Below are positions 1 to 33,986 of a stretch of DNA of 33,986 nucleotides, one piece after another; positions within the stretch are counted from its first letter, which is position 1, and each line of letters opens with the position of its first letter. This DNA is from an uncultured Lachnospiraceae bacterium (GTDB lineage Bacteria; Bacillota; Clostridia; Lachnospirales; Lachnospiraceae). Location: NCBI GenBank assembly GCA_944384105.1, contig CALWSC010000037.1:1-33986 (forward strand), in the 5' to 3' direction. Made by a program: the position numbers and the translations under genes. The notes under the pieces are model-generated. The model searched no databases and was not told where the DNA came from. It saw only the letters and a list, made by a program, of their open reading frames with translations.

Positions 1-594
1 GGGATTACTCTCAAATCCGCATGCCACGGTCGTCACAGGGGCCTCTGTTTTCTTTAACAGATAATACGTTGTAGTGCTCTTTGCCTGCCTGCGATTCACC
101 GGATCCACATTCTCTATTATCGATGCCTGAACCGCCTCCGCGAGTGCCTTTCCTTCCGCAGAATGTTCATAATAAAACGTCTGCGCACCGCGCACGCTCT
201 CTTCCGGGTAGCTGTTCTGGTGGATGCTGACCACGCATGCGGGCTTCGTCTCGTGAATAAGATCGCATCGCCTCTGCAAATCCTCGACCTGCTTGTTCTG
301 CGCATCCTCGCTGTAAAGCCCGCTGTCTGTCTCCCGCGTCATAACCACGGTACAGCCAGACTCTTCAAGCTCCTTTTTAACCTTCTGTGCTATCTCCAGG
401 TTCAGCTCCTTCTCCTGTATCCCTCCGACTCCCACCTTGCCGGGATCACGCCCGCCGTGCCCGGCATCCACAACCACAACCGCCGCACCGCCGGCTGCGC
501 TGGTACGGATTGCAAGCGCTCCCTCACGCGAGAGCAGGTACGCGCAGGCGAGCAGAAGCACTGCCATAGTAAGCTCCAACATTCTCTTTTTCAA
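1..594 (-). CDS. cwlD: N-acetylmuramoyl-L-alanine amidase, CwlD type (3' end outside window)
   Basis: Amidase_3 family protein, expected to cut the amide bond between muramic acid and the peptide stem. The CwlD branch makes muramic-lactam in spore cortex. The 198 visible codons show one N-terminal hydrophobic segment (about residues 9-22), then DAGHGG with zinc ligand His46, EKELNL with Glu61, and SIHQNS with His125. I chose a TTG start at 594 because GGAG lies 8 bases upstream; the next ATG is at 582 and has no better site. Near the window edge the sequence reads VACGFESNP, whereas family members normally have VE-x-GF-x-SNP, so the usual catalytic Glu appears to be Ala. The gene lies 76 bases downstream of the DivIVA-like gene, probably in the same operon. 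The family is certain; the CwlD subtype is likely. Confidence 0.88.
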   Translation of the reverse strand, partial: MKKRMLELTMAVLLLACAYLLSREGALAIRTSAAGGAAVVVVDAGHGGRDPGKVGVGGIQEKELNLEIAQKVKKELEESGCTVVMTRETDSGLYSEDAQNKQVEDLQRRCDLIHETKPACVVSIHQNSYPEESVRGAQTFYYEHSAEGKALAEAVQASIIENVDPVNRRQAKSTTTYYLLKKTEAPVTTVACGFESNP

Positions 595-670
595 GTCACT
601 GGCTCCGGAAACTTCTCTTGCTACATTCTATGCAGCCCTGCCGGATTCCTTGACTTCCCCGGAAAAACCG

Positions 671-1546
671 TTATTCTTCGTCCTTGGAAAAGATGCGCGC
701 AAGCTCCAGGTCGTCCTCGAAATCATCATCTTCATCGTCGAAATCGAGTTCTTCCTCCATACCTGCATCTGTTGCCGGCTCTTTCTCTTCCTGAACCGGC
801 TCCGTCTCCGGTTCTGCACACTCCTGTTCCTCAGCCGGCTGTGCCTGCTTCCCGGTCTCCGCTGACGCTGACAAAGCCTCCTGTTCCATTCGTGCCGCTA
901 TCTCCTGCGGGTCGCCGAGTGTCTCCGGCATTGTGCTTAAAATCTGATGAATCTCCTTGTAAGAAGCCATAAAGCGCTTCTGCGCCTGATTAATCAGCTC
1001 CACAATCTCACTTAATTCCTCCTGAACCGCAGCATACTTCTTTCTGCCGTCCGTGAGCTTTTCGTCAACCTCTTTCTGCACCGCCGACGCGTATGCAAGA
1101 GAATCAGCCTTGGCCTTCTCTATCATCTGGCTGCTGACTGTCTTAGCGTCATCCAGAAGCTGCTGCGCGTACGCCTGAGACTCCTTTACCACATGCTCAG
1201 AGCTCTCCTGTGCTTCCTTTCGCATACCGGCAGACTTCTCCTGCGCTTCGTTTAATATCTTCTCCGAGCGCACCTGTGCGTCAAAGACCAGCCTGCCGAT
1301 GCTCTCATAATTATCCGCATACTTCTGATACTTCGTCTTAATCTCTTCCTCAAGCTTCTCGATCTGCGCTTCCTTCTCCGCAACCTGAGCAGTCAGCTCC
1401 TCAATCTTTTCATCCTTCTCCGCAAGCTGCTTCTGCAGTCCTGCACGCTCTGTATATGCCGCCTCCTTCATTGCCGTGATCTGGCGCAGCACATCCTCCT
1501 TGTCAAAGCCGCCCATCAGCGTTGTCTTGAACATCTCTTCAGCCAT
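671..1546 (-). CDS. DivIVA-like coiled-coil protein
   Basis: A 291-residue protein. The N-terminus (FKTTLMGGFDKEDV, residues 6-19) resembles the membrane-targeting start of DivIVA/GpsB proteins. A long Glu/Lys/Ala-rich coiled coil follows (about residues 20-215), and the tail is very acidic (EPE, DEDDD runs). DivIVA-family proteins assemble at curved membrane and organise division, sporulation or wall synthesis. I chose ATG at 1546 rather than an ATG 30 bases upstream because GAGAGGAG lies inside the longer version, at the right distance from the inner ATG. It sits 52 bases after the GH18 gene and before the amidase, which suggests a wall or spore-envelope operon. The exact subfamily cannot be told. 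Confidence 0.8.
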   Translation of the reverse strand: MAEEMFKTTLMGGFDKEDVLRQITAMKEAAYTERAGLQKQLAEKDEKIEELTAQVAEKEAQIEKLEEEIKTKYQKYADNYESIGRLVFDAQVRSEKILNEAQEKSAGMRKEAQESSEHVVKESQAYAQQLLDDAKTVSSQMIEKAKADSLAYASAVQKEVDEKLTDGRKKYAAVQEELSEIVELINQAQKRFMASYKEIHQILSTMPETLGDPQEIAARMEQEALSASAETGKQAQPAEEQECAEPETEPVQEEKEPATDAGMEEELDFDDEDDDFEDDLELARIFSKDEE

Positions 1547-1598
1547 ATGTCCATTCTCTCCTCTCTGGAATCTCATTTTTTTGACTGCCCATACCGGG

Positions 1599-3302
1599 TC
1601 AGTTCTTCAGATATTCGGAAATCACGCTCCAGATTGCGGAATTCTCGAAGCCCAGCTTCCACTCCGCAACGCCTCCGAGCTGATATTTATCAATAAGCTC
1701 CAGCTTCTTTCTCAGTGAAGCCTCGTCTTCCACCCAGATTGTATACCTCGCATCTTCTGTCTCGGACTGCGCAACATTCTGTCCTACAGAATCATCCCAC
1801 TGCACCTGCATCTGATGCTCTGCGATATACATCTGCGCCTCATCCATGCCGAGCACCTCGCTCTCCAGCGCTCCGCTGCCAAAATTCTCAATCCAGACTC
1901 TCGTGTAGAACGGAATCGCATTGATAACCTTCTTCGACGGAATCTCCGCCGTCATTCCGGCGATGCCCTCCTCTACAAACGGCAGCGATGCCACGGAGCC
2001 AGCCTCCTCACTTCCCCGGTAATGCTCATCATAGCCCATCATGATCACATAATCGGCATATGTACCAAGCTCCTTCAGGTTGTAATGAGCGTTAAACGAC
2101 TTCGGCACCGGCACATCCACAGACACAACGAGGTTTTGGCTGTGCGCCTGCAGAGCCAGCTCTCTCACAAACTGCAGATAATGGGGCGCCTCATCCTCCG
2201 TCACCTGCTCAAAATCCACATTGATGCCGTCCATCGGCGTAACCTGCGCATATGTCAGAAGCTGCGTAATGATATTCTGTCTTGCGTTTGAGCTTGCGAG
2301 TACCTGCAGCATATCCACATCCGGGTTAAAGTTATCGATTAGTCCCCAAATCTCATTTCCCGCTCCATGAACTGCAGCGGCATACTCCGCATTGGCAAGG
2401 CTGGAAACTGTCCCGTCATTTCCTGTCACGGAAAACCAGGTCGGCGAGATCACATTGGTCCCGCTGACTGCGGAGAGCACGTTTCCGATTTCACCGTTTC
2501 CGTCCTGACTCGTAACTTGATGCCACGCTAAATTAATCTTGTGGTCACGCAGAATACTGCTCGCGGACTCCGGCTCCGCCGGCTTCTCCACATCTGTCAG
2601 TTCTCCCAGAGCCTCTGTCTCAATATAGCCGCGGAATCCGTCACTGGTAACAACCTCCATCCAGTCTTCAAGATCTTCCACAACATAGACGCTCTCGTTA
2701 TCCTCCGCGCGGATATTCTTGAGAATCGGGCTCTTAATGCCGCCGCGCACACGCACTGCGCTGTCCTTTGTCACAACTGCGCTCTTTAAATTTGTCCAGT
2801 CCGTCTGCACCACTATACGCGCCGGATCGGAATATTCTTCCATGGATACGGTCCCCATACTGCTGACAAAATCATATGATACCCAGCGCGTATCACCCTG
2901 TGTGACCAGATCCGGCCTGCCTTCGCTGTCCACATCATCCGTGCTGTCAGGCGCGATCTCCCTTATACTCTCCGTAGTCGTGTACAGCAGCCGTCCCTTA
3001 TCCTGATCCCAGTAAAATCTCGGATTGATATATGCGTTCACTGTGTCCAGGGGCAGATAAGTCTGCCCGTCAATAATCTGAGCTGATTCTTCCAGTACGG
3101 TTCCATTTACAACGAGCGCCGCCTCGTCCTCACGCTCAATTCCAAAGTAATTTTTCGCATCCGCCATCTCCTTTGTCGGGCGGAAATGATTCACAGCCAC
3201 GGATACTGCCCCCGCTGCCGTTACTACTATGATTAAACCGATCACAACTGCAACCGGTGATACGTTCCTTCTTCGTCTCCTTTTCCTGCGTCCTACAGCC
3301 AT
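1599..3302 (-). CDS. Membrane-anchored GH18 protein with stalk-like and SH3 domains
   Basis: A 567-residue protein. A very basic N-terminus (GRRKRRRRR) precedes one membrane segment (about 16-38), so it is probably an anchored extracellular protein. Residues 62-110 resemble the copper-amine-oxidase-N 'stalk' domain (VVNGT...DGQTYLPL). Residues 175-235 form a bacterial SH3-like domain. Residues 255-567 are a GH18 barrel with the catalytic signature DGINVDFE at 358-365 (proton donor Glu365). GH18 relatives with this layout include spore cortex or wall glucosaminidases of the YaaH/SleL type, so the substrate is more likely peptidoglycan than chitin; this is inference. ATG 3302 has GGGAGG five bases upstream. 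A good promoter lies at 3349-3377. Confidence 0.9.
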   Translation of the reverse strand: MAVGRRKRRRRRNVSPVAVVIGLIIVVTAAGAVSVAVNHFRPTKEMADAKNYFGIEREDEAALVVNGTVLEESAQIIDGQTYLPLDTVNAYINPRFYWDQDKGRLLYTTTESIREIAPDSTDDVDSEGRPDLVTQGDTRWVSYDFVSSMGTVSMEEYSDPARIVVQTDWTNLKSAVVTKDSAVRVRGGIKSPILKNIRAEDNESVYVVEDLEDWMEVVTSDGFRGYIETEALGELTDVEKPAEPESASSILRDHKINLAWHQVTSQDGNGEIGNVLSAVSGTNVISPTWFSVTGNDGTVSSLANAEYAAAVHGAGNEIWGLIDNFNPDVDMLQVLASSNARQNIITQLLTYAQVTPMDGINVDFEQVTEDEAPHYLQFVRELALQAHSQNLVVSVDVPVPKSFNAHYNLKELGTYADYVIMMGYDEHYRGSEEAGSVASLPFVEEGIAGMTAEIPSKKVINAIPFYTRVWIENFGSGALESEVLGMDEAQMYIAEHQMQVQWDDSVGQNVAQSETEDARYTIWVEDEASLRKKLELIDKYQLGGVAEWKLGFENSAIWSVISEYLKN

Positions 3303-3348
3303 AATAACCTCCCTTGCCGCATATCCCTTTCTCTCCCCCGCTTTCCCC

Positions 3349-3377
3349 ATTATAACAGCAAAAACCCCTGGTAGCAA
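3349..3377 (-). promoter_or_regulatory. Sigma-A promoter of the GH18-DivIVA-amidase operon
   Basis: On the minus strand TTGCTA (3372-3377) is followed after exactly 17 bases by TATAAT (3349-3354). Transcription would start near 3342, about 40 bases before the GH18 start codon. Confidence 0.75.
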
Positions 3378-3432
3378 CAATTATACACGAAGGGACCTGC
3401 ATCTGTTTGCATTATCAGAGGTTTTTCTTTAC

Positions 3433-3657
3433 TTATTCATCTTCTACAAATTCAAAATTAATGCGTCGGATCTCACCTCCCTCACCTGTATAATCCCGCA
3501 TGTATGTGCCATCCTCTGCGATCACACATGCTCTGGCGATCTCTTTCGGAGTGCTGGATTCTCCGTCGAGCAACAACTCTATCCCCTGCCTGCGGTATTC
3601 CCGCAGTTCACTCCTGAGATCTTCCATCTCTTTTTCCTGCTTCTTTTTCTGTTTCAT
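3433..3657 (-). CDS. Small hypothetical protein
   Basis: A 74-residue protein, not recognised. It starts with a Lys/Glu-rich helix (MKQKKKQEKEMEDLRSELRE), continues with a mixed stretch (GIELLLDGESSTPKEIA, then ACVIAEDGTYMRDY) and ends in an acidic tail. It has no membrane segment. ATG 3657 has GGGAGG four bases upstream, a strong site that supports real translation. It is the gene upstream of the GH18 gene on the same strand, but the GH18 promoter lies between them. The middle part could be a small DNA- or protein-binding fold, but I cannot assign a family. Confidence 0.65.
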   Translation of the reverse strand: MKQKKKQEKEMEDLRSELREYRRQGIELLLDGESSTPKEIARACVIAEDGTYMRDYTGEGGEIRRINFEFVEDE

Positions 3658-4074
3658 GTGTCCTCCCTGTCAGCCGAAAAGTCAGCTTCCCCCTGAGAGC
3701 CCGGAAAAAGCCGAAGCTGGAGCCAGTAGAGCCGTCCTGCAGGCAGCCACAAGTAGGTTCTGTATTATTCGTTTCATAGAAAATTGGATTTTTCTTAGAT
3801 ATGCAGACGCAAAAAGGTGTGAAAAAATATGAAATGAATTCGATAAGATACTGACCGGGGATGATATCCCCAGGGAACGCTTCTGCTCTTTCTGAATTCT
3901 ATTATATCGTCTGGTTAATAAAATTCAAGCCTTTTTGTGAAAAAAGTTTACTTTAGAGCATAAATGTTTTAAGTGTGCGATTCTACATACAATTACATTA
4001 CAGCCTGATTATTTTATTAGAAATCCATTTCCGTCAATTTGAAGTTAGATACCTCTGATAAATTACAAAAACAT
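3658..4074. other. Intergenic region between divergent genes
   Basis: No convincing gene on either strand. The left part is moderately GC-rich; the right part (3900-4074) is AT-rich. A perfect short hairpin (GGGGAT-GAT-ATCCCC) lies at 3857-3871, and GAATTC occurs on either side of it. It is not followed by a T-run, so it does not look like a terminator. I found no promoter for the small minus-strand ORF. Confidence 0.5.
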
Positions 4075-4103
4075 TTGGAAAAATACTCGTATTGCGTTAT
4101 AAT
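4075..4103 (+). promoter_or_regulatory. Sigma-A promoter of ppa
   Basis: TTGGAA (4075-4080) and a perfect TATAAT (4098-4103) are separated by 17 bases. The start site would be near 4110, leaving a leader of about 27 bases that contains the AAAGGAGG ribosome binding site. Confidence 0.8.
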
Positions 4104-4136
4104 AATAGAAAATACTCAGTGCAAAGGAGGATATCT

Positions 4137-4679
4137 ATGAATATTTGGCACGATATTGGGGAAGACAGGATTTATCCTACGGATTTTATGGCAGTAATCG
4201 AGATACCAAAAGGAAGCAATAAGAAATATGAATTAGATAAGGAAACCGGACTGCTGTCTCTGGATCGGATCTTATTTACTGCAACGCACTATCCCATGAA
4301 TTACGGATTTATTCCCAGAACGTACGGGGATGACAAAGATCCTCTCGATGTTTTGGTGCTCTGTTCTGAGGCAATCGAGCCAATGACTCTGGTACGCTGC
4401 TACCCTATTGGCGTGATGCGCATGGAAGACGGCGGGATGGGGGATGAGAAAATCATAGCGATTCCTTACGGCGACCCGACCTATATGGGGTATACAGACA
4501 TCAATGAGCTTCCAAAACATATCTTTGATGAGCTGAAGCATTTCTTCTCCATCTATAAGCATCTGGAAGGCAAGGAAACTGTGGTCAATGAATTCGGAGG
4601 ACCGATACCGGCAGTGGAGACTATAGAGAAGTGTATGGAAAATTATAAGAGGAAATTTGTGGACGGAGAAGATATCTGA
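4137..4679 (+). CDS. ppa: Inorganic pyrophosphatase, family I
   Basis: A 180-residue cytoplasmic enzyme that hydrolyses pyrophosphate to phosphate, pulling biosynthetic reactions forward. The family I signature DDKDPLDVLVL (metal-binding aspartates) is at residues 62-72; upstream are EIPKGSNKKYELD and HYPMNYGFIPRTYGDD, both typical of the active site. Length matches bacterial family I enzymes (about 165-180). ATG 4137 lies 6 bases after AAAGGAGG; an in-frame ATG 45 bases upstream lacks such a site and falls before the expected transcription start. Clostridia often have family II or membrane pyrophosphatases instead, but a family I enzyme is not unusual. Confidence 0.97.
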   Translation: MNIWHDIGEDRIYPTDFMAVIEIPKGSNKKYELDKETGLLSLDRILFTATHYPMNYGFIPRTYGDDKDPLDVLVLCSEAIEPMTLVRCYPIGVMRMEDGGMGDEKIIAIPYGDPTYMGYTDINELPKHIFDELKHFFSIYKHLEGKETVVNEFGGPIPAVETIEKCMENYKRKFVDGEDI

Positions 4680-4682
4680 GAG

Positions 4683-4712
4683 TTTACGCAGCTTCTCGGC
4701 ATGTGATATAAT
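4683..4712 (+). promoter_or_regulatory. Promoter upstream of the RNA methyltransferase gene
   Basis: TTTACG (4683-4688) and TATAAT (4707-4712) are spaced 18 bases apart, with TG one base before the -10 hexamer (extended -10). It begins just after the ppa stop codon, so the methyltransferase probably has its own transcript. Confidence 0.65.
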
Positions 4713-4783
4713 GTGCGTTAGCAAACGGCAGCTGCAATGCGATCAGGGCTGCCGGAATAAATCACATAGAATACGAGGTGGAC

Positions 4784-5938
4784 ATGGAACGAAAGATATG
4801 CGAATTAAAAGAAAAAGGCTGCGGGGGCTGCCCGCTGCTATTGACGGATTATAAAGAACAGCTGAAGCAAAAACGCAAATATGTGCAGAAATTGCTTGGA
4901 AATTACGGAAAGATTCAGCCCGTACTGGGAATGGAGGATCCATACCACTATAGAAATAAAGCAATTTCGACTTTTGCCCTGGGAAAAGGTCGACAGCTTA
5001 TCAGCGGAATTTATGCCCGCGGGACACATTTTGTACTTCCGGTTGAAAGCTGCCTGCTGCATCATCCGCGGCTTGACCAAGCTGTCGATGCAGTGCGCAG
5101 GGCTGCAGCAGCCTGCAAATACAGACCATATGACGAGGACAGGCGCACCGGTCTGATCCGCCATGTGCTGGTGCGCCACAGCCGTCTGACAGATGAGCTG
5201 CTGGTAGTACTTGTCACAGCGTCTCCTGTTCTCCCGGGCGCCAGAAATTTTGTAAAGAAAGTGCGCGAGCTGTGCCCGGGTGTCGCTTCGATTGTCCAGA
5301 ATATCAATCCCCGCGATACGAGCGCAGTGCTTGGATTTTCAGAAAAAGTTCTCTGCGGCAGAGGATTTATTGTAGATGAACTCTGCGGCGTCCGGTTCCG
5401 CATTGCCGCTTCCAGCTTCTTCCAGGTAAACCCCGTGCAGACTGAGGTTCTCTACCGCACAGCGATAGACGCCGCCAGGCTCGACAAGAGCCAGTCTGTA
5501 CTGGATGCCTACTGCGGAGTGGGAACCATCGGACTTGCCGCCGCCGCGCACGCAGGAAGCGTGCTGGGAATCGAAAGAAATTCCAGCGCTGTCAAATGCG
5601 CGGTTCAGAATGCCCGTGAAAACCATATCGGCAACGCCCGGTTTGAAAACGCAGACGCCACTGCCGCAATCCTTAAAATGGCAGCGCGCAAAGAACATAT
5701 GGATGTCGTCTTCATGGATCCTCCCCGTGCAGGAAGTACCCCTGAATTTTTAGATGCAGTAACCAGGCTGCAGCCAAAGCAGCTTGTCTATATATCATGT
5801 AATCCTCAGACACAGAAGCGAGATCTGGAAATTCTGGTAAAAAAGGGATGGCAGGTCAGGAGAATACAGCCTGTAGATATGTTTCCGCATACGGAGCATG
5901 TGGAGACAGTGGTGCGCTTACAAAGAAAGCCCACCTAG
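4784..5938 (+). CDS. RNA m5U methyltransferase (TrmA/RlmD superfamily), Fe-S type
   Basis: A 384-residue SAM-dependent enzyme that methylates uracil C5 in rRNA or tRNA. Iron-sulfur cysteines are C6, C13, C16 and C90. The SAM site is DAYCGVGTIG (241-250), followed by MDPPRAG (311-317). The catalytic cysteine is C339 in YISCNP, and the base is E371 in HTEHVE. I chose ATG 4784 (GAGG five bases upstream) over a GTG six bases earlier. The usual N-terminal TRAM domain of RlmD/RlmCD proteins is missing: the protein opens directly at the Fe-S cysteines, so it is shorter than the roughly 450-residue members. The target could be 23S rRNA U1939 or U747; this cannot be decided here. Confidence 0.93.
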   Translation: MERKICELKEKGCGGCPLLLTDYKEQLKQKRKYVQKLLGNYGKIQPVLGMEDPYHYRNKAISTFALGKGRQLISGIYARGTHFVLPVESCLLHHPRLDQAVDAVRRAAAACKYRPYDEDRRTGLIRHVLVRHSRLTDELLVVLVTASPVLPGARNFVKKVRELCPGVASIVQNINPRDTSAVLGFSEKVLCGRGFIVDELCGVRFRIAASSFFQVNPVQTEVLYRTAIDAARLDKSQSVLDAYCGVGTIGLAAAAHAGSVLGIERNSSAVKCAVQNARENHIGNARFENADATAAILKMAARKEHMDVVFMDPPRAGSTPEFLDAVTRLQPKQLVYISCNPQTQKRDLEILVKKGWQVRRIQPVDMFPHTEHVETVVRLQRKPT

Positions 5939-5968
5939 AAGCCCTCGAACTTTACACACTTGGCTTTA

Positions 5969-5992
5969 GGGATACTCTCAACAGAGTATCCC
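5969..5992. repeat. Perfect 10-bp inverted repeat (hairpin)
   Basis: GGGATACTCT, a CAAC loop and AGAGTATCCC. It lies 30 bases after the methyltransferase stop. No T-run follows on either strand, so it is not a standard Rho-independent terminator. It may stabilise the 3' end of the mRNA or be a repeat-family copy. Confidence 0.7.
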
Positions 5993-6287
5993 TGCACTGC
6001 TGATCTAATACATTGCAAATAAGGAACGGACAAATCACCGTTTCATAAGTGATTCCTCCTTCCAGCCAGTATCCGAAATACGGAAATACTCTTCCTGATC
6101 AGGCGAAAATACAACAAGGCAATGGCGGCAAAAAACGGAATCTGAAAAACATTGCTCATCTGGAGACGGTTGTCTTTCTTTCCATGTAAGAAAACGGTGA
6201 TTATTCAATCGCCGCAATTCTCTAGTATGAGGCTGAGAAAAACTGGATTTATTCCTCTCTCTGAGCCCGTTAAATGCCTGAGGGCAA
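5993..6287. other. Intergenic region between two convergent gene ends
   Basis: About 295 bases without a convincing gene. A minus-strand frame (6035-6325) stays open for 96 codons but has an odd composition, overlaps the MFS 3' end and has no start signal, so I do not call it. The one notable signal is the orphan ribosome binding site at 6055-6061, listed separately. Confidence 0.5.
6035..6061 (-). other. Orphan strong RBS followed by a three-codon ORF
   Basis: On the minus strand AAGGAGG (6055-6061), an 8-base spacer and ATG (6046) are followed by AAA, CGG and the stop TGA (6035). A perfect translation start leads to only Met-Lys-Arg. This may be the remnant of a lost gene, a translated minimal ORF, or chance. 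Confidence 0.4.
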
Positions 6288-7673
6288 TCAGCGGACTGAA
6301 CGGTTTTTAATCCCAAAAACCGCAATCAGGAGTAATACTGCTGCCCCTGCGGACATACCCAGGAATGCGATATTCATTCCGTGCATCAGCGCCCCGTCAC
6401 CAAAGGAAGATTCGGATGCAGCGCTCACTGCTGTCATAATACCCACGAACAACGCGGAACCTATGGAACCGGCGATTGTCCTGAAAGATGTGAGAAGCGA
6501 TGACGCATCCGCCACTTTCTTTAACTCCACGCGGCTCGTTCCCCAGGTTAAAAGCGGCATCATCAGACTGCCGATGGAAATATTGCGGATTACATTCAGG
6601 CAGGCTGCAACCCAAAGAGGTGTGCCCATTGTCAGGAATGCCATACCGACATTGCTGATGACGAGAACAGCGGCGCCTGCAACAAATATTTTTTTAATCC
6701 CCATTTTGTCATAAATGCGTCCGGCAAACGGGCTTACGATTGCTGTTGCCAGAGACCCGGGAAGCGTCACCAGACCGGACACTACCGCTGAATATCCCAT
6801 AACACTTTGAACGTACAGCGGCATCAGCACAGAAGAGCCCATCATCACCAGATACAGAACCATACTGGAAATTACACTGATGGTATAGTCCCGGTTCTTC
6901 ATGATCTTTACATCGAGGAACGGCTTTTCCAGCTTACACTGCCGCAGAATAAACACGATGCCTGCAGCGATGCCGATCAGCAGCGGCACTCCTGCTTCTG
7001 CGCTGACTATGCCGCAGCTGCTTAGATTTCCGATTCCCAGAGTGATGCCTCCAAACACCAGAATGCTTTCTGCAAAGGAAAGAAAATCAAACTTCTTGTC
7101 CTGAAGCTCCAGTACATTTTCAAAAACAATACAGGAGGTCGCAAAAGATACCGCCATGATAACCAGTACCACATAGAAAATGGATTTCCATCCAAAGGCA
7201 TCGATGAGCAGTCCCGCAATCGTGGGCGCAATCACCGGAGCCGCCGTAGTTGCCAGACCATAAATTCCCATCATGCCCCCTTTCTTCTCCACAGGGTACA
7301 CGGTCAGGATAATCACCTGCGCGGACGACATCAAAATCCCGTTGCCGCACGCCTGAATTACTCTTCCCGCCATCATCACGCCGAAACTGCGTGCAAAAAT
7401 GCTCAGCAGCAAACCGGCGATAAAGCTACCGATTCCGGCCAAATATAATCTCTTTGTGGGAAAACGCGTAATCAAAAATGCAGTCAGAGGAAGCACTATT
7501 CCCATTGCAAGGGAATATCCGCTTGTGACCCACTGCCCGGCAGACGTGCCGACTCCAAAATAAGACGTTACATCAGGCAGCGCTGTGGTCATTGCCGTGG
7601 ACAACAGCGAAGACGCAATGCCCGAAATTACCAGACATAAAAAAATCATACTTCTCTTTTTTTCACTTATCAT
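6288..7673 (-). CDS. MFS multidrug efflux transporter, DHA2 (EmrB/QacA) type
   Basis: A 461-residue proton-driven exporter, hydrophobic throughout with 12-14 membrane segments. Motifs of the drug:H+ antiporters are visible: LITRFPTKRLYLAG after the second segment (motif A-like), GRVIQACGNGILMSSAQ, and GRIYDKMGIKK in the second half. Residues near 20-45 (MTTALPDVTSYFGVG, QWVTSGYSLAMG) are typical of the DHA2 family. ATG 7673 has GGGAG seven bases upstream and overlaps the 3' end of the marR-like gene by 11 bases, so translation is probably coupled and the exporter is likely under MarR control. The substrate cannot be told. Confidence 0.93.
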   Translation of the reverse strand: MISEKKRSMIFLCLVISGIASSLLSTAMTTALPDVTSYFGVGTSAGQWVTSGYSLAMGIVLPLTAFLITRFPTKRLYLAGIGSFIAGLLLSIFARSFGVMMAGRVIQACGNGILMSSAQVIILTVYPVEKKGGMMGIYGLATTAAPVIAPTIAGLLIDAFGWKSIFYVVLVIMAVSFATSCIVFENVLELQDKKFDFLSFAESILVFGGITLGIGNLSSCGIVSAEAGVPLLIGIAAGIVFILRQCKLEKPFLDVKIMKNRDYTISVISSMVLYLVMMGSSVLMPLYVQSVMGYSAVVSGLVTLPGSLATAIVSPFAGRIYDKMGIKKIFVAGAAVLVISNVGMAFLTMGTPLWVAACLNVIRNISIGSLMMPLLTWGTSRVELKKVADASSLLTSFRTIAGSIGSALFVGIMTAVSAASESSFGDGALMHGMNIAFLGMSAGAAVLLLIAVFGIKNRSVR

Positions 7674-8124
7674 GATGTCTCTCCCTTTTGTGCCATACCT
7701 TCTGTGTTACATTTTCAGCCATCTGCCTGAGCGTCTGTACCGCTGCATCCATCTCCTCTGCGCTTATGCCGGCGCTTAGAATCTCATAAAAATCCCCATG
7801 GATTCTTTTCACCTTTTCTGCCGCCGGAACTGCTTTATCCGTCAGGAAGAGATGCTTTACCCGCCGATCCCGCGCATCGCTCTTTACTCTGATATATTCC
7901 ACCTCTGTCAGCTTCCGGATTATTTTGGTCAGCGTCGCACTGTCTACTCTGATAAACTGAGCCATCTCCTGGGGCGTAGCGCCCGGATGATCATAGAGAT
8001 ACTCAATATAAAACTGCTGTCCCCATCCTATCTCGAATCCGGACAGTTCCCGGTCATAATACATCCGCATAAGCCTGTCAAAAATGGATATGTACTTCTG
8101 TATATCCGAAAATCCGTCATTCAT
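7663..8124 (-). CDS. MarR family transcriptional regulator
   Basis: A 153-residue winged-helix repressor. The DNA-binding part runs through GATPQEMAQFIRVDSATLTKIIRKL (about 49-73) and the wing DARDRRVKHLFLT (about 82-94); the ends form the dimer helices. MarR proteins usually repress their own operon until a drug or metabolite binds. Here the gene is first in an operon with the MFS exporter (11-base overlap), and the promoter carries a palindrome over the -10 box. ATG 8124 has AGGAAG eight bases upstream. Confidence 0.93.
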   Translation of the reverse strand: MNDGFSDIQKYISIFDRLMRMYYDRELSGFEIGWGQQFYIEYLYDHPGATPQEMAQFIRVDSATLTKIIRKLTEVEYIRVKSDARDRRVKHLFLTDKAVPAAEKVKRIHGDFYEILSAGISAEEMDAAVQTLRQMAENVTQKVWHKRERHHDK

Positions 8125-8163
8125 AGTCTTTTCTTCCTTTCCTGTTTTTTACTTTCTGCACAA

Positions 8164-8198
8164 TTTGTAACTATATCACAAAATAGTAGCGCGCGCAA
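8164..8198 (-). promoter_or_regulatory. marR-MFS promoter with probable MarR operator
   Basis: On the minus strand TTGCGC (8193-8198), 17 bases, TATAGT (8170-8175). An imperfect palindrome with outer arms TTTGT and ACAAA (8164-8182) covers the -10 box, which is the usual place for MarR autorepression. Confidence 0.65.
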
Positions 8199-8226
8199 CC
8201 ATTTAATTACCGCATCATGATCTCTG

Positions 8227-8273
8227 AAAAAAAAATACCGCAGCGGCATCTTTTTCTCCGACACCTCTGCGGT
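8227..8273 (-). terminator. Rho-independent terminator of the arginase-family gene
   Basis: Reading on the minus strand after the stop at 8284: ACCGCAG and CTGCGGT arms (8267-8273 and 8237-8243) with an inner CGG/CCG pairing, followed by A and nine T. Confidence 0.8.
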
Positions 8274-8283
8274 CAAAATCCTG

Positions 8284-9135
8284 TCATTCCGTAAATAACT
8301 TGATATCCCGGAACATCTTATGCAGTTTGTATTCGTCAAAGGGAAGATATTCTGCAATCGTAAATCCCACAACGTCTGAATTTTCTGTGATGCAGCTCAG
8401 GACAGCCGAAAGCTGCTCCATCGTCATCCTGCCGCCTCCGCTGCCGTCCCCAACTAGCTCCGGATTGGCAAAATAGGTAGAGTGAAACAATCCGGGGTCC
8501 AGAACATCTATATCGAGATGAACCAGGATATGGTCAAAGCGGCTCATAAATGCTCTGATCTCATCGTTTGAGAGAAATCTGTCTGTCTGAACGGTATAAT
8601 TCACACTTCTCTCTTTCAGAAACTTCTCCTGATAATCGTGCAGCCCCTGCAGACCCACATATAAGATTTCATCCGCCCTGAATTTTCTGTTCTCCATCAG
8701 ATCTGAAAATGCGGGATCTCCGCCTCCCATAAGTGACCCCAGCACCATGGCATGGGCATTCGGATAATGATCCTTGACTGTCGTAACATCCGGATGCGCG
8801 TCGATCCATATGATTCCCAGACGATCATATATACCGTGCAGATAATCAAACGGTGCCAGAGAGACTATGCAGTTGCCGCCGATCGTGATAACCTTATCCG
8901 GTCTGGCCTCCTCCAGAATCTCTGCCGCCCGGCAGATTCCGGCAATCACCTCGTCTTTGGCATAAATACCGTCTGTCACTTCCCTTTCTCTGCCGTCAGG
9001 AGCCGGTATTTCCACCTTCAGCAGCTCCTGGTTTTCATTCTCAGGAAGAATATGCGCCAGCAAATTCGCTCCAAAGTAATACGTCTCCAGCCCGCCGCTT
9101 AAATAATCAGGATAAAGTAAACGAATGGTCTTCAT
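8284..9135 (-). CDS. Arginase/agmatinase family (ureohydrolase) protein
   Basis: A 283-residue protein of the dinuclear-manganese ureohydrolase family, which splits a guanidino or formimino group from substrates such as arginine, agmatine, guanidinobutyrate or formiminoglutamate. Metal-binding motifs are DAHPD (112-116) and HLDIDVLDP (206-214, Asp208 and Asp210). The first metal site, normally GGDH, is GGNC here (Cys89), so one ligand is altered; this is seen in some distant members but makes the substrate and even the activity uncertain. ATG 9135 has AGAGG eight bases upstream; the longer reading frame upstream has no such site. It has its own promoter and terminator, so it is probably monocistronic. 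Confidence 0.88.
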   Translation of the reverse strand: MKTIRLLYPDYLSGGLETYYFGANLLAHILPENENQELLKVEIPAPDGREREVTDGIYAKDEVIAGICRAAEILEEARPDKVITIGGNCIVSLAPFDYLHGIYDRLGIIWIDAHPDVTTVKDHYPNAHAMVLGSLMGGGDPAFSDLMENRKFRADEILYVGLQGLHDYQEKFLKERSVNYTVQTDRFLSNDEIRAFMSRFDHILVHLDIDVLDPGLFHSTYFANPELVGDGSGGGRMTMEQLSAVLSCITENSDVVGFTIAEYLPFDEYKLHKMFRDIKLFTE

Positions 9136-9177
9136 AAATTTGTCCTCTCTTTCATTTTGGGATTTGCCTTCCTGCCC

Positions 9178-9207
9178 AGTATACGATATCCGCCAGGAAT
9201 TTGTCTT
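9178..9207 (-). promoter_or_regulatory. Candidate promoter of the arginase-family gene
   Basis: AAGACA (9202-9207), 18 bases, TATACT (9178-9183) on the minus strand. Both boxes are imperfect; the position, about 45 bases before the start codon, fits. Confidence 0.45.
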
Positions 9208-9351
9208 CCTCTGCATACGCATATACACCCCTCTTGGGCATTTGCTCCGTAATTTTATCCTCTCACAAACACTGGAATCACGGAAAGCGGCGCCTCAGCC
9301 AGCACCGTCTGACCGCCGCGGTACTTCTTTCCCGGAGCATAGGAGCGTTCT

Positions 9352-9984
9352 CTATGATTCAAAAGATTTCAGCATTTTTACAATAAATGGTTTTATCATC
9401 TCACTAATCGATTTCTGCGCATATTCCAACTGCGCCTTTTCCATTGCTTCCTTCTGTTTTTCCGTGTGAGAGGTATATGGATAGACGCCGAACAGAAAGG
9501 GAAAAAAGGCATAGAGGAACTCCTGGATATCTCTCCCTGTCATGGCGGGAAAGAACTTTTCCAGGCAGCGCGTCACCGCATCCAGCGCTTTTGCGTATAC
9601 CTTTTTGAATGATACCAGATTATCCAGGCGGCTGTTTACCTCCATATCGTACAGGTTCATACTCATCAGCTTCAGCATGTATACCCGCTTTTCCAGCGTG
9701 CGTGCAACGCTGTCCGCAAATTTCTCAACAGACATGGGCGCGTTCATCAGTCTGATGTCCTCCAGATCCGCAATCCAGGCTTCATGTTCCCGCTCAAGCA
9801 GCGCCAGGAAAATTTCTTCCTTGGTCTGAAAGTAGTTATAAATCGCTGTGCGGGTAAAGGATGTATTTGCCCCGATATCCCGAATCGTAATATCTCTGAA
9901 TCCCATTGTCTTATACAGCGAAGCACAGGCGTTAATGATTTCTTCTTTTCTCGCGTTCGTTAATTTTTCTGAACCTTTTGGCAT
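9352..9984 (-). CDS. TetR/AcrR family transcriptional regulator
   Basis: A 210-residue repressor. The N-terminal helix-turn-helix spans about residues 10-55 (ITIRDIGANTSFTRTAIYNYF and the following KEEIFLALL), which is typical of TetR. The C-terminal ligand/dimer domain is of the type with a long final helix (EKQKEAMEKAQLEYAQKSI). ATG 9984 has AGGAG five to six bases upstream; longer versions lack a site. The promoter has a perfect inverted repeat across the -10 box, so autorepression is likely. Its target and ligand are unknown; the nearest candidates are the membrane-protein pair upstream and the arginase-family gene downstream. Confidence 0.92.
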   Translation of the reverse strand: MPKGSEKLTNARKEEIINACASLYKTMGFRDITIRDIGANTSFTRTAIYNYFQTKEEIFLALLEREHEAWIADLEDIRLMNAPMSVEKFADSVARTLEKRVYMLKLMSMNLYDMEVNSRLDNLVSFKKVYAKALDAVTRCLEKFFPAMTGRDIQEFLYAFFPFLFGVYPYTSHTEKQKEAMEKAQLEYAQKSISEMIKPFIVKMLKSFES

Positions 9985-10036
9985 AACTGCTCCTTCCTTT
10001 TCGCCGCGCCGGACAGACGGCCGATTTGTCATAATC

Positions 10037-10071
10037 AAATGTATTATAGACATTTTCTGACACTGCGTCAA
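10037..10071 (-). promoter_or_regulatory. tetR promoter with probable TetR operator
   Basis: TTGACG (10066-10071), 17 bases, TATAAT (10043-10048) on the minus strand: a near-consensus promoter. AAATGT and ACATTT arms (10037-10042, 10050-10055) frame the -10 box with a 7-base centre, as expected for a TetR dimer site. Confidence 0.75.
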
Positions 10072-10104
10072 TTTCTTTATTTATCAGCATTTGCCTGACC
10101 TGCT

Positions 10105-10473
10105 TTATTTTAATCCTTTACAGAGAGGAATCAGGCAAAGCAGCATCACAATGCCGACCAGACCGATTGCAATTCCCGGAATCATATTTCCCCATACCAT
10201 GCAGAAGCACATCCCCACGCCTAAAACCAGTGCTCCGATGATCCCCGCAACAGCAGTCAGTATTGCCTTACCCGTAACCTTGATCGGAGCTTTATGTTCC
10301 ATCTTTCTCCATACAATCACCGTAAGCAGTGCAAAGATCAGACCAACACAGCCAACGACAATTCCCGGCCGAAATGCATTCCATTCCTCAATCATAGCCA
10401 TACACATACCAAGAGCAAAAAAGATACAGCTTACAATCCCCATAACCATTGCTGTAAAACTGCTTTTTTTCAT
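10105..10473 (-). CDS. Small four-helix membrane protein with an internal duplication
   Basis: A 122-residue protein, not recognised by name. It has four membrane segments. The two halves are similar: GMCMAMI, then RPGIVVGCVGLIFALL in the first, and GMCFCMV, then IPGIAIGLVGIVMLL in the second, so it looks like a tandem duplication of a two-helix unit. A short charged linker (WRKMEHKAPIKVTGK) joins the halves. ATG 10473 has AAGGAGG nine bases upstream. It follows a 27-residue membrane peptide gene by 52 bases, probably in the same transcript. Confidence 0.75.
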   Translation of the reverse strand: MKKSSFTAMVMGIVSCIFFALGMCMAMIEEWNAFRPGIVVGCVGLIFALLTVIVWRKMEHKAPIKVTGKAILTAVAGIIGALVLGVGMCFCMVWGNMIPGIAIGLVGIVMLLCLIPLCKGLK

Positions 10474-10525
10474 TTCACTTATCCTCCTTATCCATGAACG
10501 TATCTGCGAACAAATTTTCAATGCT

Positions 10526-10609
10526 CTATTTTCTCTTTTTTATAACTGCAGTGATTCCTGCGGCTGCGCCGATGACAACTGCTGCTGCTGCGATAACCTT
10601 GCCTAACAT
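10526..10609 (-). CDS. 27-residue single-span membrane peptide
   Basis: A 27-codon ORF: Met-Leu-Gly-Lys, then about 18 hydrophobic, Ala/Val/Ile/Gly-rich residues, ending in Ile-Lys-Lys-Arg-Lys. This is the pattern of a single membrane helix with positive ends. AGGAGG stands seven bases upstream of ATG 10609, an excellent start. The following gene is the duplicated four-helix membrane protein. It could be a small subunit of that protein, a regulatory micropeptide, or (less likely) a type I toxin. The function is unknown. Confidence 0.65.
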   Translation of the reverse strand: MLGKVIAAAAVVIGAAAGITAVIKKRK

Positions 10610-10711
10610 CCTGCCCCCTCCTTTCACTTTCCATGCTGTTATAGTAGCAGCATAATGTTTATATTTTGATTCCGTTTTGTTTGTGTAATATTAATTGTCA
10701 CTTCCCAAATT

Positions 10712-10750
10712 AAAAAAGGAAAAGAGCGTTGCTGATTCTCTTTTCCTTTT
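10712..10750 (-). terminator. Rho-independent terminator of the two-component operon
   Basis: Perfect 13-bp arms (10714-10726 and 10738-10750; AAAAGGAAAAGAG against its complement) with an 11-base loop, running into a T-run on the minus strand. It ends the operon whose last gene stops at 10773. Confidence 0.82.
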
Positions 10751-10772
10751 CACCATTTCTATAATCTTTTAC

Positions 10773-11312
10773 TCACAGAAGCCCATGCGCTTTCTGACAG
10801 ATACTGTAAATCTCTTCCAGTTTATCCTCAATAAGCGGTTCTAATTTTTTTCTCTTCTTTTCTGCCATATGACGGTACAGAAAATAGGGCAGTATCCATC
10901 CTGCAAAAGCCGGAATTGCCAGCAGCACACAAAGCCAGATCACCGGCGGTTCATGAACAACGGCAAATGTAGACCCCGCCATAAAAGCCGTCCCGATAAG
11001 TCCTACTGTCAAGGCCAGGATCATTGGAAGCCGGGTCTTTTCCTCTTGCAGGACTTCAATTTCATGAGCGCAGGCTTCAAAATTCCTCTGCAGCCGCGTC
11101 AGTTCCATTTTATTGATAATTTTCCGGTCTCGTTTTAATCGCACAGTCAGATGACGCTGATCCGGGAGTTTCTTCTGATTTTCCGGTACATAAGCTTTTT
11201 CATCCGCCTCCCAGCCAAAATTCTCATAACAGTTCAGATACATAGAAACCTGGTCTGCAGGGACGGTAATCTCTTTATATTCATATCCTATAAATTTTTT
11301 CTCTTCCCGCAT
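10773..11312 (-). CDS. Membrane protein of unknown function, last gene of the two-component operon
   Basis: A 179-residue protein, not recognised. A soluble N-terminal part (about 1-95; the start GYEYKEITVPADQVSMYL and the phrase CYENFGWEADE) ends in a coiled region, then come two membrane helices (about 97-118 and 122-146) and a charged C-terminal helix (AEKKRKKLEPLIEDKLEEI). The ATG at 11312 overlaps the kinase stop by one base (TGATG) and AAGGAGG lies upstream, so translation is coupled to the kinase. This suggests a function tied to the two-component system, either as its output or as a sensor partner. Confidence 0.8.
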   Translation of the reverse strand: MREEKKFIGYEYKEITVPADQVSMYLNCYENFGWEADEKAYVPENQKKLPDQRHLTVRLKRDRKIINKMELTRLQRNFEACAHEIEVLQEEKTRLPMILALTVGLIGTAFMAGSTFAVVHEPPVIWLCVLLAIPAFAGWILPYFLYRHMAEKKRKKLEPLIEDKLEEIYSICQKAHGLL

Positions 11313-12406
11313 CACGGTTCCTCCTTATTATGGGCATCTCTATCCAAATTCAACGGCATTTTCACCGTGAACGTACTTCCCATTCCCACAGTGCTGTCCA
11401 CCGAAATCTCTCCCTCCGCCAACTCAAGGATTCTCTTTGCCAGCGCCAGACCCAGTCCGTTTCCTTCCGTGGAATGGGAACTGTCCCCCTGATAAAATTT
11501 ATCGAAGATATGATTTTTTGTAGTTTCATCCATCCCGCACCCGGTATCTCTCACAGAGACTGTCACGCTTTGACCATCGGAAAACTCTGTCAGAGTGACC
11601 TTACCGCCAGACGGCGTAAATTTAATGGCATTTGACAGAAGATTCGTCCATACCAGTTCCAGAAGCCCCGGATCAGCAAGAATCATCCGTCTTTCCTCCA
11701 TATCGACATCGAATTCTATTTCCTTACTCTCCCATCTGTCCTCAAACTGCAGGGCACATTCACAGAGCTGCCGGCACAGGTCATAGGCTTCCGGCATGGG
11801 CTGAATGGTCTGCTTTTCCAGTTTATTCAGCTTCAGCATATTCATGATCAGATCAGACAGCCGCCTTGCTGACCTTAAAATACTCTGGACGGATTCTTTC
11901 TGCTTTTCCTCGAGATTTTCTTCCTTTTCCAGCAGTTGTGCATTATTGCAGATTACTGCAAGGGGCGTTTTAAATTCGTGAGAAACATTGGAAAAAAAGT
12001 CCGTCTTCAGCGTTTCCATGCTTCCCAGTTCTTCCACCATCGTATTGAAATCCATAATCATCACATCCAGATAATCATATTTATCCGGAGTATTGATCGT
12101 CGGCACAAATACAGAGAAATCCCCGTGGGCCACTTTACCGGCAGCCTTTGCCAGCATCTGCATGGGAGTCTCATACGTTTTTTTCATCTGGCGGCGTATA
12201 TAAAGCGTCACGCCCCCTGCCACCAGAAGCCAGTAAACAATCGGAACCACTATCTGCACAAGATCTCCCGCTTTCAGTTTATCCATCCCTACGATTAATC
12301 CCTCATGAATGCCCGACATCAAAACCAGAACCCCAAATATAACCGCAAAGAGAAATACAGGGAACCGTGACTGACGAACCTGCGCCCTGTTCCTTTCCCC
12401 GTTCAT
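11312..12406 (-). CDS. Sensor histidine kinase
   Basis: A 364-residue membrane kinase. Two membrane helices (about 16-36 and 50-70) enclose only a short outer loop, so the signal is probably sensed in the membrane or through a partner protein. A HAMP-like linker (about 72-130) leads to the phospho-acceptor motif SNVSHEFKTPL (His143). The ATP domain shows the N box (WTNLLSNAIKFTP), the G1 box (VRDTGCGMD), the F box (IFDKFYQGD) and the G2 box (NGLGLALAK). It overlaps the response regulator gene by 4 bases (ATGA) and the downstream membrane protein gene by 1 base. Confidence 0.95.
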   Translation of the reverse strand: MNGERNRAQVRQSRFPVFLFAVIFGVLVLMSGIHEGLIVGMDKLKAGDLVQIVVPIVYWLLVAGGVTLYIRRQMKKTYETPMQMLAKAAGKVAHGDFSVFVPTINTPDKYDYLDVMIMDFNTMVEELGSMETLKTDFFSNVSHEFKTPLAVICNNAQLLEKEENLEEKQKESVQSILRSARRLSDLIMNMLKLNKLEKQTIQPMPEAYDLCRQLCECALQFEDRWESKEIEFDVDMEERRMILADPGLLELVWTNLLSNAIKFTPSGGKVTLTEFSDGQSVTVSVRDTGCGMDETTKNHIFDKFYQGDSSHSTEGNGLGLALAKRILELAEGEISVDSTVGMGSTFTVKMPLNLDRDAHNKEEP

Positions 12407-13074
12407 CCCATCACCGCCTTATAACCAAGTCCCCGGACAGTTTTAATCTCAAAGCCGTCGCAGCCGGAGAACTTATCCCGAAGCTTCGTGATGTAGACAT
12501 CCACAGCCCTCAGGCTCGTATTGCTGTCCACCCCCCAAAATTCATCCATAAGCTGTGCCCTGGAAAATGTTTTATTCGGATATGAGAGCAATTTATAGAG
12601 GATATTAAATTCTCTCGTAGTAACCTGTACTTCCTCTCCGTTTACTGTCGCTGTCATGGCGTCTGCATCCAATTCCAGATTGCCTGCCGACAGCTTTCTG
12701 TCCATCTCAATATTCGCCCGTCTGAGAAGTGCCCTGACGCGAAGCAGAAGTTCATCCAATTCAATGGGCTTTACCATATAGTCGTCTATGCCAAGCTGAA
12801 ATCCCTTTTGTTTCGAGCGAAGGTCGTCCTTGGCGGACATAAATAAAATCGGTATATGGCGGTTTACACGTCTTACCGTCTCTGCAAACTCAAATCCATC
12901 GATCCCGGGCATCATAATGTCTGATATAATAAGACTGTAAAGATGATTGTACATTTCCTCATAGGCATCCTCTGCTCTGAAACATCCCTTTGCCTGAAAT
13001 CCGCTGTCATTCAGGTAAGTGCAGACCGTCTGATTTAGCTTCACATCATCTTCCAATACCAGAATCTGAATCAT
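12403..13074 (-). CDS. OmpR-family response regulator
   Basis: A 223-residue regulator. The receiver domain has acidic residues E8/D9/D10 and the phospho-acceptor Asp52 (IISDIMMPG), then MSAK and VKP. The C-terminal winged helix ends in VDVYITKLRDK and TVRGLGYK, typical of the OmpR/PhoB group. AGGAGG lies seven bases before ATG 13074. Its 5' end overlaps the upstream membrane-protein gene by 29 bases, and its 3' end overlaps the kinase gene by 4 bases. Confidence 0.96.
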   Translation of the reverse strand: MIQILVLEDDVKLNQTVCTYLNDSGFQAKGCFRAEDAYEEMYNHLYSLIISDIMMPGIDGFEFAETVRRVNRHIPILFMSAKDDLRSKQKGFQLGIDDYMVKPIELDELLLRVRALLRRANIEMDRKLSAGNLELDADAMTATVNGEEVQVTTREFNILYKLLSYPNKTFSRAQLMDEFWGVDSNTSLRAVDVYITKLRDKFSGCDGFEIKTVRGLGYKAVMG

Positions 13075-14014
13075 GTAAATCCTCCTCCTGTCTTTTTATT
13101 CTTCTGATCTGTATTGTTGTCCGTAGCACCATCATGCCCGCCAGCGCAAGGACAATCATCATCACCGCCGTTCCTGTGGCAGCCGACATGTCCCTGCGGA
13201 AAGAGGCATCTTTTGCATCTCCAAACTGTGTCACCATTGCTGTTTCCAGAGAGAACATGGATACCAGCGCAGCCGTCAGACTCACCGCCTTTGCTGCAGA
13301 TATGACGGGGCTTCCATATTTTCGGAATTTTACTACATTCATCACCGCCGTGATCACTGAATAAAATGTATACAGCGCCATGAGATAAATCAGCATTCCG
13401 GGATAAGCAAATCCATTATTTTTTGTCACTGCCAGTATAATAATGCCCGCCAGCGCCCAGTCCAGCGCCATGAGAACAATTCCGCATATCCGGCATCTTT
13501 TGAGCTCTTCCCACTGATTGTTCTTTGTGCTCCTTCCTCTTTTTCTCAGATAATTCAGCAGCGAAAACCGCAGCACCGCAAGAAGGAAATAATACACTGC
13601 CAGTGTCCCGAACCAGACCGACTGATAACGGATTCCTGAAAAAAGTTTGATCCCTGCATAGAGCAAGTTGATCATCAGGCCGGAATATAGGGAAATTTCC
13701 GTACGGAATATATGTTCTTTTAAATACCGGCGAACCACAGAGCTTTCAAGAAGCTTCTGTATCAGCGGATGTTTTCGGATCCCTTCCCTGATCCAGCGGA
13801 TCAGGTCTGCTATCCCCGTTCCTGTAATCACCGCCGCATAAGCGGAAAGCGCATAAGAGGTGTACACAATCCATGGGTTCTCCGGCTCCTCGGCAAGTAC
13901 CCAAAAAACAAATATAAATGACGGCACAGCGATAAGCAGTGTCGCCATCGGAGACAGAAATAGTATCTTTTTCAGGATCTCCCTTACCTTTTTCAAACTT
14001 CTCTCACACCTCAC
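13046..14014 (-). CDS. Polytopic membrane protein, first gene of the two-component operon
   Basis: A protein of up to 322 residues, not recognised, with about eight membrane segments in two blocks separated by charged loops (WIREGIRKHPLIQKLLESS, then KRGRSTKNNQWEELKRCR). The start is uncertain: GTG 14014 has no clear site, and a TTG at 13996 gives a more natural N-terminus (KKVREILKKILFLSP). The 3' end overlaps the response regulator by 29 bases, so the four genes form one tightly coupled unit. It could be a sensor accessory protein or an effector controlled by the system. Confidence 0.75.
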   Translation of the reverse strand: MRCERSLKKVREILKKILFLSPMATLLIAVPSFIFVFWVLAEEPENPWIVYTSYALSAYAAVITGTGIADLIRWIREGIRKHPLIQKLLESSVVRRYLKEHIFRTEISLYSGLMINLLYAGIKLFSGIRYQSVWFGTLAVYYFLLAVLRFSLLNYLRKRGRSTKNNQWEELKRCRICGIVLMALDWALAGIIILAVTKNNGFAYPGMLIYLMALYTFYSVITAVMNVVKFRKYGSPVISAAKAVSLTAALVSMFSLETAMVTQFGDAKDASFRRDMSAATGTAVMMIVLALAGMMVLRTTIQIRRIKRQEEDLHDSDSGIGR

Positions 14015-14116
14015 ATACAGGAAAGTTCATCTGCCGTTTCTGCTTTCCCCAGCAGTATGCGCCTCTTTTATTCATGTTTTGTTTGAATTATGTTTCAGAA
14101 TTGTTAATTTCTGCCT

Positions 14117-15007
14117 CTATGCCTCGCTCTTTGAGGATGGTGATTTACCAATTTGCTCCTGATACTCTCTGGGCGTCAGACCTGTATATTTTTTAAAACT
14201 GACGGCAAAATAATTCGGTGTACTGAAGCCCAGATTCAATGCCGTATCCGTCACTGAAGATTTCTCCCCGAGCAGCTGCTTTGCCTTCTCGATCTTTACA
14301 AAATTGATATACTCTCTGGGCGTCACGCCTGTTTCCTCCTTAAATTTCACCTTAAACCGCGACAGAGACAGGCCGCAGCTGGCGGCGGCTTCCTCCAGAA
14401 GAATCGGATTTCCAATATTGGCATGGATAAAAGATATTGCCTCTGAAATAGAATCTGACTGCCGCGCAACCGGCTTTTGAGACAGCAGAATTATCCGGAA
14501 CAGCTCATAAACCAGCTGCTGTTCGGCCAGATATCTCTCCCCTTGTGTTTCTCCTGTCAGACCATAAAATGCCTCAGTCAATGCAGTCCGCAAAGCAGGA
14601 TCTCCGCTGAAAACCCTCGGCAGAGAGCGAAGCTTCTCCCGCAGATATCCGGCATGATCTTCGTCAAGTCCAAAGAAAGGAACCCCGTCTTCCAGCCGGA
14701 TCTGCATCCATATCAGATCACATACACTTTCCGGATAACTCCCCGAGCTGTGCGGTTCCCCCGGATAAGAGACAAAAATATCCGAACCGGTTAAGTTAAA
14801 TACCTCTCCGCCCACCTCGTATACCTGATGTCCTTTCACTACATACACAATCTCCATACACCCGTCGTGTATATGGACGTTCAGGGGCTGTCCAGCCCTG
14901 TGATTTGAACAGATTCCGAACGTCTGCAGCGCCGGAATCTTACTTTCCCGGGAAGTCAGTATTTTCCGGTGTTCCTTCCAGCAGAAACGATCTACCAAAT
15001 TATCCAT
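14117..15007 (-). CDS. AraC family regulator with cupin N-domain
   Basis: A 296-residue regulator. The N-terminal half is a cupin-like sensing domain (HIHDGCMEIVYVVKG, then GEPHSSGSYP). The C-terminal double helix-turn-helix starts near ISFIHANIGNPILLEEAA and has the AraC signature ALNLGFSTPNYFAVSFKKYTG. Such regulators usually sense a sugar and activate neighbouring catabolic genes. I chose ATG 15007 because AAAGGTG lies just before it, inside the longer version. The gene faces away from a 24-codon ORF (15112-15186), and no intact sugar gene stands there, so its original target may have been lost. Confidence 0.93.
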   Translation of the reverse strand: MDNLVDRFCWKEHRKILTSRESKIPALQTFGICSNHRAGQPLNVHIHDGCMEIVYVVKGHQVYEVGGEVFNLTGSDIFVSYPGEPHSSGSYPESVCDLIWMQIRLEDGVPFFGLDEDHAGYLREKLRSLPRVFSGDPALRTALTEAFYGLTGETQGERYLAEQQLVYELFRIILLSQKPVARQSDSISEAISFIHANIGNPILLEEAAASCGLSLSRFKVKFKEETGVTPREYINFVKIEKAKQLLGEKSSVTDTALNLGFSTPNYFAVSFKKYTGLTPREYQEQIGKSPSSKSEA

Positions 15008-15065
15008 ACATTCACCTTTCTTTTCGTACTGCATATAGTTTTAAATGCACCATAAATCTGTACCT

Positions 15066-15094
15066 ATTATACTAAACACAGGAAGAAAAAACAA
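15066..15094 (-). promoter_or_regulatory. Promoter of the AraC gene at 14117-15007
   Basis: TTGTTT (15089-15094), 17 bases, perfect TATAAT (15066-15071) on the minus strand. A plus-strand TATACT (15068-15073) overlaps it and could serve the divergent short ORF, although its -35 box is poor. Confidence 0.65.
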
Positions 15095-15111
15095 TTTGGG
15101 AGGAATCATTT

Positions 15112-15186
15112 ATGACATCAAAAGAACCGGTACTCAGTACCCTGAAATTCCGCAGCGCCGAAGAATACGTTTTGCGCCAGCCGTGA
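15112..15186 (+). CDS. 24-codon ORF, possible 5' remnant of a lost gene or leader peptide
   Basis: ATG at 15112 has GGGAGG eight bases upstream, a strong start. The product begins MTSKEPVLSTLKF and ends at TGA 15184-15186. The opening resembles the N-terminus common in uroporphyrinogen-decarboxylase-family (MtaA/CmuA-like) proteins, which often start MTSKERVL. These are frequent neighbours of AraC regulators and glycosidases, so this may be a decayed 5' end. A six-base palindrome (GGTACT-C-AGTACC) lies inside it. The resemblance is short and unproven. Confidence 0.35.
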   Translation: MTSKEPVLSTLKFRSAEEYVLRQP

Positions 15187-15214
15187 AGTGTGGAGGAAGC
15201 TCTTTTTTTCTGAT

Positions 15215-15898
15215 TTACGCTGTCAGAAGCCCGGTATTTATATTTTTAAGACTGAGCACAAATTTCCACCAGCTCTGCCATGCAAACAGTATAATGAGCA
15301 CAGCCGCCGCAATGACAGCCACCAATAGAATCACTTCTTTGGTAGATAGCTTTCGCAGCCTGAAATTAGTAATGAACAGCATTCCCACAATCCCCACCAA
15401 TAAATGCAGGATTACCTGAAAGGCAAGAGGACTGTGAAGCAGAGGGGAGACAACAAACAGCAGCGGAAGGGCAATTGCCATTGAGGTAATTGGAAGTCCC
15501 TGATAATATGTTCTTGCTTCGTCTGTCTTATTCTGACGCTTAGCCTCCATCACATTGAAATATCCCAGGCGGATCATTCCTGCCAGTCCGTAAAAAATCA
15601 GGAGAATCATACTGCCCGGATGGCGCATGCCCAGCTTATAACAGATAATAATCGGGAACACTCCAAAACAGACCATATCGCACAGCGAATCAATCTGAAT
15701 GCCAAAACTTTTTTCGTCCTCCGTTCTGTTCTTTTTTGTTCTGGCAATTTTCCCGTCAAACATATCACAAAATCCCGAAAAAGCCAAAAAGAAAACAGCC
15801 CATCTCAAATGTCCTGCAGACGCACAGAAAATCCCGGAAATTGCAGATGCAAAACTAATATAAGTCAGTACTACCGTATAGTCATAAAATCCAATCAT
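15215..15898 (-). CDS. pssA: CDP-alcohol phosphatidyltransferase, PssA-like (phosphatidylserine synthase)
   Basis: A 227-residue membrane enzyme that transfers a phosphatidyl group from CDP-diacylglycerol to an alcohol, here most likely serine. The family motif is complete: D45-xx-D48-G49-xx-A52-R53, then G66-xxx-D70-xxx-D74. Further on, TYYQGLPITSMA is typical of type II phosphatidylserine synthases. About six membrane segments follow. I chose ATG 15898 (AGGAGG seven bases upstream) over two earlier ATGs, one of which lies upstream of that site. It is the last gene of an operon with PAP2 and flippase-like genes. No psd (phosphatidylserine decarboxylase) gene is next to it, unlike many clostridial pssA loci, so the product or alcohol may differ. 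Confidence 0.88.
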   Translation of the reverse strand: MIGFYDYTVVLTYISFASAISGIFCASAGHLRWAVFFLAFSGFCDMFDGKIARTKKNRTEDEKSFGIQIDSLCDMVCFGVFPIIICYKLGMRHPGSMILLIFYGLAGMIRLGYFNVMEAKRQNKTDEARTYYQGLPITSMAIALPLLFVVSPLLHSPLAFQVILHLLVGIVGMLFITNFRLRKLSTKEVILLVAVIAAAVLIILFAWQSWWKFVLSLKNINTGLLTA

Positions 15899-15909
15899 TC
15901 TCATACCTC

Positions 15910-16956
15910 CTAGCATATTTTTTGACTGCCTGGTTTTGGTTTGATTCCGGAATAGTAAATCTGTGCTGCAGCTGTGAACAAAGCGCTGATCAGCAGCTGA
16001 CTGTAATAACCAAGCCCTCTGGAAAGCACCATCGCCGGCAGAAGGACGTTTTGAAAAACAGGAGCGAAAATATTCATAAACAAGGTTTCACTGATTCCCA
16101 TACCGCCCGGCAGCGGCAGCATATCCACAGAAACAGAGATAACTGCCTGCAGAAAAATTACATCTGCGGGGGATGTCCCATGTCTTTGAAGCGCCAGATA
16201 GACAAACCAGGTAACGGCAAACAGCGCCATTCGCTGCACGAACGTAATAAGCATAACATGAATCAGAACTTTCTTGTGTTCCTTCAGATATGCTGCCGTC
16301 TCCCGGTAGGTCTCCATAGAAGCCTTCAGCTTCTGTCTGCGCTCTTCTTTCCTCTTCATCAGATGTATGCGTTCCAGAATCTCCATTCCCTTCAGCAGCA
16401 TACTCTCCGCCATAACCGGATGAAAAACCAGGATCGTCATAAATCCCACGCAAAATACATTCAGCCCCAGACCCAGGTAGTATACCGGCAGAATATCCTG
16501 CAGATAGCGGTGGAGAAATCCTCTTCCGAACAACAGGATTCCCAGTCCGATCAGGACCAGCACAAGCTTATATGTAATTGTGACCACCATCAGGATCACC
16601 GTTGATACCGGAATTGGTATCTTTTCCTTCTTCATGAAGTAAATCTGCATCGGCTGGCCGCCGCTTGCCGAGGGCGTAATACAGCTGAAAAAAAATCCCA
16701 CGGAAGAGAACAGAAAACAGATCCTCCTTTTCAGACGGATTCCAAACGAGCGCATCATATACCAGATAATAATGGACTCTCCCCAGATAAAAAAGATAAC
16801 CAGACATATCCCGGGAATCAGCCATTCTATTTTGGAATTACGAATAGCTTCTGTCATTGCTCCCAAATCTTCCCCATGAAAAACGCCGTATACCGTCAGC
16901 CCAAACACAAGCAGAAGAAAAATAATGTTAAACAGCGCTTTCTTCTTCGTCTGCAT
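15910..16956 (-). CDS. LPG-synthase-TM / UPF0104 family membrane protein (flippase-like)
   Basis: A 348-residue protein with about eight membrane segments. It matches the membrane part of MprF and the YbhN-like family: SASGGQPMQIYFMKK near residue 97, and LPLPGGMGISE near 285. In MprF this part moves modified phospholipids across the membrane; stand-alone members are presumed lipid flippases or carriers. The soluble aminoacyl-transferase domain of MprF is absent. AGGGAGGTG lies before ATG 16956. The start overlaps the PAP2 gene by 29 bases, and pssA follows after 11 bases, so the three proteins probably act on the same lipid. Confidence 0.88.
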   Translation of the reverse strand: MQTKKKALFNIIFLLLVFGLTVYGVFHGEDLGAMTEAIRNSKIEWLIPGICLVIFFIWGESIIIWYMMRSFGIRLKRRICFLFSSVGFFFSCITPSASGGQPMQIYFMKKEKIPIPVSTVILMVVTITYKLVLVLIGLGILLFGRGFLHRYLQDILPVYYLGLGLNVFCVGFMTILVFHPVMAESMLLKGMEILERIHLMKRKEERRQKLKASMETYRETAAYLKEHKKVLIHVMLITFVQRMALFAVTWFVYLALQRHGTSPADVIFLQAVISVSVDMLPLPGGMGISETLFMNIFAPVFQNVLLPAMVLSRGLGYYSQLLISALFTAAAQIYYSGIKPKPGSQKIC

Positions 16957-17656
16957 AGGACACCTCCCTCATTTTCCCCCGGAAGATCAGACTATTGACT
17001 TTATCCAGAATCTTCTGATAAGCTCCCCACACAGCCGGGCGCTTTCCAATACGCAGGCATAACTCCGCTGTGAGGATGCCGCCTGCCGCATCCGCAATGA
17101 CATGCTGCTTTGTTGTAAGCGTTGAGATACAGATGAGCAGCGCAAAGATACAGGAAAATTTCTGATACCATACGGGAATATCTTTTCTGCCGCGTATTCC
17201 GATATAACAGAACCAACTGACCAGGCAGTGAATGGATGGAAAAAGGTTATCCGCAGCGTCTACAGAATACAGCCATACCATCACCTGATTCCAGAATCCA
17301 TCCGGAACCACTTCCGGCCGCACGTTTGTCGTCGGAAAAGCCAGATAAAAAAACAGACAGATCACCCTGGAGAGAAAGTCCCCCACAAAAAAACGGCAGA
17401 CCTCTTCCTTTTTCTGCCGGGCAATTAGAATATAATTCACGCCCCAGAACAAATAACACCCAAGATAAATGGCTGAAGAAGGCGCAAAAAATGGTATCAG
17501 ATGATCCACAGCCGTCTCGATATTATAATGCTTCCATCCGCCTGCGATTAACCTGGCGCCGGTATATACCGCCGTATTGAACAGCAATGCAAATATCAGC
17601 GGAAAGTAACTGTAACAAGGCACCAATGCCGCCGGTCTTTTTCTTTTCTTATCCAT
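16928..17656 (-). CDS. PAP2-family membrane phosphatase or phosphotransferase
   Basis: A 242-residue membrane protein with about six segments. The acid-phosphatase motifs are present: RP at 113-114, PSIH at 140-143 and STLTTKQHVIAD at 178-189 with His185 and Asp189. The TKQH-xx-AD form and the spacing resemble the inositol-phosphorylceramide-synthase-like branch of PAP2, which can transfer a head group instead of only removing phosphate. I chose ATG 17656 (GGGAG six bases upstream) over an upstream frame extension. It is first in the operon with the flippase-like protein and pssA. Substrates may be phosphatidic acid, prenyl phosphates or phosphatidylglycerol phosphate. Confidence 0.88.
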   Translation of the reverse strand: MDKKRKRPAALVPCYSYFPLIFALLFNTAVYTGARLIAGGWKHYNIETAVDHLIPFFAPSSAIYLGCYLFWGVNYILIARQKKEEVCRFFVGDFLSRVICLFFYLAFPTTNVRPEVVPDGFWNQVMVWLYSVDAADNLFPSIHCLVSWFCYIGIRGRKDIPVWYQKFSCIFALLICISTLTTKQHVIADAAGGILTAELCLRIGKRPAVWGAYQKILDKVNSLIFRGKMREVSYADEEESAV

Positions 17657-17687
17657 CTCGTTCTCCCAAATACAGTCTTGTTTGCGC

Positions 17688-17752
17688 AAAAAAACCCTGA
17701 TCTGCTGCGCCAAACCGTGGTTTTTGATTTGGTTCAGTATATCAGGGGTTTT
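17688..17752 (-). terminator. Large terminator-like hairpin between the decarboxylase remnant and the lipid operon
   Basis: On the minus strand an outer stem (AAAACCCCTGAT with ATCAGGG) and an inner stem (CCAAA with TTTGG) are followed by seven T (17688-17694). It should stop transcripts arriving from the fucosidase side. The lipid operon promoter lies within its upstream half. Confidence 0.65.
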
Positions 17753-17764
17753 CTTTTGTTACAA
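17736..17764 (-). promoter_or_regulatory. Promoter of the PAP2-flippase-pssA operon
   Basis: TTGTAA (17759-17764), 17 bases, TATACT (17736-17741) on the minus strand, with TG one base before the -10 box. The start site would be near 17729, so the new transcript keeps only the right arm of the terminator stem plus the small CCAAA/TTTGG hairpin in its leader. Confidence 0.65.
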
Positions 17765-17839
17765 TAGCTCTGGATACATATTCAAGAAACATTAAGGATT
17801 TCTAAAAAAATTCGTCATTTTTCGCATCCCATGGCCGCA

Positions 17840-18229
17840 TCATGTATAGGATTTTGCCGTTTCAATCAATGTCTTTAAATTCTCATACGGCACGTCAGTC
17901 TGGATTTCCTGGGAAGAACAGGTGATATATCCGCCGTTTCTGCTCATCAGCGCGATCACTTCCCGGGTTTCCCTGCGCACGTCATCCGGTATTCCGTGAG
18001 GCAGTGTTCTCTGGGTAGAGATTCCTCCCCAGAAGGTTATGTTGTCCCCATACGTTTCTTTTAAGAACTTTAAGTCCATACACTCCGGCTGTACCGGATT
18101 TAAAATATCCACACCCAGCTCCACCAGATCCGGCATTACTCTCAGAATCTGTCCGCAGGAATGCACCATCACCTTCTTATGATAGCTTTTCAGCAGTTCC
18201 TGAGAGAACTCCGGAAACAGCCTGTGCAG
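17840..18229 (-). pseudogene. C-terminal remnant of a uroporphyrinogen-decarboxylase-family (MtaA/CmuA-like) gene
   Basis: An open stretch of 129 codons that begins directly after an in-frame TAG (18230-18232) and matches the C-terminal third of this family: the segment around KVMVHSCGQI, then GVDILNPVQPE, TFWGGISTQ and a Gly-rich TIM-barrel end. Full proteins have about 330-380 residues, so over 200 N-terminal residues are missing. The remnant starts 18 bases after the fucosidase stop, with no promoter, which points to a deletion that joined the two. An internal ATG (18172) could give 110 residues, but without the substrate-binding N-terminal half. Relatives in gut Firmicutes often sit next to glycosidase genes. 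Confidence 0.75.
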
Positions 18230-18247
18230 CTATCACTCAGAGGGATT

Positions 18248-19555
18248 TCACACAGCATCCTTCAATGTAATTTCCACAACCGTATCAACCTCATCCGGCA
18301 GATACGGCGTAGAGGAGATATCCACAAACACTACATCCGGATAATTGCTTGCCATCCAGCTGTCGGAAATCTTAAGCTCGCTTCCGTCAGCCAGAAGACG
18401 GACGCTTTTTACCTGATCTCTGGAGATTCCGAACAGCGGAACGCCGCCGATGGAATTTTCCATAACATGGTAATACAGCTTGTTGCCATTTCGGGTAATA
18501 CGTCCATTTTCCGGTTTTGGAAGACTGCTTCCCTTACAGCCATAGATGGAATTTCCGTTTTTACTCATCCATCTTCCGATTTCCTTTAATATCTGCATCG
18601 ATTCCTCAGGAATATTTCCTTTCGCGTCCGGTCCCACATTGAGCAGCATATTTCCGTTCTTGCTGACGCATTCCACCAGCTTTTTGATAATCATGGATGC
18701 AGGCTTAAAGTTTTTATCCTTTGCGCAGTATCCCCAGTTGTCATTCATTGTGATGCAGGCTTCCCATACAAGATCCCTGCCGGACTCGCTCTTTATGCCC
18801 TGAGGCGGGATAATCTGTTCGGGGCTTACAAAGTCTCCGGAATACACGTTTGGATTGTCTGTGGCCAGAGAGCCGAATCCCTCCCCGCTGACCTCCAGAC
18901 GGTTATCAATGATGACATCCGGCTGGTAAGAGCGGATCATATTGACAAGATCCGTGGCGCGCCACGTCTCGCCTCTCATATTATCATAGGAAAAATCAAA
19001 CCACATGACATCCAGTTTTCCATATTGCGTGCACAGCTCTTTCACCTGACCGTGCATATACTCCAGATAGCGGTTAAAGTCCCGCTCCACATCTTTTTCC
19101 GCCTCACAGTTGCGCATGGGGTGGATCCGATCGCCATAATGCGGATAATCCGGATGGTGCCAGTCAATGATGGAATAGTAAAGCCCGACTTTGATTCCCT
19201 CCGCGCGGAAGGCATCCAGATACTCTGCCACCAGATCCCGTTTTGCCTTGGTATTCGTGGCTTTAAAATCCGTCAGCTTGCTGTCGAACAGGCAGAATCC
19301 GTCATGGTGCTTGGCAGTCAGAACCGCGTATTTCATACCTGCCTCTTTCGCAGCCCTGGCCCATTTTTTCGGGTCATAGTCCACCGGGTCAAATTCATCA
19401 AAAAACGGCAGATATTCCTCCTCCGGCATTTCTTCCGTGGAACGCACCCACTCTCCCCTTGCGAGAATGGCGTACAGCCCCCAGTGGATAAACATGCCGA
19501 AACGGGCATCCTGATACCATTCTACTCTCTTGTTGTAAGCTTCTCTGTCAAACAT
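18248..19555 (-). CDS. Alpha-L-fucosidase, GH29 (first copy)
   Basis: A 435-residue retaining glycosidase that removes L-fucose from oligosaccharides. The GH29 barrel is clear: RFGMFIHWG (18-26), LTAKHHDGF (79-87) and the nucleophile Asp187 in LDVMWFDFSY; the substrate-binding region NGNMLLNVGP lies later. A C-terminal beta-sandwich follows (about 350-435). There is no signal peptide, so it acts inside the cell on imported sugars. ATG 19555 has GGGAGGG six bases upstream. It is divergent from an AraC regulator, with overlapping promoters, so regulation by that protein is likely. The acid/base residue varies in this family and was not identified. Confidence 0.93.
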   Translation of the reverse strand: MFDREAYNKRVEWYQDARFGMFIHWGLYAILARGEWVRSTEEMPEEEYLPFFDEFDPVDYDPKKWARAAKEAGMKYAVLTAKHHDGFCLFDSKLTDFKATNTKAKRDLVAEYLDAFRAEGIKVGLYYSIIDWHHPDYPHYGDRIHPMRNCEAEKDVERDFNRYLEYMHGQVKELCTQYGKLDVMWFDFSYDNMRGETWRATDLVNMIRSYQPDVIIDNRLEVSGEGFGSLATDNPNVYSGDFVSPEQIIPPQGIKSESGRDLVWEACITMNDNWGYCAKDKNFKPASMIIKKLVECVSKNGNMLLNVGPDAKGNIPEESMQILKEIGRWMSKNGNSIYGCKGSSLPKPENGRITRNGNKLYYHVMENSIGGVPLFGISRDQVKSVRLLADGSELKISDSWMASNYPDVVFVDISSTPYLPDEVDTVVEITLKDAV

Positions 19556-19573
19556 CGTTTTCCCTCCCTTTAT

Positions 19574-19602
19574 TTGACTTTTTTATAAATCTAGCATATA
19601 AT
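19574..19602 (+). promoter_or_regulatory. Promoter of the divergent AraC gene
   Basis: TTGACT (19574-19579), 17 bases, perfect TATAAT (19597-19602): a near-consensus promoter, overlapped by the GH29 promoter on the opposite strand. Confidence 0.8.
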
Positions 19603-19610
19603 CACTTGAA
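19582..19610 (-). promoter_or_regulatory. Promoter of the GH29 gene
   Basis: TTCAAG (19605-19610), 17 bases, TATAAA (19582-19587) on the minus strand. The weak -35 box fits a promoter that needs an activator. It overlaps the regulator's own promoter on the other strand. Confidence 0.55.
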
Positions 19611-19650
19611 CTGGAATGTATTATTTGTCATAAAATATGGAGATTTTAGG

Positions 19651-20457
19651 ATGGAAATCTTACAAAATTCTTTATTGAACAAGGAACTGAACCGGGTAAA
19701 CATGAATATATTGGAAGTTTCCTTTGCCCGGATAGACAGCGAGTGGAACATGCAGCATGTCATCTCTCCCTTTATTCGGCTTTATTATGCGCAGTCCGGT
19801 GAGGCATGCATTGAGTATAGCGGGAAAACGCTCAGAATGACCGGCGGAAACATTTATCTGATTCCGTCCAACCTGGAATTTTCTTACTGGTGTGACAGTT
19901 CGATGTATAAATTATACGCGCACATCAATCTGCTGGGCTACAATAATTATGATTTGTTATCCAATTATAATGAATGTATTGTACTTGCGGAAAAGCAGAA
20001 AGAAATTGATGCGATTATTCAGCAGTGGCACCAGGGAGATCTTTTAAGTTCCATTTCCATCAAAACCTCCCTGTATCAGGCAGTACTGGAAGCGCTTTTT
20101 CAGGAACATATCTCCCTCGGAGAGATTGAAGAATACAGCGACCTGGTAAAGCGCGCGTTACAAATAATAAAGAGCAGTCCCCATCAGTCCCTGACTGCGC
20201 AGAGACTGGCAGAGCTGCTCTTTGTATCTCCCAGCCAGCTTCAAAAAAAGTTTCGGCAGGAAATGAAGGTATCCCTCGGACAGTATGTGAACGAACAGGT
20301 GATGTTCGCCGCAGTGAATCTGATGCGTTTCCCTGAGAAATCCATAAAGGAAATCAGCGACACTCTTGGATTCTGTGATCAGTTTCACTTTTCCCGCCGG
20401 TTCTGTGAATATTACGGCATGCCGCCCTCTCAGTATCGGAAATCGATACTTTTCTGA
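19651..20457 (+). CDS. AraC family regulator next to the fucosidase
   Basis: A 268-residue regulator. The N-terminal half is a cupin-type domain (HVISPFIRLYYAQSGEACI, then GGNIYLIPSNLEF). The C-terminal domain has two helix-turn-helix motifs, including SLTAQRLAELLFVSPSQLQKKF and the signature ISDTLGFCDQFHFSRRF. I chose ATG 19651 with GGAG eight bases upstream; an upstream TTG (19606) lies inside the promoter region. It probably responds to fucose or a fucosylated sugar and controls the GH29 gene, since the two promoters overlap. Its stop codon lies 10 bases from the convergent peptidase stop. Confidence 0.92.
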   Translation: MEILQNSLLNKELNRVNMNILEVSFARIDSEWNMQHVISPFIRLYYAQSGEACIEYSGKTLRMTGGNIYLIPSNLEFSYWCDSSMYKLYAHINLLGYNNYDLLSNYNECIVLAEKQKEIDAIIQQWHQGDLLSSISIKTSLYQAVLEALFQEHISLGEIEEYSDLVKRALQIIKSSPHQSLTAQRLAELLFVSPSQLQKKFRQEMKVSLGQYVNEQVMFAAVNLMRFPEKSIKEISDTLGFCDQFHFSRRFCEYYGMPPSQYRKSILF

Positions 20458-20474
20458 AATGTAGATTTACATTT
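20457..20474. repeat. Hairpin spanning two convergent stop codons
   Basis: AAATGTA, GATT loop, TACATTT: a 7-bp perfect stem touching both the AraC stop (20455-20457) and the peptidase stop (20467-20469). It is AT-rich with no clear T-run, so at best a weak bidirectional terminator. Confidence 0.5.
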
Positions 20475-21708
20475 GCCCAAAATATTCATCAAGTTTTTTC
20501 TTCATGTCCTCCGGAATTTCCTGTACAAATGGGAATACTTCTGTCTCAGACAGATGTTCGGCTATATAGCCGAGCAGGCGGGCGCTGCGTTCCAGGGACC
20601 AGGGTGAGATGAGTGCCAGCGTGTCGTGGCGGGTGTGCATTCCAAAGCCGTCACGATTGAGTGTCATCGCCGGGATTCCGTTCCATGCGAAGGTATTCGA
20701 ATCACTGCCCCAGATGCCGTTTACAAATCCTGTTCCCATGCCCGCCTCATGCGCAAGCCAGGAGAGCATACTGCAGATCGAGGCATCTCCCGTCAGTCCG
20801 ATGACAGTTCCGCCCACAAGCTGTCCTGCCAGGTCTACGTTCATGTTGAAGCGATGTCTCTTGAGCTCTTCTCTGTGCGCTTCCACATATGCAAGGCTTC
20901 CCTTAAGTCCCTTCTCCTCTGCGCCGAACCAGATGAACTCCAGTGTTCTTCTCGGTCTGTTTGCTGCAAAATAGCGGCACAGCTCCATGATGATCGCTGC
21001 TCCGGCCATGTTATCATACGCGCCCGGTCCTGCCGGTACAGAGTCGAAATGCGCCGTCAGCGTGAGTATCTCCTCTGCACGGTCCGTCCCTTGGATGCGG
21101 ACACGGACATTTCTTGAAGTTCTCGTAACCTTCCTCTGACTAAGCGTGAGTCTGGCGCGGGATGCTCCCTCCTCAACGATTCTGACCGCATCGGTACAGT
21201 GAATGCAGGCGCCCTGGATTGCAGGCTGCTCTACCTTGCGCAGCGTGCAGAGTGCAGGCTTTAAGTCTTCTCCGCTGTCAATCGGGCTTCCGCAGATGGA
21301 CAGAAAGCCTGCTGCGCCGGCTTTCTCCAGCTTTTCATACATGTCTGCTCTCACCGGCGCATTCACCATCACGATTTTCCCTGAAGCGTAGGAGAGGCTG
21401 ATATCATCTCCGTTTTCTGCATAAAGAAACGGCGCCTCAACTCCGCCCTCCGGCGTGCTGCCGCTCCCTAAGTATCCGGTCACAGTATACTCCTTCTGAT
21501 ACGGGCTTGTAACAGCAAATCCCGCTTCCGTAATCTCATATGTATCAAATGTAAATTCTTCTGTCTCCGGTGTCAGTCCAAGGCTTCGGATCTCCTCTGC
21601 AATCCGCTCTGCCGCACGCTGTTCGGCCTCAGTTCCCGCTTCCCGGATATAATCAAAATCCTGCATAAATGCAAGCTGTCTTTTCCCGCTGATCTGTGTA
21701 AAATCCAT
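20467..21708 (-). CDS. M28 family zinc aminopeptidase with inserted PA-like domain
   Basis: A 413-residue metallopeptidase. Zinc and catalytic residues can be placed: His220/Asp222 (TAHFDSV), Asp232 (AYDNMAG), Glu264-Glu265 (FGAEEKG), Asp292 (VDLAG) and His361 (HTRHDT). Residues about 85-200 form the inserted protease-associated domain. There is no signal peptide, so it is a cytoplasmic peptidase, unlike many secreted M28 enzymes. It may trim peptides taken up by the cell. The start is preceded by AAGGGA. It lies 37 bases after the terminator of the DUF1858 gene, on the same strand, with no obvious promoter of its own. Confidence 0.93.
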   Translation of the reverse strand: MDFTQISGKRQLAFMQDFDYIREAGTEAEQRAAERIAEEIRSLGLTPETEEFTFDTYEITEAGFAVTSPYQKEYTVTGYLGSGSTPEGGVEAPFLYAENGDDISLSYASGKIVMVNAPVRADMYEKLEKAGAAGFLSICGSPIDSGEDLKPALCTLRKVEQPAIQGACIHCTDAVRIVEEGASRARLTLSQRKVTRTSRNVRVRIQGTDRAEEILTLTAHFDSVPAGPGAYDNMAGAAIIMELCRYFAANRPRRTLEFIWFGAEEKGLKGSLAYVEAHREELKRHRFNMNVDLAGQLVGGTVIGLTGDASICSMLSWLAHEAGMGTGFVNGIWGSDSNTFAWNGIPAMTLNRDGFGMHTRHDTLALISPWSLERSARLLGYIAEHLSETEVFPFVQEIPEDMKKKLDEYFGQM

Positions 21709-21740
21709 AGAAATTCCCTTCCCGCGGCTTTTTGCCGCTG

Positions 21741-21795
21741 AAAAAGCTGCCGCTCCCCGGATCCGGTTTTACTCCTCGCCGGGGCATACGGCAGC
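21741..21795 (-). terminator. Rho-independent terminator after the DUF1858 gene
   Basis: Minus strand: GCTGCCG with CGGCAGC (21789-21795 and 21746-21752), inner CCCCGG with CCGGGG (21779-21784 and 21755-21760), then five T (21741-21745). A second small hairpin (GCGGC, AAAAA loop, GCCGC) follows before the peptidase start. Confidence 0.8.
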
Positions 21796-21814
21796 CCTCA
21801 TTATCTTCTGATTT

Positions 21815-22015
21815 TTATTTGTCCTTCAGAAAATCATTAATCTGGCTCTCCAGCATATCAATGTCCATTCCGTGAACCATTGCTGCTTCTTCCAGAGACT
21901 CGCCCTGAGCAGACGGGCATCCAATACAGTGCATACCTGCTCTCATCAGGATCGCTGCAATATTTGTATCAATGGCAAGTAACTGTCCAATGGTCATTTT
22001 TCTTGAAATCTGCAT
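21815..22015 (-). CDS. DUF1858 domain protein
   Basis: A 66-residue protein that consists only of the DUF1858 fold, a small helical domain also found fused to redox proteins and to hybrid-cluster-type proteins. The conserved CxxC-like centre is [17 protein letters not shown] (Cys30, Cys33), followed by a helix ending in DFLKDK. GGAGG lies nine bases before the ATG. A near-consensus promoter stands upstream and a strong terminator follows, so it is expressed alone, and probably well. A redox or metal role is likely but unproven. Confidence 0.88.
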
Positions 22016-22050
22016 GGGTATTTTCCTCCTTCATGTATTATGCATGTATC

Positions 22051-22079
22051 ATTATAATACCTTTCCCCGCTGCGCGCAA
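22051..22079 (-). promoter_or_regulatory. Promoter of the DUF1858 gene
   Basis: TTGCGC (22074-22079), 17 bases, TATAAT (22051-22056) on the minus strand; the start site would be about 30 bases before the ATG. Confidence 0.78.
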
Positions 22080-22097
22080 CATATTCCTTATTCTGTT

Positions 22098-23567
22098 TTA
22101 TATTTCCTTCTCGTCCATCCAGGCGATCGTCTTCCAAATCCTCTGTCCGTTGTTTTTCTGCCGTTTTCCCGGAGTGCTCCTTCCGTTTTCAATACAGCGT
22201 TTCAGTGCAGCGCGCAGATCTCGTGCAATATCCGGATACTGCTCAATGACGTTTACGGTCTCTCCGATATCCTCTGCCAGATTGTAGAGCTGGAAACGCG
22301 GGAGAGACGGATCCTCTTTTCCGGGAACGGGATCGGACCATCCGCCGGAGCCGGGACAAAGTTCTAATTTGAAATTGCCGCGGCGGATAGAGAGCGAACC
22401 GTCGATGCTCTGATGCACCAGATCACTTCGCACCTCCTCTTCACTTCCCTTCCAGATCGGAAGATTGCTGACACTGTCCTCGCCCATGTCATCGGGAAGC
22501 GCTGTCTGCAGAAGCTCTGCCATCGTCGCCATAAAATCCGCCAGACATACAAGCTGTCTGCAGACGCGTCCGCCCGGTATGCCGTTTTTCCACTGTACCA
22601 GCAGCGGGATTCTGTGCCCTCCCTCATAGATATCTGCTTTAGTCCCGCGGAAAATATAGCTTGGATTGTGTCCATTGGCGAGAAGTTCCGGATAATCTAC
22701 CATCGGAGAGCATCCATTGTCAGAAGTGAAAATCAGAATCGTGTCGTCGTACAGCCCCTCCTCCTCGAGCTGCTTCACAACTCTTCCGACCGCATCGTCG
22801 CAGTGCAGGACAAAATCTCCGTACGCATTTGTTCCGGACTTCCCTATAAACTGCTCACCCGGCAGAATCGGCGTATGCGGCGCAGGCATCGGAAAATAGA
22901 TAAAAAACGGTTCAGCTTTATACTCTGTAATCTTCTCACACACGCGTTTTGTCAGCTCGTCGAGCACATGCTCATGGTGAAAACCCGGTGCTGTTGGACC
23001 TTCTCTCCAGAACTTCTTCCCGGTGTTCTTCGTCACGTGATCCGGCAGTTCTGTAAAACGGTCATTCTCAATATAAACATACGGCGGCATGTCAAGCGAT
23101 CCGCTGATTCCAAAGTAATAGTCAAATCCGTTGCTGACCGGGGCGTTCTGTATCACCCCCGCATAATCCACACCCGTACACGCATCAAAATCCGGTTTTT
23201 CACAGAAATCCGGCGTCTTGGAGAAATTCATGCCGAGATGCCACTTACCGATCGCTGCCGTGCGGTACCCCTGGCTCTTAAACAAGTCTGCAACGGTTTT
23301 TCTCCCATCCTCAATCAGCGGTTCCGAATAGCCTCCGATCACACCCGACTTCAGCCGTGATCTCCAGTTATACCGTCCCGTCAGAATTCCATATCTGGAA
23401 GGCGTACACACTGCGGACGTCGCGTGTGCGTCGGTAAATGCGATTCCCTCGCGCGCAATCCGATCCAGATGCGGCGTCGCAAACGGGCAGTTCCCGTTGA
23501 GTGCACTGACGTCTCCGTAGCCCATATCGTCAGCTAAAATATAGATCACATTTGGCTTTTTTCTCAT
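22098..23567 (-). CDS. Sulfatase (arylsulfatase A type), Cys-type
   Basis: A 489-residue enzyme that removes sulfate esters. Metal ligands begin with DD at 13-14. The modification motif CTPSRYGILTGR starts at Cys54, which must be converted to formylglycine by an anaerobic sulfatase-maturating radical-SAM enzyme; no such gene is in the window. Other family marks are IGKWHLG, PHTPILP and TSDNGCSP. There is no signal peptide, so it acts in the cytoplasm. In gut bacteria such enzymes take sulfate off mucin or glycosaminoglycan sugars, which suits the fucosidases nearby. I chose ATG 23567 (AAAGGAG nine bases upstream) over a longer frame. Confidence 0.93.
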   Translation of the reverse strand: MRKKPNVIYILADDMGYGDVSALNGNCPFATPHLDRIAREGIAFTDAHATSAVCTPSRYGILTGRYNWRSRLKSGVIGGYSEPLIEDGRKTVADLFKSQGYRTAAIGKWHLGMNFSKTPDFCEKPDFDACTGVDYAGVIQNAPVSNGFDYYFGISGSLDMPPYVYIENDRFTELPDHVTKNTGKKFWREGPTAPGFHHEHVLDELTKRVCEKITEYKAEPFFIYFPMPAPHTPILPGEQFIGKSGTNAYGDFVLHCDDAVGRVVKQLEEEGLYDDTILIFTSDNGCSPMVDYPELLANGHNPSYIFRGTKADIYEGGHRIPLLVQWKNGIPGGRVCRQLVCLADFMATMAELLQTALPDDMGEDSVSNLPIWKGSEEEVRSDLVHQSIDGSLSIRRGNFKLELCPGSGGWSDPVPGKEDPSLPRFQLYNLAEDIGETVNVIEQYPDIARDLRAALKRCIENGRSTPGKRQKNNGQRIWKTIAWMDEKEI

Positions 23568-23589
23568 ACTGCTTACTCCTTTGCATTTT

Positions 23590-23605
23590 CTTTCCATGAG
23601 GAAAG
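23590..23605 (-). repeat. Short hairpin in the sulfatase leader
   Basis: CTTTCC, a four-base loop and GGAAAG: a perfect 6-bp stem about 25 bases before the sulfatase start codon. It may affect translation; no known riboswitch was recognised. Confidence 0.4.
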
Positions 23606-23628
23606 GCTCCATGTATTCAATTTTATAC

Positions 23629-23657
23629 TTGTATTCTTCATTTGAATATATTAAAAT
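23629..23657 (+). promoter_or_regulatory. Promoter of the ferredoxin gene
   Basis: TTGTAT (23629-23634), 17 bases, TAAAAT (23652-23657). The leader of about 60 bases begins with a hairpin (23660-23685). Confidence 0.6.
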
Positions 23658-23659
23658 GA

Positions 23660-23685
23660 GCGTAGAACCCGAAAAAGGGTTACGC
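23660..23685 (+). other. 5'-leader hairpin of the ferredoxin mRNA
   Basis: GCGT paired with ACGC and AACCC paired with GGGTT around a GAAAAA loop, with a two-base bulge. It would sit at or near the 5' end of the transcript, where such stems protect abundant mRNAs from decay. Confidence 0.5.
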
Positions 23686-23722
23686 CACGCCGAAAGGCAG
23701 ACTAACGAAGGAGGAATGTATT

Positions 23723-23893
23723 ATGGCATATGTAATTTCTGATGAATGCGTAAGCTGCGGAACATGCGAGAGCGAGTGCCCGGTAGAGGCTATCAGCCAG
23801 GGCGAAGAGCATTACGAGATCAACGCTGATCTGTGCGTTGACTGCGGTACCTGTGCAGGTGTATGTCCGACAGAAGCAATCCATGAGGGTTGA
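23723..23893 (+). CDS. 2[4Fe-4S] ferredoxin
   Basis: A 56-residue clostridial-type ferredoxin, the main low-potential electron carrier of anaerobes, used with pyruvate:ferredoxin oxidoreductase, hydrogenase, Rnf and similar enzymes. Both cluster motifs are complete: C9-xx-C12-xx-C15-xxx-C19-P and C38-xx-C41-xx-C44-xxx-C48-P, with cysteines exchanged between the two clusters as usual. AGGAGG lies eight bases before the ATG. A strong terminator follows 23 bases after the stop, so it is monocistronic and probably highly expressed. Confidence 0.97.
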   Translation: MAYVISDECVSCGTCESECPVEAISQGEEHYEINADLCVDCGTCAGVCPTEAIHEG

Positions 23894-23916
23894 TTCGTCC
23901 CATAAGACGAGGAAAA

Positions 23917-23959
23917 GAAAGCTGTGCTCCCGTTGTGGAGAGTGCAGCTTTCTTTTTTT
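23917..23959 (+). terminator. Terminator of the ferredoxin gene
   Basis: GAAAGCTG paired with CAGCTTTC, with an inner CTC/GAG pairing, followed by seven T (23953-23959). It lies between convergent genes. On the minus strand the T-run is weaker, though the stem could also serve the MerR-like gene. Confidence 0.88.
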
Positions 23960-23973
23960 GTTTCCGGGAAAGC

Positions 23974-24600
23974 TTATGTCTTCCCGCTCTTCCTTTTCTT
24001 CCTGAACCCCTTCTCTGCTGTAGCTGCCACCTGCTTTCTGCTCTGCTGGCGGCGGCGAATCGCCTCATCGAGACGGCGGGTTCGTGCCTCCTGATGTTCA
24101 CTCTGGATGACCTGGTCGATCAGGCGCTCCAGGATCTGATTAAAGCGTTCACGCTTTTCATCGGTCAGATCACAGGCCTCCGTAACCACCTGGTCAGCGA
24201 GCTGAGCCATGTCCCCGGGTTCCCCTGTTTTCTCCGCCCGAACCGGATTTTTAACGCGCGGTGTCGGCTGTGTGACGGTAGCCGCTGCCTCCGCACATGC
24301 CTTTTGGGCGCTCTCCTGCGGCTGCGGCGGTTCTGCTGCTGGCATCTTAGGAGGCTCATCCTCAGGCGCAGCCTCATAGATTGCAGGGACTCTCTCTCTT
24401 ATCGCTTTCAGAGAGAGTCCCTGATTCTTTAGTGCTTTAATCTCCATGAATACATGAAGGTCTCGTCCGGTGTAGTATCGGTGTCCCATCTGATTTCTCG
24501 CGATATGCAGCTTCAGCTCATCCTCCCAGTACCGAAGTACATGAGGGTCTGTGTCAGTCAGCTTCGCAGCCTCGGAGATCAGATATCTGGTATCGCTCAT
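23974..24600 (-). CDS. MerR-like transcriptional regulator
   Basis: A 208-residue protein. Residues 5-70 form a MerR winged helix (YLISEAAKLTDTDPHVLRYWE, then GHRYYTGRDL and the helix EIKALKNQGLSLKAI). A Pro/Ala/Glu-rich linker (about 75-120) follows, then a charged helix rich in Arg and Gln (DEAIRRRQQSRKQ) and a very basic end (FRKKRKSGK). There is no cysteine effector site, so it is not a metal sensor. The start has GGAAGGGG and GGAG upstream. Its regulated genes are not evident; the fucosidase operon lies just upstream on the same strand. Confidence 0.9.
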   Translation of the reverse strand: MSDTRYLISEAAKLTDTDPHVLRYWEDELKLHIARNQMGHRYYTGRDLHVFMEIKALKNQGLSLKAIRERVPAIYEAAPEDEPPKMPAAEPPQPQESAQKACAEAAATVTQPTPRVKNPVRAEKTGEPGDMAQLADQVVTEACDLTDEKRERFNQILERLIDQVIQSEHQEARTRRLDEAIRRRQQSRKQVAATAEKGFRKKRKSGKT

Positions 24601-24658
24601 ACTCCTGCCCCTTCCTTGACGAATCAGGTATTATGTAAGCCCTACATTCTTCCCTTAC

Positions 24659-24686
24659 ATTATACCATCGGGGCACTAAATTACAA
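24659..24686 (-). promoter_or_regulatory. Promoter of the MerR-like gene
   Basis: TTGTAA (24681-24686), 16 bases, TATAAT (24659-24664) on the minus strand. It lies directly after the stem at 24687-24709. Confidence 0.65.
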
Positions 24687-24709
24687 CGGAATCTTGTCGA
24701 CAAATTCCG
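24687..24709 (-). terminator. Possible terminator hairpin after the second fucosidase gene
   Basis: CGGAAT and ATTCCG arms around a near-palindromic TTGTCGACAA core, four bases after the stop codon (24713-24715). The following bases are only moderately T-rich, so termination may be partial. Confidence 0.45.
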
Positions 24710-24712
24710 GGG

Positions 24713-25738
24713 TTATTTCGCTTCGCTCTGCACCTTTGCCGCAACCTCACGCAGAATTTGCTCGCACTCTGCCGGGATTCTGCCAAGAGGATCCGGTCCG
24801 ATGTTCAGAAGGTAGTTAATACCCAGGCTGTTTAAGTGCGTCTTGAGTTCATATACCTTATCGGCGGACTTCCAGTCGTGATCATTGCAGTTATATCCCC
24901 AGCTGTTATTCATCGTAGCTGCGGTCTCATACAGTCCGTTCGGTGACGGCTTGATTCCGTCTACAGAATTGTAATCTACCTCAGACTGATCCTGAACTTC
25001 CATCTTCTCCGGGATCTCATTATCTCCCAGAGATACATAATCGTACTTTCCGTTTCCGAGCCTGGAGTTGATCAGGCAGTCCGGCTGCAGGCGCTTTACT
25101 GTATCATAGATCTTCTGGCTCTGCTCGTCGGTCAGCGTCATCGGCATATCAAACCATGCTGTACAGATCTCACCGTAGTTTGTCATAATCTCCTCGATCT
25201 GCGGAATGATCTTCTTCTCAAAGCAAATGGAGAAATCCTTCTCTCCCGTGAAGTCCCAGCTATTGTCCCAGGTTGTACCTGCTGTCTCAATGTGGTTGGA
25301 CAGATAACCGCCGCCGTTGGGCTCATGCCAGTCGAGATCCTGAGAATAATAAATGCCGAACTTCAGTCCGTTGTCACGGCATGCCTGCGCCAGCTCACCT
25401 ACAACATCGCGGTGGAAGGGCGTGGCGTCGTATACATTGTAGGAATCAACCTTGGAATGATACATGGCGAAGCCGTCGTGGTGTTTCGTCGTCACAACGA
25501 GATACGTCATGCCGCACTCCTTGGCAAATTTTACGAGAGCGTCCGCGTCAAAATATACAGGGTTGAACGCTTCTGCCAGCTTTCCGTACTCCGCGTTCGG
25601 AATCTGAAACTTAGACTGAATCCACTCCGCATAAGCACTGGATTTCTGGCCTTTATACTCTCCTGCAAGAAGGGAGTACAGCCCCCAGTGAATCATCATA
25701 CCGAATTTTGCGCCTTTAAACCATTCTATATTGTTCAT
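24713..25738 (-). CDS. Alpha-L-fucosidase, GH29 (second copy)
   Basis: A 341-residue GH29 enzyme that consists of the catalytic barrel only: KFGMMIHWG (11-19), VTTKHHDGF (82-90), nucleophile Asp197 in TAWFDMPM, and INYLLNIGP near the end. It lacks the C-terminal beta-sandwich of the first copy and stops about 10 residues after the barrel's last helix. There is no signal peptide. I chose ATG 25738 with AGGAGG eight bases upstream; the longer frame overlaps the upstream gene. It follows the transglutaminase-like gene by 22 bases, third in an operon with cutC. The substrate may differ from copy one. Confidence 0.92.
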   Translation of the reverse strand: MNNIEWFKGAKFGMMIHWGLYSLLAGEYKGQKSSAYAEWIQSKFQIPNAEYGKLAEAFNPVYFDADALVKFAKECGMTYLVVTTKHHDGFAMYHSKVDSYNVYDATPFHRDVVGELAQACRDNGLKFGIYYSQDLDWHEPNGGGYLSNHIETAGTTWDNSWDFTGEKDFSICFEKKIIPQIEEIMTNYGEICTAWFDMPMTLTDEQSQKIYDTVKRLQPDCLINSRLGNGKYDYVSLGDNEIPEKMEVQDQSEVDYNSVDGIKPSPNGLYETAATMNNSWGYNCNDHDWKSADKVYELKTHLNSLGINYLLNIGPDPLGRIPAECEQILREVAAKVQSEAK

Positions 25739-25760
25739 TCCTTTATCCTCCTGTTTCTTC

Positions 25761-28274
25761 TTACTCCTGCGGCTGGCAGATGCGCAGCAGCATATCGCCG
25801 GTTCCCACGCTGTATCCGCAGGTTGCGTAGATGCCGTACATTTCTTCATCCGTTACCATAATGAGAGGCAGGCGGTCCGGATCCTGATACATCTTCCTGC
25901 TCACCTTGTCATACTCATCTACGAAATCAGCAAGGAAAACCCGGATACCGGGCAGAACGCCTCTTGTCCGCGTAAAGGTGGTATCCGACAGCGCCTCCTT
26001 CGTTCTCACAAGGCAGATAATGTCTCTGTCCATTTTCGAGAACTCCTCCTGCCGCTCGTACAGCTCATTTAAAATATGCTCTGTGGGCTCTTTACTCTCC
26101 TCAATCCAGATCCATATCGTCTTGCGTCCCTGGGCTGCTTTTGCCGCACTCAGCTGTTCCCCATCCAGAGTCTTTACAGAAAATGCCGGCAGCGGTACCT
26201 TCTCAAGCATCTGCGAAAGCTTGGCCTCCTTGAGTTCGAGCTTCACGGTGTACACTTCATTTGCTTTGAGCATAAACTCCCTGTGCTTTAAGAACATATT
26301 TCCGTTCGGCAGGCGGTTTGCAGTCATCACACGGTAACGGCCCTCAGGAAGCACTGCCGCAATCTTTCCGTTCTCCCATATTCTTTCCTCCATGCCGAGC
26401 GTTTTCCATCCGCCCTTCACATGGCGCGCTACAGTAAAGTTCTGGCGGTATACCCACTGCACCTTCTCGTCTCCCTCGAGCACGAGCTTGCCGGTCTCCT
26501 CCTCCTTTTCCACACTGCAAAACGCTCCGGCTGCATAATACTGCGGCACGCCGGTTGCCGGATCCAGTCTTGCCGGTATTCCAAGGCTGCGGCACGCCGC
26601 GGTGTAGAGGATTCTCACGGAGCGCTCGCTTCCAAGCCCTGACTTTGCACATGGCACAGGCTCCATGATCACCGGGGCAAAGTCATGCTCCGGCACCTGA
26701 CGGGTATCCGCACTGATCTTTTCCCAGAGCTGCTGCGGTCTGTCTGCAAACTCAGCATACTGTGCCTTTAACGCTTCCCTGTATGCGCTCATAGGCTCCC
26801 ATTCCACTCTCGGGCAAAGCAGCGCGTTCCGGTAAATCTCTTCCGGGAACTTTCCTCTAAGCGGAGCTGCGGCCTGAAGATGCTCCTCAAGAACATCAGC
26901 CTTCACGTCACGGAAATCCTTGAGCGTCAGGCTCCTCATCATATCCAGGCGATCTGCCTCATTTCCCTCTGCCTCCAGGAATCTGCATACCTCCGGGAAG
27001 TTCGCCTCCGCGCTGTGCAGATACTCTTTTACCTCATCGGTGCCGTATCTTTCTGCAAGTCGCTCTGCCGGCTCTTCCTGATAGAAGGATGCCATCTTTG
27101 CCTGACGGTGCGCCACCGCGTCCGCAAGCTTCTCCTCACCGCATTTTATCTGCTCTTCCGTGAGGGAAGCCTTCTGCGGATTGCTGTCCTCCGGTGCCAG
27201 GAATTCCACCTCTGTCCAGCTCTCATCCGTCTCCGTGCGTTCTTTTGCAAGCGTAAGCGTACAGCTGCTCTCATCGGCTCCTAAAATCGTTTCTGCCTCC
27301 AGATTATCTGCTGCGGCATAAATTCGCAGCGTTCCCTTTCCGGTCGTCAGCCGGGCATTTCCGGACTCATCTGTGATCATTCTGGCAATCGGCGCATACT
27401 CCGCGTAGTTGGCCACCTCAAACTGAACTGCTGCGCCCTTTGCTGCAGTACCGTCCTCATAGTTTACCTGAACACGGATCTCTCTTGTCACCGCATAACG
27501 CGCAAGCTGGTTCGCCACAATGGACATTCCCTCCTGCCCGATCACCTGCTCACCCTGCACGGTGTCAAATCTTCTGGAGTGAACCATCATTGCACGGGAA
27601 GCTGCGTTTGTGAACCATCCGCTGCAGCTTATCTGTTCCGGTTCACACGCTCCGCAGTATTTCCATTCTCCGTCGCAGTAAAACTCCACCCATGCATGGT
27701 TGTCATCACAGTGGGACCAGCGCGGCGCATAAACCTGGCGCGCAGGTATACCCAGACTTCTCAGCACAGATGCTGTAAATGTAGACTCCTCGCCGCATCT
27801 TCCGTAGCCGTTTCTGTAAACGGTCAGAGGTGCCAGCGTACGGTCGTCTGTGGAACGGTATGTGACCTGTGACGCACACCAGTAGTTGGCCTCGAGGACA
27901 GCCTCCTCCATGCCCCGGTCCTTCAGGCAGTACGACGCCTCCCGGTAAAAAAGCTTCCTGCACGGCAGAATGTTCTCCTCATTAATTCTCGGCTCCGCAA
28001 CGTAATTAAGAAAAATATCCTCCGGAATCCTGTCCTTATACGCTCCCTGCTCCCAAAGAAATGCCGCGTGCTGCGCATAGTCTGCGTACGTCTCCATCGG
28101 CACGTTCAGCGCATCGCTCACGATCATATGCCCGTAAAAATACCGCAGAAACGCCGCAGTCTTTGCATCATACGTCTCTATCCTGCTGCGGATCTCTTCT
28201 CCTGCTCTGCCGAGCAGTCGCATCTGCTCCTCAAATTTCTCCTGAATCTCTAATTCCTTCTTTTCTGAAAACAT
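25761..28274 (-). CDS. 837-residue transglutaminase/PNGase-like protein with thioredoxin-like C-terminus
   Basis: A cytoplasmic multidomain protein (no signal peptide). Residues about 125-235 are a transglutaminase-like cysteine core: Cys160 in GYGRCGEES, LGIPARQVY, His193 in DDNHAWVEF, then WKYCGACEPE; the GRCGE and C-x-AC-E phrases recall peptide:N-glycanase. Residues 265-345 look like a carboxypeptidase-regulatory beta-sandwich. Residues 545-580 repeat the core pattern (RSVRILYTAACRSLGIPARL) but lack the His motif, so this second core is degenerate. Residues 690-835 resemble a thioredoxin/peroxiredoxin fold without CxxC. GGGAGG lies before ATG 28274. It sits 11 bases after cutC and 22 before a fucosidase. 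The family occurs in gut bacteria; its function is unknown to me. Confidence 0.85.
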   Translation of the reverse strand: MFSEKKELEIQEKFEEQMRLLGRAGEEIRSRIETYDAKTAAFLRYFYGHMIVSDALNVPMETYADYAQHAAFLWEQGAYKDRIPEDIFLNYVAEPRINEENILPCRKLFYREASYCLKDRGMEEAVLEANYWCASQVTYRSTDDRTLAPLTVYRNGYGRCGEESTFTASVLRSLGIPARQVYAPRWSHCDDNHAWVEFYCDGEWKYCGACEPEQISCSGWFTNAASRAMMVHSRRFDTVQGEQVIGQEGMSIVANQLARYAVTREIRVQVNYEDGTAAKGAAVQFEVANYAEYAPIARMITDESGNARLTTGKGTLRIYAAADNLEAETILGADESSCTLTLAKERTETDESWTEVEFLAPEDSNPQKASLTEEQIKCGEEKLADAVAHRQAKMASFYQEEPAERLAERYGTDEVKEYLHSAEANFPEVCRFLEAEGNEADRLDMMRSLTLKDFRDVKADVLEEHLQAAAPLRGKFPEEIYRNALLCPRVEWEPMSAYREALKAQYAEFADRPQQLWEKISADTRQVPEHDFAPVIMEPVPCAKSGLGSERSVRILYTAACRSLGIPARLDPATGVPQYYAAGAFCSVEKEEETGKLVLEGDEKVQWVYRQNFTVARHVKGGWKTLGMEERIWENGKIAAVLPEGRYRVMTANRLPNGNMFLKHREFMLKANEVYTVKLELKEAKLSQMLEKVPLPAFSVKTLDGEQLSAAKAAQGRKTIWIWIEESKEPTEHILNELYERQEEFSKMDRDIICLVRTKEALSDTTFTRTRGVLPGIRVFLADFVDEYDKVSRKMYQDPDRLPLIMVTDEEMYGIYATCGYSVGTGDMLLRICQPQE

Positions 28275-28285
28275 GGTGTCCTCCC

Positions 28286-29041
28286 TTATCCTGCCAGTTC
28301 TGTCAGCACATTCTTCGCGCTGCGGATTTTATCGGCGCTGGTTCTGTAGATCTCATACTCGCTCAGTCCCGGTATGCCCATATGTACATTCTGCTTGCGG
28401 TATCTCATGGTGCTCTCCAGGTTCACCTTTCCCGACATGTGAAAGGATGTCGCTTTCGTGTACGGGCAGAGCTCACGGATCACCTCTGCGCTCACACCGC
28501 CTCCTACCAGAATATCGATCTCGTCCCCTGCCTGTTCCACAAGGAGGCGGATCAGTTCCTTTCCTGCCGAGCAGCTGTCCTCCTGTCCGGATGTCAGAAT
28601 CGTGTTGATCCCAAGTCTCTTTGACTGCTCGAGCACGGTAAACGGATCGCGGCACATATCAAATGCACGGTGCAGTGTCACAGACATTCCGTCCGCGGCG
28701 GACATAAACTTCTCCATCGCGCGCTGGTCCAGGCTTCCGTCCGGGCAGAGCGCTCCGATTACCGCACCGTTTGCCCCGAGGCTCTTAAATGTGCGGATAT
28801 CTGATGCGATGACTTCAACCTCATGATCCGTATAGCAGAAATCTCCGAATCTCGGTCGTATCAGCACATTGATGGGAATATCCGAATACTTTCTGATCTC
28901 CTCATATACGGCCGGTGTGGGCGTGATGCCTCCGATTACCAGTCCTGCGCATAATTCCAGACGGTCTGCGCCGCCCCCGGCAGCTTCCAGCGCGGATTCC
29001 ACAGAATCTACGCAGCTTTCCAAAAGCCCTTTTTTCATCAT
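28286..29041 (-). CDS. cutC: CutC family protein (copper homeostasis family)
   Basis: A 251-residue TIM-barrel protein. Family marks are LLESCVDSVESALEAAGGGADRLE at the start, PINVLIRPRFGDFCY, GVSAEVI and TSFHMSGK. CutC was linked to copper handling, but the biochemical role is not settled. Here it is first in an operon with a transglutaminase-like protein and a fucosidase, which favours a sugar- or glycan-related role over metal control. AAGGAGG lies five bases before ATG 29041; another ATG follows directly. An extended -10 promoter stands at 29086-29094. Confidence 0.95.
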   Translation of the reverse strand: MMKKGLLESCVDSVESALEAAGGGADRLELCAGLVIGGITPTPAVYEEIRKYSDIPINVLIRPRFGDFCYTDHEVEVIASDIRTFKSLGANGAVIGALCPDGSLDQRAMEKFMSAADGMSVTLHRAFDMCRDPFTVLEQSKRLGINTILTSGQEDSCSAGKELIRLLVEQAGDEIDILVGGGVSAEVIRELCPYTKATSFHMSGKVNLESTMRYRKQNVHMGIPGLSEYEIYRTSADKIRSAKNVLTELAG

Positions 29042-29085
29042 TGCGTCCTCCTTCAGCATGAAATATCACGAAATTTTACAGTCTC

Positions 29086-29094
29086 ATTGTATCA
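29086..29094 (-). promoter_or_regulatory. Extended -10 promoter of the cutC operon
   Basis: TGATACAAT on the minus strand, about 45 bases before the cutC start. No good -35 box is seen at the usual distance. Confidence 0.5.
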
Positions 29095-29125
29095 CACCTG
29101 CCCGGATTTTACTATCAGCTTCTTA

Positions 29126-30136
29126 TCATACATTTGTCTGCACATCGCGGACATATCTCTCCAAAAAGGATTCCACTGCCCCGAAGTATCCTTCCGGATC
29201 CTTATCGGGCGCCTGTGCATGTCCCGCCCCTTCCACAAGGAGCAGCTCTTTTTCACACGATGCGGCGTCATAAAGCTCCCTGCTCATCTCATACGGCACC
29301 ATATCATCCTCCGTCCCATGTATGAACAGAGTCGGTATATCACTCTTTTTCACCTGAGAGAGAGCAGAGGCATCCTTTAAGTCATATCCGCCGCGCAGCT
29401 GCAGCATCAGATTCGCAGCGTCGAGAAGCGGAAATGCCGGCAGATGAAACCAGTCCTTCATCTGCTTTTGGAACATCGCGTAGGCGTCCGTGTATGCACA
29501 GTCGGAAATAACCGCCTTTACATTGTCCGGCAGGTCGTCGCCGCTCATCATCAGCGCGCATGCCGCTCCCATAGACTGTCCGTGAATCACAATCTCGGCA
29601 TCCGGATCCTGCCTGAGAATATACCCCAGCCAAAGCCTGTTATCCTCCCTGTCGGTCCACCCCATTCCTATGAAATCACCGCCGCTCTCGCCCTGGCAGC
29701 GCATATCCGGTGTGACAACCTGGTATCCCTGTTCATAATACCAGTGCGCGAAAGTGTACATTTCCTCCTTCCAGCCCGTGTAGCCGTGCAGAATCAGTGC
29801 CCATTTATGAGTGCCCTCCTGAGGAAATACCCGGGCGACAAGTTCATAACCGTCCTCCGAGATCTCAGTATGCCGTTCGCTTTCGACGCTCTCATACCAC
29901 TGCGATGTCTCGTTTAACGCCATCTGTCTGTTTTCCTCGATATCATCCGTGTGCACCAGCGCCTCCACGCTCTCCTGTGTAATACTCTCAAACGCCTCCA
30001 GCTTCTCCATCGTGGAGGGAACCAGCGCAGCGCTCACGAGAAAGTTTGCGCCTGCGAAGAACAATGTCACGAGAACAAGCAGTACGCCGAGAGCAGCGTG
30101 AAGGCGCCGCCTGCCTTTTTTCTTCTGCCGTCTCAT
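29126..30136 (-). CDS. Membrane-anchored alpha/beta hydrolase
   Basis: A 336-residue protein. A basic start (RRQKKKGRRR) and one membrane helix (about 13-36) indicate an anchored enzyme with an outer catalytic domain. The alpha/beta hydrolase core shows ALILHGYTG, the nucleophile elbow IHGQSMGAA (Ser), HGTEDDMVP (Asp) and EGAGHAQAP (His), so the triad is complete. Related proteins are annotated as lysophospholipase-like or cell-wall esterases; the substrate is unknown. It starts 3 bases after the cysK stop with only a weak site, so translation depends on cysK. It is third in the operon with the GTPase-NYN fusion. Confidence 0.9.
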   Translation of the reverse strand: MRRQKKKGRRRLHAALGVLLVLVTLFFAGANFLVSAALVPSTMEKLEAFESITQESVEALVHTDDIEENRQMALNETSQWYESVESERHTEISEDGYELVARVFPQEGTHKWALILHGYTGWKEEMYTFAHWYYEQGYQVVTPDMRCQGESGGDFIGMGWTDREDNRLWLGYILRQDPDAEIVIHGQSMGAACALMMSGDDLPDNVKAVISDCAYTDAYAMFQKQMKDWFHLPAFPLLDAANLMLQLRGGYDLKDASALSQVKKSDIPTLFIHGTEDDMVPYEMSRELYDAASCEKELLLVEGAGHAQAPDKDPEGYFGAVESFLERYVRDVQTNV

Positions 30137-30139
30137 GGA

Positions 30140-31072
30140 TCAGTCGTCCAGAAACATCGGTGTCGACAGGTAGCGGTCGCCGTTGTCCGGGAGAAGGACA
30201 ACGATCGTCTTCCCTTTATTTTCTTCCTTGACCGCAAGCTGCGCTGCTGCCCAGAACGCCGCTCCGGAAGAAATTCCTACAAGAATCCCCTCTTTTCTGG
30301 CAATCTCCCTGCCGGTTCTGTATGCATCCTCATCGCTAACCCGGATAATCTCATCGTAAACTGAGGTGTCCAGGATCTCAGGCACAAATCCCGCTCCGAT
30401 ACCCTGAATCTGATGCGCTCCTGCCTTTCCTCCTGAGAGCACCGGGGAGCCTGCCGGCTCTGCTCCTACGACCCTGACAGCGGGATTTTTCTCCTTCAGA
30501 TATTTTCCCACACCGGTAATCGTACCGCCTGTACCTATGCCAGCAACAAATATATCTACCTTTCCGTCCGTGTCCTCCCAGATCTCGGGACCGGTTGTGA
30601 CGGTGTGGATGTACGGATTATCCGGATTTACGAACTGTCCCGCGATAAAGCTGTTTGGGATCTGGGCAGCCAGCTCGTCTGCTTTCTCGATAGCTCCCTG
30701 CATTCCCTTTGCCCCGTCAGAGAGTACCAGTTCAGCACCGTAAGCCTTCATCAGATTTCTGCGCTCCACGCTCATCGTATCCGGCATAACGATGATCAGC
30801 CGGTAGCCTTTTGCTGCGGCAGCGGATGCAAGCCCAATGCCCGTATTTCCGCTCGTGGGCTCTATAATCACGGAGTCCGGCTTTAAGGTGCCCTTCTTTT
30901 CCGCCAGCTCAATCAGTCCAACCCCCACGCGGTCCTTGACACTTCCCGCAGGATTCAGCCCCTCAAGCTTCGACAGGACAATTGCCTGAAAATTCTTTTC
31001 ACGCGCCAGATTTGCAAAATTTACAAGCGGTGTCTTTCCCACCAGCTCAGTAACCGATTCATAATATTTCAT
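30140..31072 (-). CDS. cysK: Cysteine synthase A (O-acetylserine sulfhydrylase)
   Basis: A 310-residue PLP enzyme that makes cysteine from O-acetylserine and sulfide. The PLP lysine is Lys46 in NPAGSVKDR; PTSGNTG (substrate loop), GIGTGGT (phosphate cup, about 174-180) and the Ser of ISSGAA near the end are all present. The length is that of CysK/CysM. I chose ATG 31072, which has GGAGAG seven bases upstream, over an ATG 15 bases earlier. It follows the GTPase-NYN gene by 22 bases. No cysE or T-box was seen in front of it, so regulation would be through the operon promoter. Confidence 0.96.
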   Translation of the reverse strand: MKYYESVTELVGKTPLVNFANLAREKNFQAIVLSKLEGLNPAGSVKDRVGVGLIELAEKKGTLKPDSVIIEPTSGNTGIGLASAAAAKGYRLIIVMPDTMSVERRNLMKAYGAELVLSDGAKGMQGAIEKADELAAQIPNSFIAGQFVNPDNPYIHTVTTGPEIWEDTDGKVDIFVAGIGTGGTITGVGKYLKEKNPAVRVVGAEPAGSPVLSGGKAGAHQIQGIGAGFVPEILDTSVYDEIIRVSDEDAYRTGREIARKEGILVGISSGAAFWAAAQLAVKEENKGKTIVVLLPDNGDRYLSTPMFLDD

Positions 31073-31094
31073 AATACTTCTCTCCATTCTGCCA

Positions 31095-33746
31095 TTACTT
31101 TTTCAGCTCCGGCGGCAGCAGCTCGGCAAGGTATGTCTTGCCGCTCTCCCGCGCGCGCTCATACGTCTCGCGGATCTCTCTTCCCGCAGCCTCCACCTCA
31201 GCTTTCAGCCCCTGTGCTGAAAGTCTCTCCGCACCCTGCCCCAGGATGATGACCTGCTCCAGCGCGTCTGAGGTCGCCACAGTTACATGGTACTGTCTGC
31301 CGATCTCGTGAACGGTCTTTTCAATGTACTGATCCGCAGTTTCCGCTTCTTTCGTGTATACGACATAAATATTGTGATATTTCAGTACCTCTCCCTGTCC
31401 TCCCTCAACCTTATAGGCGTCAAAGACAAGAATCACTGTCTTCTTTGTATATCCCTGATAGTTTCCCAGAATGTCCATCAGCCTGTTTCTCGCGCCTTCG
31501 ATGCTCACTTCTGCCAGCTCCTTCAGGTCGTCCCACGCGAAAATAATGTTGTACCCGTCTACAAGCAGATATTCCTTCTCATACCGTTTGGGTTTTGCCG
31601 TTTGGGAAGGTCCGTATTCACGGCGGACCGGTGCGCTCGTCTTTTTCCATTTCCGGCGCTCTTTTCCGGACGAGCCGTAGGTACGTGCAAAAATTTCCTC
31701 AAGCTCCTCTTCGTCGATTACACCCTCCGCGAGCGCTGCTCTTCTCTGGGCAATCAGCGGCTCCTCTGCCGGGTTCTCCTCGATCCTGGGATTTAAAAAG
31801 CTTTCGAGGTGCATATAGTCCTCCACCTGATACCACGGCACCACAAAACCCGCTCCGTGCGAACAGAAAACCGATCCCGTCGGGTTCTCCGTGTCCGCCT
31901 CAGAATCGTAATTCATTGCGGCGATTACCTCATCCGCGTTGTGGCACTCCTCATACCCCTTCAGCGTGCAGGTCAGATGCCCGCATCCCCGGGTGTATGC
32001 TGTGACCTCCCGCTGGTAGTCCCTCATACAAGATACGGGAGCAGTTCCGGTTAAAACTGCCGTCTCGCCGTCCGTCTCCGGTGTATCAAAGGTTCCGTAC
32101 ATTTTCTGGATATCTGTCATTGCACGTCCCACATTCTGGACCGGGACTTCCAGACGAAATTCATACACAGGCTCAAGCAGCGCGCTCTGAGCCTTTTTCA
32201 AACCCTGGCGCACCGCGCGGTACGTCGCCTGGCGGAAATCTCCGCCCTCTGTGTGCTTAATGTGCGCCTTTCCGGATACCAGAGTAATCTTCATGTCAGT
32301 GATCTCCGAGCCAGTCAGTACGCCGGGAAATATCCGCTCCTCCAGATGTGTCAGCACCAGGCGCTGCCAATTTCTGTCCAGCTGATCCTCGCTGCACTGT
32401 GTCTCAAACTGCATACCGCTGCCGCGTTCTCCCGGCTCCAGCAGCAGATGTACCTCCGCGTAATGGCGCAGCGGCTCGAAGTGGCCGACGCCCTCCACGA
32501 TATCGCGGATTGTCTCCTTATATACAATAGCGCCGGCATCAAATGTCACAGGTACGCCGAAGCGCTCCAGTATCATGTTTTTTAGGATCTCCATCTGTAC
32601 GATACCCATGACCTGCGCATGAATTTCGTTCAGTTTTTCCTTCCATACAATGTGAAGCTGCGGCTCTTCCTCCTCAAGCTGACGCAGCTTTAAGAACATC
32701 TGAAATACGTCGCTGCCCTCCGGGAGACGAATCTGGTATGTCAGCACCGGTTCCAGCAGCGGAAGTTCTGAAGGCGGCTCGATTCCGATTCCCTCCCCTG
32801 AAACGGTTTTGCTGAGTCCTGTAACTGCGCATACCGTTCCGGCGGGCGCTTCCTGTACTGCCGTAAACTGTACGCCGGAATAGATCCGGATCTGATCTGC
32901 CTTTTCCTCCCAGGAGTTCTCCTCCCCTGAGCTGCGGCTGCTTAACGCCATTTTGACCTTCAGTGTTCCTCCTGTAATCTTCATATGCGTCAGGCGGTTT
33001 CCCTGCGCATCGCGCGAGATCTTATAGATTTTAGCTCCGAACTCCTCCGAATATTCCTTTTCCAGCGTATACGTATACAGTCCTTCGAGAAATTCTTCCA
33101 CACCGGTCAGCTTCAGCGCAGAGCCAAAGTAGCATGGAAAAACCTTGCGCTCTGCGATCAGCGCACAGATCTCTTCCCGGCTCACCGTACCCTCCTCGAG
33201 ATATTTCTCTAAGAGTTCCTCGTCGCAGACTGCCAGCTCTTCCAGAACTTCCTCCCGCTCTATCCGGCTAAAGTCCAGGCAGCGGTCGTCAAGCTTCTTC
33301 TTCAGCTCCTCCATCAGCCGTCCGCGGTCAGTTCCCTGCTGATCCATCTTATTAATAAAAAGAAAGACCGGAATCTGATATCGCTGCAGCAGCCTCCAAA
33401 GCGTCAGCACATGCCCCTGCACCCCGTCTGCACCGCTGATAATGAGAACCGCATAGTCCAGCACCTGAAGCGTACGCTCCATTTCGGGAGAAAAATCCAC
33501 ATGTCCCGGCGTATCCAGCAGTGTGATCTCCCTGTCCTTCAGCGAAAAGCACGCCTGCTTGGAAAATATGGTAATTCCTCTTGCCCGTTCCATCTCATCC
33601 GTATCTAAAAACGCATCCCGGTGATCTACCCGGCCCATCTTCCGAATGCTTCCGGTCAGATACAAAATCCCCTCCGCCAGCGTCGTCTTTCCGGCATCCA
33701 CATGGGCGAGTACGCCTATTGTCAATTTATTTGTCTTCATATGCAT
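31095..33746 (-). CDS. TetM/EF-G-like GTPase fused to a YacP (Rae1)-type NYN domain
   Basis: An 883-residue protein. Residues 8-150 are an EF-G/TetM-type G domain: AHVDAGKTT (14-22), ARGITI (55-60), DTPGH (78-82) and NKMD (132-135). EF-G-like domains II-V follow to about residue 670 (GTLKVKM, the domain IV phrase HTEGGDFRQATYRAVRQGL, and ALLEPVYEF). Residues 724-850 are a NYN/PIN-like ribonuclease domain of the YacP type: VDGYN (729-733), FDAYKV (Asp776), ETADQYIE (Asp805) and ATSDALEQ (Asp827). B. subtilis YacP (Rae1) cuts mRNA in the ribosomal A site. The TetM-like half implies ribosome binding, perhaps ribosome protection. AGGA lies five bases before the ATG. It is first in an operon with cysK and a hydrolase. 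Confidence 0.93.
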   Translation of the reverse strand: MHMKTNKLTIGVLAHVDAGKTTLAEGILYLTGSIRKMGRVDHRDAFLDTDEMERARGITIFSKQACFSLKDREITLLDTPGHVDFSPEMERTLQVLDYAVLIISGADGVQGHVLTLWRLLQRYQIPVFLFINKMDQQGTDRGRLMEELKKKLDDRCLDFSRIEREEVLEELAVCDEELLEKYLEEGTVSREEICALIAERKVFPCYFGSALKLTGVEEFLEGLYTYTLEKEYSEEFGAKIYKISRDAQGNRLTHMKITGGTLKVKMALSSRSSGEENSWEEKADQIRIYSGVQFTAVQEAPAGTVCAVTGLSKTVSGEGIGIEPPSELPLLEPVLTYQIRLPEGSDVFQMFLKLRQLEEEEPQLHIVWKEKLNEIHAQVMGIVQMEILKNMILERFGVPVTFDAGAIVYKETIRDIVEGVGHFEPLRHYAEVHLLLEPGERGSGMQFETQCSEDQLDRNWQRLVLTHLEERIFPGVLTGSEITDMKITLVSGKAHIKHTEGGDFRQATYRAVRQGLKKAQSALLEPVYEFRLEVPVQNVGRAMTDIQKMYGTFDTPETDGETAVLTGTAPVSCMRDYQREVTAYTRGCGHLTCTLKGYEECHNADEVIAAMNYDSEADTENPTGSVFCSHGAGFVVPWYQVEDYMHLESFLNPRIEENPAEEPLIAQRRAALAEGVIDEEELEEIFARTYGSSGKERRKWKKTSAPVRREYGPSQTAKPKRYEKEYLLVDGYNIIFAWDDLKELAEVSIEGARNRLMDILGNYQGYTKKTVILVFDAYKVEGGQGEVLKYHNIYVVYTKEAETADQYIEKTVHEIGRQYHVTVATSDALEQVIILGQGAERLSAQGLKAEVEAAGREIRETYERARESGKTYLAELLPPELKK

Positions 33747-33776
33747 ATCTATCCTGTTATTTTTTTATATAATGTT

Positions 33777-33785
33777 ATTGTATCA
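33777..33785 (-). promoter_or_regulatory. Extended -10 promoter of the GTPase-NYN operon
   Basis: TGATACAAT on the minus strand, about 30 bases before the start codon; the -35 region is weak (CGCACA). The short leader has no leader peptide of the tet(M) attenuation type. Confidence 0.55.
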
Positions 33786-33854
33786 TATACCGGAGCGGCT
33801 GTGCGTGAAAAAATTTTGAAAAAAAGAGCCGCCTCTGATTATTGATATGCCCCC

Positions 33855-33867
33855 TGTCAAGTAGACA
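33855..33867. mobile_element. Possible end of an insertion sequence
   Basis: TGTC-AAGTA-GACA just after a run of C, about 110 bases upstream of the GTPase-NYN gene. The TG start and the palindromic end resemble ends of IS3-group elements of Clostridia, and a plus-strand terminator follows 30 bases inside. No transposase is seen before the window ends, so this is only a suggestion. Confidence 0.25.
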
Positions 33868-33895
33868 GATCAAATATCTAAAATAAGATGCTCTG

Positions 33896-33929
33896 AATCA
33901 GTCGCACGATTTCGTGCGGCTGATTTTTT
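33896..33929 (+). terminator. Rho-independent terminator near the right edge
   Basis: AATCAG/CTGATT and CGCACG/CGTGCG arms with one T-G pair between them and an ATTT loop, ending in a run of T on the plus strand. No plus-strand gene ends here, so it would stop transcription entering the region to the right. Confidence 0.8.
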
Positions 33930-33986
33930 ATGCACACCACTTAGCTTTATATTTCTCAATTCGTTTATTTTTTGCTATTGGATATG

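Follow-up and report, generated by a model that had tools for sequence, protein, structure and literature searches.

A single gene at this locus joins a GTPase resembling TetM and EF-G to a nuclease domain of the YacP/Rae1 type, and the question it raises is whether the product is a tetracycline resistance protein, as some of its kin are labelled, or a factor that brings an mRNA nuclease to the ribosome. The window, that is the whole stretch of 33,986 nucleotides that was analysed, carries this fusion at 31095..33746. An earlier note on this DNA had placed it there correctly as one frame of 883 aa but had not stated the strand, which is the minus strand; in the given frame the plus strand of 31095-33746 contains many stops. 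The features of the gene are as follows.

31095..33746, minus strand: whole fusion gene, 883 aa, ATG to TAA, a single intact frame
33782..33811, minus strand: promoter-like site about 35 bases upstream of the ATG, from a consensus scan only
33069..33725, minus strand: G domain, residues 8-226, with G1 AHVDAGKT, DTPGH and NKMD (Pfam PF00009, motifs and conservation)
32802..33035, minus strand: domain II, residues 238-315 (PF22042, EF-G_D2, match below its cut-off)
32541..32753, minus strand: domain III, residues 332-402 (PF14492, EFG_III, match below its cut-off)
32187..32531, minus strand: domain IV, residues 406-520 (PF03764, EFG_IV, over cut-off)
32232..32273, minus strand: loop III of domain IV, residues 492-505, G-[RK]-[AS]-H-x-K-H-T-E-G-G-D-F-R, with K497 opposite TetM Pro509
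31938..32180, minus strand: domain V, residues 523-603 (PF00679, EFG_C, over cut-off)
31809..31937, minus strand: clade-specific C-terminal extension, about residues 604-646, SVFCxHGxGFxVxWxxVxxYMH, which also terminates unfused GTPases
31575..31808, minus strand: linker, residues 647-724, weakly conserved and about 65-140 aa long across 128 fusions
31674..31709, minus strand: short motif of the linker, residues 680-691, EELEEIFARTYG, its pattern found in 115 of 128 linkers and I685 in 58 of 58 fusions
31107..31568, minus strand: NYN_YacP (Rae1-type) nuclease domain, residues 727-880 (PF05991; match to solved YacP 5mq8/5mq9)
31557..31559, minus strand: codon of D730 (motif check and conservation)
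31419..31421, minus strand: codon of D776 (motif check and conservation)
31332..31334, minus strand: codon of D805 (motif check and conservation)
31266..31268, minus strand: codon of D827 (motif check and conservation)

The consensus scan found 5 promoter-like sites in 30900-33986 compared to a mean of 2.5 in shuffles, and the one about 35 bases before the ATG would leave scant space for a leader peptide. The gene that starts 7 bp downstream of the fusion, at window 30140-31087, we take from its sequence to be cysK-like. It adjoins the fusion only in two same-genus loci of the 111 compared, a third, partial match (L197) lying far from the gene, and it was therefore dropped as an operon partner and no functional link is drawn.

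That one chain joins a TetM/EF-G-like GTPase to a YacP/Rae1-type NYN domain, as the earlier note had read from the letters, is supported by the Pfam domains and by solved YacP structures. GTP_EFTU at residues 8-226, over its cut-off, scored E 4.8e-50 and NYN_YacP at residues 727-880 scored E 4.1e-50, the latter (PF05991) with 170.5 bits against a cut-off of 24.6, and all the EF-G-like domains, G, II, III, IV and V, are present in the fusion, II and III with Pfam matches below cut-off. The NYN domain aligns, including its four aspartates, with the solved YacP chains 5mq8 and 5mq9, which are presumably of the Bacillus subtilis type. The G motifs, claimed to be intact, were indeed found in their places, with the P-loop AHVDAGKT at residue 14, GIT at 57, DTPG at 78 and NKMD at 132. 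When 58 fusions were aligned (alignment A2, from which 20 of 77 full-length fusions were omitted), H15-D17, G19-T21, G57-T59, D78-H82, K133 and D135 were invariant and N132 (57/58) and A18 (49/58) nearly so, while the acidic residues D730, D776, D805 and D827, also claimed to be intact, were present in 58 of 58 and are conserved in stand-alone YacP as well.

Thirty relatives from related genomes align along the chain with 49-93% identity, which argues that the fusion did not arise by chance. One of them (L040), which a contig end truncates within the NYN domain, was kept in the 31-row alignment, and a 31st relative (L037), truncated at the front, was omitted from it. In these 31 rows domain IV was the best conserved domain of the fusion with a mean of 0.817, and conservation of the linker over residues 656-724 was 0.334 compared to 0.64-0.82 for the domains. 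When the gene was compared with two same-genus relatives, dN/dS was 0.015 and 0.017 for the NYN domain and 0.041-0.052 for domain IV, values that are rough because synonymous sites are near saturation, and the values against a third relative, L035, were mostly saturated. In the NYN domain, 28 positions were conserved in both the fused (41 rows) and the stand-alone (21 rows) sets, and no position was conserved differently between these 41 and 21 rows. Both enzymatic halves look intact and are under purifying selection. In or just before the C-terminal extension (31809-31949), C601 (57/58), C628 (58/58) and H646 (58/58) could form a metal site.

Among 61 related genomes PF05991 was present in 51, and by frame length and a GTPase search 32 of the 61 had the fused form, 19 the stand-alone form and 10 neither, two of the genomes (G008 and G012) being cut by contig ends. 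The fused genomes were 29 of the 37 in the own family and 3 of the 24 in other families of the order, and the fusion was single-copy in 29 of those 37. The earlier note had asked for a survey of genomes that have the fusion and lack a separate yacP, and the pattern was found with at least one exception. No separate yacP was detected in the window's own genome, which is 78% complete, and no second PF05991 match in 31 of the 32 fusion genomes, the 32nd having only a 26-position remnant; one exception is G385, a genome of the class, which has the fusion as well as a 174-aa stand-alone YacP. Across the class PF05991 was found in 249 of 391 genomes, nearly always once, and five genomes had two matches; G192 has two fusions, and G195, G259 and G299 each have two PF05991 matches. 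Among the matches listed, no YacP match was found in 9 of the roughly 165 class genomes where the GTPase matched strongly, and about 93 class genomes had YacP and no strong match to the GTPase. A search of public genomes gave at least 597 stretches coding for relatives of the fusion's C-terminal half, a number that may include unfused kin since the search patterns were placed within domain IV and the NYN domain. Among the best 80 of these loci, a fused frame of full length, 840-1037 aa, was found in 77; within these 80, the fused-frame records come from Lachnospiraceae, Oscillospiraceae, Clostridium, Desulfosporosinus, Anaerovorax and others. The nearest named loci are mostly records of Lachnospiraceae and other gut-type Clostridia, from which the source of the gene is probably a relative of this group. 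A stand-alone NYN_YacP-like protein was also seen on 12 Clostridioides plasmid records of the 23 matching (for example NZ_CP149721.1 48824-49291), and 13 phage records also match NYN_YacP.

Beside stand-alone yacP, gene clusters that we take from homology to be rlmB-, cysS-, sigH- and mrnC-like were found in 12, 11, 10 and 10 of 15 loci, respectively, the rlmB name being backed by TIGR00186. None of these four clusters recurs beside 111 fusion loci. In B. subtilis, Rae1 is a separate small protein whose gene adjoins and is co-transcribed with yacO, an RlmB homologue (PMC6613710), whereas here the NYN domain is the C-terminus of a GTPase encoded at unrelated loci. The rlmB locus was read in 31 of the 32 fusion genomes, G008 having no rlmB match, and in 30 of the 31 no yacP match was found there; two of the stretches end 422 and 518 bases past rlmB. 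sigH lies directly after rlmB in 24 of the 31, with a gap of -7 to +156 bases in 23 of these and of +273 bases in G056, and among the other 7 loci, where sigH is not next, two stretches are contig ends. It is in G056, the 31st genome, that a 52-aa stub of yacP remains between rlmB and sigH (L231 4783-4941, minus strand). Three members of the own family that have neither gene were also without yacP at the rlmB locus, and thus the loss of yacP does not need the fusion. The simplest reading of these gene arrangements is that the stand-alone yacP was replaced in its function by the fusion and appears then to have been lost.

A probable explanation of this architecture is that the GTPase half would load onto paused ribosomes and deliver a Rae1-type nuclease to the mRNA in the A site. 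Rae1 is reported to cleave mRNA at the A site of the ribosome (PMC6613710, PMC12320835), in B. subtilis on its own, and the first substrate known for it is S1025 (PMC11780869). In the fusion, domain IV with its conserved K-H-T tip would probe the decoding centre when the A site of a ribosome is vacant or paused, and hydrolysis of GTP would then free domain IV from the A site. The NYN domain, on its tether of about 80 residues, would next enter the same A site and cut the mRNA, and the ribosome would be passed to rescue. Since each of them would have to occupy the A site, domain IV and the nuclease are expected to take turns there and not to work at the same time. We give a probability of roughly 0.5 to the reading that a GTPase clade related to Tet and EF-G proteins, and distinct from them, is tethered to what is apparently the only YacP and acts as a loaded A-site mRNA nuclease; the motifs of both halves, the selection, the one fused clade of the sampled tree and the absence of a stand-alone yacP from its ancestral operon site in the fusion genomes examined are read from sequence, and the mechanism we infer.

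The genes beside stand-alone yacP, rlmB-like in 12 of 15 loci and mrnC-like in 10, would also suit a role in ribosome maturation or quality control of the subunits, in which the GTPase would check new ribosomes and the NYN domain would trim or destroy rRNA. A role in rRNA/tRNA maturation has been proposed for this domain, as cited by Atkinson (PMC4342817). We consider this explanation unlikely, since the activity reported for Rae1 of B. subtilis is cleavage of mRNA in the A site (PMC6613710, PMC12320835) and since the fusion lies away from the rlmB operon in the 111 loci compared.

The unfused GTPases of the clade stop shortly past the SVFC...YMH extension, at a position matching residue ~646-657 of the fusion, about where its linker begins, and thus in the fusion a full GTPase is followed by a linker and an entire YacP. 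These unfused proteins, the 'translation factor GTPase family protein' of related genomes, have the same loop III and C-terminal extension and are about 42-50% identical to the GTPase of the fusion. The unfused GTPase of Ligilactobacillus salivarius was grouped with the clade by its match; such a relative, L315 (pMP118, L. salivarius UCC118), carries a tetracycline resistance annotation and has rpsN (ribosomal protein S14) and a putative gene for metal homeostasis in its vicinity. In a GTPase tree of 65 rows the 41 fused rows formed one clade with SH-aLRT 100 and the 19 unfused rows fell outside, the tree being a quick search without bootstrap that sampled 41 of 128 fusions, omitted a split GTPase (L107) and had as outgroup L106 (36% identity, no C-terminal extension). 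The tree made from the NYN domain is poorly resolved, and in it the fused rows were not one clade, with 4 changes. Fused and unfused GTPases of the clade did not occur together in any of the 61 genomes. The linker pattern [DEQKNT][EDQKT][LIVM]xxI[FILYM], which was picked after inspecting the linkers and whose rows are related to one another, occurred in 115 of 128 linkers, whereas 300 shuffles gave 1.64 on average and at most 6, and the unfused GTPases stop short of it. Only 8 GTPase positions were specific to the fusion when 41 fused and 19 unfused rows were compared, and therefore nothing points to an extensive new interface between the GTPase and the NYN domain.

These few positions, a long and variable linker and the occurrence of each half alone in genomes of the class, which speaks against a strict coupling of GTPase and nuclease, would all agree with a coupling by location only, in which paused ribosomes would be restarted or cleared by the GTPase, and the nuclease would work separately, on different ribosomes. 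This we consider rather unlikely, because the 41 fused rows make up one clade that holds no unfused row, the linker motif is conserved and a separate yacP is absent in most fusion genomes.

The earlier note had suspected that the tetracycline resistance label of such proteins may be misleading. When scored with the NCBIfam models, the fusion reached 423.8 bits on tet_protect, where the cut-off is 775, and 274.4 on the TetM/W model, where it is 1100, and six fused and unfused kin had 398-431 on tet_protect, whereas three Tet-like genes of related genomes, taken as controls, passed with 819-851 and 1284-1308, respectively. On the EF-G model TIGR00484 it was also below the cut-off, with 281.2 compared to 659.4, and two further EFG_IV frames, 720 and 715 aa long, are present in the same genome. 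The closest solved relatives of the GTPase half are TetM and TetO (3j9y, 4v6v), with which it shares domains G to V and the length of loop III, and from which it differs by the replaced tip of this loop, a different C-terminal extension and the added linker and NYN domain. At the tip, most of the clade has H-x-K-H-T-E-G-G and four Tet-like controls have Y-S-P-V-S-T-P-A, of equal length, and the Tet-type tip is not found in the fusion; K497 was present in 40 of 41 fused and 18 of 19 unfused rows, H498 in 41 of 41 and 18 of 19, and T499 in all 60. The tip of domain IV of EF-G reaches the A site. That of TetM reaches the A-site tetracycline pocket, and Pro509 of TetM, which K497 faces in the alignment, overlaps the bound drug (PMC7456112). 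The S508A single and the S508A P509A V510A triple mutants of TetM are reported as able to be active (PMC4750697), so the replacement of loop III in the fusion is not proof that it is not a Tet protein.

A separate Tet-like gene lies alongside the fusion in 5 of the 32 fusion genomes (L108, L109, L111, L112 and L113), three of them confirmed by NCBIfam. Among the 20 plasmid matches listed, 18 kin carry the label of the TetM/TetW/TetO/TetS family and 2 are called 'translation factor GTPase family protein'; of the two fused kin among them, both in class Clostridia records, that of Agathobacter rectalis has the Tet-family label and that of Monoglobus pectinilyticus the other. That the gene might be a mobile resistance gene was rejected, as only 2 of 956 plasmid matches (E 1e-30) cover at least 80% of the chain, and these two are on replicons of 252 and 518 kb typed as non-mobilizable. 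By its scores and its loop III the GTPase half would not be classed as a Tet protein, and the Tet label looks misleading.

That the fusion is nevertheless a tetracycline ribosomal protection protein to which an RNase domain was added, the RNase adding to resistance as Atkinson suggested in 2015, is quite improbable, for the closeness of TetO and TetM, the EF-G-like domains with a loop III of Tet length, the Tet-family label on one of the two fused and most of the unfused kin among the matches listed and the activity of altered TetM loops (PMC4750697) are set against scores far under the curated cut-offs that three Tet-like controls pass, Tet loop residues replaced throughout the sampled clade, a separate Tet-like gene in 5 of 32 fusion genomes and one copy in 29 of 37 own-family genomes, unlike a typical acquired gene. 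Tetracycline resistance is thus a weaker reading than delivery of an A-site nuclease, and the ribosome-protection alternative is disfavoured.

The delivery of an A-site nuclease can be put in a bolder form, which we offer tentatively as a possibility. The fusion may be a self-contained, GTP-driven A-site nuclease in which the K-H-T tip of domain IV inspects paused ribosomes and, when a pause is not resolved, the tethered Rae1 swings into the vacated A site, and it may serve as a standard triage factor of many Clostridia that is filed in part under Tet labels.

A GTPase-NYN fusion was described in ten clostridial species by Atkinson in 2015 (PMC4342817), filed as Tet and with resistance by RNase activity suggested, and therefore the architecture is not new. 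The fusion studied here is like those in kind, being an EF2-family GTPase to which a YacP-like NYN domain is added, and in its clostridial origin; it differs in that its GTPase fails two Tet tests, in that the fusion is far commoner and in that it appears to replace the stand-alone yacP. A literature search, with most subscription literature outside its scope, found no other paper that describes the fusion and no experimental study of such a protein. As far as our searches show, four findings are new: the sequence data that speak against a Tet label, the grouping of the sampled fused GTPases in one clade, the apparent displacement of yacP, of which one stub survives, and the short motif conserved in the linker.

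The fusion is a real, well-conserved protein of a published architecture. That Rae1 has been tied by evolution to a translational GTPase suggests that both steps belong together, and here they can be tested in one gene. For resistome counts it means that a widespread and usually single-copy gene is filed in part under a tetracycline resistance name which its sequence does not support.
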